A stretch of DNA of 64,000 bases from Hyphomicrobiales bacterium (GTDB taxonomy: Bacteria > Pseudomonadota > Alphaproteobacteria > Rhizobiales > Beijerinckiaceae). The notes below the pieces were generated by a model. That model made no database searches and was not told the DNA's origin. It saw only the letters and a list, made by a program, of their open reading frames with translations. Of the stretch, positions 1-64,000 are shown piece after piece (within the stretch, counting starts at the first letter, position 1; each line of letters opens with the position of its first letter). The position numbers and the translations under genes are program-made. The stretch is taken from assembly GCA_003963405.1 (NCBI GenBank), contig RXIY01000005.1, forward strand, positions 62,001-126,000, written 5' to 3'.

Positions 1-23
1 CGATCAATCAATGGGTTCTTGTC

Positions 24-2429
24 TTGCGTTTGATCCCTCAAACAACTGCGCTCGTTTTGGTGATCGCCGCTCTCGCCGCCTGCAACTCCTCGACCGTATC
101 CGGCGGGCCGCCCGTGGCGGAATGGAACGTTGCGCCAATCTCGCGTGAGCCGGTCGGGGGAGCGGGGGGGTCGGCCGTGCCGCTCTCCTCGAGAAATCAG
201 GCGAGGGCAATCGTTGCGACCGGCACGGGCCGGCTGATCGGCGCGGGGAAGACCCGCCAGCCGGCGCAAGAGCCGGTCGGCGAGGACGGGGTGACCCTCA
301 ACCTTGTCGATCTGCCGATCTCCCAGGCCGCGAAAATCGTCATCGGCGACATCGTCGGCGCCGACTTCGTCGTTGATCCCAAGCTCGACGGCAAGGTGAC
401 GGTCCATACGGCCAACCCGGTGCGCAAGAGCACGGCGCTCGACCTTTTCCAGTCTGCGCTGCGCGTGTCGGGGGCCGCCGTCGTGAAGGCCGGCGACATC
501 TACAAGATCGTCCCCAGCGACCAGGCGGCCGTTTCGGGCGAGGTGATCTCCGGCGACGCCCTGCCGCCCGAGGCTACGCCGCTCGGCCAGACCGCGCGCG
601 TCGTGCAACTGCGCTATGTCTCGGCCTCCGAGATGAAGCGCGTGCTCGAGCCGATCGCCGAGCGCGGGTCGATCGTGCGGGCGGACGACGCGCGCAACAC
701 GCTGACGATCAACGGGTCGGCGCAGGACATCGCCACGCTGCTCGACGCCGTCAGCATGTTCGACATCGACACGATGAAGGGCATGTCCTTCGCGCTCGTG
801 CCCGTGCGCAGCGGCGACGCCGATCTTCTGGCGGACGACCTCAAGAACGTCTTCGGTTCGGAGAAGGAAGGGCCGATGGGCGGCATGATCCGCTTCATCG
901 GCAACAAGCGTCTGTCGTCGATTTTGGTCATCTCGTCGCAGCCGCAATATATCGCCCGCGCCCGCGCCTGGATCGATAAGCTCGACGCGCGCGCCGAGCA
1001 CAGTGAAAAACAGTTCTTCACCTTTCGGGTTCAGAACCGACCCGCCAAGGAGCTGATGGCGGTTCTCACCTCCGTCTTCGGCTCGAAGGGGCAGGGGGCC
1101 GATCCGAACGTTTCCCCGCGCTTCGGCCAGTCGTCCATGTCGTCTGGCGGCATGAACGGCGGCGGCATGATGGGGGGCGGAAGCGGCGGGGGAGCGTCGT
1201 CGAGCCCGCTCGGAGCATTGTCCGCATCGGGGCCGACGGGCGGCGGCTCGATGGCGTCTGGCGGCGGCGCGTCCACCGGCGGCGGGCCGTCTGGCGGCGG
1301 CGGGTTCGGCGCGGGTTTTGGCGGCGCAGGCGGTTCGCCGAGCAGCATCAGCGGCCTGAGCGTGCCCGGCGACTCGTCGGGAGGCGGTCAGGCCGGACCG
1401 ACGCCGGCGGTCAGCCTGGACAATGATCGCTACAAGATCGGCGTCGACGACGCCAAGAATGCGCTCATCGTCATGGCGACGCCCGAGGATTATCGCCGCG
1501 TTCGGGCCGTCATCGAGACGCTCGACGTGCTGCCGAACCAGATTTTTCTCGAGGCGACGATCGCGGAGGTCCGGCTGAACGACACGATCCGTTTCGGCGT
1601 GCGCTGGTTCATGCAGACTCATCCCAATATTTTCGGATTCAGCGGCCTGCGCGGCGGCAATCCGGCAGCCAACGACGCGCTCGGCAACAACCTCCTCGGC
1701 ACGAATGTCGGCGCGGTCTTCCCCGGTTTCGCCTATGCGTTCCGGACAACGAGCCAGCAGCTCACCATCGACGCTTTGAACGCCATCACGGACACCAACA
1801 TCATCTCGACGCCGTCGCTCATGGTGCTGGACAACCGCGAAGCCATTCTACAGGTCGGCGACCAGATTCCGGTGCAAACGCTCACCAGCGTTTCTGCGAT
1901 CGGCAACACCTTCAATTCGGTGAATTACACCAATACGGGCGTCATTCTCAAAATCACGCCGCACATCAGCGAAAGCGGTCGCGTGATGCTCGAGATCGAG
2001 CAGGAGGTCTCCAACGTCGATCCCCTGTCGGACCCCACCAGCACGACGCCGCGCATTCAACAGCGCAGGGTCAGAACCCAGGTCGTCGTCAATGACAATG
2101 AATCGCTGATGCTCGGCGGCCTCGTGAAGGCCGAGACGGGGAAGAATTCATCCCAGATTCCAGTCGCGGGCGACGTGCCCATTGTCGGCAATCTCTTCAA
2201 AAACCATGGCGATTCGATCGACAAGCAGGAGCTGATCATCATGCTCACGCCGCATGTCGTGCGCTCGCTGAGCGAAGGCCGCGAGATCACCGAGGAATAC
2301 AAGCGCAAGCTGCTCGACATCTCGTCCCGCGCCGTTGGGCGGCCTCACGACATCGAACAATCCTTGCGGCGCACCGTGCTCGACCCCTGGTCAAAGAGCC
2401 CCTGGCGCGTCGACAAGGAGACGCGGTGA
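24..2429 (+). CDS. gspD: Type II secretion system outer-membrane secretin GspD
   Basis: Secretin that forms the outer-membrane channel of the type II secretion system. The N-terminus is a lipoprotein-type signal (hydrophobic stretch ending LAAC, Cys20), so the subunit may be lipidated. An N0 domain lies around residues 88-165, N1/N2-type ring domains around 185-340, and an N3-type domain is split by a long Gly/Ser-rich insert (about residues 370-450). The C-terminal secretin domain (about 500-765) contains the family segment ending VPIVGNLFK. A TTG at 24 is used, with no clear ribosome-binding site; the frame is open to the window edge, so the true start could lie upstream. It ends 7 bases from the convergent gspK stop. 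Confidence 0.93.
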   Translation: MRLIPQTTALVLVIAALAACNSSTVSGGPPVAEWNVAPISREPVGGAGGSAVPLSSRNQARAIVATGTGRLIGAGKTRQPAQEPVGEDGVTLNLVDLPISQAAKIVIGDIVGADFVVDPKLDGKVTVHTANPVRKSTALDLFQSALRVSGAAVVKAGDIYKIVPSDQAAVSGEVISGDALPPEATPLGQTARVVQLRYVSASEMKRVLEPIAERGSIVRADDARNTLTINGSAQDIATLLDAVSMFDIDTMKGMSFALVPVRSGDADLLADDLKNVFGSEKEGPMGGMIRFIGNKRLSSILVISSQPQYIARARAWIDKLDARAEHSEKQFFTFRVQNRPAKELMAVLTSVFGSKGQGADPNVSPRFGQSSMSSGGMNGGGMMGGGSGGGASSSPLGALSASGPTGGGSMASGGGASTGGGPSGGGGFGAGFGGAGGSPSSISGLSVPGDSSGGGQAGPTPAVSLDNDRYKIGVDDAKNALIVMATPEDYRRVRAVIETLDVLPNQIFLEATIAEVRLNDTIRFGVRWFMQTHPNIFGFSGLRGGNPAANDALGNNLLGTNVGAVFPGFAYAFRTTSQQLTIDALNAITDTNIISTPSLMVLDNREAILQVGDQIPVQTLTSVSAIGNTFNSVNYTNTGVILKITPHISESGRVMLEIEQEVSNVDPLSDPTSTTPRIQQRRVRTQVVVNDNESLMLGGLVKAETGKNSSQIPVAGDVPIVGNLFKNHGDSIDKQELIIMLTPHVVRSLSEGREITEEYKRKLLDISSRAVGRPHDIEQSLRRTVLDPWSKSPWRVDKETR

Positions 2430-2436
2430 TCAGCTC

Positions 2437-3393
2437 TCAGCAGTCTGGAACGCCCGCGCCATTAGTGGCGATGATGGCGCGCAGCCGTTCGGCGTATCGG
2501 GACTGGCCGCGTCTGATTTCCCTTATGGCGAACTGCTTCCCGCTCTGCGGGCGCAGATCGAGGATTGCGTCTCTTGCGATCGTCTGCCCGCTCGCCAGTC
2601 TCGCCTCGGCGTGGATCAGAAAGGAGCTCTGGTCGCCGGGCTGATTGAAATTCGCGGGGAAACGCGGATCGGTCCGTTTCAGATTGTTCGGGTAGGGCGC
2701 TGCGATGAGGGCGCGCGCCTCCTCGGCTGGCAGGCCAGCCAGGGCGGCGAAGAGCGCGGGCGGGCTCGAGCGCGCATCTACGCCTGCGCTTCTCGAATGG
2801 ACGGTCGCAAGGGGCGCGAGCGTGCGAAACAGCGCGGAATCGACGCCGCTCACCTGATCAAGCTCCATCACGGTCTCAAACAGCCCCTGCTTCGGCCCGA
2901 CGGGCTTGTCGCCGGTCGGAGTCGGGCTGTTCTGGCTCAGGCCGTCGACGGGCGCCGTCCGAAAAGCGACGATCGCGGCCGCGATCTCCCGCGCTTTCGA
3001 GTCGTCGAGGCCGAGGCCGACGAGGGCGGCCTGCAGGAGTTCGGGCTGCGACGCATTGAGGTCGATCTTGCCGGCTTCGTCTTCGATGGCCAGGGCCACG
3101 GCCGCGCGGTCGAGAACGCAGAATTTTGGCGCGCCGTCGTAAACCGCTTCGCCGGGGATGAGAGCGTCCCGCCGCGAGAGCAGCGCGAGAGTGGCAAGGT
3201 TGATCGCGCTTTCGGCGACATAGCTTGCCTCAGTCGCGCTGGCGATGTTGAACGCGGTTTGCAGGCGCAGCCGGCCCGATGCCATGAAGGCCACGACGAG
3301 CATCGAGATCAGCCCCGTGCCCCAGATGACCGCCAGCAAAGCGAACCCCGCGCGCCTGGTTTTGGCGCGGGGCGCTTTGACCCTTGACCTCAC
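2437..3393 (-). CDS. gspK: Type II secretion minor pseudopilin GspK
   Basis: Large minor pseudopilin thought to cap the T2SS pseudopilus. A basic leader (KTRRAG) is followed by FALLAVIWGTG and a hydrophobic helix, the prepilin-peptidase site of this family. The body contains the GspK-type region around EDEAGKIDLNAS and a helix-rich domain. The frame is open further up, but that would overlap gspG by about 75 bases. A GTG at 3393 gives a 318-residue protein starting just before the prepilin leader, 22 bases after the gspG stop, with AAGAG upstream, and is preferred. gspH, gspI and gspJ, which usually lie between G and K, are absent here. Confidence 0.85.
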   Translation of the reverse strand: MRSRVKAPRAKTRRAGFALLAVIWGTGLISMLVVAFMASGRLRLQTAFNIASATEASYVAESAINLATLALLSRRDALIPGEAVYDGAPKFCVLDRAAVALAIEDEAGKIDLNASQPELLQAALVGLGLDDSKAREIAAAIVAFRTAPVDGLSQNSPTPTGDKPVGPKQGLFETVMELDQVSGVDSALFRTLAPLATVHSRSAGVDARSSPPALFAALAGLPAEEARALIAAPYPNNLKRTDPRFPANFNQPGDQSSFLIHAEARLASGQTIARDAILDLRPQSGKQFAIREIRRGQSRYAERLRAIIATNGAGVPDC

Positions 3394-3415
3394 GCCGCGA
3401 TCTCGCTCTTGAGAC

Positions 3416-3892
3416 TTACTTGGCTGTCGCGCTGCGCGAGATTGCGCCCGCGGAGCCCTCGCGTCCCTCGGGGCCCATGGACCCGACGTCATAGGGGCCG
3501 TTCTGGCCGGGCGCGCGATAGAGATAGGGGTGACCCCACGGATCCTTGGGAACGCCAGCCGATTTGAGATAGGGGCCGCTCCAGGAGGAGATGCCCGCAG
3601 GGCGCTGCACGAGCGCGCCGAGCCCTTCCTCGGTCGTGGGATAACGTCCGGCGTCCAGATAGAAGAGGTCCAGAGCGCTCGACAGGTTTTCCATCTGGAT
3701 TTGGGCGGTCTTCACTTTCGATTCCGAAAGGTAGTTCAGCACGCGCGGGCCGACGAGACCGACGATCGACCCGATGATCGCCAGCACGACCAGCATTTCG
3801 ACCAGCGTGAAACCGGCGCGCCGCCTCTGCGCGCGCGCCCGGCGGGCGCGGCTCTTCATGAATTTCACGGATTGATCCAAACCCTTCTGCAT
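3416..3892 (-). CDS. gspG: Type II secretion major pseudopilin GspG
   Basis: Major pseudopilin of the T2SS. It has the classic type IV prepilin leader RRRAGFTLVEMLVVLAIIG, with cleavage expected after Gly and the Glu5 residue present, followed by the GspG body (YPTTEEGLGALV, PWGHPYLYRAPG, YDVGSMGPEG). The ATG at 3892 gives 158 residues and is preceded by GGACGGGAAC; the longer frame to 3964 adds an unusual N-terminus. It is the first visible gene of a gspG-gspK unit reading away from the exported-protein genes to its right. Confidence 0.93.
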   Translation of the reverse strand: MQKGLDQSVKFMKSRARRARAQRRRAGFTLVEMLVVLAIIGSIVGLVGPRVLNYLSESKVKTAQIQMENLSSALDLFYLDAGRYPTTEEGLGALVQRPAGISSWSGPYLKSAGVPKDPWGHPYLYRAPGQNGPYDVGSMGPEGREGSAGAISRSATAK

Positions 3893-3979
3893 GTTTCTGT
3901 TCCCGTCCTGATCTACGAGGGATTTACCCGGAGACCGGCGCCGCCCGCAACAAACGCCGACCACCCGCCCGGGTGCGGA

Positions 3980-4384
3980 TCAAAGTTCCACGTAAACGTC
4001 GCAGCCATAGATCGAGACCGGATTGCCCTCCGCGTCCTCTATCTTGTTCCAGCATTTGCCGACGCCCGATATCATTCGGTAGATGAAGACGCCTTCGGCT
4101 TCGACGACGCGCTTTTCAGGGACCCGCTGCCGGCCCAGATAGTTGTAATAAGACACGGCGATCTCGTCGCCGCAGCGGTAGAGGGTGCCGCGGTCGAGGA
4201 GAAAGACGGTGGCGCGGTCCTTCGCATGGCTGATGCAGTAGGAATAATGTTTGAGCGCATCGGGCCTGACATTGATGTCGGCGAGGGCGGCTGATCCTGA
4301 GCAGGGCAGTGCCCCGGCAAAAAGTAACAAAAATAGTGATCGCCAGGCGTTCGTCAGTCTGTTGGGCTGAAAGCTCCCGTCCAT
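3980..4384 (-). CDS. Small exported protein of unknown function
   Basis: 134 residues with an N-terminal hydrophobic segment (SLFLLLFAGALPCSGSAALA) that looks like a secretion signal. The mature part is about 95 residues with four cysteines, enough for two disulfides, and alternating beta-like segments. I do not recognise a family. It ends about 90 bases upstream of gspG on the same strand and could be cotranscribed or be a secretion substrate; that is inference from position only. Confidence 0.6.
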   Translation of the reverse strand: MDGSFQPNRLTNAWRSLFLLLFAGALPCSGSAALADINVRPDALKHYSYCISHAKDRATVFLLDRGTLYRCGDEIAVSYYNYLGRQRVPEKRVVEAEGVFIYRMISGVGKCWNKIEDAEGNPVSIYGCDVYVEL

Positions 4385-4912
4385 TTCACCTCCGGCGACG
4401 CGGCGCGCATGTCACAAGCATGTGTATGGCTGTTTTTCGCGCGGCGCAATGCGGGGCCATGAGGATGCGTCCGACCTAAAGATCGTGACAATTGGCTCCC
4501 GGGCTCCCGCCAAAAAAAGAGGCCCCGAACCGCGAGGCGCTCCTTCTCGAAGGTGTCTCTAGTGCGACTTATACTGAAAGACGTTCAAAAAACTGTGGCA
4601 TAAATAGCACTGAAATCTGGCTTTTTGTCCAGATGGCTTGACCGGGCGACACGCCCATGGTCCATATCCATGCCCGTTACGAAGCGCGAATGATTTGGAG
4701 GCTACATTCAAAGGTTGAGAGTTTCCTTATTCTTTGTGCCTCTATCGTCGTTCTGACGACGTCGCTATATCCGCGCACCTAAGCCAATCCTTACGACGGC
4801 AGATTCTTGAAGTCTGCTTCACGCACCGTGGTTTGTGGCGCGTGTTGGCGAATACGGGCGCTTGTTTACTTAGCGGGTATTTTATTAATGCCTGCTTAAT
4901 TGGGAGGGGAGC
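4385..4912. other. Intergenic region, low GC, no convincing gene
   Basis: About 530 bases between two divergent exported-protein genes, with visibly more A+T than the flanks, especially 4570-4912. A 60-codon plus-strand frame (4734-4916) overlaps the next start and has no ribosome-binding site. A 29-codon frame from about 4689 with a hydrophobic stretch also lacks one. The region probably carries the promoters of both flanking genes; I could not assign -35/-10 elements with confidence. Confidence 0.5.
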
Positions 4913-5599
4913 ATGAATAAACTTGGATTTATTGCATTCGCAACGCTGGTTGGCGCTCTGATTTCGGCGACGCCGGGCTCGGCGCAGAGCGTGGCTTTCC
5001 GCGGGACCGGCGGTAACGCTGGCGGGGGTAATTCAGGCGAAGGCGCGTGCCCCGTAACGTATCAGCAGCTAAAATCGGCCATGGGCGTTGTCGTTCCCGG
5101 TGGACTTGGGAACCCCATGTGGGGCGTGGTGGTGAATCGTAACGGCACCGTCTGCGCAGTCGCCTACTCCGGGGCGACGGTCACGTCCCAGTGGCTGCTG
5201 AGCCGTCAGATCGCCGCAGCCAAGGCCTTCACGACCAACGGTCTGAGCCTGAAAAACCATCCGATCCCGACGATCGCTCTTGATCCGCTTGTCCAGCCCG
5301 GCGCCGGCCTTTTCAACGTGGCCTTCGGCAACATCCAGGATGCCGCGGCTGCGTACAAGGGTCCCTTCAGCTCGTGGGGCACGCAGAATGACCCGATGGT
5401 TGGAAACCGCATCGGCGGCACGATCACCTTCGGTGGCGGCGTTCCGCTCGTGGCGGCGACGGGCGCCGAGCCGGTTGGCGGTCTGGGCGTCTCCGGCGAC
5501 ACGGCTTGCCGGGATGACAGGTTTTCTCGGGCTGTCCGCGGAAAACTGGGCTTGGACAAGGTTTCCGATGGAACGCCTTGCGTCGACCCCGCGAATTGA
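4913..5599 (+). CDS. Exported GlcG/HbpS-family (DUF336-like) protein
   Basis: 228 residues with a cleavable signal peptide (cleavage near TPGSAQS). The core resembles the GlcG/HbpS fold: an N-terminal helix region (QLLSRQIAAAKAFTTNG), then GGTITFGGGVPLV and VGGLGVSGDT, a signature of the family. Family members include haem-binding HbpS and GlcG of unknown role. The mature N-terminus has a Gly/Asn-rich linker and there is a cysteine-containing C-terminal extension. The start is firm: ATG at 4913 is preceded by GGGAGGGGA. A strong terminator follows, so it is probably monocistronic. Confidence 0.75.
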   Translation: MNKLGFIAFATLVGALISATPGSAQSVAFRGTGGNAGGGNSGEGACPVTYQQLKSAMGVVVPGGLGNPMWGVVVNRNGTVCAVAYSGATVTSQWLLSRQIAAAKAFTTNGLSLKNHPIPTIALDPLVQPGAGLFNVAFGNIQDAAAAYKGPFSSWGTQNDPMVGNRIGGTITFGGGVPLVAATGAEPVGGLGVSGDTACRDDRFSRAVRGKLGLDKVSDGTPCVDPAN

Positions 5600-5626
5600 C
5601 GGCGTGGACTTAGTGTAATTTTCGGA

Positions 5627-5657
5627 GCGCCCGCCATATTCTGGCGGGCGCTTTTTT
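5627..5657 (+). terminator. Rho-independent terminator after the GlcG-like gene
   Basis: Perfect 9-bp stem GCGCCCGCC/GGCGGGCGC (5627-5635 and 5643-5651) with a 7-base loop and six T residues directly after, 28 bases past the stop codon. Confidence 0.92.
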
Positions 5658-5843
5658 CTTCCCGGATCGGCTCGGTCAAACTCGGAAATGATGCGCCGTG
5701 AGCGGCTTTGTTCACCGGGCTTTTGATGGTTGAAGACCCGCGCGACGAGTGAAAGCGCCGTCGCGCCAATCGTCAAAATGTGCCTTTAAGGTAAGGCGAA
5801 TGGACGTCCGCCGGTTCGATGAACATCCATGATTTCGCATCGA

Positions 5844-7883
5844 CTAGGGATTGGTCGGGACGAGCGCAAACTCAATGAGTTTTCTGGGTGGCCGCACGCA
5901 ATTGGCTGACAGGAGGGTTGCGCACGGCGCCGGATAGGCGTCCGGCGCATAGGCGTCGACGCCCCAATAGGAGACCGTCATTTTAGCATTGGCGTCCCAG
6001 GCGATGGAGACGTAGTTGAAACTCGTGCCGTGTAGGAAGTCCACTCCCTGCGGGGCCCTCGCTGCGTTGGGGTCCCCCTCCCGGTAGAGGACCGACAAGC
6101 CCGGATAACCGATAAGGCCGATGGGCGGCGCGCCATTCTTGGTAATTTCCTTGTCATAGGCATTGAGGATTTTCCGCGAGGCGTCGATCCCAAAGCCGTT
6201 ATAATTGGGATCCATAGCGTTCTGATAAGGACCGACGGCGCCTGCGGGACCGGCAAGAATCTGAATCGTGTAGGGAACCTCGACCCAGGGATTTCCCGCT
6301 TTGGCTCCAGCCGGCTGATAGGTGAGCTTCGTCGCGCGAGACAGATGATCGTCCGTCGTCAGGAAAACGACATTCTTGACGCCGTTGTCCGCGATGAACT
6401 TCATTATGTCGTTTCTTTCATAATTGTAGCCGCCCACCCAGCTCTTGTTGTCCAGCGCCTTGGTGGAAAAATCGACCCATATGTCGATGGGCGTGGAAAG
6501 TGCGACGATTTTCCATTTGACCCCCGCGTCCCGGGCGTCGAGGAGCTGCTGCTTGAACCATGCCAGCTGCGTTTTTCCCAGCATCGTCCGCCTGGGATCG
6601 TTTGCGACGATCGGGCTTACGTTGACCATTCGCGCGTCGCGATATGATCTGTCGTCGAGCTGGATATATCGGATATTGGCGCCCCACGGACGCGCGAAGT
6701 AGTTTTGGACCGTGCCGTTCGTTCGTGGATCGTCCGGCGCCTGGATAGTCGGCATCGCGCCCAGTAAATTTACCGGAGTCAGGGCGCCCGGTAGTCCGTT
6801 CAAGTTTATCGACGTGGCCTGAGTATTGTAAAAGGCCTTGATCATCGCCTGGAAGGAGTTGCTCCTGTTGACGAAGCTCGCCCCTGCATTGGCGCCGGCG
6901 TCTTTCAGGCATCGGATCCATCTCGTCTTGGGCGCCGGCGGCGGAACGAGGGGCAGCGGCGACTCCATGGCGAAGCATTGGGAATCCGGCGGAGGCTGGT
7001 AGGCCGGATCCGTTTCGCCGTCGAGGTAGTTTTCCTTGATGGAATATTTCGACGCGCCGCCGGAGATCATGGCGTTATAAAGCTCGTGGTTGTCGAGCAG
7101 CGTATAGACGCCCTGCGAGGCGAGCATGTTTTTTACGCCTTGCTGCAGGGCCGGCGAGACGGAAAGCTGTCCGGTGGCGCTGTTTACGCCCGTGGCTTCT
7201 TCGAGATATTTTCTGTAAAACCTGTTCAGATCGGGTTTTGTCAGGGCAGGACTGAGAGGCGTCAGTTCGTTTCCGGCTTTTTCTTCCGGCGATCCCTTGG
7301 CCCCTGGCAGGGCCTCCGAGCCTTTGGCGTTGGTCTCGTAGATGATGTCGCCGAGGTTGACGAACTGGCGCAGGCCGATGGACCCGCCCTGAGCGCCAAA
7401 ATTATTCAGCAGGGCGTAAGGGCGGTATTTTGCATCATAGTCGCCTGAGAAGCCGATTGCGAAAGGCGCTGCTGTGGTCCTGTCGGGATTGGTCGTGAAC
7501 TTCCCCGTCTGGCTCCGGTAGATGACGCCATTGCGCGTGACGCTGAAACGATAATAATAGGGCGTGTTCGCTGCGAGTTTGCCGACGAGGAATTTGGCCG
7601 AATTGCCGTTGTTGGGGTCGGTGCTGGCGCTCGACGTGAAAATGATCCTGAAAAACGCGGGGTCCGTAGCAACTTCGGCCTTCAGCAATTCAGCCGGGGC
7701 GGAGGTCTGAATCGTGCCGTCGGCATATCCGATCTGCGTCCAGATGATCGAAGCGGTATCGGTGACGTCGCCCGCGGATACTGCGACAAATGCCGGACGC
7801 AAGGGCTGCGCGCGGGCTTCGAGGCCGCCTATTCCAAGAGAGAGAGAGATCATCGAAAGATGGAACGCGGACCTGAAATTCAT
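5844..7883 (-). CDS. PhoD-like metallophosphatase, exported
   Basis: 679 residues with an N-terminal signal peptide (to about EARAQ, residue 25). Residues about 30-135 resemble the beta-sandwich that precedes the catalytic part in PhoD-type phosphatases. The metallophosphatase core shows GFSGDYD (about 143), FVNLGDIIYETN (about 174), LLDNHELYN (about 262) and LTTDDHLS (about 506), matching the metal-binding D/GD/NHE/H pattern. Substrate is unknown; phosphomonoesters or phosphodiesters are typical for the family. The ATG at 7883 is preceded by AGAGAGGATACCAGGT. No Pho box was recognised upstream. Its position among exported proteins near T2SS genes makes it a possible secretion substrate. Confidence 0.8.
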   Translation of the reverse strand: MNFRSAFHLSMISLSLGIGGLEARAQPLRPAFVAVSAGDVTDTASIIWTQIGYADGTIQTSAPAELLKAEVATDPAFFRIIFTSSASTDPNNGNSAKFLVGKLAANTPYYYRFSVTRNGVIYRSQTGKFTTNPDRTTAAPFAIGFSGDYDAKYRPYALLNNFGAQGGSIGLRQFVNLGDIIYETNAKGSEALPGAKGSPEEKAGNELTPLSPALTKPDLNRFYRKYLEEATGVNSATGQLSVSPALQQGVKNMLASQGVYTLLDNHELYNAMISGGASKYSIKENYLDGETDPAYQPPPDSQCFAMESPLPLVPPPAPKTRWIRCLKDAGANAGASFVNRSNSFQAMIKAFYNTQATSINLNGLPGALTPVNLLGAMPTIQAPDDPRTNGTVQNYFARPWGANIRYIQLDDRSYRDARMVNVSPIVANDPRRTMLGKTQLAWFKQQLLDARDAGVKWKIVALSTPIDIWVDFSTKALDNKSWVGGYNYERNDIMKFIADNGVKNVVFLTTDDHLSRATKLTYQPAGAKAGNPWVEVPYTIQILAGPAGAVGPYQNAMDPNYNGFGIDASRKILNAYDKEITKNGAPPIGLIGYPGLSVLYREGDPNAARAPQGVDFLHGTSFNYVSIAWDANAKMTVSYWGVDAYAPDAYPAPCATLLSANCVRPPRKLIEFALVPTNP

Positions 7884-8336
7884 ACCTGGTATCCTCTCTA
7901 TATGTGAACAGGGGCAATAGTTCGGGCGGGTGACGATCCGTTAGAATTGCGAAAAAGTGTTTCATATTCAAGAATTAACATTACAGTGAGTTACAAAATG
8001 GAGGTATGTTTCAAATTTGCAACACCCGATCCAAGCGAGGGGGGGCTTCTCGCGAGCGCGATGTGGCGCCGCGGATGGGCGCGGAGAAACGGCAAATCAG
8101 AGAAATCGGTGCGATTTGGTCTGGGGGCTGCGCGGGGGTGGCGATTTCGGCGTCGATTTCCGGAGCAGGGATCCCGGCGTCCGTGCGCAGCGCCATTGCG
8201 GCGCCGATAATGATCTCGCACGGAGCATTCCGGCCGGCCTCGCGACCTGATACGGCCTGCCCGTCGCGCTGTTTGTGAGCAGGGCGAGTTTACATCGCGC
8301 GCAAAACGCGTCTAGCTGGCGCCTCCGGAGGTTGTC
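7884..8336. other. Intergenic region without a supported gene
   Basis: About 450 bases between the divergent phosphatase gene and a small exported-protein gene. The part from 7930 to 8030 is A+T-rich and likely carries the phosphatase promoter. Several overlapping short frames exist on both strands at 7947-8278, but their composition looks like chance frames in GC-rich DNA. GGAGGT stands directly against the ATG at 8006, too close to serve as its ribosome-binding site. Confidence 0.45.
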
Positions 8337-8711
8337 ATGTCCCTACGTCCCTTGCGCGCCGCTTGCCTTCTCATGCTTGTGGCCGTGCTGCTATCCCCGG
8401 AGTCGTCGGCGGCGCGGGGCCGGCGCTGGTGGTCGGCCCCTGCGGCCCAGCGCCTCGGGCCATGGGTCGAGGAGGGGTGGCGCCGCGAGGACTGGTCTCG
8501 CGCGCCCGCGATACGCGACTGGGGTTTTTCCGCCCCTTGGAGCTACGATCCGGAAACTGGGTATCCCTCCAGCACGGCTGAATATCCGTGGGGCTATACG
8601 ACTCCCTTCGTCCGCGTCGGGCGCAAATGCATTGCAAACCAAATCAATTATAGCCCCGGCGGCGACTGGGTGCGTTACCAGAGGGTCCAGCCATCCTATT
8701 ATTGCCGTTGA
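8337..8711 (+). CDS. Small exported protein of unknown function, Trp/Tyr/Pro-rich
   Basis: 124 residues with a signal peptide (LLMLVAVLLSPESSA). The mature part is basic and rich in Trp, Tyr, Pro and Arg (GRRWWSAP, YPWGYTTP) with two cysteines, one near the C-terminus. No family recognised. Start supported by GGAGG before the ATG at 8337. The next gene, 126 bases downstream on the same strand, also encodes an exported unknown protein. Confidence 0.6.
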   Translation: MSLRPLRAACLLMLVAVLLSPESSAARGRRWWSAPAAQRLGPWVEEGWRREDWSRAPAIRDWGFSAPWSYDPETGYPSSTAEYPWGYTTPFVRVGRKCIANQINYSPGGDWVRYQRVQPSYYCR

Positions 8712-8837
8712 TCCGCCTCGGACCTCGCCGTTCTTTCTGGCGCGAGGTGTAACAAAAGGTAATGTTTGGCGATTGGCCTGCTCTTCGCTGTGTCTTATAG
8801 GTTCCGGGCTCCTGTCCGGCGCTTCGAGGCGAAGAAA

Positions 8838-9587
8838 ATGAAGATTATGCAGGCATATAAAAAATTGGGGGGTTTCCCGCTCGTCCTCTGTTCCTTGGCC
8901 TTGTTGGCCGGCGCCGCGAATGGCGCGCAACTATCCGACGTATTGCTCGGGGAATTGGCGCGGCTCAGGAGTACGGCCGGCCAGCCTTACGTCATCTGTA
9001 AAAACCAGACCTATGCGCTCTGCGCGACCGCGACCTCTTTCGTCTATCAGGAAGTCGCTTACGCGAAATGCCAGGTCAAGCGGGGCGACAGCATCAGCGC
9101 GCCGCCCCTGTATTATCCGCCGGGTACGAAGGTTCAGAAAAACATCTGCGATTATAACGCAGAAGGGGCCGGCAACGGTTACATGGTGAGCACCTACAGC
9201 CTGCCGTCATCGATTCTGAAGGATAATCCGGCGGCCAATCAGGCGCTTTATACATGCCCCGGCGGCTCCACGGCTGGCTACGCTCAATGCGATGGTGGGA
9301 CATGCTTCACGAGCACCGTTGGGAAGAGTTTTCCGGGAGTGGGGCAGCTCAAGAACGACGAGATCATGTGCTCCTGCCCCATCACGCAGGCGTCAGCTTC
9401 CAGCGCTCCCTTCGGTTTTCAGTTCGTGGGGCCTTATCCCTGCCAGCAGGAGGCTTTCAAGTTCTGCTCGCAAAACGTGCAGAATGGCAGCATCATCCCG
9501 GTTGGCGCGCCCCCCGGCGCGGGGCGCTATCTGACCATCCAGCTGACAGGCAAGAACGCCACGCTGAACGAATGTTTCATGAACTAA
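8838..9587 (+). CDS. Exported cysteine-rich protein of unknown function
   Basis: 249 residues from the ATG at 8838, which has GAGGCGAAG upstream; a longer frame from 8766 would bury the signal peptide. The signal peptide ends near AANGAQ. The mature chain has 12 cysteines spread along its length, consistent with six disulfides in a secreted protein. No known domain was recognised. It lies after another exported protein gene and a 10-bp-stem hairpin follows the stop. Confidence 0.65.
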   Translation: MKIMQAYKKLGGFPLVLCSLALLAGAANGAQLSDVLLGELARLRSTAGQPYVICKNQTYALCATATSFVYQEVAYAKCQVKRGDSISAPPLYYPPGTKVQKNICDYNAEGAGNGYMVSTYSLPSSILKDNPAANQALYTCPGGSTAGYAQCDGGTCFTSTVGKSFPGVGQLKNDEIMCSCPITQASASSAPFGFQFVGPYPCQQEAFKFCSQNVQNGSIIPVGAPPGAGRYLTIQLTGKNATLNECFMN

Positions 9588-9606
9588 GACAGACGGGAAG
9601 GAAAAT

Positions 9607-9633
9607 CCGGGCGCCACACCGACTGGCGCCCGG
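9607..9633 (+). terminator. Strong hairpin after the cysteine-rich protein gene
   Basis: Perfect 10-bp stem CCGGGCGCCA/TGGCGCCCGG with a 7-base loop, 20 bases after the stop codon. There is no T tract, so it may slow or end transcription only weakly, or stabilise the mRNA 3' end. Confidence 0.45.
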
Positions 9634-9725
9634 AAGCAGCGGACGCATTTGATCAGGCGTTGTTGCGCGCCTCGCGCAAGCGGGACCTCCGCACGCGGTT
9701 CTCACAACAAGTCTCTGGATTTGTC

Positions 9726-9801
9726 TGGCGCTCCCTAGGGGACTCGAACCCCTGTTTTCGCCGTGAGAGGGCGACGTCCTAGACCGCTAGACGAAGGGAG
9801 C
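9726..9801 (-). tRNA. tRNA-Glu (anticodon CTC)
   Basis: 76-nt cloverleaf on the minus strand. Acceptor GCTCCCT pairs with AGGGAGC, followed by discriminator G and an encoded CCA. The anticodon stem TCGCC/GGCGA encloses the loop CTCTCAC, giving anticodon CTC. The T arm AGGGG-TTCGAGT-CCCCT is canonical. Confidence 0.97.
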
Positions 9802-9813
9802 GGGCGCGGGGGT

Positions 9814-9842
9814 TCTATAGACTGGCCGGGGCCGGTCTGCAA
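9814..9842 (-). promoter_or_regulatory. Sigma-70-type promoter of tRNA-Glu
   Basis: On the minus strand TTGCAG and TATAGA are separated by exactly 17 bases, with the -10 element 12 bases before the tRNA 5' end. Confidence 0.75.
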
Positions 9843-9914
9843 GGGCCTGACGGCGCTTTCGCGTTCGGCGCTCGCGTGATAGCGGAAGGACCGGCTTTTT
9901 TCGGATCGAAAACC

Positions 9915-11204
9915 ATGACGCTTATCGCAGATACGCCGCAAAAAGCGGCCCTCGAGGCTTCGCTTGTCGCTCTCGGGCGCGCCGCGCGCAAGGCGGCGCG
10001 GGCCGTCGCGCTGGCGCCCGCCGAGGCGCGCAACGAGGCGCTGCGCGTCGCGGCGGCCGAGATTCGTCGGCAGGGTGAGACGATTCTCGCGGCCAATGCG
10101 CTCGATGTCGCGGACGCCAAGGCGCGCGGGACGGTGGGCTCGTTCATCGATCGGCTCACGCTCGACCCTGGCCGGGTCGAGGCCATTGCGCGTGGCGTCG
10201 AGGAGATTGCGGCGCTGCCCGATCCGGTCGGACGGGTGCTCGCGCGATTCGAGCGGCCCAACGGGCTCATCATCGAACGCGTCGCGACGCCGCTCGGCGT
10301 GATCGGCGTCATCTACGAAAGCCGTCCCAATGTCACGGCCGACGCCGGGGCGCTCTGTCTGAAGGCGGGCAACGCGGCCATCCTGCGCGGCGGCTCGGAA
10401 AGCCTGCGCTCGTCGCGCGCGATTCATGCCTGCCTTGTGGCCGGGCTGAAGGCCGCGGGCCTGCCGGAGGCGGCGATTTCCCTGATCGACACGAGCGACC
10501 GCGCCGCGGTCGGCGCCATGCTCGCGGGGCTCGACGGCGCCATCGACGTCATCGTGCCGCGCGGCGGCAAGAGCCTGGTGGCGCGCGTGCAGCACGAGGC
10601 GCGCGTGCCGGTCTTCGCGCATCTCGAGGGGATCGTCCATGTCTTCGTGCACAAGGACGCCGACCTCGACATGGCCAAGCGCGTGCTGCTCAACGCCAAG
10701 ATGCGGCGCACGGGCATCTGCGGCGCTGCCGAGACGCTGCTGGTCGACAAGGCCTGCGCAGCGACCCATCTGGCGCCGCTCGTCGCCATGCTGATCGATT
10801 CGGGCTGCGAGGTGCGCGGCGACGCTGCGACGCAGGCCATCGACTCCCGAGTTACGCCGGCCGTCGAAGACGACTGGCGCGCGGAATATCTCGACGCCGT
10901 CATCGCGGCGAAGGTCGTCGACGGGCTGGAGGCCGCGATCGAGCATATCGAGACCTATGGCTCGCACCATACCGATTGCATCATCACGACGGACGAGGCG
11001 GTTGCGCGGCGCTTCATGCACGAGGTCGACTCGGCCATCGTGCTGCATAACGCCTCGACGCAGTTCGCCGATGGCGGCGAGTTCGGCTTCGGCGCCGAGA
11101 TCGGCATTGCGACAGGGCGCATGCATGCGCGCGGACCTGTGGGCGTGGAGCAGCTCACTTCGTTCAAATATCGGGTGTACGGCGCCGGGCAGGTGAGGGC
11201 GTGA
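9915..11204 (+). CDS. proA: Gamma-glutamyl phosphate reductase (proline biosynthesis)
   Basis: NADPH-dependent reduction of gamma-glutamyl phosphate to glutamate semialdehyde, the second step of proline synthesis, in the cytoplasm. The aldehyde-dehydrogenase fold has the catalytic cysteine in [13 protein letters not shown] and the family stretches [14 protein letters not shown] and IVPRGGKSL. The ATG at 9915 gives 429 residues, close to the usual length; an upstream GTG at 9876 adds an atypical leader. nadD follows within 30 bases, the usual alphaproteobacterial proA-nadD order, although proB and obgE are not seen upstream, where tRNA-Glu lies instead. Confidence 0.96.
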
Positions 11205-11229
11205 ATCAGCGGCCGGGCGCGCCGCGTCG

Positions 11230-11832
11230 ATGACGGCGCCTGTCCGCCTGCCGCCTCATGCGCCGGGAATGCGGATCGGGCTTTTCGGGGGCTCCTTCGA
11301 TCCGCCGCACGAGGGTCATGCGCTGGTCGCGCGCCTTGCGCTCACGAGGCTCGGGCTCGATCGGCTGTGGTGGCTGGTCACGCCCGGCAATCCGCTGAAA
11401 GATACGCGCGCGCTTCCGGCGCTCGAGGCGCGCATTGCAGCGGCGCGCAAATTGGCGCGAGACCCGCGCATCGCGGTGACGGGTCTCGAAGCGCATATCG
11501 GCGCCCGCTACACAGCCCAGACCCTACGATTCCTGCGCCGTCGCTGCCCCGGCGTCCATTTCGTCTGGATCATGGGCGCGGACAATCTCCTGCAGTTTCA
11601 TCGCTGGCGCGATTGGGAAGAGATCATGCGCACCACGCCCGTCGCCATCGTCGATCGCCCAGGCGCGACTGCGAAGGCGGCAAGCGCAAAGGCTGTGCAG
11701 CGATTTCCGCACGCGAGAATCGACGAGCGCGCGGCAGCCTCATTGCCGACAGCTACGCCGCCGGCCTATGTCTATCTGCACGGCCCGCGCAGCGCGACGT
11801 CCTCGACGGCGCTGCGGCGGAGCGCGCCCTGA
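11230..11832 (+). CDS. nadD: Nicotinate-nucleotide adenylyltransferase (NAD biosynthesis)
   Basis: Transfers AMP from ATP to nicotinate mononucleotide. The nucleotidyltransferase motif GLFGGSFDPPHEGH, the family segment WLVTPGNPLK, and WIMGADNLLQFHRW are all present. An internal ATG (residue 14, just before RIGLFGG) would give a more typical length, so the start is uncertain. In most related genomes rsfS and rlmH follow; here they do not, and the next genes read from the opposite strand. Confidence 0.94.
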   Translation: MTAPVRLPPHAPGMRIGLFGGSFDPPHEGHALVARLALTRLGLDRLWWLVTPGNPLKDTRALPALEARIAAARKLARDPRIAVTGLEAHIGARYTAQTLRFLRRRCPGVHFVWIMGADNLLQFHRWRDWEEIMRTTPVAIVDRPGATAKAASAKAVQRFPHARIDERAAASLPTATPPAYVYLHGPRSATSSTALRRSAP

Positions 11833-12126
11833 TCACTTCTTGTCGAAGAGCGGGATGATCCACCGCTTGTAGGCCCAGAAGCTTGCCGGGATGCCGACGA
11901 AGATTGCGACCCACATCAAGGCGGAGTTGTCGACGCCGTTCTCATAGAAAGTGCCGCCCTCGTGAACCGACTGCGTGTAGGGGTTCCTCACGAAAAGGGT
12001 CAGCAGAAACGAGCCGACGACAATCGCGCCGATGATGTAGATGAAGCTTTTCGGGATCAGCATGACCGGCTGGCCCGGCTTCTCATTTCGCGGGGACTGT
12101 TGACGATCTTTGCGATCTTCGTTCAT
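11833..12126 (-). CDS. Small two-helix membrane protein, paralogue of the gene at 12220-12537
   Basis: 97 residues from the ATG at 12126. A charged, Gln/Arg-rich N-terminus of about 25 residues is followed by a first helix (FIYIIGAIVVGSFLLTLF), an external loop with RNPYTQ, EGG and FYENG, and a second helix (ALMWVAIFVGIPASFWAYK). It shares RNPYTQ...EG..YYE.G and IF.G.PASF.AYK.W..P with its neighbour, clearly from a tandem duplication. No family recognised. It overlaps no other gene and ends convergently with nadD. Confidence 0.7.
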   Translation of the reverse strand: MNEDRKDRQQSPRNEKPGQPVMLIPKSFIYIIGAIVVGSFLLTLFVRNPYTQSVHEGGTFYENGVDNSALMWVAIFVGIPASFWAYKRWIIPLFDKK

Positions 12127-12219
12127 GGGGCGCGCTCCTCTGTAAGGCTTCCGGCCCCTAATATGGAACAGACCGGAAGCCCGCGCCATAGAGCGCCGCC
12201 GGGGATGTGCCGAGACCTT

Positions 12220-12537
12220 TCAGCGCCGGGTCTTGGCTCGGCGTTCGAGCATCGGCAGGAACCAGTGCTTGTAGGCGAGGAAGCTTGCCGGGACGCCAAT
12301 GAAGATCACGACCCAGAGGACCATGTTGGTCTCCATGCCGCGCTCGTAATAGAGACTGCCCTCGGTCGACGCCTGCGTATAGGGGTTGCGCGCGAAGAAG
12401 GTCACCAACAGCGACGCTATGACGACCGCAACGGTCCCGTAGACCATGTTCTTGGGCACGGGGAACACGAATTCAGGCTGTTCGCCGCGCCGGCGCGGCG
12501 GTGTGGATTGGTTCTGGCGGGTTTCTCTTTCCGACAT
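12220..12537 (-). CDS. Small two-helix membrane protein, paralogue of the gene at 11833-12126
   Basis: 105 residues: a polar N-terminus, helix one (MVYGTVAVVIASLLVTFF), loop with RNPYTQASTEG and YYERG, helix two (MVLWVVIFIGVPASFLAYK) and a basic tail. Roughly half the aligned positions match the downstream copy. It lies about 100 bases after rimO and may be cotranscribed with it. Two conserved helices with a conserved extracytoplasmic loop suggest a subunit or accessory protein of a membrane complex, but there is no direct evidence. Confidence 0.72.
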   Translation of the reverse strand: MSERETRQNQSTPPRRRGEQPEFVFPVPKNMVYGTVAVVIASLLVTFFARNPYTQASTEGSLYYERGMETNMVLWVVIFIGVPASFLAYKHWFLPMLERRAKTRR

Positions 12538-12638
12538 GGCGCTTCCTCGCTTTCTCGATCAATCTTACGAGTGCGAGGCTTGTGGGGAAGCGGCGCTCTC
12601 CGCCAAATCTGGGCGGATCTCCGCCACACGCGCGGGCG

Positions 12639-13985
12639 TCAGCCAGAGGCTGCGCCGTAAACGTCATAGGCGTCGGCGCGCTCGACCTTGATGGTCACGA
12701 TGTCGCCTGCGCGCAGCGGGCGGCGGGACGAGACGAAAGCAGAGCCGTCGATTTCGGGCGCGTCAGCCTTGGTGCGGCCCTTGGCGAGTGCGCCGGACGC
12801 GCCGCCGCCCGGCTCGTCGATGATGACCTGGAGCCTCTTTCCGACCTTTCGCTTCATCAGCCTTGCGCTCACCGCCTGCTGCTTCTCCATGAAGCGTTTC
12901 CAGCGCGCGTCCTTCACGTCGTCGGGGACGGGCGCGAGGCCGAGGTCGTTCGCCGGCGCGCCGGCGACGGGCTCATATTTGAAGGCCCCGGCGCGGTCGA
13001 TCTCCGCCTCGTCGAGCCAGTCGAGCAGGATCTCGAAATCTTCCTCGGTCTCGCCGGGGAAGCCGACGATGAAGGTCGAGCGCAGTGTGAGGTCGGGGCA
13101 GGCGGCGCGCCAGCTTTTGATGCGCGCCAGCGTCTTTTCCTCGTTCGCCGGGCGCTTCATCGCCTTCAGCACATTCGGGGCCGCGTGCTGGAAGGGGATG
13201 TCGAGATAGGGAAGAATCTTGCCCTCGGCCATGAGGCCGATGACCTCGTCCACATGCGGATAGGGATAGACGTAATGCAGGCGGACCCAGACGTCGAGCT
13301 CGGAGAGTTCTCGCGAAAGGTCGAGAAAGCGCGCGCGCACTGCGCGGTCGCCGAACATGCTTTCGGCGTAGCGCAGGTCGCGGCCATAGGCGCTCGTGTC
13401 CTGCGAGATGACCAGCAGCTCCTTCACGCCGGCGCGCGCAAGCTTTTCGGCTTCACGCAGCACGTCGGCGGCGGGGCGCGAGACGAGCGGCCCGCGCAGA
13501 TGCGGGATGATGCAGAAGGAGCAGCTGTTGTCGCAGCCCTCGGAGATTTTCAGATAGGCGTAATGGCGCGGGGTGAGCTTCACCCCCTGTTCGGGCACGA
13601 GATCGACGAAGGGATCATGCGCCGGGGCGGCGGCGCGGTGCACGGCCTCGACCACGCTCTCATATTGCTGCGGGCCGGTGATGGCGAGCACGTCGGGGAA
13701 GCGGGCGCTGATCTGATCGGGCTCGGCGCCCATGCAGCCCGTGACGATCACCTTGCCGTTTTCGGCGAGCGCCGAGCCGATGGCGTCGAGCGACTCGGCC
13801 TTGGCGCTGTCGAGAAACCCGCAGGTGTTGACGACGACGACATCGGCGCCGGCGTGGTGGCGCGCGAGTTCATAACCCTCCGCGCGCAATCTTGTGACGA
13901 TGCGCTCGCTGTCGACGAGGGCCTTGGGACAACCGAGCGAAACGAAGGAAACGCGCGGGGCGGTGCGCTTCTGGTCTTCCTGCAT
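12639..13985 (-). CDS. rimO: Ribosomal protein S12 methylthiotransferase RimO
   Basis: Radical-SAM enzyme that methylthiolates an aspartate of ribosomal protein S12. Domains in order: an N-terminal UPF0004 domain ([18 protein letters not shown]) with conserved cysteines for the second 4Fe-4S cluster, the radical-SAM core with [15 protein letters not shown], and a C-terminal TRAM domain. 448 residues is a normal length. The ATG at 13985 has no strong ribosome-binding site but fits the family N-terminus. Confidence 0.96.
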
Positions 13986-14037
13986 CGCGCCCGATTGCCA
14001 TGGCGCGACGCGGAAGGCAATCGAAAGGAGAGAAAAA

Positions 14038-14103
14038 TCAGGCCGTCAGGGCGCCGACGAGGGCATAGAGCGCGACAGCGGCAAAGATCAAGGCATGAAT
14101 CAT
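14038..14103 (-). CDS. Putative 21-residue membrane peptide
   Basis: ATG at 14103, then a peptide that is almost one hydrophobic helix ([20 protein letters not shown] plus Ala) and TGA. The start has an excellent ribosome-binding site, AAGGAG at 14113-14118 with a 9-base spacer, much better than that of rimO, which follows 52 bases downstream on the same strand. It is too short for composition tests; support comes from the ribosome-binding site and the purely hydrophobic content. Confidence 0.5.
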
Positions 14104-14120
14104 GAACAGAAACTCCTTCT

Positions 14121-14139
14121 GCCGCGGGGAGCCCGCGGC
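14121..14139. other. GC-rich hairpin
   Basis: Perfect 8-bp stem GCCGCGGG/CCCGCGGC with a 3-base loop just upstream of the ribosome-binding site of the small ORF. No T tract. Function unknown. Confidence 0.4.
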
Positions 14140-14461
14140 GACGCGAAGACGAGGGTTGTCGAGAACGGGGCGCGGCCTGCCCGCCTGCCGCCTGGCCCTT
14201 TGTTAATATTTGCACGCTCTTAAAGAAAGGTTGCGACGGCCTGGATCGGGTGCGCAAAAAGCAGGCGCGGATTCTCCGGGAGCCACCAGCGCGGCAGCAT
14301 GAACTACAAGCATATCAGCGGGTTATGCTGCGCTGCAAAAAGCCTTTGCGCTTCGAGCCTGCGCCGATATGAATAGCCGCGCCGGAGCCCGCCGGGCCCC
14401 TGCACGCGCCGACGCTCGTTAACGCCGCGCCGGCGGCCGCTTTTTTCAGAAAGACCAAGCC

Positions 14462-15445
14462 TTGCCGAATTCCATCGTTCTCGGAACCGGATCCTATGCG
14501 CCGGAGCGTGTTCTCACCAACGCCGATCTCGAGAAAATCGTCGCCACCAACAGCGAGTGGATCGTCAGCCGGACCGGCATAAGGGAGCGGCATGTCGCCG
14601 GCGACCACGAGGCCACCTCGGACCTCGCCGCCGCCGCGGCGCGGCAGGCGCTCGAAAACGCGGGCGTCTCGGCTGCCGAAGTCGATATGATCGTGGTCGG
14701 CACCGTGACGGGCGACACGCCGACGCCCTCCTGCGCCGCCTTCGTGCAAGACCTCATCGGCGCCCGGAACGCCTTCTGTTTCGACGTGGCCGCCGCCTGC
14801 GCCGGCTCGATCTATGGGCTCACCATCGCGGACCAGTTCATCCGCTCGGGCATGGTCCGGCGCGCGCTGGTCATCGGCGCCGAGACGCTGAGCCGTTTCG
14901 TCGACTGGGGCAACCGGGAGACCTGCGTGCTGTTCGGCGACGCGGCCGGGGCGATCCTGCTCGGCGCGACCGAGGAGGAAGGACACGGGCTTCTGGCCGC
15001 CACCCTGCGCACCGACGGCTCGATGACGGGCATCCTCGGCATTTTCGGGGGCGGCAGCCGCCGGCCGGTCTCGCAGGAGATGCTGGCGGACAATGGCAAC
15101 AAGATCAGGATGCGGGGCAGGGAGGTTTACAGGGTCGCGACGCGGCTTCTGCCCGAGGTGGTCGCCGAGACGCTGGACAAGGCGGGGCTGTCTGCGGCCG
15201 ACGTCGATCACGTCATCTGCCATCAGGCGAACCAGCGCATCATCGAGTCGGCGCTGGATACGCTCGGCGTGCCGCGCGAAAAGTGCTGGATCAACATCGA
15301 CCGCTTCGGCAACACGTCCAGCGCCTCCATGCCCATCTCGCTGGACGAGGCCCATCGCGGCGGAAAGCTGAAGAGAGGCGACGTGATCGCCATGATGGCG
15401 ATCGGCGCGGGCATGACCTGGGGAGGCGCGGTCCTGCGCTGGTGA
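14462..15445 (+). CDS. fabH: 3-oxoacyl-ACP synthase III (KAS III)
   Basis: Condenses an acyl-CoA, usually acetyl-CoA, with malonyl-ACP to start fatty-acid synthesis. The catalytic triad residues are visible: Cys in VAAACAGSIYGL, His in CHQANQRII and Asn in FGNTSSASMP. 327 residues, full length. The start is a TTG at 14462; the frame reads straight into the family N-terminus (SIVLGTGSYAPERVLTN). It stands alone here, without plsX or ihfA, which accompany fabH in many relatives. Confidence 0.93.
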   Translation: MPNSIVLGTGSYAPERVLTNADLEKIVATNSEWIVSRTGIRERHVAGDHEATSDLAAAAARQALENAGVSAAEVDMIVVGTVTGDTPTPSCAAFVQDLIGARNAFCFDVAAACAGSIYGLTIADQFIRSGMVRRALVIGAETLSRFVDWGNRETCVLFGDAAGAILLGATEEEGHGLLAATLRTDGSMTGILGIFGGGSRRPVSQEMLADNGNKIRMRGREVYRVATRLLPEVVAETLDKAGLSAADVDHVICHQANQRIIESALDTLGVPREKCWINIDRFGNTSSASMPISLDEAHRGGKLKRGDVIAMMAIGAGMTWGGAVLRW

Positions 15446-15677
15446 GGCGAGAGATGGAAAGGGCGAGCTTCGGCCGCCGGCCCGCCCTTGTGGAACCGAT
15501 ACGGCAATAACGCCGCCGCAACGCGATCCCGCATCAGGTAACTAGGCCCTCGCGCCCTCGGGGAAAGCGTCCCGCGGCGTTTTAGCGCGGTCAGGAGTGC
15601 GAAAGGCCGCTCTCCCCGCCCGATGCGCTAGCCCTTTATGCGCGACTGGTGTAGGCAGTTCGCCGCATGAGGGACGC

Positions 15678-16754
15678 ATGAGCACGGACGCAAACGGACC
15701 TAAGAAGCGCGGCATGTTTTCGCGCCTGTTCGGCAGAGGCGCGGAGCCACAGGCGGAGGAGCCGGCGACGCCGGAGGCCGCCGCCGAGGCGGAAGCTCCA
15801 AAAAAATCCTGGTGGCAGCGCCTCACGGGCGGCCTCGCCCGCACCTCGCAGGCGATCACTCAGGGCGTCGCCGATATTTTCACCAAGCGCAAGCTCGACG
15901 CGCTGACGCTCGAGGAGCTCGAGGACGTGCTGCTGCGCGCCGATCTCGGGGTCGGCGCCTCGTCTCGCATCACCAAGGCCGTCGGCAAGGCCCGCTACGA
16001 GAGGGACATCGCCCCCGAGGAGGTCCGCGCCATCCTCGCCCGCGAGGTCGAGTCGGTGCTGACGCCCGTGGCCACGCCCTTCGAGATCGACGAGACCAAA
16101 AAGCCGTTCATCATCCTGGTCGTTGGCGTCAATGGCTCGGGCAAGACGACGACCATCGCCAAGCTCGCCTCCAAATGGACGGGCGAGCGCAAGAAGGTGG
16201 TGCTGGCGGCGGGCGACACATTTCGCGCCGCGGCGGTCGATCAGCTCAAGATCTGGGGCGCGCGGCTCGACGCCGAAGTGGTGGCGGGCAAGGAGGGCGC
16301 GGACGCCGCGGGCCTCGCCTTCGACGCGATCAATCGCGCGCGCGAGACTGAAGCCGATATTCTGCTCATGGACACGGCCGGCCGTCTGCAAAATCGCGCC
16401 GAGCTGATGGCTGAGCTCGAAAAAATCGTCAGGGTGATGAAAAAGGCGGAGCCCGAGGCCCCCCACGCGGTCCTGCTTGTGCTGGACGCCACGGTCGGTC
16501 AGAATGCCTTGCAGCAGGTCGAGATTTTTGGCCGCACCGCCGGCGTGACCGGCCTCGTCATGACGAAGCTCGACGGCACCGCGCGCGGCGGCATTCTGGT
16601 CGCGATTGCCGACGCTTACGGCCTGCCAATCCACTTCATCGGCGTCGGAGAGGGCGCCGACGATCTGGAGCCCTTCACCGCCCGTGACTTCGCCCGCGCG
16701 ATCGCCGGCCTCGACGAAGATGAAGAAGCGCCGGAGCCGGCGCCGGAAAGCTAA
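15678..16754 (+). CDS. ftsY: Signal recognition particle receptor FtsY
   Basis: SRP receptor GTPase that docks ribosome-nascent-chain complexes at the inner membrane. A short acidic/basic N-terminal A-domain (residues 1-60) precedes the four-helix N domain and the NG GTPase domain with VGVNGSGKTTTIAKLA, DTFRAAAVDQL, DTAGRLQNR and TKLDGTARGG. ATG at 15678 with GAGGGA upstream gives 358 residues; a longer frame from 15597 is rejected. The IspZ/YciB gene follows 4 bases after the stop, so they form an operon. Confidence 0.96.
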   Translation: MSTDANGPKKRGMFSRLFGRGAEPQAEEPATPEAAAEAEAPKKSWWQRLTGGLARTSQAITQGVADIFTKRKLDALTLEELEDVLLRADLGVGASSRITKAVGKARYERDIAPEEVRAILAREVESVLTPVATPFEIDETKKPFIILVVGVNGSGKTTTIAKLASKWTGERKKVVLAAGDTFRAAAVDQLKIWGARLDAEVVAGKEGADAAGLAFDAINRARETEADILLMDTAGRLQNRAELMAELEKIVRVMKKAEPEAPHAVLLVLDATVGQNALQQVEIFGRTAGVTGLVMTKLDGTARGGILVAIADAYGLPIHFIGVGEGADDLEPFTARDFARAIAGLDEDEEAPEPAPES

Positions 16755-16758
16755 GGTT

Positions 16759-17385
16759 ATGACACAGGAAACGACAACGCCGGTCAAGGCGGCGCCACCG
16801 GCGGGACAGAAGAAGAAACTCAATCCGGGACTGAAAATCGCGCTCGAACTCGGGCCGCTGATCGTCTTCTTCGTCGTCAACAGCAAATTCGGCATTTTCT
16901 ACGCCACCGGCGTGCTGATGGCCGGCGTTCTGCTGACGCTCGCCGTTTCCTGGGCGGTCACCAAACATCTGCCGGCGATGCCGGTCGTCACCGCGATCCT
17001 CGTGCTCGTCTTCGGCGGCCTCACGGTCTTTCTGCAAAACGAGGACTTCATCAAGCTGAAGGTGACGATCCTCTACTCCATGTTCGGCGCGGCGCTCATC
17101 GGCGCGCTCTACTTCGGCAAGCTTCTGCTGCCCATCGTCTTCGACATGGCGATCCATATCGACGACGAAGGATGGCGCAAGCTCACCTGGCGGTGGGGCC
17201 TGTTCTTCTTTTTCCTCGCCGGCCTGAACGAAGTCGTCCGCCACGTCGTCTCGACCGACGCCTGGGTGAACTTCAAGGTCTTCGGCATTCTGCCGCTGAC
17301 CGTCCTTTTCGCCGTCGCGCAGGCGCCGCTGATCATGCGCCACGAAATCCCGGCGGAACAAGAGGACTCTGAATCGCACTTCTGA
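16759..17385 (+). CDS. yciB: Inner membrane septation protein A homologue (YciB/IspZ)
   Basis: 208-residue polytopic membrane protein with about five helices and the family segments KIALELGPLIVFFVVN, FGGLTVFLQNEDFIKLKVT and LNEVVRHVVSTDAWVNFKVFG. The family is tied to septation and envelope integrity; biochemical function is unclear. ATG at 16759, 4 bases after ftsY, a common alphaproteobacterial arrangement. Confidence 0.92.
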   Translation: MTQETTTPVKAAPPAGQKKKLNPGLKIALELGPLIVFFVVNSKFGIFYATGVLMAGVLLTLAVSWAVTKHLPAMPVVTAILVLVFGGLTVFLQNEDFIKLKVTILYSMFGAALIGALYFGKLLLPIVFDMAIHIDDEGWRKLTWRWGLFFFFLAGLNEVVRHVVSTDAWVNFKVFGILPLTVLFAVAQAPLIMRHEIPAEQEDSESHF

Positions 17386-17545
17386 ACCGGCGAAGGTCGC
17401 AAGGGACCGTTCACCATCAGGCTATACTTGCGCCTAACCATGTAATTCGTTGCGCATTTACGGCATAGCTCGAGCATAGCAGACTGGCCGCCATCGTTAT
17501 TCGCGCCCGCGCCCCGAGCGCGGCGCGCTTGCAGTGGTTTTTCTC

Positions 17546-18265
17546 ATGTCTGTGCGCCACGCATTCTTTCGGCCCGCCGTTCCGGCGACGGTTCTCGTGC
17601 TCCTGCTCGGCGCCGCCCAGGGCGGGGCAGCCCGCGCCAATCCCGCCCTTTCCGCCGCGCCGCCCTATCCGGAACAGCAAAGCGCGCTGGGCGGCGGTCT
17701 GATCGAGGCGCTTGTCGTGGGCGCCGACCCGCGACCGGTGCGCTACGCCGCGCCGCCCCCCGGCGCGCGTCTCGCGGCTTACGCGCCGGAACCGCCCATG
17801 CAGCAGCCGCAACGGGCGCTCGATCCGAATTACGCTCGCGCGGAAGTCTCCTACGACGGCGCCGAGGCGCCGGGCACGATCGTCGTCGATACGCCGCGCA
17901 AGTTCCTTTACTTCGTGCATGGCCACGGGCGCGCGATCCGCTACGGCATCGGCGTCGGCCGGCCGGGCTTCGAGTGGTCCGGCGTGAAGGCGGTGAGCCG
18001 CAAGGCGGAATGGCCGGACTGGACGCCGCCTGCCGAAATGCTCGCGCGCCGCCCCGATCTGCCGCGTCACATGGAAGGCGGCCCCGCCAATCCGCTCGGC
18101 GCTCGCGCACTGTATCTCGGCTCCTCGCTCTATCGCATCCACGGCACCAACGAGCCCGGCACGATCGGGCAGAATGTCTCCTCTGGCTGCATTCGCATGA
18201 TGAACGAAGACGTGATCGATCTTTACGCGCGCGTTCCGGTCGGAACGAGGGTGATCGTGCGCTAG
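17546..18265 (+). CDS. L,D-transpeptidase (YkuD domain), exported
   Basis: 239 residues with a signal peptide (VPATVLVLLLGAAQGGAARA). A Pro/Ala-rich spacer (about 40-105) leads to a YkuD catalytic domain beginning near GTIVVDTPRKFLYFV, with the active-site motif HGTNEP...SSGCIRMMNED (His and Cys nucleophile present). Such enzymes form 3-3 cross-links in peptidoglycan or attach proteins to it in the periplasm. ATG at 17546 is preferred over a GTG at 17534. It has its own promoter space. Confidence 0.92.
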   Translation: MSVRHAFFRPAVPATVLVLLLGAAQGGAARANPALSAAPPYPEQQSALGGGLIEALVVGADPRPVRYAAPPPGARLAAYAPEPPMQQPQRALDPNYARAEVSYDGAEAPGTIVVDTPRKFLYFVHGHGRAIRYGIGVGRPGFEWSGVKAVSRKAEWPDWTPPAEMLARRPDLPRHMEGGPANPLGARALYLGSSLYRIHGTNEPGTIGQNVSSGCIRMMNEDVIDLYARVPVGTRVIVR

Positions 18266-18339
18266 ACCCGCTCCCGGTTGCATTCGGGCGCGCTTCGCGC
18301 GATAGACTTGGGCAGGGTTCTTGCTGACGAGTTCTTTCC

Positions 18340-18483
18340 TTGCCCAGTCTTCTCCGCTTTCTGGTTATTGTCGCGGCCATTGTTGCGCTCGCTTATGGCG
18401 CCATGATCGCGGTCGTCTCTTTCGTGACGCCGCAGCCGCGGGAAATGACCTATACGATTCCGGCCCAACGCCTCAATAAATGA
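18340..18483 (+). CDS. Small single-helix membrane protein upstream of xerD
   Basis: 47 residues starting at TTG 18340; an in-frame TGA at 18325 limits upstream extension. One helix (FLVIVAAIVALAYGAMIAVV) is followed by a short periplasmic tail with the pattern PQPREMTYTIP. I recall short proteins of this type in Rhizobiales genomes, often labelled histidine kinase by mistake. It ends 10 bases before the xerD start, suggesting cotranscription. Role unknown. Confidence 0.72.
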   Translation: MPSLLRFLVIVAAIVALAYGAMIAVVSFVTPQPREMTYTIPAQRLNK

Positions 18484-18493
18484 GGCGCTGGCC

Positions 18494-19447
18494 ATGATGC
18501 CGCCCGCCGCCCGCCAACTCGACGCATTTCTCGACATGCTGGCGGCGGAGCGCGGCGCCGCGCGCAACACGCTGGACGCCTACCGTCGCGACCTCTCGGA
18601 TTACACCGGCTTTCTTTCACGGCGCGGGCGCGCTCCGGGCGACGCCGCGACAGATGATTTGCGCGCCTATCTCGCGGCGCTCGACGCCCACGGCATGTCG
18701 ACCGCCACGGTCGCGCGGCGCCTCTCCGCGCTGCGGCAGTTCCACAAGTTCCTCTATGTGGACGGGCATCGGGCCGACGATCCTGCCGCCGCGCTGGAGG
18801 GGCCGAGGCTGACGCGAGACGCGCCCGGCGTCATGTCGATCGACGAGGTGGAGCGTCTGCTCGCCACAGCTCGCGAGGGGCTCGACGACGAGAAGCGTCC
18901 CTTGCGCGAGCGGCTGCGCGCCGCGCGCCTCCATGCGCTGCTCGAAACGCTCTACGCGACCGGCCTGCGCGTCTCCGAACTCGTGTCGCTGCCGAAAAGC
19001 GCGGCGCGGGCGCGCGACGCCTTCATCACCATCAAGGGCAAGGGCGGCCGCGAGCGGCTGGCGCCGCTCACCGGGCGGGCGAAGCGCGCCATCGCGGATT
19101 ATCGCAAGCTTCTGGAGGCGGTCGCTCCGGCTCTGGCCGAAGGCCCGTTTCTTTTCCCGGCCGACAGCGACAGCGGCCATCTTACCCGCCAGGCATTCGC
19201 TCGCGAGTTGAAAACCCTTGGCGTCGCCGCAGGGCTTACCGCTGCCGAGGTCCATCCTCACGCCCTGCGCCACGCCTTCGCCAGCCATCTCCTGCAGAAC
19301 GGCGCCGACCTGCGCGTCGTGCAAGAGCTTCTGGGTCATGCGGATATCGCCACCACCCAGATTTACACTCATGTCCTCGACGAGCGGGTTCGCGCCATGG
19401 TGCGCGACCTGCACCCGCTCTCCGACCTGCCCGCCAAAAGCCGATAG
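18494..19447 (+). CDS. xerD: Site-specific tyrosine recombinase XerD
   Basis: Cytoplasmic recombinase that, with XerC, resolves chromosome dimers at dif. An N-terminal SAM-like DNA-binding domain (LDAFLDMLAAERGAARNTL) is followed by the catalytic domain with Arg in YATGLRVSEL, Lys in IKGKGGRERL, HALRHAFASHLL (H-x-x-R), LLGHADIATTQIYTHV (His and the nucleophilic Tyr). 317 residues. XerC versus XerD is not fully decided by sequence reading; the upstream small membrane protein favours XerD. Confidence 0.9.
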   Translation: MMPPAARQLDAFLDMLAAERGAARNTLDAYRRDLSDYTGFLSRRGRAPGDAATDDLRAYLAALDAHGMSTATVARRLSALRQFHKFLYVDGHRADDPAAALEGPRLTRDAPGVMSIDEVERLLATAREGLDDEKRPLRERLRAARLHALLETLYATGLRVSELVSLPKSAARARDAFITIKGKGGRERLAPLTGRAKRAIADYRKLLEAVAPALAEGPFLFPADSDSGHLTRQAFARELKTLGVAAGLTAAEVHPHALRHAFASHLLQNGADLRVVQELLGHADIATTQIYTHVLDERVRAMVRDLHPLSDLPAKSR

Positions 19448-19543
19448 GCCCGCCGTTCTGGCGTTTTTTGCACAGGGGACTGCGCCCTTCCTGCCGTCGC
19501 CTTATGTAAGGACGATCCCGAGCAGCGCGTGCAGGAGCGAGTT

Positions 19544-20458
19544 ATGGCCGAGTCGGCGCGCACCTTCTGGAAGGGCCATTTGCGTCTGGCCCTCGTCTCC
19601 ATCCCCGTGCGTCTGGTCGCGGCGGAAAAGGCCGAGTCCGAAATCCGCTTCCATCAGCTGGACCGCAACTCCAAACAGCGCATCCGCTATCTCAAGGTCG
19701 CGCCGGGCAAGGGCGAGGTGAAGAAGGAGGACATCGTGCTCGGCTACGAGGTCGAGCCCGGCAATTACGTCTTCATGGAGGATGAGGAGCTCGACTCGCT
19801 GAAGCTCTCCTCCCGCCACACGATCGAGCTGTCGCAATTCGTCGACGCCGAAGAGATCGAGCCCGTCTATTACAATCGTCCCTATTACGTGCTGCCGGAC
19901 GGCGAAGTCGCCGAGGAGGGCTATCGCGTGCTGCGCGATGCGCTGTGGGCGAAGCACAAGGTCGGCATCGGACAGCTCACCCTGAGGGGCCGCGAGCATC
20001 TCGTCGCGCTGTATCCAACCGGCGAGGGGCAGGGGCTCGCACTCGATACGCTGCGCTACGAGAGCGAACTCAAGGACGCCGACGACATTTTCTCGAACAT
20101 CGGCCGGGAGAAGCCGCGCGAGGACATGGTGCAGATGGCGGAGGATTTGATCGAGCGGCGCAGCGAGCCCTTCGACGCCGCCAAATTCCGCAATCATTAC
20201 GCCGAGGCGCTGCGCGATCTCGTGAAGGCGAAGCTCGGCCGCGGGGAGACCGTGCCGGTCGAGGAGCAGGTCGAGCCCGGCGCCAAGGTGCTCGACTTCA
20301 TGGAGGCGCTGAAACGCTCCGTGGCCGCGAGCGGCGGCGGCGAGGCCCCGCCCGAACCGCCGAAGAAGGGGAAGCCGCCGGCCAAAAAGACCGCGGCGAC
20401 GCCGAAAACGACGAAGCCCGCGAAATCAGCCAAAGCGCCCGCGCGGCGGCGAGCCTGA
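19544..20458 (+). CDS. ku: Bacterial Ku protein (non-homologous end joining)
   Basis: DNA-end-binding homodimer that recruits LigD for repair of double-strand breaks. The bacterial Ku core is seen from FWKGHLRLALVSIPVRL through EEIEPVYYNRPYYVLPDG and KPREDMVQMAEDLIE. A basic Lys/Ala/Pro-rich C-terminal tail (about 265-304), typical of Ku proteins that slide on or bind DNA, follows. ATG at 19544 with AGGAG spaced 6 bases. ligD begins 3 bases after the stop, so the two are an operon. Confidence 0.96.
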   Translation: MAESARTFWKGHLRLALVSIPVRLVAAEKAESEIRFHQLDRNSKQRIRYLKVAPGKGEVKKEDIVLGYEVEPGNYVFMEDEELDSLKLSSRHTIELSQFVDAEEIEPVYYNRPYYVLPDGEVAEEGYRVLRDALWAKHKVGIGQLTLRGREHLVALYPTGEGQGLALDTLRYESELKDADDIFSNIGREKPREDMVQMAEDLIERRSEPFDAAKFRNHYAEALRDLVKAKLGRGETVPVEEQVEPGAKVLDFMEALKRSVAASGGGEAPPEPPKKGKPPAKKTAATPKTTKPAKSAKAPARRRA

Positions 20459-20461
20459 TGC

Positions 20462-22918
20462 ATGCCGGCGCGCGGGCGGCAGACGGACGACGGCGCGCTC
20501 GCCGCCTATCGCGCCAAGCGCAATTTCGCCGTGACGCCCGAGCCGCAGGGCGGCGTCTCGCAAGGGCAGGCTCCGCGCCTCGTCGTGCAACGCCATTTCG
20601 CGCGGCGCGAGCATTTCGATCTGCGCCTCGAGATGGACGGCGTATTGAAGAGCTGGGCCGTGACGCGCGGCCCTTCCACCAATCCGGCCGACAGGCGCCT
20701 CGCCGTCCGCACTGAGGACCATCCGCTCGATTACGGAGATTTCGAGGGCCTGATCCCCAAGGGCGAATATGGCGGCGGCACGGTGATGCTGTGGGAGGAT
20801 GCGACCTATGCGCCCATGAACGGCGACCCGCTCGCAGCGCTGGAGAGGGGCGAGATCAAGTTTCGCGCAGATGGCGAGAGAATGCGCGGCGGCTATGTGC
20901 TCGTGCGCATGAAGCCCAGCGACGGGCACGAGAACTGGCTCCTGATCAAGGAGCGCGACGAATGGGCCGAGCCCGAGGAAAATCTCGTCGAGCACTATAC
21001 GACGAGCGTCGCCACCGGGCGCACCCGCGAGGAAATCGAACGCGGCGCCAGAGCGACGCGGCGCAAGACGCCGGCCGCCCGCGCCAGGGCCGCCTATTGG
21101 TCCGAGACGCCCATCGCCAGCGCGCCGACGCCGAAATTCGTCCTCCCGCAGCTCTGCGAGACGGCGGAGACGCCGCCCGTGGGCGCCGGCTGGATTTTCG
21201 AACTCAAATACGACGGCTATCGCCTCGAACTGGCGACGGGCGCGGATGGCGCGGTCGTCTATACGCGCTCGGGGCTCGACTGGACGAACCGCTTTCCGGG
21301 CCTCGCCCGCGCCGCCTTCGCGCTTCCCTGCCGCAACGCGCTTCTCGATGGCGAGGCGGTCGTCTTCGACGAGAAGGGGCTTTCCGATTTCGCCATGCTG
21401 GTCTCGGCGCTGGAGGCAGGCCGCGCCGAGCGGGTGGAGTTCGTCGCCTTCGATCTGCTCGCGCTCGACGAGAAGGATTTGCGAAGCAAACCGTTGCGCG
21501 AGCGCAAGGCGCTCCTGAAAAAGCTGCTCTCGGGCGCCTCGGGCGCCATCCGTTACGGCGATTACATCGAGGGTGACGGCGCCGCCGTCTTCCGGCAGGC
21601 GACGCAGGCGGGCGCGGAAGGGATCATCGCCAAGCGCGCCGCCGCGCCCTATCGCAGCGGGCGCTTCGCCGACTGGCTGAAGATCAAGGGCGATTTCCGC
21701 GAGGATGTGGTCATCATTGGCTATCGGCTGTCTGAGAAGGGCGAAAGCTTCGCCTCGCTCGTCGCCGCCAAGGAAACGCCGGAAGGGTTGCGCTATGTCG
21801 GCCGCATCGGCACGGGCTATGGCGCGCAGACGCGGCGCGCCCTGGAGCCCTTGCTGGCGAAGCGCGCGGGGAGCCGGCCGCCTTATGCGGTCGCGGGCTC
21901 CGAGCTCATTCCAAAGGGCGTCGTCTTCATCCAGGCGCCCTTTCCGGCGGAAGTGCGTTTCGGGGGCTGGACCATGGACGGTCAGATGCGGCAGGCGCGA
22001 TTTCTCGGCGTGCGCGAGGACGTGAAGGCGAAGACGGCGGCCTCCGCCGAGGCGCCGAAGCTTGCGCGCATCACTCACGCCAGCCGCGTCGTCTATCCCG
22101 ACGACAATATTACAAAGGGCGAGATCGCCACCTATTACGACGCCGTGGCGCCGCGCATGGCGCCGCATCTGGCCGACCGGCCGATCAGCCTGCTGCGCGC
22201 GCCCGATAACATTGGCGAGCTGTTCTTCCAGCGCCACCCGCTCAAGGGCATGAGCAAAGGAATTCTGAAGGTCGAGGACGAGGGCGGCGAGCCCTACATC
22301 GCGCTCGACGGCGCGCTCGGCCTGCACACGGCGGCGCAGTTCGGGGCCATCGAAATCCATGGCTGGATGTCGCTGGCGCGCGATCTCGACCGGCCCGACA
22401 GAATGGTCTTCGACCTCGATCCCGACGAGGAGCTGCCCTTCCGCGAGGTGCGAAAGGCGGCCGCGGACATTCGCGATTATCTCGCGGAGATCGGCCTCGA
22501 AAGCTGGCCGCTCGTCACTGGCGGCAAGGGCGTGCATATCGTTTTGCCGCTCGACGGCTCGCTCGCTTATGCCGAAACGGAAGTCTTTGCCGCCGGCTTC
22601 GCGCGCGGGCTGGCGCGGCAGGAGCCGAAACGCTTCGTGGCCAATATGAGCAAGCGGCGCCGCGAGGGGCGCATTTTCATCGACTGGCTGCGCAACAAGA
22701 AAACGGCGACGGCGATCCTGCCCTGGTCGCTCAGGGCGAGGCGGGGCGCCACTGTGGCGACGCCATTGTCATGGGAGGCGCTGGAGTCGGTCGACAGCGC
22801 GAGCGCCTTCGACATCCGCAGCGCCCTCGCCGTGAAAGACTCGTGGCGGGGCTTTTTCAAAACCCGCCAGACGATCCCCGCCGGCGCGCTGGCCTTCATG
22901 CGGGACAGGATGGCCTGA
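20462..22918 (+). CDS. ligD: Multifunctional ATP-dependent DNA ligase D
   Basis: Three-domain end-joining enzyme. Residues about 15-180 form the 3'-phosphoesterase domain (RHFARREHFDLRLEMDG, LIPKGEYGGGTV). Residues about 225-520 form the ATP-dependent ligase, with the nucleotidyl lysine at 249 in FELKYDGYRLEL. Residues about 530-818 form the archaeo-eukaryotic-primase polymerase domain, with DLDPDEELPF and a GGKGVHIVLPL segment. The order phosphoesterase-ligase-polymerase is the Pseudomonas-like arrangement. Partner Ku is immediately upstream. It ends convergently with hemW (6 bases apart). Confidence 0.97.
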   Translation: MPARGRQTDDGALAAYRAKRNFAVTPEPQGGVSQGQAPRLVVQRHFARREHFDLRLEMDGVLKSWAVTRGPSTNPADRRLAVRTEDHPLDYGDFEGLIPKGEYGGGTVMLWEDATYAPMNGDPLAALERGEIKFRADGERMRGGYVLVRMKPSDGHENWLLIKERDEWAEPEENLVEHYTTSVATGRTREEIERGARATRRKTPAARARAAYWSETPIASAPTPKFVLPQLCETAETPPVGAGWIFELKYDGYRLELATGADGAVVYTRSGLDWTNRFPGLARAAFALPCRNALLDGEAVVFDEKGLSDFAMLVSALEAGRAERVEFVAFDLLALDEKDLRSKPLRERKALLKKLLSGASGAIRYGDYIEGDGAAVFRQATQAGAEGIIAKRAAAPYRSGRFADWLKIKGDFREDVVIIGYRLSEKGESFASLVAAKETPEGLRYVGRIGTGYGAQTRRALEPLLAKRAGSRPPYAVAGSELIPKGVVFIQAPFPAEVRFGGWTMDGQMRQARFLGVREDVKAKTAASAEAPKLARITHASRVVYPDDNITKGEIATYYDAVAPRMAPHLADRPISLLRAPDNIGELFFQRHPLKGMSKGILKVEDEGGEPYIALDGALGLHTAAQFGAIEIHGWMSLARDLDRPDRMVFDLDPDEELPFREVRKAAADIRDYLAEIGLESWPLVTGGKGVHIVLPLDGSLAYAETEVFAAGFARGLARQEPKRFVANMSKRRREGRIFIDWLRNKKTATAILPWSLRARRGATVATPLSWEALESVDSASAFDIRSALAVKDSWRGFFKTRQTIPAGALAFMRDRMA

Positions 22919-22924
22919 CCGCGG

Positions 22925-24091
22925 TCAGGCCGCCAAATCGGCCACCACGGCGTCGAGAACAGGGAAGCCTTCGGAACTCACCCGCAGCCGGTTCTCGCGG
23001 GTCAGCTCCACGAGGCCGTCGCCCACGAGTTCGCTGATGCGCGACTGGGAGAGTTTCTTGCCGGTGAGCAGGAAATAACGCTGCGGGTCGATCCCCTCGC
23101 GCAGGCGCAGGCCCATCAGCAGGAACTCGTCGCCTTCCTGCTCGGCGTTGAGCAATTCGTCCTCGACGAGGCCGTGGCCTTCTGTCTCGACGCAGGTGAG
23201 CCACATTTCCGGATGACGCTCGCAGGCCATGGCGCGGCGCCCGCGCGAGGTCACGATGCGGCCATGCGCGCCGGGCCCGACGCCGGCATATTCGCCATAG
23301 CGCCAGTAAACGAGATTGTGCCGGCATTCCGCGCCGGGGCGCGCGTGGTTCGACACCTCATAGGCGGGCAGGCCGTGGCGCGCGGTGATCTCCTGCGTCA
23401 CGTCCCACAAGGCGCGCTGGGTTTCGGCGTCGGGGATCGTCATCTTGCCGGTGTTGACCATGCGCTCGAACATGGTGTCCGGCTCGATCGTGAGCTGGTA
23501 GAGCGAGACATGCTCGGGCGCGCGGGCGAGCGCGAGATCGAGCTCCTTGCGCCACGCCGCCGGCGTCTGGCCAGACCGGCCGTAGATCAGATCGAAGGAG
23601 GTGCGGTCGAAGACCGAATTGGCGATGTCGACCGCCATCAGCGCCTCGGCGACCGAATGCTGCCGCCCGAGCCCCTTGAGGTCGATGTCGTTCAGGGCCT
23701 GAAGGCCGAGCGAGACGCGGTTGATCCCCGCCGCCTTGAAGCCCTTGAAGCGGGACGCCTCGACGCTCGTCGGATTGGCCTCCAGCGTGATCTCGACATC
23801 CCTGGCGAGGGTCCAGTGGCTGGCGATCTGCGCCAGAATCGCTTCGACCGTCGAGGGCGACATCAGCGAGGGCGTGCCGCCGCCGAAGAAGATCGAGCGC
23901 ACCTCCCGCCCCGGCGCGAGGCTCGCCCGATGCGCCAGCTCCACCGCGAAAGCCTCGACAAAGCGATCCTCGTCCACGTCGCCGCGGCGGACGTGGCTGT
24001 TGAAGTCGCAATATGGGCATTTCGACAGACAGAACGGCCAGTGCACATACACGCCAAAGCCGGGGTCGAAAGCATTCCGAATCGTCGCCAT
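22925..24091 (-). CDS. hemW: HemW-type radical SAM protein (putative haem chaperone)
   Basis: 388 residues, related to oxygen-independent coproporphyrinogen oxidase HemN but shorter at the N-terminus, as in HemW. It has the radical-SAM motif CLSKCPYCDFN (CxxxCxxC), FFGGGTPSLM, and the C-terminal domain with LLMGLRLREGID. HemN's extra N-terminal cysteine region is absent. The family binds haem and a 4Fe-4S cluster. It is not next to rdgB/rph as in many bacteria. Confidence 0.93.
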   Translation of the reverse strand: MATIRNAFDPGFGVYVHWPFCLSKCPYCDFNSHVRRGDVDEDRFVEAFAVELAHRASLAPGREVRSIFFGGGTPSLMSPSTVEAILAQIASHWTLARDVEITLEANPTSVEASRFKGFKAAGINRVSLGLQALNDIDLKGLGRQHSVAEALMAVDIANSVFDRTSFDLIYGRSGQTPAAWRKELDLALARAPEHVSLYQLTIEPDTMFERMVNTGKMTIPDAETQRALWDVTQEITARHGLPAYEVSNHARPGAECRHNLVYWRYGEYAGVGPGAHGRIVTSRGRRAMACERHPEMWLTCVETEGHGLVEDELLNAEQEGDEFLLMGLRLREGIDPQRYFLLTGKKLSQSRISELVGDGLVELTRENRLRVSSEGFPVLDAVVADLAA

Positions 24092-24152
24092 GGTCTCCTA
24101 TATCGCACGAAATCGCGGAAAAATCGCAGGGCGAAGCGGGGGCGACCCCTAT

Positions 24153-25442
24153 ATGTCCGCCGAGGACGCTTTTGCGGGAGGCGCAGCCTTGGCCCGGTGT
24201 CTCATCGTCGGCGGAACCGGCTTCATCGGGCGCCATATCGCCGGCCGGCTTGCGGCGGCAAGTCATTCGGTGATGGCGGCGGGGCGCGGGGACATTGACA
24301 TCGCCCGCGACTTTCCCGCTCGCCTCCGGGCGAAGGTCGCGGGCTTCGACGTCGTCGTCAATTGCGCCGGCCTCGTGCGCGACGAGGGCGCAAATACCAT
24401 GGACGCGGTGCATGCGGAAGGCGCCATGCGGCTGTTTTCGGCCTGCATCGGCGCGGGTTTGGCGCGCTTCATCCATATCTCGGCGCTGGGCGCGACGGCG
24501 CAGGGCGAGACGGATTACCAGCGCAGCAAGGGCACGGCGGAGGCGTTTTTTCTGGACGCCGACCCGCATGGCGAGCGCATCGACTGGCGCGTGCTGCGGC
24601 CGTCTGTCGTCGTGGGGCGGGGTGGGGCGAGCACGCGCTGGCTCCTGGCCGCCGCGGCCCTTCCCGTCTTGCCGCGCATCGGACGCGACGACTGGAAGTT
24701 CCAGCCGGTTCATGTGGATGACCTCGCCGAGCTGGTGACGCGGCTCGCCGAAGGCGCCGAGTCCGCGCGCATGATCGACGTGGTGGGGCCGGAGCCGATG
24801 ACGGCCTATGAGCTGGAGCGCATCCTGCGCAACTGGCTGCGCCTGCGCCCGACGGGTTCTGTGCGCATCCCGGACCGTCTGTTCGAGATCGCGACCGAGA
24901 TCGGCGGGCGCTTCACCAGCGGGCCGCTCAATCCCGACGTCATGAAGATGCTGGCCGGCGGCAATGTCTCCGATCCGGCCGCGCTGACGGCGGCGCTGGG
25001 GCGTCCGCCGAAAAGCATCCGGACCGCGCTCGCCGAGGAGCCGGCCTCCGACGCCGACCGCCTGGCGGCGCGGCTCCTCTTCCTGAAGCCCGTGCTGCGC
25101 TGGAGCCTGGCGATCCTGTGGATCGTGACCGGACTCCTGTCCTTCGGTCTCTATTCGGTCGACAAGAGCTACGACTTGCTCGCCGCCATCGGACTCACGG
25201 GGCCGGTCGCCTCGCTGGCGCTCTATGGCGGCGCGGCGCTCGATTTCATTCTCGGCCTCATCCTGCTGCGCGGCTGGCGCCCGGCGCTGATCGGCTGGAT
25301 CCAACTGGCGAGCATGGCGGCCTTCACCCTGCTGGCGATGGGCCTTCCCGGCGAATACTGGCTGCATCCCTTCGCGCCGATTTTGAAAAACCTGCCCATC
25401 GCGGCGGCGATCCTGGTGATGATCGCAATGGAGGCCGACTGA
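24153..25442 (+). CDS. SDR-family oxidoreductase with C-terminal DoxX-like membrane domain
   Basis: About 429 residues from the ATG at 24153; a TTG at 24189 directly before the Rossmann motif is an alternative. Residues 15-300 are an extended/atypical SDR (LIVGGTGFIGRHIAGRL nucleotide motif; NCAGLVRDEG; HISALGA), resembling NDUFA9-like complex-I-associated SDRs. The C-terminal 130 residues have four hydrophobic helices of DoxX-like type. The frame is open into hemW's promoter region; longer starts are unlikely. The DUF2269 gene starts immediately after the stop (TGA then ATG), so they form an operon. Substrate unknown. Confidence 0.82.
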   Translation: MSAEDAFAGGAALARCLIVGGTGFIGRHIAGRLAAASHSVMAAGRGDIDIARDFPARLRAKVAGFDVVVNCAGLVRDEGANTMDAVHAEGAMRLFSACIGAGLARFIHISALGATAQGETDYQRSKGTAEAFFLDADPHGERIDWRVLRPSVVVGRGGASTRWLLAAAALPVLPRIGRDDWKFQPVHVDDLAELVTRLAEGAESARMIDVVGPEPMTAYELERILRNWLRLRPTGSVRIPDRLFEIATEIGGRFTSGPLNPDVMKMLAGGNVSDPAALTAALGRPPKSIRTALAEEPASDADRLAARLLFLKPVLRWSLAILWIVTGLLSFGLYSVDKSYDLLAAIGLTGPVASLALYGGAALDFILGLILLRGWRPALIGWIQLASMAAFTLLAMGLPGEYWLHPFAPILKNLPIAAAILVMIAMEAD

Positions 25443-25910
25443 ATGGACGTCACGCTTCTCAAGTGGATTCACATCATCAGCGCCACGGTGCTGTTTGGCA
25501 CCGGACTGGGGACGGCCTTCCACGGGCTCGCCACCAATCTTCGCGGCGATCTCCGCGCCATCGTCGCGGGCGACAAGAATGTCGTGCTCGCCGACTGGCT
25601 CTTCACGACCCCCGCGGTCATCATCCAGCCGGCGACAGGCGTGGCGCTCGCGCTCGAAGAGGGCTGGCCGCTCGACAGCCATTGGATCCTGGCCTCGGTC
25701 GCGCTCTATATTTTCGTCGGCGCCTGCTGGCTGCCGGTGGTGTGGCTGCAAATGCGCATGGCCAAGATCGCCGAGGCCTGCCTCGAAACCGGCGCGGAAC
25801 TGCCCGCGCAATACAGTCGCTACTTTTGGTGGTGGTTCGCCCTGGGGTGGCCGGCCTTCATCGCGATGTTGTTCATTTTCTGGCTGATGGTGGCGAAACC
25901 GCAGTTCTGA
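25443..25910 (+). CDS. DUF2269-family integral membrane protein
   Basis: 155 residues with four predicted helices and the DUF2269 N-terminus (LLKWIHIISATVLFGTGLGTAFH); conserved His residues at the helix ends are compatible with metal or haem binding but this is unproven. Directly adjacent to the SDR/DoxX-like gene, a pairing that suggests a shared membrane redox role. Confidence 0.82.
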   Translation: MDVTLLKWIHIISATVLFGTGLGTAFHGLATNLRGDLRAIVAGDKNVVLADWLFTTPAVIIQPATGVALALEEGWPLDSHWILASVALYIFVGACWLPVVWLQMRMAKIAEACLETGAELPAQYSRYFWWWFALGWPAFIAMLFIFWLMVAKPQF

Positions 25911-25920
25911 CGGCGAATTG

Positions 25921-25965
25921 CGTGGGTGGCCGGGACGAGCCCGGCCATGACGGGAGGGGAGGGCG
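25921..25965. repeat. 45-bp palindromic repeat, copy B1, left of the GIY-YIG gene
   Basis: Identical over 45 bases to 26364-26408. The core GGCCGGG-ACGAG-CCCGGCC is a 7-bp-stem hairpin of the REP type. It starts 10 bases after the DUF2269 stop. Confidence 0.9.
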
Positions 25966-26008
25966 CACCACTGCTTGCCACAACAGACTTTAGCTATACA
26001 ATTCGAGA

Positions 26009-26299
26009 ATGCGCGGGAGCTGGGTTTACATTATGACCAATCGCTCGAACGGGACGCTTTATCTCGGCGTCACGAGCAACCTCGCGCGACGCGCCTGGGA
26101 GCACCGCGAGGGCGTCATCGAAGGGTTTACGAAGCGCTATGGCCTGAAACGACTCGCTTGGTACGAACCCCATGACGACATTCGCATCGCCATCCAACGC
26201 GAGAAGACAATGAAGCACTGGCCTCGCGCGTGGAAGGTGCGGCTCATCTTGGACATGAACCCATCGTGGCGCGATCTGTACCTAGACCTCGCGAATTAG
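26009..26299 (+). CDS. Small GIY-YIG nuclease (URI-type)
   Basis: 96 residues comprising a single GIY-YIG domain: VYIMTNRSNGTLYLGVTSNL with the family Tyr residues, then Arg (LARRAWEH), the EGVIEGFTKRY segment and a C-terminal Glu (QREKTMKHW) as the metal ligand. Family members are DNA endonucleases or nuclease-like proteins of unclear biological role. ATG at 26009. It is bracketed by identical 45-bp palindromic repeats and followed by more copies, which suggests the gene and repeats move or spread together (see findings). Confidence 0.9.
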   Translation: MRGSWVYIMTNRSNGTLYLGVTSNLARRAWEHREGVIEGFTKRYGLKRLAWYEPHDDIRIAIQREKTMKHWPRAWKVRLILDMNPSWRDLYLDLAN

Positions 26300-26306
26300 A
26301 GGGGGC

Positions 26307-26562
26307 TCTCTCCGCGTCATGCCCGCGTTTGTCGCGGGTATCCAGGGTCGTGGCGCCGTCCGGCGTGGGTGGCCGGGACGAGCCCGGCCATGACGGGAGG
26401 GGAGGGCGGTTCTCTCCGCGTCGTGCCCGCGTTTGTCGCGGGCATCCACGGGCCGCGTGAGGGCGCCGTCCGGCGTGGGTGGCCGGGACGAGCCCGGCCA
26501 TGACCGGAGAGAAGGGCGGTTCTCTCCGCGTCATGCCCGCGCTTGTCGCGGGCATCCACGGA
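26307..26562. repeat. Array of alternating palindromic repeats (A1 B2 A2 B3 A3)
   Basis: Two short elements alternate. Element A (26307-26347, 26411-26450, 26521-26562) has TCTCTCCGCGTC then GCCCGCG...CGCGGGC. Element B (26352-26410, 26461-26520) has GGCGCCGTCCGGCGTGGGT and the hairpin GGCCGGG...CCCGGCC. Copies are nearly identical (single base changes such as GTTTG/GCTTG), with spacing of 104 and 110 bases. The stretch lies between the GIY-YIG gene and an L,D-transpeptidase and holds no gene. Confidence 0.92.
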
Positions 26563-26587
26563 ACCAGCTCCGCCATGATGCAGAGTC

Positions 26588-27820
26588 TCACCGCAGCGCA
26601 ACGGCGCGCCCGTGCGGCGGCGGCTTCGCGCCTTTGTCGAGGCTGTAGATGTCCCGGCGAAACTGCGCGGGTCCGTCGTCCGTGGCCCAGCCGGTCATGT
26701 AAACCCAGGCCACAGTCGTCGGATGATCGAGCCTGATCTTTTCCGTGCGGCCCTCTTCGACTTCGTCCCGTAGCCCCGCCTCGTCCCATTTGTGGGCGCC
26801 ATCATTCAGGAGCCAGGCGGCGAGGTCGTAAACGCCCTCGACGCGCACGCAGCCATGGGAAAGGAATCGATAGTCTCTGTCGAAAAGGTCTTTCCTCGGC
26901 GTGTCGTGCATGTAAACGGCGTCCTTGTTCGGCATGGACAGACGAAGCGAGCCCAAAGCATTGTTCGGGCCGGGGTCCTGCCGGAAAGTGAAATGCGCCG
27001 CGCGCGCCGCGGACAGGCGCCGTAATCGCCTCGGGTCGACCGCGTGCCCGCGCCCATCGAATATTCTGATGTGCTCGTGCGCGAGATAGTTTGGATTGCG
27101 TTTCAGCCTGGGCGCCAGCTCCTTTCGGATGATCGAGGCTGGCACGGTCCAGGCGGGATTGATATCAACGGAGTCGATCCGCGCCGTGATCTGCGGAGAA
27201 GGATGGCGCTTGCCGCCGACGATTGCGTCGTAGCGGGCCTGCGTCTCGTCGTCTTCGACAGCCTCGACGGCGGCGGCGGGGAGGTTGACGGCGACATAGC
27301 GCTCGGGGAAGCGAAACCGCATTCTGGACAGACGCCCGGCCGTCGCCGCGAGGGCGCGTGCGCGCGCAGCGGGCGAAACATTCAACTGGAGTAACGTCTC
27401 GCGCGAGACTTCGCCCGTCTGTTCGAGCCCGACATGCGCCTGGAAGCGTCGCACGGCGTCCGTCAGATCATCGTCCCAGCGCGGATCTTCATCACGCGCC
27501 TGATCCTGCGGCAGATAGCCTTCGATCGCGAGCCTTCGGCGCAGCTCGGCGACAGGCTTGCCATGCGAGTCGGGGCCGAGCGGCCGCCGGATATGCGGCC
27601 AGCCGCCCGACGCCGCAATATCGGCGTAGCGCCGCGCGGCCTCCAGCGTCGCGCGCTCGGTCTCGGGCCCATAGCTCGGGAGCGCCAGCGACGGCTTTTC
27701 CGTCTCTCTTGCCTCCGGGGGCGGCGCTTCGGCGCGTTCCGCGAAGACCGGGGAGAGGTGTAGGGAGAAAATGGCGGCCGCCGCCAGCCGGAAGGCCGCG
27801 GCGCAAGACTCTGTTCTCAT
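26588..27820 (-). CDS. YcbB/LdtD-type L,D-transpeptidase with peptidoglycan-binding domain
   Basis: 410 residues with a signal peptide (to about VFAERA). Residues about 85-150 form a PG_binding_1 domain (LRRRLAIEGYLP, DAVRRFQAHVGL). The YkuD catalytic domain follows, with DINPAWTVPASIIRKEL and the active site YMHDTPRKDLF...SHGCVRVEG (His, Cys). This layout matches YcbB enzymes that make 3-3 peptidoglycan cross-links. It is the second L,D-transpeptidase in the window and is larger than the one at 17.5 kb. Confidence 0.93.
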   Translation of the reverse strand: MRTESCAAAFRLAAAAIFSLHLSPVFAERAEAPPPEARETEKPSLALPSYGPETERATLEAARRYADIAASGGWPHIRRPLGPDSHGKPVAELRRRLAIEGYLPQDQARDEDPRWDDDLTDAVRRFQAHVGLEQTGEVSRETLLQLNVSPAARARALAATAGRLSRMRFRFPERYVAVNLPAAAVEAVEDDETQARYDAIVGGKRHPSPQITARIDSVDINPAWTVPASIIRKELAPRLKRNPNYLAHEHIRIFDGRGHAVDPRRLRRLSAARAAHFTFRQDPGPNNALGSLRLSMPNKDAVYMHDTPRKDLFDRDYRFLSHGCVRVEGVYDLAAWLLNDGAHKWDEAGLRDEVEEGRTEKIRLDHPTTVAWVYMTGWATDDGPAQFRRDIYSLDKGAKPPPHGRAVALR

Positions 27821-27877
27821 GGAGGCGCTCCGCCGGCGTATCGCGCCGGCCGTCGCGGTTTTATCTAGCGCCTCTCA

Positions 27878-28177
27878 TTATGACGGGAGCGGCGGCGCGC
27901 GTAATTTTTCCCGCGCCAGCTCGCCTTCTATGTCTCGGAGCAATTGGCCGATGTCGGGGCCGGAGCGCGCCTCGCCGGAGGGCTCCAGCCTCACCACGGG
28001 ATCGCGGGTGCAGAGCCTGAGGCAGTCGCGCGTCGCGAGTTCGAGCCGCCCTTCGGCAAGGGCCTCGGAGAAATTCTCCTTCAACGCCGTCTCTGTCTGC
28101 GCCAGCAGGGCGCGTCCGCGTCCCTCGGCGTCGCAACGCGGGCCGACGCACACGATCAGGCGGATGGGTCCGCTCAT
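27878..28177 (-). CDS. Thioredoxin-like [2Fe-2S] ferredoxin
   Basis: 99 residues from ATG 28177; a TTG at 28204, overlapping the upstream gene, is an alternative because AGGAG stands only one base from the ATG. Cysteines CVGPRC near the N-terminus and CLRLC in the middle match the ligand pattern of thioredoxin-fold [2Fe-2S] ferredoxins, as does DPVVRLEPSGE. Redox partner unknown. It is the last gene of an apparent gyrB-HEAT-ferredoxin unit. Confidence 0.72.
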   Translation of the reverse strand: MSGPIRLIVCVGPRCDAEGRGRALLAQTETALKENFSEALAEGRLELATRDCLRLCTRDPVVRLEPSGEARSGPDIGQLLRDIEGELAREKLRAPPLPS

Positions 28178-28184
28178 GCTCCTG

Positions 28185-28988
28185 CTATTGCCAACTCGGC
28201 GCAATCTCGCCGCGAAAACGCTGGCGGAGCGCCCTGGCGTAGTCTTCTCCGACCCAGCCGCGCGGCTCCTTTGACAGCGACAGCAACGCGCAGGCCGCTT
28301 CGATGAGTTTCGGCTCGGGATCGTCCTGCGCCTCCGGCCACTCGAGCGCCTCGATCAGCAGCGGGAGGACGCGGGCGTCGTGGCGCTTTGCAAGACCGGC
28401 GATGGCTTCGAGGCGGACATTCTCGAAAGAATCGTCGAGCCGCCGCGCAAGCGCGTCGCGAACGCGGGCCGAATCGAGATCGCCCCAGACGCCGAGGCTG
28501 AAGGTCGCCCAGTCGCGCACATCTTCGTCTGAGTCGGACATGAGCAGCATCAGCCCCGGATGGCTGGCGGTGTCCTGAACGAAGCAGCCGAGCGCGAAGG
28601 CGACGGCATGGCGCAGCACGGGGTCTTCGTTTCCGATGAACCGGTAGATCACGGGGAGCGCGCGAGAGTCCTGGATATGCCCGAGCGCGACGAGCGCGGA
28701 GGCGGCGGCGCGCGGGTGCTGTTCCCCGAGCAGCAATTCGATGAGCAATTCGCAGGCTTCGGTCGGAGACTCGTGCGCGCGGCCGGGGCCGACGCCGATC
28801 TGCCCCAGAATGTCCGCCGCGCGCGCCCGCTCCAGAGGCCGCGCCGATTTGAGCCACTGCGCCGCCCTGCCGAAGACCTCACGCCCGCCCTGGGATCGCA
28901 GGGCGTTGACCGCCTCCCAAGCGCCGTCGTCGTCGTAATCGCAGGCGAGCGTGCGCTCGAAAAGTATTGAGAGGTCTTCTTTCTTCAT
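28185..28988 (-). CDS. HEAT-repeat protein
   Basis: 267 residues made of about six helical HEAT/PBS-lyase-type repeats (ERARAADILGQIG, AAASALVALGHI, RHAVAFALGCF, RDWATFSLGVW, RLEAIAGLAKR). No signal peptide or catalytic motif, so probably a protein-binding scaffold. Begins 27 bases after gyrB and overlaps or abuts the ferredoxin gene. Confidence 0.78.
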   Translation of the reverse strand: MKKEDLSILFERTLACDYDDDGAWEAVNALRSQGGREVFGRAAQWLKSARPLERARAADILGQIGVGPGRAHESPTEACELLIELLLGEQHPRAAASALVALGHIQDSRALPVIYRFIGNEDPVLRHAVAFALGCFVQDTASHPGLMLLMSDSDEDVRDWATFSLGVWGDLDSARVRDALARRLDDSFENVRLEAIAGLAKRHDARVLPLLIEALEWPEAQDDPEPKLIEAACALLSLSKEPRGWVGEDYARALRQRFRGEIAPSWQ

Positions 28989-29015
28989 GGCCGAAACCGG
29001 CGGCCCACGCCGCCG

Positions 29016-31475
<2,460 letters not shown>

Positions 31476-31544
31476 TCATGATTCGTACAGCGCATTTTAG
31501 GCTGGATTGCAAGCCAAATGCACGCGGGAGAAAGAATTTTCTGT

Positions 31545-31568
31545 GTTTACAAACGCCTGATTGTAAAC
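31545..31568. promoter_or_regulatory. Perfect inverted repeat (candidate operator) upstream of gyrB
   Basis: GTTTACAA (31545-31552), an 8-base spacer, and TTGTAAAC (31561-31568), about 97-120 bases before the gyrB start and between the divergent tails of gyrB and recQ. AT-rich arms inside a GC-rich genome and the exact dyad suggest a transcription-factor site or an RNA hairpin. The regulator is unknown. Confidence 0.6.
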
Positions 31569-31688
31569 GGGGTTTTTGTTCCCAGCGTGCGCGTTCCCTA
31601 CTATGGCGGCAGCGCGGTTGCGAGCGTTTTTATTTCGACGCGGAAATTGGCGCCAGCGGAAGCGATCGCCCCGGAGAGCGGAAACGCG

Positions 31689-33488
31689 TCATTGCAGCGC
31701 CTCGTTCAGCGCGTCCAGAAAGGCGTCGCCGTAGCGCGCGAGCTTTCGTTCGCCGACGCCATGCACGCGCAGCAGCTCGTCGAGCGTCGCGGGGCGCGTT
31801 TCCGCCATGTCGATCAGCGTGCGGTCGGCGAAGATGACATAGGCCGGGACGCCTTCCTCCTGTGCGAGTTCGCGCCGCTTGCGCTTGAGCGCGGCGAGGA
31901 CGCGGTCCGTCGCTTCATCGAGGCTCGGCGCCTCCTTGCGGCGGCGCTCGCGCGGCGTCAGCGGATCGCTGCGCAGGAGGATGGTTTCGCGGCCGAAGAG
32001 GATATCCTCCCCTCGCGGCGTCAGCGCGAAGCCGCCATGCTCCGCGCTCGCCGTTTGCAGCGCCCCCGCGGCGAAAAGCTGGCGCAGGATCGAGGCCCAT
32101 TCCTGCTTGCTGTGTTCCTTGCCGGCGCCGAAGGTCTTGATGGCGTCGTGGCCATGGCGGCGCACGGCCTCGGTCGCGTCGCCCATGAGCACATCCGCGA
32201 TATGGCCGGCCCCGAACCTCTGGCCGGTACGATAGATGGCCGAGAGCGCCTTTTGCGCAGGAATGACGCCGTCGAAGACGGCGACCTTGCCCTGGCAGAC
32301 GTCGCAGCGCCCGCAGCCCGGCGCCTCCTCCGCGAAATAGGCGAGGAGCGTCTGGCGCCGGCATCGCGGCGTTTCGCAGAGCATGGCGAGCGCCGAGAAC
32401 CGCGCGTGCTCGATGCGGCGGCGGTTCTCGCCGATCTCCTTCTCGTCGATGCGGCGGCGGCGGAAGGCCATGTCGTCGAGACCGTAGAGCGTCAACGTAT
32501 CGGCGGGTAGGCCGTCGCGGCCCGCGCGGCCGATCTCCTGATAATAGGCTTCGACGGAGGAGGGCATGTCGGCGTGCGCCACAAAGCGCACGTCCGGCTT
32601 GTTGACGCCCATGCCGAAGGCGATGGTCGCGACGGCGACGACGCCGTCCTCGCGCAGGAAGCGGTCCTGATTGCGGTTGCGCGTCTCCTGATCGAGCCCG
32701 GCATGATAGGGCAGGGCGTCGTGGCCCTGGTCGAGGAAGTAGCGCGCAAGGTCTTCCGTGCGCTGGCGCGAGGAGCAATACACGATCCCGCTCTCGCCCT
32801 TGTGGCGCTCGAGAAAGCGTGACAGCTGCCGCCTCGGTTGATCCTTCAGGACGAAGTTCAGCGCGATATTGGGGCGGTCGAAGCTGTGCAGGAAGAGCTC
32901 CGGCGGCGAGGGGAAGAGACGCGCCGCAATGTCCGCGCGCGTCGCGGCGTCGGCCGTGGCGGTGAGTCCAATCACCTGCACATTGCCGAGCGCCTCCGCC
33001 GCGCGGCCGATCTCTCGATATTCGGGCCGAAAATCGTGCCCCCATTCGGAAACGCAATGCGCTTCGTCGATGGCGAGCCGCTGCGGCCTTGCGCGGCGCA
33101 GTTCGTTGATCAGCCCATCCATCAGAAGGCGTTCCGGCGACACGAACAACAGGCGCAGCTCGCCCGCGCGCAAGGCGCGGCGCGCGTCGTCGTTCTCCTC
33201 GCCGCTGTTCATGGAGTTGAGCGTCGCGGCGGCGACGCCGAGCGCGCGCATCTGCTGGACCTGATCGCGCATCAGCGCGATCAGCGGAGAAACCACCACC
33301 GTCGGCGCCTCCTCGATGATCGCCGGCAGCTGATAGCACATGGATTTGCCGCTTCCCGTCGGCATGACGGCGAGCACCGGCCCGCCATTCAGCACGGCGG
33401 CGATGATCTCGGCCTGGCCGGGCCGGAAATCGTCGTAGCCGAAGACGGATTTGAGCAGCGCGCGCGCCTGCGGAGGGAGTGAGGCCAT
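31689..33488 (-). CDS. recQ: ATP-dependent DNA helicase RecQ
   Basis: 599 residues from the ATG at 33488 (a longer frame to 33575 exists). SF2 helicase motifs: [10 protein letters not shown] (motif 0), [15 protein letters not shown] (Walker A), [26 protein letters not shown]; RecQ zinc-binding cysteines (CETPRC, CGRCDVC), winged helix, and C-terminal HRDC domain ([27 protein letters not shown]). Acts in recombinational repair. Weak ribosome-binding site. Confidence 0.96.
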
Positions 33489-33619
33489 GTGTGTGGCATA
33501 GCACAGGCGCGAACCGGGCCATACCTTGTCTGCGCGGCCGCCGGGGAACGATCGCCAGCCGGATACGTTGATCACAAAAGCCGCGCATCCTCACGCGTTC
33601 GGAGGGATGGGAGCTGTGC

Positions 33620-34789
33620 ATGAAAGCGCTCACCTTTCACGGGAAGGGAGACATTCGCTGCGAGAGCGTTCCCGATCCGGGGATAGAGGATCCGCGCGAC
33701 GTGGTGATCAAGGTCACGGCCTGCGCCATCTGCGGGTCTGACCTTCACATCTATGACGGCGTGATTCCACAGATGCACGACGGCGACGTGCTCGGCCACG
33801 AAACAATGGGCGAAGTCGTCGAGGTTGGCTCGGCCGTGAAGAATTTGAAGGTCGGCGAGCGCGTCGTCGTGCCGTTCACCATCTCCTGCGGCGAATGCTG
33901 GTTCTGCCAGCATGGCTATTATTCAGCCTGCGAGCGCACCAATCCGGACCACAAGAAGGCCGAGACGCTCTGGGGCCATTCGCCCGCCGGGCTTTTCGGC
34001 TATTCGCATTTGCTTGGCGGCTATAGGGGCGGCCAGGCGGAATATTTGCGCGTGCCTTTCGCGGACTCAGGGCCGATCAAGATTCCCGAGTCGCTATCAG
34101 ACGATCAAGCGCTCTTTCTGTCGGATATTTTTCCGACAGGCTACATGGCCGCCGAATTTTGCGACATCAAACCCGGCGACACGATCGCCATATGGGGCTG
34201 CGGGCCCGTCGGCCAGTTCGCGATCCGAAGCGCCTTCATGCTTGGGGCCGAACGCGTCATCGCCATCGACAGCGTGCCGGAGCGGCTGGCGCTTGCGGAA
34301 AAGGCTGGCGCCGAGACGCTCGATTTCCACAAGGTCGATATTTACGACGCGATCCAGAGCATGACCAATGGCCGCGGCGCCGACGCCTGCATCGACGCAG
34401 TCGGCACGGAGCCCGATCCGACCGCGAGCCTGGATTCGATGGTGGACCGTATGAAGGTCGCAACCTTCCTCGGCACCGACCAGCCGCATGTGTTGCGACA
34501 GGCGATTCACTGTTGCCGCAATTTCGGAACGGTTTCGGTCGTTGGCGTCTATGGCGGCTTCATCGACAAATTTCCGATGGGCTCGGCGATCAATCGCGGT
34601 CTGACTTTCCGCATGGCGCAGACGCCCGTGCAGCGTTACCTGCCGCGTCTGCTGGAGCGCGTCGAAAGGGGCGACATCGATCCCTCCTTCGTCGTCACGC
34701 ATCGCGCCGCGCTCGAGGAAGGGCCGGAGATGTACAAGATGTTTCGTAATCACAGGGACGGCTGCATCAAAGTGATGTTGCAGCCCTGA
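33620..34789 (+). CDS. Zinc-dependent alcohol dehydrogenase, formaldehyde-dehydrogenase-like group
   Basis: 389 residues of the medium-chain dehydrogenase family. Catalytic zinc ligands CAICGSDLH and GHETMGEV, structural-zinc-region cysteines ([15 protein letters not shown]), and the nucleotide-binding [13 protein letters not shown]. The insert with a long loop ([17 protein letters not shown]) resembles the FDH-like subgroup of NAD-linked ADHs. Substrate cannot be set by sequence alone. ATG at 33620 with GGAGGGATGGGAG upstream. Monocistronic, convergent with the NusG-like gene. Confidence 0.87.
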
Positions 34790-34825
34790 CAGGCCATCAG
34801 CGTTGCGCTCGCGCCCTATACTAAT

Positions 34826-35398
34826 TCAGGCGCGCTCGAGGACGCACCGCTCCATGGTCGTGAGGACCTCGCCGCCCATGATCTCGAGCAGCACCCGCAC
34901 GCGGCCTTTGTCATCGAGGTTGACCAGTTGCCCCATGGCCTGCGCCAGTGGCCCGGAGATTACTCTTACCTTCTCGCCTTCTCGCAGATCCCTACCCAGC
35001 GTGCAGAGACCCTGTTCATCGACGCAGTCCAGCAATGTCTCCACGACGCCTTCAGGCACCGCCAAGGGATAATCCCGCCCCATCACCAGGCGCGAGACGC
35101 CGCTTGTGCCATTCACGCTTCGCCAGCGATCCCGCTGCAGATCAAGGATGAGGAAGAGATAACCCGGAAAAACCGCGCGACGCACCGTCTTCAATTTACG
35201 TGCATGGCTCACTGTTCGCACGGACACAGGCAGGAAGGTTCGGAAGCCTTGCGCATTCAGGTGCAACAGGGCGCCGGTCTCGCGATTGGCCAGGGTTTGC
35301 GCGGCGTACCACCGTTCACCCTCTCTCAATAGCTTCGCAGTCGGCTTACGTCTTGCCGCTTGTTCCGCAGGGGTAAATCCCACTTGGACGTAATTCAC
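34826..35398 (-). CDS. NusG/RfaH-family transcription antitermination paralogue
   Basis: 190 residues from the GTG at 35398, chosen because AGGAG lies 5 bases upstream; a TTG further up contains that site inside the coding frame. NGN domain: RWYAAQTLANRETGALLHLNAQGF, FLPVS, FPGYLFLILDLQRDRWRSVN. KOW region: GEKVRVISGPLAQAMG. Such NusG specialists (RfaH/LoaP types) usually act on one long polysaccharide or metabolite operon, often beside it. None is seen here, so the target is unknown. Confidence 0.85.
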   Translation of the reverse strand: MNYVQVGFTPAEQAARRKPTAKLLREGERWYAAQTLANRETGALLHLNAQGFRTFLPVSVRTVSHARKLKTVRRAVFPGYLFLILDLQRDRWRSVNGTSGVSRLVMGRDYPLAVPEGVVETLLDCVDEQGLCTLGRDLREGEKVRVISGPLAQAMGQLVNLDDKGRVRVLLEIMGGEVLTTMERCVLERA

Positions 35399-35947
35399 GC
35401 TCGCTCCTCTCTCCAAGCCAAGTCTCAGCTGCCTGCTAATTTCACCAGCTCAGGAGCCTTTCGAGTCATGTTGCAGCTTTCCTTCCATCGAGAGTGCAAG
35501 AAGCAGTTTCCTTGTCGCCAATAGCGCCGGCGGGGCGCGGCCCCATCAAGCGACAAGGGCCGCGAGGTCAGCATGTTCGTCTATCGCCGTCGCATACGCT
35601 AACCGTAGCAATTTTGCCAAGCCGCAAGGCTTGACCTTTGCAATATTGGCCAGCGCTCCAAGCCTCGGCATAAATGATATTTTCCGAAATGTTATTTCTA
35701 TTCCGCTTCTGAGACTGTCACGACATCGCCTGTTGCGCAATCGTACTTTGTCGGAATTTGCGTCTCTCGCGCATATAGCCTTGTCTTTCGACGATCTTAT
35801 TTTCACCTAACGCCGCGACAAGCTGGAGCGTGGCTGAAATGCGACACTCGTCACGGATGAGCAGCGCTCTGCACGGCGCATCGGCGGCCTCGACTCTGAT
35901 CGTCGATCGAAAAAACCATCACTGCCCGGGCAAGGTGCGAGTGAACT
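35399..35947. other. AT-rich leader/intergenic region before the NusG-like gene
   Basis: About 550 bases with clearly lower GC than the surroundings, especially 35580-35800. An 86-codon minus-strand frame (35546-35806) has no ribosome-binding site or recognisable domain. A 6-bp hairpin CAAGCC-GCAA-GGCTTG with a GNRA tetraloop lies at 35619-35634. It may be the 5' leader of the NusG-like gene or a remnant of transferred DNA. Confidence 0.45.
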
Positions 35948-37072
35948 TCAAAACGTCGCGGCGGCGAGCTTCCCCGGCGTCACCTGCAACAGTTCCGCGC
36001 GACCGTTCAAAGAGGCGAACAGCAGCGGATCGGCGCCGCTCATCCAGACCTGTCCGCCGAGCGCCTCGAGCTCGCCGAACAGGGCCTCGCGCCTTTTCGG
36101 ATCGAAATGCGCCGCCACCTCGTCGAGAAGCAGCAAGGGAGCCTTGCCGGTCATCTCGCCGACAAGACGCGCATGGGCCAGCGTGAGGCCCATCAGCAGC
36201 GCTTTCTGTTCGCCCGTCGAGCAGTCGCGCGCGGCCTCGTGCTTCGGACCGTGGCGCACGGCAAGGTCGCTCGTCTGCGGCCCTGTGAGCGTGCGGCCGG
36301 CGGCGGCGTCGCGGCGTCGCGTCGCCGCAAGCTTCTCGCGGAAATGCTCTTCGACGGCGAGCGCGGGCGCCTCGGCGAGCATGTTCTCCATCTCGCCGTC
36401 AATCGCGATTTCAGCCCAGGGGAAGGCGCTCTCTCGCGCGACGATCAGGGCGCCCAGCCGGGCGACCGTCTCGCGCCGGGCGGCGGCGACGGCCACGCCG
36501 AGCGCCGCGATCTCCTGTTCGGCGGCGTCGAGCCAGCGGCGATCCTGGACGCCGTCCTCCAGCAGACGGTTGCGATTGCGAAGCGCGCGCTCAAGCCTGT
36601 TGACGCGCGCGCCATGGTCCGCATCGACGCCGAGCGCCAGGCGATCGAGAAAGCGCCGTCGCTCGCCGGCGGGGCCGTTGAACAGGCCATCCATCGCGGG
36701 CGTGATCCAAAGAAGGCGCAGATGTTCCGCGAAGGCGCGGGCCGAACCGACCGGCGCGCGTTCGATGCGAAACTGGCGTTCGCCGTCAGGCGTCAGCCCA
36801 TGGCCAAGCTGGATCGGCGCGCCGTCGGTTTCGAACTCCGCGGACACCGCGAAGCCGCCGGCGCCGCCGCGTCTTGCGCATTCGCCGAGTTCCGCGCGGC
36901 GCAGGCCCCGGCCGGGAGAAAAGAGCGACAGCGCCTCCAGCACATTGGTCTTGCCCGAGCCGTTCTCGCCGATCAGCGCCACGAGCTGCGCGTCGATCTC
37001 GCACCGCGCCTGCGCGTAGGAGCGAAAATCGAAAAGCGAAAGGCGCCGCAGGCGCGGCGCGGGCAGGGTCAT
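35948..37072 (-). CDS. recF: DNA replication and repair protein RecF
   Basis: 374-residue SMC-like ATPase that loads RecA at gapped DNA. LRRLSLFDFRSYAQ (family start), Walker A LIGENGSGKTNVLEALS, signature DCSTGEQKALLMGL and Walker B LLLLDEVAAHFD. Transcribed after the DUF3124 gene (15 bases apart). Unlike the usual dnaN-recF order, dnaN is not here. Confidence 0.96.
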   Translation of the reverse strand: MTLPAPRLRRLSLFDFRSYAQARCEIDAQLVALIGENGSGKTNVLEALSLFSPGRGLRRAELGECARRGGAGGFAVSAEFETDGAPIQLGHGLTPDGERQFRIERAPVGSARAFAEHLRLLWITPAMDGLFNGPAGERRRFLDRLALGVDADHGARVNRLERALRNRNRLLEDGVQDRRWLDAAEQEIAALGVAVAAARRETVARLGALIVARESAFPWAEIAIDGEMENMLAEAPALAVEEHFREKLAATRRRDAAAGRTLTGPQTSDLAVRHGPKHEAARDCSTGEQKALLMGLTLAHARLVGEMTGKAPLLLLDEVAAHFDPKRREALFGELEALGGQVWMSGADPLLFASLNGRAELLQVTPGKLAAATF

Positions 37073-37087
37073 CGGCGTGTCAGACCG

Positions 37088-37639
37088 TCATTGCGGGCGG
37101 GACACGCGCTTGCCGGGCGAGAGAAAGCTGTAGCTGCGCGTGCCCACGAAAGAGGCCATGACCGCATCGACCACGGGCTCGTCCGCTCCGGCGGGGGTCG
37201 CCCAGTCAACGGTGAAGCTTGCGCCGACTCCGGCGCGGACGTCGTCCTGCGCGATCGTGACCTGCATGGAGGCATAGGGCTTCAGATAGATCGGCGTCGA
37301 AAGATAGCTCTCGACGAGCTGTCCTGCGCCGCTTCGGTAGTCGATCTGCTGCACGGCGAGCACATTGGTCGCCGAGGTATTATGGATCGAAAGCGTTCCA
37401 GAGAAGTTGAGCCGCGTCACGCCGCCCTGGCCGATGAGCGTCGAATGCAGCGGCACGAAGGTGCGCCCCTGATTGACGAGCTTCTGCTCAGGCGCCGTCG
37501 CCGTCGCCTCCGCGCTGACGATGACGGCCGGCTGCTCCCTGTCGCGCGAATGCGCCGCGCTTCCAGTGAACGAGACGGCCAACGCCGCGCAAAGCGCAGG
37601 CAGGGGCCGGCTTCCGTATAGAATTCGAGTGCAGTTCAT
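37088..37639 (-). CDS. DUF3124-family exported protein
   Basis: 183 residues from the ATG at 37639; the ribosome-binding site is poor and the frame is open to 37849, so the start is uncertain. Signal-like N-terminus (ALCAALAVSFTGSAAH). The body matches DUF3124: FVPLHSTLIGQGG, TLSIHNTSATNVL, QIDYRSGAGQLV, and FTVDWATP. Role unknown. It directly precedes recF on the same strand, divergent from coaBC. Confidence 0.72.
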   Translation of the reverse strand: MNCTRILYGSRPLPALCAALAVSFTGSAAHSRDREQPAVIVSAEATATAPEQKLVNQGRTFVPLHSTLIGQGGVTRLNFSGTLSIHNTSATNVLAVQQIDYRSGAGQLVESYLSTPIYLKPYASMQVTIAQDDVRAGVGASFTVDWATPAGADEPVVDAVMASFVGTRSYSFLSPGKRVSRPQ

Positions 37640-37820
37640 CGGGGAGGGCCTGAGGGCAGGTCGTGGCGCCGGAAGGGCGATTGTGAGATTAATCGCCTCG
37701 GCGCCAAAGGTCCAATCCACAGGCCGCCCCCGCGCAACCCATCGCCGCTTTGGCGCCGCGCCCAAAATCTGTATTCTCCGCGCCCCAGGGGTGGAAAAAA
37801 ACGCGCCCGGCGAGGTTAAA

Positions 37821-39071
37821 TTGACGCAAAGCCTTGACGGCAAGACCATTTTGCTGATCGTCGGCGGCGGGATCGCAGCTTATAAGTCGCTCGATCTCGT
37901 GCGGCGGCTGCGGGAGCGCGGCGCGCGCGTGCGCGTCGTCATGACCGCCGCGGCCAAGGAATTCATCACGCCGCTCGCCTTTGCCAGCCTGTCCAACGAA
38001 AAAGTTCACGACGACCTCTTCTCGCCCACTGACGAGCAGGAGATGGGGCACATCCAGCTGTCGCGCGCGGCCGATCTGATCGTGGTCGCGCCGGCGACGG
38101 CGCATCTGCTCGCCCGCGCCGCGCAAGGGCTTTGCGACGATCTCGCCACCACGCTTCTGCTCGCCACGGACAAGCGCGCGCTCTATGCGCCGGCGATGAA
38201 TCTGCGCATGTGGCTCGCGCCCGCAACGCAACGCAATGTGGCGACGCTGAAACAGGACGGCGCTCTTTTCGTCGGGCCCGAAGAGGGCGATATGGCCTGT
38301 GGCGAATATGGACCCGGCCGCATGAGCGAATCGCTCGACATTGTCGCCGCCGTGGAGACGGCGCTGAGAGCCGACGCGCGCCTCCCTCTGCCGGCGCAGC
38401 GCAAGGGCCCGCTCGCGGGGCGGCATGTGATCGTGACCTCCGGTCCGACGCACGAGGCCATTGATCCCGTGCGCTATATCGCCAACCGCTCATCGGGCAA
38501 GCAGGGCCACGCCATCGCCGCCGCCGCCGCCGCCGCCGGCGCGCGCGTGACGCTCGTTTCCGGGCCGGTGTCGCTGCCCGATCCGAAAGGTTGTGATGTG
38601 GCGCGCGTCGAAAGCGCCCGGCAGATGTTCGCCGCCGTCGAGGCGGCTTTGCCCGCCGATGTTTTCATCGGCGCCGCGGCCGTCGCCGACTGGCGCGTCG
38701 AGGCCGCGTCGCAAAAGATCAAGAAAGAGCAGGGCGTGGCGGCGCCGAGCTTTTCGCTCGTCGAAAATCCGGACATTCTCGCAAGCGTGGCCAAGGCGGG
38801 CACGGCGACGCGCCCGCGTCTCGTTGTCGGTTTCGCCGCGGAAACGCGGGACGTGATCGCCCATGCGCGCGAGAAGCTCGATCGCAAGGGCTGCGACCTC
38901 ATCGTCGCCAACGACGTCTCTGAAGGCGCGGGGGTTTTTGGCGGCGACGCCAACGAAGCGCATCTGGTCTCCCGCGGCGGCGTCGAGAGCTGGCCGCGCA
39001 TGAGCAAGGAGGCCGTCGCCGAACGCCTCGTCGCCCGAATTGCCCGAATCTTGAGTGAGGCCGCGCCATGA
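37821..39071 (+). CDS. coaBC: Phosphopantothenoylcysteine decarboxylase/synthetase (CoaBC)
   Basis: Bifunctional flavoprotein: makes phosphopantothenoylcysteine and decarboxylates it in coenzyme A synthesis. CoaC half: [17 protein letters not shown], catalytic His in [28 protein letters not shown]. CoaB half from about 195: [28 protein letters not shown]. The start is a TTG at 37821, preceded by GAGG with a 5-base spacer; the open frame further up is rejected. 416 residues. dut follows with a 4-base overlap. Confidence 0.95.
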
Positions 39072-39529
39072 AGCTTTCCATCCGCCGTCTCTCGAACGGC
39101 GAGGGCCTGCCGCTTCCGGCCTATGCCAGCGACGGCGCCGCCGGACTCGATCTCTATGCGGCTCTGCCTGCCGGACAGAAGCTCGTGCTCGAGCCGGGCG
39201 CCCGCGACCTCATTCCGACGGGCGTGCAGATCGCGCTGCCGTCAGGCTATGAGGCGCAGCTGCGGCCGCGCTCGGGACTAGCCGTCGAATACGGGGTCAC
39301 GGTGCTCAATGCGCCGGGCACGATCGACAGCGACTACCGGGGCGAGGTGAAGGCGCTGCTGATCAATCACGGCGGCCAGCCCTTCGAGATCACGCGGGGC
39401 ATGCGCATCGCGCAGCTGGTCGTGTCGCCGGTCGCCCACGCCACTCTGCTGGAATGCGAGGAGCTCGACGAAACCGCGCGCGGCGCGGGCGGTTTCGGCT
39501 CGACCGGGCTCGGAGAAGGCCGCGAATGA
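39068..39529 (+). CDS. dut: Deoxyuridine 5'-triphosphate nucleotidohydrolase
   Basis: Hydrolyses dUTP to dUMP, keeping uracil out of DNA. Trimeric dUTPase motifs: [36 protein letters not shown], the RIAQLVV segment, and C-terminal GGFGSTG. 153 residues, full length. ATG overlaps the coaBC stop (ATGA type), and the next gene overlaps its stop in turn, so coaBC-dut-Rrf2-like is an operon. Confidence 0.97.
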
Positions 39530-39963
39530 GGCTTCTGCCACGGCCCGCGCGCTTCGCCTTGATGGCGACGCTCGACGTTGCGCTCCATGCGCGCGGCCGG
39601 CCGGTGTCGTCGAAAGAGCTCGCGGCGCGTCATGATCTGCCGCCGCGCCGGCTGGAGACGCTGCTCCAGACGCTCGTGCGCGCGGGGATTTTGAAAAGCG
39701 TGCGCGGTCCCGCGGGGGGCTATGAGCTCGCGCGCGAGCGGCGCCGCCTTTGCGTCGGCGAGATCGTGCGCGTCGCTTTGCGGGCGGAGGAGGAGGCCGA
39801 TCAGGCGCCGGCGCTGCTCGTCGCGATTCTCGAGCCTCTGATCGCGGAAGCCGAGGAGGCGACGCTGGCCCGGCTGGACGAGATCACGCTCGAGGACCTC
39901 TATGCGCGCGCTGTCGCGCAAGGATTTGGCGAGAAACAGCCCACGACGGATTTCGAGATCTAG
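39526..39963 (+). CDS. Rrf2-family transcriptional regulator
   Basis: 145 residues with the Rrf2 winged-helix N-terminus ([50 protein letters not shown]). Only one cysteine lies in the region where IscR/NsrR have their three cluster ligands, so an Fe-S cluster of that type is unlikely. ATG overlaps the dut stop. The enoyl-CoA hydratase gene follows 30 bases later. Its target is unknown. Confidence 0.87.
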
Positions 39964-39992
39964 GGCGCCGCGCGAGGCGCGTTCAGGAGGCC

Positions 39993-40769
39993 ATGATGAG
40001 CTATGACACAATCGAAGTAGAGACCCATGGCCGCGTCGCCCTGCTGCGGCTCAACCGGCCACAGGCGCTCAACGCGCTGAACGCGCTGCTCATCAGCGAG
40101 ATCGATTGCGCGCTCGCCGGCTTCGAAAAGGACGACGGCGTGGGCTGCGTCGTCATCACCGGCTCCGAAAAGGCCTTTGCCGCCGGCGCCGACATCAAGG
40201 AAATGGCCGACAAGAGCTTCGCCGACGCCTTCTTGAGCGACTTCATCGGCCGCTGGGACACGGTCGCGCGGTTCCGCAAGCCGACCATCGCCGCGGTGGC
40301 GGGCTTCGCTCTGGGTGGAGGCTGCGAACTCGCCATGATGTGCGACTTCATCCTGGCGGCCGATACGGCCCAGTTCGGCCAGCCCGAGATCCGGCTCGGC
40401 GTGATTCCCGGGGCCGGCGGCACGCAGCGCCTCACCCGCGCCATCGGCAAGGCCAAGGCCATGGATCTGATACTCACCGGCCGGATGATGGGGGCGGAGG
40501 AGGCCGAACGCGCGGGGCTTGTCGCGCGGATCGTGCCCGCCGCCGATCTGGTCCCGGAGGCGCTCAAGGCTGGCGCGGCGATCGCAGCCATGTCGCTGCC
40601 GGCGGCGCTCATGGCCAAGGAGGCGGTCAACGCCGCCTTTGAGACCACCCTGACCGAGGGCGTGCGATTCGAGCGGCGGCTCTTTTATTCTCTCTTCGCC
40701 ACCGAGGACCAGAAAGAGGGCATGGCCGCTTTCGTGGACAAGCGCAAAGCCGCCTTTCGCCACCGATAG
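39993..40769 (+). CDS. Enoyl-CoA hydratase
   Basis: 258-residue crotonase. Oxyanion-hole and catalytic segments are intact: [26 protein letters not shown] (first Glu) and [19 protein letters not shown] (second Glu). Hydrates trans-2-enoyl-CoA, probably in short-chain beta-oxidation or PHB metabolism. AGGAGG lies 2 bases before the ATG at 39993 and 5 before the next ATG at 39996; either may be used. Confidence 0.93.
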
Positions 40770-40792
40770 GAGAACGGGCGGCGGCCTCAGCA

Positions 40793-40821
40793 TTGACGAA
40801 ACGGGGCCTCCCGCCTATAAG
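40793..40821 (+). promoter_or_regulatory. Sigma-70-type promoter of rpsT
   Basis: TTGACG and TATAAG separated by exactly 17 bases, about 84 bases before the rpsT start. Confidence 0.8.
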
Positions 40822-40904
40822 GCGCGCGACGTGGCCGCGAATTCGCGGCCGCAACGGTTTCTGGCCGCCATCGGCCGCCCAACAGCTTCGAGGACAGATA
40901 GACC

Positions 40905-41174
40905 ATGGCCAATACCGCCTCGGCCAAAAAAGCCGTTCGCAAGATCGAGCGCCGCACGGCCGTCAACCGCGCCCGCCGCAGCCGCATGCGCACCTTCGTT
41001 CGCAAGGTCGAGGAGGCCATCGCCGCGGGTGACGCGTCGGTCGCCGCCGCGGCCCTGCAGAGCGCCGTGCCCGAGATGATGCGCGCCGCGCAGAAGGGCG
41101 TCGTTCACAAGAACACGGCGTCGCGCAAGGTGTCCCGCCTCACCGCCAGCGTGAAGGCGCTGGCCGGCAAGTAA
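40905..41174 (+). CDS. rpsT: 30S ribosomal protein S20
   Basis: 89 residues, basic, with the S20 pattern [36 protein letters not shown] and [16 protein letters not shown]. Binds 16S rRNA in the small subunit. Strong promoter upstream and terminator downstream, so a single-gene unit. Its place upstream of dnaA is typical of Rhizobiales. Confidence 0.98.
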
Positions 41175-41230
41175 GCAGACGTTGCACGTCTGGCGTGCAG
41201 AGCGCCTTGCCAGCGACAATACATGCTCAG

Positions 41231-41259
41231 AAAAAAGCCCGGCTCAGCCGGGCTTTTTT
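41231..41259 (+). terminator. Rho-independent terminator of rpsT
   Basis: AAAAAA-GCCCGGC-TCA-GCCGGGC-TTTTTT, a perfect 7-bp stem with flanking A and T runs, about 60 bases after the stop. Confidence 0.95.
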
Positions 41260-42116
41260 ATTGGTCACGGCGCGCCTGACGCAGGAAAGACACAAGCGCT
41301 TAAATTTTTTTCGCGCTCGAGTTGTGATCAGCCAAACAGGCTCCGATTCAATCTGTTGCAACCAAGTCGCCGGGATGGCGCGCCGGGCGCCCCTCTTGAC
41401 AGCGCGTCTTCGACAAATGGCGGAGGTCGAGCCCGCTTGCGCCCGGCTCGGCGCGCCTCACGCGGGCTTCCTAGGTACGCACGTCGAATCATAAATTTAG
41501 AAATACATTAGTCCAAGGCCAGCGGCCGGCGGCGGCGAGGAAATGGCGAAAGAACGACTCCTCGGCGCCGTTCTCATTGCGAGAAGGCGGACGCGCGTGT
41601 AGGTTCCTTGGTGTCGGACGAAAGAGATCAACGCCCGCCAGAACAGCTTTCGGCTGAGCGCATCAAGGGAGCGACGCCATGTCGATATCCTGCCTCCACG
41701 AGCCAAAGCTTCAGGCGTACGATCCTCTTCCTTCCCGTCCGGCCTGAATCAAAAAGTAAGCGTTCAGGGCGCGTGCTCGCTCTGTAGTGTAAACAAGTAG
41801 AAGTCCGGGGTTCGTTTCGATCCCGGGAACCGGGGGCTTTGACATGAGGGAACTGCGGCGAACCAAGGCAATTGGCGTGCTGCGTACCGAGCGCGATCCA
41901 ATCGCGCGGCTTTTTCTTGCTTCGGTTCCCTGCGTTGATTTCAGTGCGGACTCCAGGCCTGACGCTAGTGGCGTTGGGTGCGCTGTGGGTCCGCCGCGCT
42001 AGCCTTTTCAAGTCGCGGTTCTCCGCCGCGAAGGATACATCTCACTTCGTAATGAGCGGCCCCTGCGTTTTTGCGACGCGGGTGTAGGACGCTGCGCGCA
42101 ATTTTTGGAAATCACG
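41260..42116. other. Long rpsT-dnaA intergenic region
   Basis: About 860 bases after the rpsT terminator. Frames on both strands (41497-41706, 41628-42011 and others) lack ribosome-binding sites and overlap each other. No perfect or near-perfect DnaA box (TTATNCACA) was seen on either strand, so there is no direct support for an origin here. The unusual length may reflect dnaA regulation. Confidence 0.55.
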
Positions 42117-43625
42117 ATGTCAAACCGAGAAATTCGGGCCGATGAAATTTCTGCGAAGGATCAGGATCGATGGGAGCGCGTTCGTCAACGGCTTCGCGCC
42201 GAACTCGGCGACGCCGTTTATAATTCCTGGTTCACCCGCCTCGAGCTCGATCGGGTCGAGCAGGGCGCCCTGCACCTTTCGGTGCCGACCAAGTTTCTGA
42301 AGAGCTGGGTGCAGTCGCATTATGCGTCGCGCATCAAATCCCGCGCCGCGAATGAGTTCGAGACGATCGAGCGCGTGGTGATCGACGTGCGGTCGACCGC
42401 GCGCAAACCGAAAATGCGGGAAGCCGGGGGCGCAGAGCGCGAGGCGGAGGCTCCGGCTCTGGCCGTCATCGAAAAGATGGCTGCGCCCGCGCACGCCGGC
42501 GGCGGCTCCGACGCATCCGACGCGCCCCTCTCGCCGCGCCGCGCGCCGCGCCCGACAGCCCGCGTCGATGGGGACTCGCTGCTCGGCTCGCCGCTCGACC
42601 GACGCCTGTCCTTTTCCACGTTTCTCGTGGGGCCGTCGAACCAGCTCGCTTATGCCGCCGCCTGCCGCGTGGCGGAGGCGCGTCCCGGCGATACGCCGAT
42701 GTTCAATCCGCTTTACGCTCATGCCGCTGTGGGGCTCGGCAAGACCCATCTCTTGCAGGCGCTTGCCCACGCCACGAACGACAATCGCCGCCGTGCGGTC
42801 TATCTGACGGCGGAACGTTTCATGAGCGGCTTCGTCTCGTCGCTCACGACCCAGACTTCGATCGCCTTCAAGGAGCGGCTGCGCGCGATCGACATGTTGA
42901 TCATCGACGACGTGCAGTTCCTGCAGGGCAAATCGATTCAGCAGGAATTCTGTCACACGCTCAATGCGCTCATCGACTCTGGCCGCCAGGTCGTGGTCGC
43001 GGCGGATCGTCCGCCATCCGATCTCGAAACGCTCGACGAGCGCGTTCTTTCGCGTCTCAAGGGCGGCCTTTGCGTCGATATCGGACCGCTCGACGAGGCG
43101 CTCCGCGTCAAGATTTTATCGGCGCGCATCCTCGCCGCCCAAGACTCCAATCCGAGCTTCCACGTGCCGCCGGATGTTGTGTCCTATGTGGCCCGCACCA
43201 TCGTCACCAATGGCCGCGACCTCGAAGGGGCGGTGAACCGCCTGCTTGCGCATGTGACGCTCAATGGCGCGCCGCTGACAGTGGAGACGGCGGAAACCGC
43301 GATCCGCGATCTGGTGCGCACGCAGGAGCCGAAGCGCGTCAAGATCGACGACATTCAGAAACTCGTCGCGTCCCATTACAATATCTCGCGCGCCGACATT
43401 CTGTCCTCGCGCCGCACCGCCAATGTGGTGCGTCCGCGCCAGATCGCGATGTATCTGTCAAAAGTGCTGACGCTACGCTCGCTGCCCGAGATTGGTCGAC
43501 GCTTCGGCGGCCGCGATCATACGACAGTGCTGCACGCCGTCCGCAAGATCGAGGAGCTCGTCTCCAAGGATAAGAGCCTCGCGGAAGTCATCGACCTGTT
43601 GAAGCGAATCCTGAACGAGCAGTGA
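42117..43625 (+). CDS. dnaA: Chromosomal replication initiator protein DnaA
   Basis: 502 residues from ATG 42117 (TTG at 42105 is an alternative). Domain I around [23 protein letters not shown], variable domain II, AAA+ domain with Walker [14 protein letters not shown] and Walker [14 protein letters not shown], and C-terminal helix-turn-helix with [17 protein letters not shown] that binds DnaA boxes. dnaN does not follow; a convergent polyamine-binding protein gene does. Confidence 0.97.
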
Positions 43626-43692
43626 CGGGGGCGTTCCCCCGCGCACTTCCTCGATTGGCCGTCTCCAATGCTGGCGTCGGGACGGCGCGGCG

Positions 43693-44772
43693 CTACTTGC
43701 CTGTCTTCACAGTCGTCCAGAGGCGGGTGATATATTTCTGTTCGGGCTGGTTGGGCGTCGTCACAGTGAAGAGCCGGCGCATGGTCGCCTCTGAGGGATA
43801 GACCGCCGGATCCTCAGCGATGGACTTGTCGATGAGAGGCCGAGAAGGCCCCACGCCATTGGCGAAATTGGTCGCCTTCGTATTGCGCGCCGCAATATCC
43901 GGCCGCAGCATGAAATCGATGAACTGATACGCCTCCTTCAGATGCGGCGCATCGATGGGAATGGCGAAATTGTCCATGCTCATCAGAGCGCCTTCCGCCG
44001 GGATGACATAGGCGATGTCGACATCGGCGCCGGCCTCGCGCGCGCGGTTGCGCGCCTGGAGGCTGTCGCCGGCCCAGCCGACGGCAAGGCAGATGTCGCC
44101 GTTGGCGAGCGCGTTGATATATTCCGAGGAGTGAAATTTCTTGATGTAGCGGCGTAGCCCCGACAAATGGTCAGCTGCGCGCTTGAGGTCCGCGTCGCGC
44201 TTCGAGTTGGGATCGAGCTTGAGATAATTGAGCGTGACCGCGAAAATATCCTCGGGGCTGTCGAGCACATAGACGCCGCAATCGGAGAGCTTCTTCAACG
44301 CCTCCGGCCGCAGCACCTGATCCCAGCTGGTGATCGGCTTGCCGAGGCGCTCCTTGATCTTCGCCACATTATAGGCGACGCCGGTCGTGTACCACATGTA
44401 ATTCACGGCATGGGCGTTGCCGGGATCGTAACGCGCCAGCCGGTTGTCGATCTCGGTCCAGATATTGCCGGCGTTGGCGAGGCGCTTGCGATCTATGGGC
44501 TGCAAGACCCCCGCCTTGATCTGGCGCTGGAGGAAAGTCGCCGAGGGGACGACAATGTCGTAGCCCGTGGAGCCTGCGAGGAGCCGTGACTCGAGCATTT
44601 CATTCGAGTCGTAGGTATCATAGAGGACCTTGATCCCGGTCTCGCGGGTGAAGTCCTCGAGCACGGCGGGGTCGATATAGTCGCTCCAGTTGAAAATATT
44701 GACGACGCGCTCTGCTGCGAGCGCGGGCGCGCAGGCGAGGACAAAAACGAGAGCGGCAAGAAATTTTTTCAT
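43693..44772 (-). CDS. Periplasmic spermidine/putrescine-binding protein (PotD/PotF type)
   Basis: 359 residues with a signal peptide (FLAALVFVLACAPALA). The bacterial SBP-8-like polyamine-binding fold shows VVNIFNWSDYIDPAVLEDF, LAVGWAGDSLQA and FAIPIDAPHLKEAYQFIDFML, matching PotF/PotD. No ABC permease or ATPase genes lie beside it, so the rest of the transporter must be elsewhere. ATG at 44772; no good ribosome-binding site is visible. Confidence 0.88.
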   Translation of the reverse strand: MKKFLAALVFVLACAPALAAERVVNIFNWSDYIDPAVLEDFTRETGIKVLYDTYDSNEMLESRLLAGSTGYDIVVPSATFLQRQIKAGVLQPIDRKRLANAGNIWTEIDNRLARYDPGNAHAVNYMWYTTGVAYNVAKIKERLGKPITSWDQVLRPEALKKLSDCGVYVLDSPEDIFAVTLNYLKLDPNSKRDADLKRAADHLSGLRRYIKKFHSSEYINALANGDICLAVGWAGDSLQARNRAREAGADVDIAYVIPAEGALMSMDNFAIPIDAPHLKEAYQFIDFMLRPDIAARNTKATNFANGVGPSRPLIDKSIAEDPAVYPSEATMRRLFTVTTPNQPEQKYITRLWTTVKTGK

Positions 44773-44967
44773 GTGGCGGGCGGGCTTTTGAGGGGCGGCT
44801 TGCGCCGCTGGACGACGAACGGAGAGTATCACGCCCGCCGAGGACTTGGCGACCGGCGACCGGGCCGGGAGGGTTCCGTGATTGCGAACGCGGCCTCAAA
44901 GTATTTTAATAAATGACGGTTTTCATCGGCGCCAGGGTCGCCGAAAATCATAAGAGAGGACGGCAAG

Positions 44968-45552
44968 ATGTCAGCAATGGCCAAGCTCGTCTATTTTGTC
45001 TCTATTCTTCCAGGCAGAAAGCAGACGGGCGCCAATGCCGACACGGGCGCCGTCGACGCCTCCCTCATAACAGATCCTTTTGAGCGTGCGGTCGCCGAAT
45101 TCCAGACTCACATCGAAAAAAGCAAGAACGATTCCACGGCCTTCCTCGGGAAAGAGCTGTACATTTATCTCCATTTGGTGCGGTCGTGGTTCAAATACCT
45201 GAGCTTCAAGCATCAGAACGATCGTGAAACCATCCGGAACATGAAGGAAAACTACATAGAGTATCTTCTTTGCATGAAAGAGATGCAGACGACGAGATTT
45301 ATGTTCGTAAAAGGCGGCGGCGCCGAGGAATATAGGGAGCGTTACGCCGCCGCGAAAAAAATAAAGGAAGAGATCGAAAGCGCCTTCGCCGACGCCCTGG
45401 GAAACGAGGCGGCTGTCGAGCTGGAATGCGTCAGGGCGCTCCCTGGCCGGTGCTTCAACCGGCACGGCGACAAGGCGCCGGACGGATATCAGTTCGATAA
45501 ATATGAAACCGGCGTCGAGAAGCTGCCCGAAGCAGAGGGCGCCTTGTCGTAG
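44968..45552 (+). CDS. Cytoplasmic protein of unknown function
   Basis: 194 residues, mainly helical and charged, with Lys/Glu-rich C-terminal half and no signal peptide or transmembrane helix. I recognise no domain. AGAGGACGG before the ATG supports the start. Codon choice is A+T-richer than the neighbouring genes (for example runs such as AAAAAAATAAAGGAAGAG), a hint of recent acquisition. It lies between potF-like and proS with its own promoter space. Confidence 0.7.
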   Translation: MSAMAKLVYFVSILPGRKQTGANADTGAVDASLITDPFERAVAEFQTHIEKSKNDSTAFLGKELYIYLHLVRSWFKYLSFKHQNDRETIRNMKENYIEYLLCMKEMQTTRFMFVKGGGAEEYRERYAAAKKIKEEIESAFADALGNEAAVELECVRALPGRCFNRHGDKAPDGYQFDKYETGVEKLPEAEGALS

Positions 45553-45710
45553 GAGGCAATGCGCAGCTCAAGGCTCTGGCTGGGGCGCCGGCTTGACGCC
45601 TGCTCCGGGCTTCGCGCGGCGGGCGCTTGCCTTTTGCGTGGTTAGGCGCTTCAACGGCCACTGAGCCGCCGTTATGCTCGCCAATCTCCGAATCGTCAGT
45701 GGAAGCCCCC

Positions 45711-47054
45711 ATGCGCCTGTCCCGTTACTTCCTGCCCATCCTGCGCGAGACGCCCAAGGAGGCCGAGATCGTCTCGCATCGGCTGATGCTGCGGGCGGGC
45801 ATGATCCGGCAGGAGTCGGCCGGCATTTACGCCTGGCTGCCGCTGGGCCTGAAAGTTTTGAACAATATCAATCGCATCATCCGTGAGGAGCAGAACCGGG
45901 CCGGCGCCATCGAGCTGCTGATGCCGACGATCCAGTCGGCCGATCTTTGGCGCGAATCCGGCCGCTACGACGCTTATGGCAAGGAGATGCTCCGCATTTC
46001 CGACCGCCACGAGCGTGAAATGCTCTTCGGTCCGACCAACGAAGAGATGATCACGGAGATCTTCCGCGGCTATGTGCGCTCCTACAAGGATCTGCCGCTC
46101 AATCTCTATCACATCCAGTGGAAGTTCCGCGACGAGGTGCGCCCGCGCTTCGGCGTCATGCGCTCGCGCGAATTCCTGATGAAGGACGCCTATTCCTTCG
46201 ACCTTACCCCCGAGGCCGGGCGCCACTCCTACAACAAGATGTTCGTCGCCTATCTGCGCACGTTCGCGCGCATGGGGCTGACCGCCATTCCGATGGCGGC
46301 CGAATCCGGGCCGATCGGCGGCAATCTGAGCCATGAATTCATCATTCTGGCCGAGACGGGCGAGAGCGAGGTGTTCTGCCACAAGGATTTCCTGTCCTTC
46401 CTGCCGCCGCCCGCCACTGTCAATTTCGACGCCGCCGCCGCGCTCGAAGGGATCGTCGGTCAGTGGACCAGCCGCTACGCCGCGACGAGCGAGATGCACG
46501 ACGCGGCGGCCTTCGCGGCCGTGCCGGCCGATTCGCAGCTTTCTGCGCGCGGCATCGAGGTTGGCCATATTTTCTACTTCGGAACCAAATATTCCGAGCC
46601 GATGAAGGCCGTAGTGAACGGTCCGGACGGCAAGGAGGTCGTCGTTCAGATGGGATCCTATGGCATTGGCCCCTCCCGCCTCGTCGCCGCGCTCATCGAG
46701 GCGAATCATGACGAGGCCGGCGTCATCTGGCCGGAGACGGTCGCGCCCTTCCATGTCGGCGTCGCGGATCTCAAGGCCGGCGACGCGGCGACCGGAAAGG
46801 TCTGCGGCGAACTGGTCGAGCAGCTGGAGAACGCCGGGCTCGACGTGCTCCACGACGACCGTGACGAGCGGCCGGGCGGAAAATTCGCCACGCTCGATCT
46901 GATCGGCTTGCCATGGCAAATTCTCGTCGGCCCGAAGGGGCTGGCCGAGGGCCGGGTCGAGGTGAAGCGCCGGCGCACCGGCGAACGTGAGCTGCTATCG
47001 CCAGCCGAGGCGGCGGCGAGGGTCATCGCGGCGGTCAAGCAGGCGGGCGCATGA
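45711..47054 (+). CDS. proS: Prolyl-tRNA synthetase (short alphaproteobacterial form)
   Basis: 447 residues from ATG 45711 with GGAAG upstream; a longer frame is rejected. Class II aaRS motifs: [19 protein letters not shown] (motif 1 region), [24 protein letters not shown] (motif 2, written by its parts RDEVRPRFG and [10 protein letters not shown]), [13 protein letters not shown] (motif 3), then the anticodon-binding domain. The editing insertion of E. coli ProS is absent. lolC/E starts inside the stop codon overlap. Confidence 0.96.
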
Positions 47055-48340
47055 GCGAGAGGGGGGCGGCCACGGAGCCGCTGGACGGAGCCAAAGCCTT
47101 TTCGCCTTTCGAACGGATGGTGGCGCTTCGCTATCTGCGGGCGCGACGCGCGGATGGCTTCGTCTCCGTCATCGCCGGCTTCTCCTTTCTCGGCATCATG
47201 CTCGGCGTGGCGACGCTCATCGTCGTCACCTCGGTGATGAACGGCTTCCATCGCGAACTGATGGACAAGATCATGGGCGTCAACGGCCACGCCTTTTTGC
47301 AGGCCGTCGAGACCCCCTTCACTGACTGGGACGACGTGTCCGCGAAAGCCTCGCGGACGCCCGGCGTGAAACTCGCCATTCCCATGGTCGAGGGCGCGGC
47401 CGGAATATCGACCCAGTTCGGCCAGTCGGGCGTGCTGGTGCGCGGGGTGCGGGAGAAGGATCTCATTCGCCTGCCCGGCATTGCGGACAATGTGAAAAGC
47501 GGCGCGCTCAATGGCTTCGACACGGGAGAGTCCGTCGCCATCGGCCAGCGGCTCGCCGAGACGCTCGGCGTCTCCGTGGGCGACAAGGTGAGCCTGCTCG
47601 TCGCCAAGGGCGCGCAGACGCCGTTCGGCGTCGCCCCGCGCATCAAGGCCTACAGGGTCGCGGCGATCTTCTCGATCGGCATGTCTGAATTCGACAATGT
47701 TTTCGTCTACATGCCGCTCGCCGAGGCGCAGCTCTTCTTCAACAAGGACAAGGAGGCGACGGTCGTCGAGGTCTTCGTGGACGATCCGGAAGAGATGGAT
47801 CTCTTTCGCACGAATCTCGAAAAGGCGGTGACGCGGCCGCTGATCGTCACCGACTGGCGCCAGCGCAACAAGACCTTCTTCGATACGCTCAAGGTCGAGA
47901 AGAACATCCTCTTCATCATTCTGACGCTGATCGTCATCGTCGCGGCTTTCAACATCGTTTCGGGCCTCACCATGCTCGTGAAGGACAAGACGCAGGACAT
48001 CGCCATCCTGCGCACCATGGGCGCGTCGCGCGCCGCGGTGCTGCGAGTCTTTCTCATCATCGGGGCGTCGATCGGCGTCGCCGGCGCAATTGCTGGTTTC
48101 CTGCTCGGCCTGCTGATCGCCAAGAATCTGGACACAATCCGGTTGGCGCTGAACAAGGCCTTCGACGCAAATCTCTTCCCGGCGGAATTTTATTTCCTGT
48201 CGCGTCTGCCGGCGATCGTCGATATGCGCGAGGTGACCGTGATCGTCGTCATGACGCTGATCCTTGCCGTTCTCGCCTCGATCTATCCCGCCTGGAAGGC
48301 CGCCTCGCTCGATCCGATCGAAGCTCTCCGGCACGAATGA
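47051..48340 (+). CDS. lolC: Lipoprotein-releasing ABC transporter permease LolC/LolE
   Basis: 429-residue inner-membrane permease of the Lol system that extracts lipoproteins for transfer to LolA. N-terminal helix ([21 protein letters not shown]), large periplasmic domain, and three C-terminal helices with the family coupling segment [18 protein letters not shown]. Alphaproteobacteria often have a single LolC/E homologue. ATG overlaps the proS stop; lolD follows with an overlap. Confidence 0.93.
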
Positions 48341-49041
48341 GGGCAGAAAGCGAAGGCATGAGCGACGCCGTTCTGGAACTGCGCAATATCGCGCGGCACT
48401 ATCGCGAAGGCGAGGCGCGGCTCGACATTCTCGTCGACGCCAATCTCTCCATCTATCCCGGTGAGACCGTGGCGCTCATCGCGCCCTCCGGCGCCGGCAA
48501 ATCGACGCTGCTGCATATCGCCGGCCTGCTCGAGCGGCCGGACAGCGGCGAGACGTTGATCAATTCCCGGCCCACCTCCGGCATGAGCGACAATGAGCGC
48601 ACGCGGCTGCGCCGCGACTGCATCGGCTTCATCTATCAGTTTCACCATCTGCTGCCGGAGTTCTCGGCGCTGGAAAACATCGTCCTGCCGCAGATGATCA
48701 ACGGGCTGGAGCACAAGGAGGCGGAGGCCCGCGCCCGGCAATTGCTGGACTATCTCAAGCTCGGACCGCGCGCCTCGCATCGGCCCTCGGAGCTCTCTGG
48801 CGGCGAGCAGCAGCGTGTCGCCATCGCCCGCGCGGTCGCCAACGCCCCGCATCTTCTTCTGGCTGATGAACCGACCGGCAATCTCGATCCGCGCACGGCG
48901 GAGCATGTCTTCGCGACGCTGATGGCGCTCGCCCGCAACTCCGGGCTCGCCGCGCTCATCGCGACGCATAATCTCGAACTCGCTGAACAAATGGACCGCC
49001 GCGTAACGCTACGCGACGGCCGAATCGAAGAGCTTCCGTGA
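48337..49041 (+). CDS. lolD: Lipoprotein-releasing ABC transporter ATPase LolD
   Basis: 234-residue ABC ATPase. Walker [14 protein letters not shown]-loop [15 protein letters not shown], signature [16 protein letters not shown], Walker [13 protein letters not shown], His-loop ATHNLELA. Start at 48337 overlaps the lolC stop (ATGA); an ATG at 48358 with GAAGG close by is an alternative. Completes a proS-lolC/E-lolD operon. Confidence 0.95.
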
Positions 49042-49047
49042 TGGAGG

Positions 49048-49066
49048 GGCGGCTTTTTAGGCCGCC
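49048..49066. terminator. Possible convergent hairpin between lolD and the next gene
   Basis: GGCGGC and GCCGCC (6-bp stem, 7-base loop TTTTTAG) between two convergent stop codons, overlapping the end of the minus-strand gene. T-rich on the plus side. Weak. Confidence 0.35.
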
Positions 49067-49626
49067 TTCTTCTTGTCGATGAACTGCTTCTTGTACCAGA
49101 GGCCGAAGCCGACGGTCGCCAGCACGCCGAAGAAGACAGCAATCGTCAGGTCCTTCGTGGCCGTCAGACCGACCGAGAAGGGGAAGCGGGCGACATATTC
49201 CTTGGAGCCGTCGTCGCTCTTCGCCTTCACGATGCCGATATATTTCCCCTCGTTCACGAAGTTGTGATCGAAGGTCAGCGTGCCGGTCTTGTACTTCTTC
49301 GGCGGCGAATAATATTCGGTGTTCGCCTCGAGATTCTCGTTGTCGTCCTTCTGGCCGACGTCCTTGAGGACGCGCATCTCGAGGTTCATGTCGCGCAGTT
49401 CGTCCTGCTGCGCGTCGAGGGTGATGATGGTCGGCCCCGCGTCCGGGATGTCGTCACAGAACTGCTCGCGCGACTTGAGCGGCTGATAGCCCGTGAAGCT
49501 CATCGTGTCCGGCCCGATCTTCATCAGGCATTGCCCCTGGTTGGAGCCGACGTCGCCGTGCGCGTGCGCCTGAGCCACCCAACCGACCGTCGCCAAAGTC
49601 ATGGCGACGAGAAAGCGCATCTTCAT
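49057..49626 (-). CDS. Exported, C-terminally anchored protein, possible copper (histidine-brace) protein
   Basis: 189 residues from ATG 49626, which has GGGAG 9 bases upstream. Signal peptide of about 20-22 residues; the two possible signal-peptidase sites (AQA before residue 21, AHA before 23) both leave a histidine as the mature first residue. The periplasmic domain is beta-rich ([24 protein letters not shown]) with Cys33 and Cys57 and only one other His, His121 in FDHNF. A single transmembrane helix (158-178) and a basic cytoplasmic tail follow. I recall similar proteins in methane/ammonia-oxidiser genomes but cannot name the family. Confidence 0.72.
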
Positions 49627-49992
49627 TTTCGATTTCTCCCTTAGCAATTATCTGCCGCTTCTTGGCCGAGCGGGCGCCCCTTCCGTGACCCTCGCATGGA
49701 AAGAACCGCTGGCGACCCCGAGCCCGGGCGGGCCGAGAGCCGCCTATTAGCAGCTTGTGGTTAGCATATATCAATTCAAGGGGCCGTGTCTTGCGACCTT
49801 CGGCCACACGCCAAGGCGCCCGAAAAGCAGAGAGGCGGGCAGAAGGTTTTCAGGAGTCAGAGGGCGGCGCTCCGTTAATCATGTCCTTGCGCGAAGGTCT
49901 CCATCGGTTCGCGTTCCGGTTGTCAGAATTGCGCAGGTCAAGTTAAGCTTTGGTTTACCACGGGCCTTCGCCCGTCATACCCAGAGGCCGCG
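49627..49992. other. Intergenic region
   Basis: About 365 bases between divergent genes. GGGCCTTCGCCC, a short hairpin, lies around 49962-49974 before the next start. Frames inside are short and overlapping; nothing else recognised. Confidence 0.45.
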
Positions 49993-50679
49993 ATGGGACT
50001 TGTTTCGAACCGCGCTTTCACAGGATTGACGCCAACCTCGACGGTCACGACGAGCTGGCTCGAGGAGCAGGAGGCGCTCGTCGTCTCCAAGGCCTGCGCC
50101 GGCTTCGACTCCGCCAGCGTGGCGGCGATCGGCGCGATTCTGCGGTCGATCGCCGCCGGCGAGCCAGGCGCGCTCAAGTTTCTCGTCTTCGACTTCGCGG
50201 GCGGGGACGGCGAGGCGACGGGCGCGCCGGATGGATTTGCCGAGATGGTCGCCGTCAACGCGGAACTCATCATCGATACGCCGGTGATCTCGCTCGCCTG
50301 GGCGCGCGGCGCGATGACGGGGCTCGATTTCGACTTCGCCATGCATTGCTCGGCGATCGTCGCGGAGAGCAGAGCGCGCTTTTCCTTTGCAGGCGACCCT
50401 TTCGACCTTCTCGGCCTCTATGCGGCGCTCGGACGTCGAATCGGCTTTGCGAAAGCCGAGCGGCTCATCGACAGCGACCGGGGGCTTGCGCCGCAGGAGG
50501 CGCGGGACCTCATGATCGTGAAGGACGTGGTGGCGGAAGGGCAGGGGATCGCCGGGATCGCCGCCTATCTCTCTCAGCTCGAACGGCGCTACAACGCCTC
50601 CCACGCGATCTTTCGCGCCCGGCGGATGGCGGAGCCGCCCATCGACCGCCGCCCCGTGAACGCGCCCGGCCGGCGGTAG
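49993..50679 (+). CDS. Crotonase-fold protein, probably catalytically altered
   Basis: 228 residues with an enoyl-CoA hydratase-like core: LKFLVFDFAGGDGE, DTPVISLAWARGAMTGLDFDFAMHCSAIVAES (read as DTPVISLAWARGAMTG and DFAMHCSAIVAE), and RIGFAKAERLI. The two catalytic glutamates of crotonases are not at the expected places, so it may bind an acyl group without hydrating it or be regulatory. AGAGG precedes the ATG. It converges with the GGDEF-EAL/RpfF-like operon, whose product RpfF is also a crotonase. Confidence 0.68.
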   Translation: MGLVSNRAFTGLTPTSTVTTSWLEEQEALVVSKACAGFDSASVAAIGAILRSIAAGEPGALKFLVFDFAGGDGEATGAPDGFAEMVAVNAELIIDTPVISLAWARGAMTGLDFDFAMHCSAIVAESRARFSFAGDPFDLLGLYAALGRRIGFAKAERLIDSDRGLAPQEARDLMIVKDVVAEGQGIAGIAAYLSQLERRYNASHAIFRARRMAEPPIDRRPVNAPGRR

Positions 50680-50680
50680 G

Positions 50681-52972
50681 TCAGGCGGCGCCCTCCAGTC
50701 GCGGCGCGTCGACCCACTCGTGCAAGAGCGGCGCTAGCTCCTCGATCGGGCGCGGCTTGCTGTAGAGATAGCCCTGAATGAGGAAGATGTTCTTGCTCGC
50801 CATGAAGGCGAGTTGGGCGTGCGTCTCCACGCCCTCCGCCACGAGATCGAGGTCGAGGTCGCGGGCGAGCGCGGAGATCGCGCCGATGATCGCCTGCGTC
50901 TTCGGCGAGTCATTCGCCTGGCGTGAGAAGGCCTGATCGATCTTCACCTTGTTGACCGGGAAGCGGTTGAGATAGCTCAGGCTGCTGTAGCCCGTGCCGA
51001 AATCGTCGAGCGCCAGCCGCGTCCCGAGCGCAGCGATGGCCGACAGTTTCGCCTCGACATCGGCGGCGTGAGAGATGAGGGCGGTTTCGGTGATTTCGAT
51101 TTCCAGCCGCTCGGGGGGGAGGCCGCTTTGCGCCAGCGCCTCGGCGATCCGCTCCACAATGTCGGTCTGCTGGAACTGCCGCGGCGCCAGATTGACCGCG
51201 ACGCGCACATGCGACGGCCACTGGGTCGCGTCGCGGCAGGCGCGGCGCAAGACCCAGGCGCCGATCTCGACGATGAGCCCGGTTTCCTCCGCAATGGGTA
51301 TGAAGACGCCCGGCGAGACCATTCCGTGCTCGGGGCGTCGCCAGCGCAGCAGCGCCTCCAGTGCGACAATGGCTCCTCGCCGCGAGTCGACGATGGGCTG
51401 GTAGAAAACCGTCAGCTCGTCGCGCGCCAGGGCCTCGCGCAGATCCTCTTCCATCTGCCGCTTTTCGATGAGTTCCGCCTGCATCTGCGGGATGTAATGG
51501 ACGACGCCGCCGCATGTGCGCGACTTCGCCCGATACTGCGCCAGATCGCTGCATTTCATCAGGCCGCCCGGCGTGTCGGCGTCTCCGGGCGCGACGGCGA
51601 CGCCGACGCTCGCGGCGATGGTGATGCGATGGCCGTCGATGAGAAAGGGACGCCGCATTTCATCGACGATGCGTTCGGCCAGCGCGTCCGCCTGCGGCGT
51701 TTCCTTTGCGGCGCGCATCAGCACGCAATATTCGTCGCCGCCGAGCCGCGCGACGAGCGCGGGCGCCGTGGCCGTGGCGGCGAGCCTTGCGCCGACTTCC
51801 CTGAGAAGCGCGTCGCCGACGGGGTGGCCGAGCGTGTCGTTGATCTCCTTGAAGCGATCGAGGTCGATGCTGAGCAGCGCCGCCTGAAGGCCCTCCTGCG
51901 TCAGGCGCCTCAAATCCTCGTCGAGCGCCTTTTGAAACTGGTAGCGGTTGGGGAGGCCCGTGAGGTCGTCGAAATGCGCGACGCGCTCGATTTCACGCCG
52001 CGCGTTCTCCTTCTCGGTCACGTCCTCCACAACGGTGACGAAGGCGCCGTCCCGGGCGCGGTCGCAATGAAAGTCGAAATAGCGGTCGCCCAGGCGATGC
52101 ATGAAGGCGCTGGCGCGGGGCAGGGCGGCGTGGCGCTCCCAGCGTTTCGCGAAGCGCGCCGCATCCTCCGCCGAGAGGCCCGCGCGGCGCCCAATGGCCG
52201 CGGCCAGCGCCGCGAGGCCGATGGGCGCCGCCTCCGGCGCGACGCCGAAGAATTCGACGAGGCGCCGGTTCACGACGGAAACCGCCAGGCTCGAATCGCC
52301 CATGCAGAGGCCGTGCGTCATCGAATTGAGAGCGATGGCGAACTTCTGACGCTGGCGCATGGAGTCGCGGCCGCTGCGCAGCGCCGATTCGAGATGGCCA
52401 TGCAGGAATTGCGTGGTGCGGAAGACGGACAGGGCGCCGAAAAACAGAAAGGCGGAAATGCCCCAGTACCAGACCGGGAAATTGACGAGCAGCGTGGCGG
52501 CGAGCGGCATGCAGATGCCCATCACCTGCCAGAAGACGATCGAGGGACGCGCGGCGTTGCGGCTGGCGAGATTGCCCGTGACGCCGGTCATGATGATCAC
52601 GCTGTAGTAGCTGATCATCTCTCCGGAGTGGAAGTTGAAGAGGATCGCCACCGCATAGCCCAGAAGCGTCATGAAGCCGATCGCCCCGGCCGCGTAACGG
52701 GCTTCCCACATCGCCGCGTCGGCGCGGCGCTTGTGGAGGGGGGCGCGTTGATGCGCCCAAAGGACGTTCAGCCGAACCGCGCCCAGCGCCGCCATGAACC
52801 CGGCGAGTACGAGATAATTGCGATTGCTGGTGTAAAGCCAGGCGACGACCGGAACGAGAAGGCCGGACAGGATGCCGGTGACGAGCGTATGCGTCGTATC
52901 GAACAGGGTCTCGACGAGATCGGCGTAGATTTCGGCCTCCGCCGGCGTATCGGGCGCGTTCGAAAATTTCAT
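50681..52972 (-). CDS. Membrane PAS-GGDEF-EAL protein (c-di-GMP turnover)
   Basis: About 763 residues from the ATG at 52972 (a longer frame to 53125 overlaps the upstream gene). N-terminal membrane region with several helices, then a PAS-like segment ending FVTVVEDVTEKENARREIE, GGDEF domain (active site written GGDEY in RLGGDEYCVL) and EAL domain with all key residues visible: ALEALLRW, VAVNLAPRQF, EIEITETAL, DDFGTGYSS, KIDQAF, VAEGVET. Both cyclase and phosphodiesterase halves look intact. It starts 35 bases after the RpfF-like gene and is probably cotranscribed with it. Confidence 0.9.
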   Translation of the reverse strand: MKFSNAPDTPAEAEIYADLVETLFDTTHTLVTGILSGLLVPVVAWLYTSNRNYLVLAGFMAALGAVRLNVLWAHQRAPLHKRRADAAMWEARYAAGAIGFMTLLGYAVAILFNFHSGEMISYYSVIIMTGVTGNLASRNAARPSIVFWQVMGICMPLAATLLVNFPVWYWGISAFLFFGALSVFRTTQFLHGHLESALRSGRDSMRQRQKFAIALNSMTHGLCMGDSSLAVSVVNRRLVEFFGVAPEAAPIGLAALAAAIGRRAGLSAEDAARFAKRWERHAALPRASAFMHRLGDRYFDFHCDRARDGAFVTVVEDVTEKENARREIERVAHFDDLTGLPNRYQFQKALDEDLRRLTQEGLQAALLSIDLDRFKEINDTLGHPVGDALLREVGARLAATATAPALVARLGGDEYCVLMRAAKETPQADALAERIVDEMRRPFLIDGHRITIAASVGVAVAPGDADTPGGLMKCSDLAQYRAKSRTCGGVVHYIPQMQAELIEKRQMEEDLREALARDELTVFYQPIVDSRRGAIVALEALLRWRRPEHGMVSPGVFIPIAEETGLIVEIGAWVLRRACRDATQWPSHVRVAVNLAPRQFQQTDIVERIAEALAQSGLPPERLEIEITETALISHAADVEAKLSAIAALGTRLALDDFGTGYSSLSYLNRFPVNKVKIDQAFSRQANDSPKTQAIIGAISALARDLDLDLVAEGVETHAQLAFMASKNIFLIQGYLYSKPRPIEELAPLLHEWVDAPRLEGAA

Positions 52973-53007
52973 CCTGACATCCGCATTGGCGCCGCCGCGG
53001 GCGCTGG

Positions 53008-53925
53008 TCACAGCGCCGCGAGGGCGGGCTTCTGCGCTCTTTGCGCCGGGCCGACGAGCCTTTGCTGGGCGCGGACCAGCCGCTCCATGTGGCGCAGGTC
53101 GCGCTCCTCGATCCGCGCCGAACATTCCGCCCAGAGTTCGGTGATGCGGGTCAGCTCTTCATGGGTGATCGGATGGCTGCGGCGGCGCGCTTCGGCGAGC
53201 GCCCGGCGGCGGCGCCATTTCGCGTCGCCTTCCTCCTGCATCCAGAGGGCCGCGGCTCTCCGCGCCCCGCCCGGGCCCGCAAGCTGATCGATCACCTCCA
53301 TCTCGAACATCTGCCGGCCGGTGTAGGTCTGGCCGCCCATGACGATGCGCTCCGTCAGCGCGGAGCCGACGCGGCGCGTCAGCGTCGTGACGGCGCCCAT
53401 GCCGGGGAAGGAGTTGAAGGCGACTTCCGGAAGGCCGAAAAGGGCGTTCTCTTCTGCGATGATGAAATCGAACGCCAGCGCCGCCTCCATCGCGCCGCCG
53501 AGACACTGGCCGTGAACGGCGCAGAGCGTGACGATCGGCAGATCGAGACTTTGCGAAAAGCTGTAGACGAGATCGACGCAGGCGTGCGCATAGGCGCGCA
53601 GCGTCGGGAGATCCTTGCGCCGGATCGCTCCGGCGAAAGTCGAAAGATCGCCGCCGAGCGAAAAGACGCCAGGACGCTTCGCCGCCATGACGAGATAGCG
53701 GAAAGGGAAATCCGCGACGCGCCCGGACCGCCACAGCGCGCGCAGGGAGTCGCGCATTTGCAGCAGTTCGGCGAGCATCACGGGCGTGAAGCACTGCGGC
53801 GCGTCGGCGCGGTAGTTCATCCAGATCGACGCGGTCTCGCGATGGTGCTCGATGTCGAGCGTCTCGAAGCGCCAGTTCGGAAAGTCTTCGGGATCCTTGG
53901 GGCCGGAAAAAAAGATGTCGGCCAT
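53008..53925 (-). CDS. rpfF: RpfF-family crotonase (putative DSF signal synthase)
   Basis: 305 residues. In RpfF, a crotonase of Xanthomonas and Burkholderia, a dehydratase and thioesterase make cis-2-unsaturated fatty acid signals from acyl-ACP. Here the family pattern FSLGGDLSTFAGAI, LGGAMEAALAFDFIIAEE, GLPEVAFNSFPGMGA and the C-terminal ITELW...MERLVRAQQRL are present. The two catalytic glutamates fall at 147 and 167, the same 20-residue spacing as RpfF Glu141/Glu161. CAGGAG lies upstream of ATG 53925. It precedes the GGDEF-EAL gene; a multicopper-oxidase-like gene lies upstream on the same strand. Confidence 0.85.
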   Translation of the reverse strand: MADIFFSGPKDPEDFPNWRFETLDIEHHRETASIWMNYRADAPQCFTPVMLAELLQMRDSLRALWRSGRVADFPFRYLVMAAKRPGVFSLGGDLSTFAGAIRRKDLPTLRAYAHACVDLVYSFSQSLDLPIVTLCAVHGQCLGGAMEAALAFDFIIAEENALFGLPEVAFNSFPGMGAVTTLTRRVGSALTERIVMGGQTYTGRQMFEMEVIDQLAGPGGARRAAALWMQEEGDAKWRRRRALAEARRRSHPITHEELTRITELWAECSARIEERDLRHMERLVRAQQRLVGPAQRAQKPALAAL

Positions 53926-53977
53926 GCGCGTTTCTCCTGCCGGCGGCCTCGACGCCGCTCAGAGGCGGAAACGCGCG

Positions 53978-55324
53978 TCAGCCGACCTCGAACCAGGTCG
54001 CGAGCCCGGCCGCTTCATGTTCGAGGATGTCGTCGTGTATCGCCCATTTGCCTGCCGCGTCGGCGATGAAGGACACATGTTTCGTCTTCCCTGCGGGAAT
54101 GATGACGCCGTTGCGCCAATAGGGCTCCCAGCCGTCGTCCAGATCGTGCAGCAGCCGCATCGCATGGCCATGCGCATGCATGGCGAGCGGAACCTTGGAT
54201 CTGTTGACGTATCCGAGCGTAATCGGCGTCCCTTGCTTCACCCTGAACAGGGGCGGTCCCTCATATCCCTTCGTCGCGGCGCCGTTGATGGTCCAGCCGT
54301 TCGCGCCGCTCTCGATGACGAGATCGTATTTTCTGGCGTTGTTGAGTTTGATCTCGGGCGGCAGCGACGAATTCTGCGGCAGGGAATAAATGAGCCCGCG
54401 CCGCTCCGCCTTCGCGCCCCTGGCCGTGGCGACGAGCAGCTCGCTCTCGGCGCCGCCCATGTCGCGCAGGACGACGCGCGCCTTGGCGCCTTCCGTCGGC
54501 GGCATGTCGAAGATGAGCTCGAAACGGGCGCCGGGCGCGACGGGAATGCTGCGGCGCACCGGCTCGAAGGCCTCGCAGGGTTGGCTGTCGATCGCCACGA
54601 CGAAAGGCTGCATGCCGTCGAAGGTCAGAATCATGATGCGTGCGTTCGCGAGATTGGCGAGGCGCAGCCTCACGCGCGCATTGGCGGGGAAATCGTAAGC
54701 CGCTGGCGCCGCCTTGCCGTTGACGGCGAGAAGCGGCCCGATGCGACCGGCGCCCTGCGCCTCCGCGCGGTCGCCGAAGCCGCCGTCGATGCGTCCCTGC
54801 GGGTCGAGCCGCCAGTCGTCGAGGACGAGCAGGAGATCGTGGTCAGCCGGGAGCGGCTCCGCCTCGTCGACGACGAGCAGGCCCTTCAGCCCTCGGCCCA
54901 TGAGTTCCGGCGTTTTGCCGAAGACGCTCGGCCGATAGCAGAAGAGGCCCGGCTCCGTGAGCTTGCGCCGGTAATCGAAAGCGGCGCCCGGCGCGACGGC
55001 CGCCTGCGTCAGCGGCGCGACGCCGTCCATGGCGTTCTCGCCCCGCATCCCGTGCCAATGGATCGAGGCGGGGAGGTCGAGCCTGTTGACGAAATGGACG
55101 TCCAGCGTCTGCCCTTGGTTGTAGCGGAGAACGGGGCCGGGCGTGACGCCGTCGAACCCGAGAATGTCCGTCTCTCCGGAAGAACCGATCGCCGCCTTGC
55201 CCGGCCGCGCCTCGATGAGGCGGGGGCCAGCGGGCGCGGCCGCGCGCGCCGGGAGCGGGAGAATGCTGGCGGCGACGCCGGAAAGGAAGGCGCGGCGGGT
55301 GGGCGAGGGCATGGCGGGGCGCAT
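53978..55324 (-). CDS. Tat-exported multicopper-oxidase-like protein lacking most copper ligands
   Basis: 448 residues with a twin-arginine signal (TRRAFLSG, cleavage about 28). Three cupredoxin domains of MCO type. Of the four copper-ligand motifs only HWHG (89-92) and the T2/T3 part of the third (His383/385 in MHAHGH) remain. The second motif reads LFCYRPSVF instead of YHSH, the T1 His is Leu380, and the C-terminal HCH..EHE reads HDDILEHE (430-437), so the T1 Cys is Asp. This resembles copper-free FtsP/SufI proteins, also Tat-exported. It precedes rpfF by 52 bases. Confidence 0.85.
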   Translation of the reverse strand: MRPAMPSPTRRAFLSGVAASILPLPARAAAPAGPRLIEARPGKAAIGSSGETDILGFDGVTPGPVLRYNQGQTLDVHFVNRLDLPASIHWHGMRGENAMDGVAPLTQAAVAPGAAFDYRRKLTEPGLFCYRPSVFGKTPELMGRGLKGLLVVDEAEPLPADHDLLLVLDDWRLDPQGRIDGGFGDRAEAQGAGRIGPLLAVNGKAAPAAYDFPANARVRLRLANLANARIMILTFDGMQPFVVAIDSQPCEAFEPVRRSIPVAPGARFELIFDMPPTEGAKARVVLRDMGGAESELLVATARGAKAERRGLIYSLPQNSSLPPEIKLNNARKYDLVIESGANGWTINGAATKGYEGPPLFRVKQGTPITLGYVNRSKVPLAMHAHGHAMRLLHDLDDGWEPYWRNGVIIPAGKTKHVSFIADAAGKWAIHDDILEHEAAGLATWFEVG

Positions 55325-55388
55325 CCGTGTCGATCTGGGAAAAGAATTCTCTATCGTCGACTAAAGAGAACGGGCAACTACACGGCCA

Positions 55389-56000
55389 TCAGCCACCTTC
55401 CTGCAAATCACAGTCGAGCGGGGGCTTTTCCGGCAGACCGAGCGTGGCTTGTTTGTCCTGTATCGACAAGCGCGCCTCGCCCATCCCGAAGGCGCCCGCG
55501 TAGGGCGCGCCAGATTTCGGCGCCGTTTGCATCAGTACGACCCCCTTGTCGCGCCAGGCCAGAAAGACGAGGGCGGGGTCACTGCCAACAAAGGTGACGG
55601 CGATCAGGGCGTCGAAGCCGGGGCAGGCGAGGACGTGCGGCCCGCGGCTGATTCCCTCCGGATCCCTTGACCGCGCATCTGCGTAGCCCTGTCGAAGGCC
55701 GTGGACGCGCTCTATCAGCGTCCGTCGCAGGCAGGGCTCGGCTCCGTCGCAGGCGGCAAGCGTCTTCTGAACGCTCGCCTGGCTTCGCGCGAGTTCGCGG
55801 CGGCTCGCCGGAGTCGCATGCGCGCCGGCGCCCGCGAGCCCAGCCAACCGAGAAGCCTCTTTTTCGAGCTCCTTCAGCGTTGGATTCGCGCAGATGACGG
55901 TCCAGGGGGCGTTTGTCGCTTTGGCGCAATCGAGCGGCGCCGCCCCGGTGGCGAGCGGAAAAAGAAGCGGCGCGGCGAGCGCGGCGACCCGTCGAAACAT
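55389..56000 (-). CDS. Exported LprI/MliC-like protein (probable lysozyme inhibitor)
   Basis: 203 residues with a signal peptide (AALAAPLLFPLATGAAP). N-terminal half has the LprI-type cysteine pattern (DCAKATNAPWTVICANPTLKELEKEAS ... ACDGAEPCL). The C-terminal half resembles MliC/PliC lysozyme inhibitors (FVGSDPALVFLAWRDKGVVL, APKSGAPYAGAFG). A fusion of two lysozyme-inhibitor-type modules in the periplasm is a reasonable reading. Confidence 0.65.
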   Translation of the reverse strand: MFRRVAALAAPLLFPLATGAAPLDCAKATNAPWTVICANPTLKELEKEASRLAGLAGAGAHATPASRRELARSQASVQKTLAACDGAEPCLRRTLIERVHGLRQGYADARSRDPEGISRGPHVLACPGFDALIAVTFVGSDPALVFLAWRDKGVVLMQTAPKSGAPYAGAFGMGEARLSIQDKQATLGLPEKPPLDCDLQEGG

Positions 56001-56181
56001 TGGTTTTCTCCGCTCTGGCGCCCGTCCGGGCGACGGGCGGAGACTCTAGCGCCCCGACCCCGAAACGTCGCCTCCGGGCCCCGTATTTTTTTCGAGCATC
56101 CTGCGCCGACCATGCTATAGAGCGGCGCCCGCGCTCGCGGGCGTTCGGGTTTCGCGGCGGGTCCGTGAAGGGGCCGCTCTC

Positions 56182-56266
56182 GCGGGCGTGGCGGAACTGG
56201 TAGACGCGCCGGATTTAGGTTCCGGTGACGAAAGTCGTGGGGGTTCGACTCCCTCCGCCCGCACCA
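56182..56266 (+). tRNA. tRNA-Leu (anticodon TAG)
   Basis: 85-nt class II tRNA. Acceptor GCGGGCG pairs with CGCCCGC, followed by A and an encoded CCA. Anticodon stem CCGGA/TCCGG encloses TTTAGGT (anticodon TAG). A long variable arm (TGACGAAAGTCG region) and a canonical T arm are present. Confidence 0.97.
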
Positions 56267-56347
56267 AAGGCCGCAGTTTCGCGGAAATTATCGACACAAC
56301 CGCCCGGGCGCGCGCCGGCGGCTTTGAAGTTGTAGAAGGCGATCGAC

Positions 56348-57697
56348 ATGCAAGTAACGCAAACCTCCACGCAGGGTTTGAAGCAGGAATTCAAGGTCGT
56401 GCTGCCGGCGGCCGATCTCGCCGCCAAGCTCGGGGCCCAGCTCGCCGAGATGCAGGCCAAGGCCCAGATCAAGGGCTTCCGTCCCGGCAAGGCGCCGATC
56501 GGCCATCTCAAGAAGCTCTATGGCAAGAGCATCATGGGCGACGTGCTGCAGGAGGCCGTCAACGACGCCAACCGCAAGATCGTCGAGGAGAACGGGCTGC
56601 GAATCGCCGTCGAGCCCAAGCTCGATTTCCCCGGCGGGCAGGACGAGGTCGAGCGCGCGCTGGCGGCCGAGGGCGATTTCTCCTTCACGGTGACATTCGA
56701 GACGCTGCCGAAGTTCGAAGTCGGCTCCCTCGACGACATTTCCCTCGAGCGTCCGGTCGCAGAGGTCGGCGAGGCGGACATCGACACCGCCCTCAAGAAT
56801 CTCGCCGACCGGGTGCAGGAATTCGAGGCGCGCGCCGAGGGCGCCAAGGCCGAGAAGGGCGACAAGCTCACGATCGACTTCACGGGCAAGCTCGACGGCG
56901 TGCCCTTCGAGGGCGGCACGGGCGGCGACATTGACATCGTGCTGGGCTCGGGCACGTTCATTCCGGGCTTCGAGGATCAGCTCGAAGGCGCGGCCGTTGG
57001 CGAGCAGCGCCTGGTCAAGGTCACCTTCCCGGAGGACTATTCCGCCAAGAATCTCGCCGGCAAGGACGCCGAATTCGACGTGACGGTGAAGGCCGTCGCC
57101 GCGCCCAAGGCCATGGAGATCGGCGAGGATCTCGCCAAGAAATATGGCTTCGAGAATTTCGACGCCATGAAGGAGGCCGTGAAGGGCAATCTGGAGGCGG
57201 ACTTCCACAAGGTTTCGCGCGATCGCCTGAAGCGCGCGCTGCTCGACGCGCTCGACAGCCGCTATTCCTTCGACCTGCCGGAGACGCTCGTCGAGCAGGA
57301 GTTCGGCAACATCTGGCAGCAGCACATGGCCGAGAGCCAGCGGACGGGCCAGCCTCTCGCCGAGGACGGCAAGACCGAGGAAGAGACCCGCGCCGAGTTC
57401 CGCAAGATCGCCGAGCGCCGCGTGCGGTTGGGCCTCGTCCTCGCGGAGATCGGGCAGAACGCCGGCGTCAAGGTCGAGGACAAGGACCTGACCGAGGCGC
57501 TGGTCGAGCGCGCCCGCATGTTCCCTGGTCAGGAAAAGCAGGTCTGGGACTATTACCGCAACAATGAGCAGGCCCTCGCCCAGTTGCGCGCGCCGATCTA
57601 CGAAGAGCGGGTCGTCGATCACATCTCGAAGCTGATCAAGATCGCCGACAAACCCGTGACCAAGGAAGAGCTCTTCAAGGACGAGGACGAGGCCTAA
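56348..57697 (+). CDS. tig: Trigger factor, ribosome-associated chaperone
   Basis: 449 residues. N-terminal ribosome-binding domain with GFRPGKAPIGHLKKLYGKS; FKBP-type peptidyl-prolyl isomerase domain from about 160 (GDKLTIDFTGKLDGVPFEGG); C-terminal helical chaperone arms. Assists folding of nascent chains. ATG at 56348. clpP follows about 110 bases later, the usual tig-clpP order, although clpX is not next. Confidence 0.97.
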   Translation: MQVTQTSTQGLKQEFKVVLPAADLAAKLGAQLAEMQAKAQIKGFRPGKAPIGHLKKLYGKSIMGDVLQEAVNDANRKIVEENGLRIAVEPKLDFPGGQDEVERALAAEGDFSFTVTFETLPKFEVGSLDDISLERPVAEVGEADIDTALKNLADRVQEFEARAEGAKAEKGDKLTIDFTGKLDGVPFEGGTGGDIDIVLGSGTFIPGFEDQLEGAAVGEQRLVKVTFPEDYSAKNLAGKDAEFDVTVKAVAAPKAMEIGEDLAKKYGFENFDAMKEAVKGNLEADFHKVSRDRLKRALLDALDSRYSFDLPETLVEQEFGNIWQQHMAESQRTGQPLAEDGKTEEETRAEFRKIAERRVRLGLVLAEIGQNAGVKVEDKDLTEALVERARMFPGQEKQVWDYYRNNEQALAQLRAPIYEERVVDHISKLIKIADKPVTKEELFKDEDEA

Positions 57698-57809
57698 GCT
57701 TCGTTTGCGTCCTGTCTCGCTCCGGCATATGACGGGACAATGATGCATGCGGCGGAGGGCGGCCTCCGCCGGCAAGGCCACATGCAACCGGCCTTAGGAA
57801 GGCGATGCG

Positions 57810-58439
57810 ATGCGTGATCCGATCGAGGTCTACAACCAGTATCTCATTCCCCAGGTGATCGAAAACACCTCGCGCGGCGAGCGCGGGTTCGACATCTACT
57901 CGCGTCTTCTGCGGGAGCGGATCATCTTTCTCACCGGGCCGGTCGAAGACCATATGGCGTCGGTCATCATCGCGCAGCTTTTGTTCCTGGAATCGGAAAA
58001 TCCGAAGAAGGAAATCTCGCTCTACATCAACTCGCCCGGCGGCGTGGTGACGTCGGGCCTCGCCATCTACGACACGATGCAGTTCATCAAGCCGAAGGTC
58101 TCGACGCTCTGCGTGGGGCAGGCGGCGTCGATGGGCTCGCTGCTGCTTTGCGCCGGCGAGGCGGGTCAGCGTTTCGCGCTGCCCAACGCCCGCGTCATGC
58201 TGCATCAGCCGTCTGGCGGCTTCCAGGGGCAGGCGTCCGACATTCAGCGCCATGCGGAAGACATCCTCAAGGTGAAGAAGCGGTTGAACGACATTTACGT
58301 CCGCCACACCGGCAAGGACTATGAGACGATCGAGCGCACGCTCGACCGCGATCATTTCATGTCGGCGGAGGAGGCCAAGGCTTTCGGCATCATCGACAGC
58401 GTGCAGGAGAAGCGCGCCGACGAGCCCGAAGCCAAGTAA
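57810..58439 (+). CDS. clpP: ATP-dependent Clp protease proteolytic subunit
   Basis: 209-residue serine peptidase. Catalytic Ser in [15 protein letters not shown], His in [10 protein letters not shown], and Asp in the DRDHFMSA segment region. Forms the ClpP tetradecamer that degrades substrates unfolded by ClpX or ClpA. No clpX or lon directly downstream; the PCC gene follows instead. Confidence 0.97.
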
Positions 58440-58529
58440 AGTTCAGGGAGAGGGGCGCGGAACGGCTTTCGGATCAGAAAAGCCGCCGCGCCGAGGCGTC
58501 CGAGGATCAAAAGGGCAATTGGGGCTCGC

Positions 58530-60539
<2,010 letters not shown>

Positions 60540-60561
60540 GGGCGTGAGTCTTTCACACGGA

Positions 60562-60595
60562 AAACCCCCGTCGATCCTTTCGGCGGGGGTTTTTC
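60562..60595 (+). terminator. Rho-independent terminator after pccA
   Basis: AAACCCCCG and CGGGGGTTT form a 9-bp stem (60562-60570, 60584-60592) followed by further T residues. Confidence 0.9.
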
Positions 60596-60724
60596 ATTGG
60601 GCCTGTTGAAAGGAGTTCGGCAAATCCGCGCCAGGTCGGCGGAAAATCTCAGGGACCCGTGTCGGGCCGTCCCCGGTCTCCTCGCTGCTCGGGTCGTCCG
60701 CTCCGCCGCGGGGCGGAGCGTCGA

Positions 60725-61966
60725 TCACTCCGACACGGCCGGGCAGGCGCCGTCTCCCGCGGTCGCGCCGCCAACGAGATTTTCCTTCACGATCTTCTCG
60801 GCGCGCGCTCTCGCTTCCTCCAGGTCCTTGTCGAAGACCTCGGTCGCATATTCTCCGGCGGAGGTCTTGACGATGGAGTCGTTCGCCGGCTTTGCCTCGG
60901 CGCCGACATTGATCGAGGTCACGGTCGAGAGTCCGGGGCGCAGGGGCGTTTTCTTCAGCTCTTCCGGATCGATCGCGATTCGCACGGGCACGCGCTGGAC
61001 GATGCGGATGAAGTTGCCTGTGGCGTTGTCGGGCGGCAGGGTGGCGAAGACGCTGCCGGAGCCCGGCACGAGACCCTCGACCGTGCCATGGAACAGCACG
61101 CTCGACCCGTAGAGATCGACCTTGATCACCGCCGGCTGTCCGGGGCGAATCCGATCCATCCGGTTTTCCCAGAGATTGGCCTCGACCCAAAGGTGATCGA
61201 GCGGGACGATGTTCATGACCTGGTCGCCGGGACGCACGCGCTGGCCGACCTGCACCCGACGCTTGGCGACATAGCCCGTGGCAGGCGCGCGAATTTTCTG
61301 GCGCAGATATTCGATAAAGGCGTCGTTGAAACGCGCCTTCGCGAGTTCGATGTCCGGATGCTTCGTGAGCTCCACGCCGCCGACGCGGGACTCGATCGCC
61401 TGATATTCGGCGCGCGTCTCGCGCAGATCGGCCTCCTGGGCGGCGAGCGTGTCCTCTGTATTCTGCAAGACTTGCCCCGACGCCGCGCCGCTCGTCGCCG
61501 CCTTCCGGTAACGCGCGAGATCGTGGCGCGTGCGCTCGCGGACGGCGGTGCGCGATGTTAACTTCTGGCAAATCTGCCGGCGGTTGGCGTAGAGCGCGCC
61601 GACGCTGCGCACGGCGCGGCCAAGCTCCGCTTCCGCCTGGCCGAGCGCGGCCCGCGCGCGCTGCGCGTCGAGCTGGATCAGCACGTCGCCTTTCTTGACG
61701 AGCTGGGTTTCCTCCGCGAGCACCTTCGCGACGACGCCGGTGGCGTCCGCCTGCACGGGAATGATGTTGCCCGAGACGAAGGCGTTGTCCGTCGTCACCC
61801 AGTCGCGGTCATAGGTGAACCAGCGGAACGCCGTGACCAGCGCCCCGACCCCGACTCCGACCGCGAGCGCCCTGAGCAGAAAGGCGCGACGGGCGCGAAT
61901 TGTCTTGCGCGACAGCGGCGGCGCGCCGCCGGCCGCGCTCGGAGCGTCTGTGTGATCCTGACCCAA
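60725..61966 (-). CDS. emrA: EmrA-type membrane fusion protein of an efflux pump
   Basis: 413-residue HlyD-family adaptor. One N-terminal helix (about 30-47), lipoyl/barrel-sandwich halves (VQADATGVVAKVLAEETQLVKKGD and KIRAPATGYVAKRRVQVGQRVRPGD, quoted as VVAKVLAEETQLVKKGD and APATGYVAKRRVQVGQRV), a coiled-coil hairpin of about 110 residues, and a beta barrel. It links a DHA2 permease to the outer-membrane channel. Last gene of the efflux operon, 3 bases after the NodT gene. Confidence 0.92.
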   Translation of the reverse strand: MGQDHTDAPSAAGGAPPLSRKTIRARRAFLLRALAVGVGVGALVTAFRWFTYDRDWVTTDNAFVSGNIIPVQADATGVVAKVLAEETQLVKKGDVLIQLDAQRARAALGQAEAELGRAVRSVGALYANRRQICQKLTSRTAVRERTRHDLARYRKAATSGAASGQVLQNTEDTLAAQEADLRETRAEYQAIESRVGGVELTKHPDIELAKARFNDAFIEYLRQKIRAPATGYVAKRRVQVGQRVRPGDQVMNIVPLDHLWVEANLWENRMDRIRPGQPAVIKVDLYGSSVLFHGTVEGLVPGSGSVFATLPPDNATGNFIRIVQRVPVRIAIDPEELKKTPLRPGLSTVTSINVGAEAKPANDSIVKTSAGEYATEVFDKDLEEARARAEKIVKENLVGGATAGDGACPAVSE

Positions 61967-61969
61967 AAT

Positions 61970-63556
61970 TCAGCCTCCCCCGAGGGATTGCACGGCATCG
62001 ACGACCGGCGTGATCGGATCCGTCTCCGGCGCCGGCTTGGGCTCGTAAGCCTGCGGCCCTGCGTCGAATCCGCCGCCGAGCGCCTGGAAAAGATCCACGG
62101 CGGCGACGAGCTTGTCTCCCTCCAGACCGCGCTGGATATAGAGAGCGTCGAGCATGTCGGCGTATTCCTGAACATATTCGCGCCGGTCGCGCAGTCCGTT
62201 GCTCAGGCGAATGCGCGCGAGATCGGCCTCGGCGCGCCGCGCCTGCACGAAGCGCGACTGCGATTCATATTCCGATTTGAATCTCTTGAGATTGGCGAGC
62301 GCGTCGGCGACCTGCTGCGCGGCCGTCAGCAGCGTCTCGTTGTACGTGTCCACCGCCTGATCGTAATCGGCGCGCTGCATCTCGAGGTTGCCCGTGAGCT
62401 TGCCGCCCTGGAAGATCGGCAAGTGCAGACCGGGCGTGACGCTGTACACCATGGCTCCCGGATTGAACAGATAGCCGCCGAGCTTTGCGAATTGGCTCGA
62501 GGTGACGGACGCCTCGAGGCCCGCCGAAACGGAAATGTCCATCGAGGGCAGAAACAGCGCCTTGGCGGCGTGGATGCGATCCGCCCAGGCTTCCGCGCGC
62601 CGCAGCGCCGCCATCAGATCCGGGCGATGCGCCAGAAGCTCGATCGGCAGGCGCTGGGGCAGGCCGGGCTGCACGGGGGCAACCTGCTTCTTGCCCTCGA
62701 AGAGGCCACGCGCCACGTCGGGACCTTCGCCCATCAGCCGGGCGAGGGCGTTCTCCTGAATTGAAATCGCAGCGACCAGCGACGCCTCGCGCCGCACGGC
62801 GGCCTCCTCGTTGCTGCGCGCGATCTGCACGAAGTCGAGCGGCTCGATGCCGGTCGCATAGCGGGTTTCGAAAAGCTGCCGCAGTTCCCGCCGCAGGCTC
62901 GTGAGCTCCTTTGCGAGCTTCAATTGTTCCGCGAGCACATAACCGCGAAGATAGGCGCGCGCGACGCTCGTCGTCAGCAGCAGCCTGGTCTGTTCGAGTT
63001 CGCCGGCCTGGGCCAGCGCGTCGCCGATGGCGGCGTCGAGCAAGGCGCGGTTGCGGCCCCAGAAGTCCAGCTCCCATTTGGCCGAGATCGGGTTGAGGAA
63101 GGCCGCGGATTTCTCGAGGCCGCCGACCTTGGGATTGAGGCCCGCCGCGACGCCGCGCTCGGCGTAACGATTTTGCTTGTAGGAGAGATCGGTCTCGACA
63201 TAGGGCGTCAGACGCGAGCTTGCGATGTCGACGGCGGACTCGGCTTCTTTCAGCGTGTCGGCGGCCTTGCGCAGGTTCTGGTTGTCGATTAGCGACTTTT
63301 CCATGATCCGGTCGAGTTCCGGACTACGGAAGGCTTTCCACCATTGTTGGCTGGGCCACCCTTTGGCGCTCACGCTTTTTACGCCCGAGGCCGCGATGGT
63401 GCGGCTCATCGGCGGCGGCTCCATGAAGTCGGCGCGCTGCTGCTGGGCTGTCGGCACGCAGCCCGACAGCAGCAGCGCAAGGGGGGCCGCCGCGCCGAGG
63501 CTTCTGCGCCTCGCGAGCGGGCCGCGTGGTGTGTGGTGTCTCGTGCGCTTGCGCAT
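61970..63556 (-). CDS. Outer-membrane efflux lipoprotein (NodT/OprM family)
   Basis: 528 residues with a lipobox (LALLLSGC) near residue 33, then two TolC/OEP repeats each with long helices (WELDFWGRNRALLDAAIGDA, FINPGAMVY region). Trimeric channel through the outer membrane and periplasm. Overlaps the permease stop by one base (TGATG). Confidence 0.92.
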   Translation of the reverse strand: MRKRTRHHTPRGPLARRRSLGAAAPLALLLSGCVPTAQQQRADFMEPPPMSRTIAASGVKSVSAKGWPSQQWWKAFRSPELDRIMEKSLIDNQNLRKAADTLKEAESAVDIASSRLTPYVETDLSYKQNRYAERGVAAGLNPKVGGLEKSAAFLNPISAKWELDFWGRNRALLDAAIGDALAQAGELEQTRLLLTTSVARAYLRGYVLAEQLKLAKELTSLRRELRQLFETRYATGIEPLDFVQIARSNEEAAVRREASLVAAISIQENALARLMGEGPDVARGLFEGKKQVAPVQPGLPQRLPIELLAHRPDLMAALRRAEAWADRIHAAKALFLPSMDISVSAGLEASVTSSQFAKLGGYLFNPGAMVYSVTPGLHLPIFQGGKLTGNLEMQRADYDQAVDTYNETLLTAAQQVADALANLKRFKSEYESQSRFVQARRAEADLARIRLSNGLRDRREYVQEYADMLDALYIQRGLEGDKLVAAVDLFQALGGGFDAGPQAYEPKPAPETDPITPVVDAVQSLGGG

Positions 63557-64000
63557 CAGTGGTCCGCCGTCACGGCTGCTTTGCTCTCGATCTTCGCCGT
63601 AGCTGTCGCCTGCGCGCCATAAGCGGATGGCTCCTTTTTGAGTCGGGCGAACCAGACGAGGACGCCCAGCAGGAACATGATACAGGCGCCGAGAAGGAAG
63701 GCGTCGTTGAGGGCGAGAATGCCGGCCTGCTGACGGATCAGCCTCGCAATGTGCCGGCGCGCGACCGATTCGGACAGGCCCAGCCCCTGCAATTGTTGGG
63801 TCAGCGCGGAGAGCGTGTCCAGAGAGGCGTAGCGCCGTCCGCCGAGATATTCAGACAAATTGAGTTGATGCCATGGCGTACGGCGGAAATAAATGACGCT
63901 TTGGAAGGCGATGCCAATGGCGCCGCCGACGAGACGAAACAGCAGGAATTCCTCGGCCGCGCGCTTGTACGTCTTGCCGCTGAGGCCGTAGGTCGCGAGC
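63556..64000 (-). CDS. emrB: DHA2-family drug:proton antiporter, EmrB-like (partial, cut by window end)
   Basis: The C-terminal 147 residues of a 14-helix MFS permease; the frame is open to the window edge, so the start is beyond it. Recognisable DHA2 C-terminal pattern: FRLVGGAIGIAFQ, YFRRTPWHQLNLSEYL, and a last helix (DAFLLGACIMFLLGVLVWFARL). First visible gene of the emrB-nodT-emrA-type operon. Confidence 0.88.
   Translation of the reverse strand, partial: LATYGLSGKTYKRAAEEFLLFRLVGGAIGIAFQSVIYFRRTPWHQLNLSEYLGGRRYASLDTLSALTQQLQGLGLSESVARRHIARLIRQQAGILALNDAFLLGACIMFLLGVLVWFARLKKEPSAYGAQATATAKIESKAAVTADH

Follow-up and report, generated by a model that had tools for sequence, protein, structure and literature searches.

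The stretch of 64,000 nucleotides analysed here (the window), whose genome is taken as a Methylocystis, encodes an RpfF-family crotonase and, directly downstream of it, a membrane PAS-GGDEF-EAL protein. Comparison of the locus between related strains indicates that a cassette made up of rpfF and its neighbour's membrane half has been replaced as one piece in at least three exchanges. Such a joint exchange is what matched specificities of a signal and its receptor would give, and the membrane domain is thereby indicated as the putative sensor. We consider it probable that the locus encodes a DSF/c-di-GMP cell-cell signalling circuit with a third receptor architecture.

Organization of the locus

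An ORF check of the window recovered the four open reading frames of the first-pass annotation at their positions. The crotonase, the putative signal synthase, is encoded on the minus strand at 53008-53925 (305 residues, with Glu147, Glu167, the GGDL loop and FPGMG intact). The likely receptor and c-di-GMP enzyme, a protein of 763 residues in which six predicted membrane helices precede PAS, GGDEF and EAL domains, is located at 50681-52972 on the same strand; its ATG at 52972 stands 35 bases past the rpfF stop, which confirms the spacing noted before, and both genes are co-directional. Residues 14-205 of this protein (52358-52933, minus strand) form the membrane domain that is swapped jointly with rpfF between strains. 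An RpfF-related crotonase-fold protein of 228 residues, hereafter DEG, converges on the two genes from the plus strand (49993-50679). Upstream of rpfF, the exchanged stretch starts in two pairs of relatives at the spacer 53926-53977, which may hold the promoter, and beyond it lies a Tat-type MCO-like gene (53978-55324, minus strand, 448 residues). In Pfam, RpfF matches ECH_1 and ECH_2, both of them general crotonase domains; DEG matches ECH_1, the receptor PAS_7, GGDEF and EAL, and the MCO-like protein two Cu-oxidase domains.

The description of the MCO-like gene as Tat-type, directly upstream and devoid of its copper ligands was borne out. Its best PDB relative is the laccase 4f7k, and HWHG is retained in 31/32 rows; FCYRPS-type and HDDILEHE-type stretches are found in 32/32 rows where the laccase has WYHSH and HCHMLGHQ. 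We take the replaced stretches to be copper ligand positions, a loss that appears conserved across the relatives. The gene is a neighbour of the pair in Methylocystaceae, and its membership of the module was rejected, as it was not found beside the pair or trio in loci L071, L080, L126, L127 and L128.

A tRNA-Leu gene is located just past the flank of the module (56182-56266). On the other side, a 196-residue exported-looking protein (49057-49647), for which neither Pfam nor NCBIfam gave a match at E 0.001, adjoins lolD in Methylocystis and Methylosinus and is 64-92% conserved there.

Assignment of the crotonase to the RpfF family

A profile search with 53008-53925, as the first-pass annotation had proposed, gave DSF synthases as the best matches. 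In the PDB, the DSF synthases 6dgn, 5fus, 3m6m and 7zq7 took the first four ranks, with E values of 4e-40 to 9e-39; the crotonase after them was DspI (5wyb), at 1e-13. Among the NCBIfam models, PRK08788 was passed with 277 bits for a cut-off of 177 and the narrow RpfF equivalog NF053515 was missed with 168 bits for a cut-off of 550. The two glutamates, Glu147 and Glu167, were present in all 34 Methylocystis and Methylosinus rows, together with the GGDL loop, and their 20-residue spacing is the one given for Glu141/Glu161 in PMC9864630.

A tree was built from 134 RpfF-family rows, with two ordinary crotonases as outgroup. In it, the whole RpfF set was separated from these two sequences with a support of 98, and the window crotonase clustered with RpfF, not with ordinary hydratases. 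A clade of 33 rows (support 100) contains it, and this clade stands among synthases of the RpfR type, anchored by L251 (619.7 bits to 6dgn, a strong match also to 5fus, and an RpfR-like neighbour), and of the RpfC type, anchored by L250 (648 bits to 7zq7 and a kinase neighbour); the order of the deep branches is not fixed by this tree. The assignment of the window crotonase to the RpfF family, and not to the ordinary hydratases, is supported by these results. The general crotonase domains returned by Pfam would suit an ordinary enoyl-CoA hydratase standing by accident beside an unrelated c-di-GMP gene, but the PDB matches led by DSF synthases alone, the tree and the constant linkage to the receptor described below (26/26 loci) already largely contradict this explanation, which we regard as very improbable.

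A divergent RpfF-like lineage was also observed (L083, L102, L103 and genus g12), in which Asp replaces the first catalytic Glu in 3/3 aligned rows. It is found in 59/67 genomes of one genus and adjoins a membrane GGDEF-EAL protein in those inspected.

The membrane receptor

The receptor follows the RpfR-like order, PAS and then GGDEF and EAL with their motif residues present, but the FI domain of an RpfR without a membrane part was not found; six predicted membrane helices are present instead, in agreement with the membrane N-terminus reported earlier. In the AlphaFold2 model (mean pLDDT 84.6, pTM 0.44), helices at residues 27-48, 51-76, 86-114, 118-138, 143-164 and 167-216 are followed by the PAS, GGDEF and EAL domains. 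Fourteen motif positions (GGDE, EAL, Asn594, Glu626, Asp656, Asp657, Lys677, Glu713 and Gln733) are constant in 30 of the 32 rows, those with an ORF long enough to include them. The claim that cyclase and phosphodiesterase motifs are intact holds for these positions, with the reservation that the cyclase motif of the window reads GGDEY, as in two other rows, and not GGDEF, the form found in 27 of the 30 rows reaching the motif. In one otherwise complete module (L279, genome G991), the receptor ORF stops after the PAS domain, with 317 residues found and no GGDEF-EAL in the ORF.

Receptor residues 1-325 gave no sequence match in the PDB at E values up to 1, and no kinase domain was detected in the protein by Pfam. 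A named Pfam family for the membrane domain was rejected, since a scan of 16 members returned scattered weak matches, with at most two members per family and a best E value of 0.0014. Homology of this domain to an RpfC-like N-terminus was not found by hhalign (probability 2.8%).

Conservation and linkage of the module

The search of the window genome returned three EAL proteins and one close RpfF, and a neighbourhood of RpfF and receptor arising by chance is thus unlikely. For 133 RpfF loci, the nearest partner within 1.5 kb was a kinase matching a profile built from four RpfC-like proteins in 57 (56 when L220 and L250, the same gene entered twice in the tree and the count, are taken as one). 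Membrane GGDEF-EAL proteins account for 41 loci and other GGDEF-EAL proteins for 11; the remaining 24 had no recognised partner, in some cases (L111, L115) because the contig ends. Among the 32 loci examined of the window clade, 6 were too short downstream for the question of the partner; in those with more than 3.5 kb downstream, the membrane receptor follows RpfF in 26/26 and DEG is present in 24/26, which supports the convergent crotonase of the first-pass annotation as a real third gene. In one of the two loci lacking DEG (L071), the same genome carries it on another contig (L072); in the other (L127), the expected place of DEG is occupied by an ORF at 9164-9634, presumably transposase-like.

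In Methylocystis and Methylosinus, the trio stands mostly at one stable site between tig-clpP and lolD-lolE-proS, a position that proves little alone. The trio is found without these flanks, and without the MCO-like gene, in Rhodoblastus (L080, identical to L133), in L126 and in a Caulobacteraceae MAG (L128), so that RpfF, receptor and DEG look like a unit, and the neighbourhood extends to other genera and to Caulobacterales; a restriction to very close relatives, which would have spoken against the first-pass annotation, was not observed. The same receptor type adjoins two other RpfF lineages, partly in other gene orders (convergent or upstream): a convergent one (L085, L087, L092, L100) and the one carrying Asp (L083, L102, L103). 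Mapped on the RpfF tree, the partner label requires 6 changes, at least 5 by the starred branches.

The linkage was also observed from the side of the membrane domain. In 198 genomes of the family, 35 matches exceeded 150 bits (16 in the model, 19 outside it); 34 of them are within 3.5 kb of RpfF and the 35th adjoins a piece of RpfF at a contig end. Among weaker relatives, 10/36 matches at 80-150 bits were near RpfF and 26/36 were not, and below 80 bits 38/38 were not. In Methylocystis, 11/39 genomes (6/30 of good quality) had no RpfF match at E 1e-30, and two further genomes carry solely the divergent RpfF type.

Joint exchange of rpfF and the membrane domain

Between closely related loci, identity falls sharply over rpfF and the receptor's membrane half (48-58%) and stays at 83-100% in GGDEF-EAL, DEG and the flanking genes. 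In the Methylocystis loci L069 and L070, it is 98% for ClpP, 94% for TIG and 83% for the MCO-like protein, 48% for RpfF and 49% for the membrane domain, then 88% for PAS, 89% for GGDEF, 93% for EAL, 84% for DEG and 95% for LolE, with other flanking genes at 90-98%. The Methylosinus loci L076 and L077 show the same dip, with RpfF at 54% and the membrane domain at 56% between ClpP (96%), TIG (98%) and MCO (96%) on one side and GGDEF (99%), EAL (97%), DEG (96%) and LolE (100%) on the other (other flanks 96-100%), PAS being at 68%. A third comparison, L069 with L110, gave 58% for RpfF and 55% for the membrane domain, and 85, 90, 93, 84 and 95% for PAS, GGDEF, EAL, DEG and LolE, respectively. No dip is seen in the control pair L076/L074 (MCO 87, RpfF 90, membrane domain 93, PAS 91, GGDEF 92, EAL 87 and DEG 86%).

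In DNA profiles with 150-base windows, the left breakpoint coincides with the end of the MCO-like gene in L069/L070 and L076/L077, the stretch of L110 starting too late to show it. The right breakpoint lies near receptor residue 197 in L069/L070, 208 in L069/L110 and 288 in L076/L077; it is near the membrane/PAS border in two of the three comparisons and inside PAS in the third, where most of the PAS domain is swapped too. Synonymous distance (dS) is 1.0-3.0 inside the exchanged stretch and 0.2-0.8 outside, which suggests that the cassettes are old or imported. Fast protein evolution in place of an exchange was rejected, as the excess of change in this stretch extends to synonymous sites.

The distances of RpfF and of the membrane domain are strongly correlated once the flanks are taken into account (partial r 0.91 with 21 loci, 0/2000 permutations; 0.90 with 26 loci, 0/500 permutations). 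With the same 26 loci, the partial r of RpfF was 0.09 with PAS, -0.05 with GGDEF, -0.11 with EAL, -0.01 with DEG and 0.33 with MCO. Pairs of loci with flanks at least 92% identical were also counted, a part being scored as different below 65% identity and as the same at 75% or more: both parts differ in 15 of the 81 such pairs and are the same in 66, and no pair differs in one part alone. This count took 27 of the 32 loci, G1012, G1016, G1018, G990 and G999 missing a part; the 26-locus correlation also drops G991, whose receptor ORF ends after PAS, and the count then becomes 14 swapped and 56 same among 70 pairs. The 15 swapped pairs stem from two genomes, G135 (paired with 11 genomes) and G161 (paired with 4). 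In the backbone tree, G161 is nested with full support in a type-2 group, and the type-3 group has G135 as its sister. G135, type 3 and L110 represent three types on one close backbone, which requires two changes, and G161 adds one, hence at least three exchanges.

Nine RpfF types were distinguished at 75% identity among the 32 loci. At this threshold their match to membrane types is not strictly one-to-one, as RpfF type 1 occurs with three different membrane types and a single membrane type is shared by RpfF types 5 and 7. In genus g12, judged by RpfF identity alone, no cassette exchange was seen; the RpfF of 56 other genomes had 83-93% identity to the query. Genus g41, where EAL adjoins rpfF, was considered as a control of gene order, with matches in 6/9 genomes, too few for a test.

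Since rpfF and the membrane domain are contiguous on the DNA, they could move jointly without any matching or selection; in that case the RpfF-receptor pair would be real and the exchange would result from hitchhiking on a recombination-prone stretch. The number of independent exchanges, about three, and the weak covariation of MCO with RpfF are in agreement with such an origin. The position of the edges argues for matched specificity, as the exchanges end in the membrane/PAS region while the output half stays constant, and at the left they end at the MCO-like gene in both comparisons where the edge is visible, adjacent segments being unmoved. Taken together with the absence, among the 81 close pairs, of any that differs in one part alone, these edges make hitchhiking unlikely in our view, and matched specificity remains the preferred reading. 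The PAS domain could share in sensing, since most of it is also exchanged in L076/L077.

The second crotonase-fold protein

DEG is related to RpfF more closely than to other crotonases, with PRK08788 as best family match (59 bits, against 25.7 bits for other crotonases) and RpfF 3m6m as best PDB match (E 5e-5, against 0.005). The structural matches of its AlphaFold2 model (pLDDT 83, pTM 0.84) are crotonases, LnmF first, and five of the top ten are RpfF or DfsA chains. Conservation of the GGDL loop is lost, the window reading GGDG, and Gly (Gly134 in the window) or Ala aligns with RpfF Glu167. At positions 114 and 135, the latter one past the Glu167 column, Asp or Glu is found in 29/29 Methylocystaceae rows. 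In the DEG of Rhodoblastus (L080), the first position is Glu, whereas the second is neither Asp nor Glu. DEG has probably lost or altered its thioester chemistry. It had been called apparently inactive, which the unconserved loop and the lack of a Glu167 equivalent make likely, but the acids retained at positions 114 and 135 are also compatible with an altered activity.

Purifying selection is indicated by dN/dS values of 0.08-0.20 in 10 of 11 pairs, which overlap and include two with dS above 1.3; the remaining pair, with few changes, gave 0.50. A decaying pseudogene was rejected on these values. The idea of a free-standing DEG family was also discarded, as the 23 places outside the window found by its profile in 385 genomes of the class, a sample with few genomes of the window's clade, all overlap RpfF genes.

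DEG distances covary with those of GGDEF (partial r 0.81) and EAL (0.67) and not with those of RpfF, and adjacency may be behind part of this covariation. Being independent of the cassette type, DEG probably acts on a constant part of the system, the GGDEF-EAL output or the acyl/ACP supply, and not as a type-matched subunit of RpfF. This role is the weakest step of the explanation proposed below.

Proposed circuit and relation to known DSF systems

We propose that RpfF would dehydrate and hydrolyse 3-hydroxyacyl-ACP into a cis-2-unsaturated fatty acid, which would get to the membrane and bind the six-helix domain of the receptor. From there, the linker helix and then PAS would relay the binding to the half with GGDEF and EAL, so that c-di-GMP would change and, with it, attachment or biofilm; DEG would regulate the constant part of the system. 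The DSF circuit with a different receptor architecture that the first-pass annotation had suggested thus retains its RpfF, its membrane receptor, its conserved neighbourhood and its third gene, and loses the MCO-like gene. Several observations weigh against the circuit: the missed NF053515 cut-off, the weaker relatives of the membrane domain away from RpfF, the Methylocystis genomes with no RpfF match, the constancy of RpfF in genus g12, the imperfect match of RpfF to membrane types and the small number of independent exchanges. Since the variants of RpfF are each accompanied by a particular membrane domain, different acids would be expected to be made and heard by strains whose cassettes differ. 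The full form of this hypothesis, a pherotype-like DSF system of methanotrophic Alphaproteobacteria in which matched cassettes of synthase and membrane sensor are exchanged next to a constant GGDEF-EAL half and an RpfF-related third protein, and in which closely related strains thereby use different fatty-acid dialects, heard by membrane fatty-acid receptors of a new class, is put forward tentatively, with chances that we place a little short of even.

The RpfF/RpfR systems of Burkholderia and Cronobacter likewise have an RpfF-family synthase beside a PAS-GGDEF-EAL protein and couple a fatty acid to c-di-GMP, as is supposed here. According to PMC6361424, which describes the chemistry of RpfF and RpfR, the N-terminal FI domain of RpfR binds RpfF and its gene is convergent with rpfF. 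In contrast, the window has a six-helix membrane domain in place of FI, co-directional genes and an additional crotonase-fold gene. An RpfF-family synthase with a membrane sensor is also found in the RpfF/RpfC/RpfG systems of Xanthomonas and Stenotrophomonas, where the N-terminal region of RpfC senses or binds DSF (PMC5391125); however, RpfC is a histidine kinase, and for the N-terminal membrane part of RpfC-like proteins hhalign gave no sequence relation to the domain of the window. By analogy, the module would combine an output like that of RpfF/RpfR with a membrane sensor like that of RpfC, its receptor being a member of neither family.

The closest precedent for the cassettes is the rpf-1/rpf-2 variation of Stenotrophomonas maltophilia, in which the RpfF variant is fully associated with the sensor N-terminus and recombination breakpoints are predicted (PMC4517397). 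There, two variants occur with RpfC, whereas here nine RpfF types among 32 loci are joined to another class of receptor with a constant GGDEF-EAL half. PMC4517397 also suggests an unspecific thioesterase activity of RpfF proteins, and the crotonase could accordingly make or edit membrane fatty acids as an unspecific acyl-ACP thioesterase/dehydratase, the GGDEF-EAL protein sensing the state of the membrane with no cell-cell signal involved; the location of the sensor domain in the membrane and the missed NF053515 cut-off are in agreement with this. This explanation is rendered improbable by the presence of a signalling partner (a kinase or a GGDEF-EAL protein of the RpfR-like or membrane kind) at 109/133 RpfF loci and by an allelic exchange that resembles known signal-receptor pairs.

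A search of open-licence PMC papers found no account of this architecture. If the proposed circuit is true, DSF signalling reaches the methane-oxidising Alphaproteobacteria with a third receptor architecture, and a membrane domain absent from Pfam becomes a candidate for fatty-acid sensing. The natural swaps would separate signal specificity from c-di-GMP output, making the part of a DSF receptor that sets specificity directly testable.

In many of the sampled Alphaproteobacteria (L095, L208, L183 and others), RpfF is convergent with an RpfC-like hybrid kinase, and, at the place of RpfG, these loci often have a protein whose C-terminal portion is GGDEF-EAL or kinase-like.
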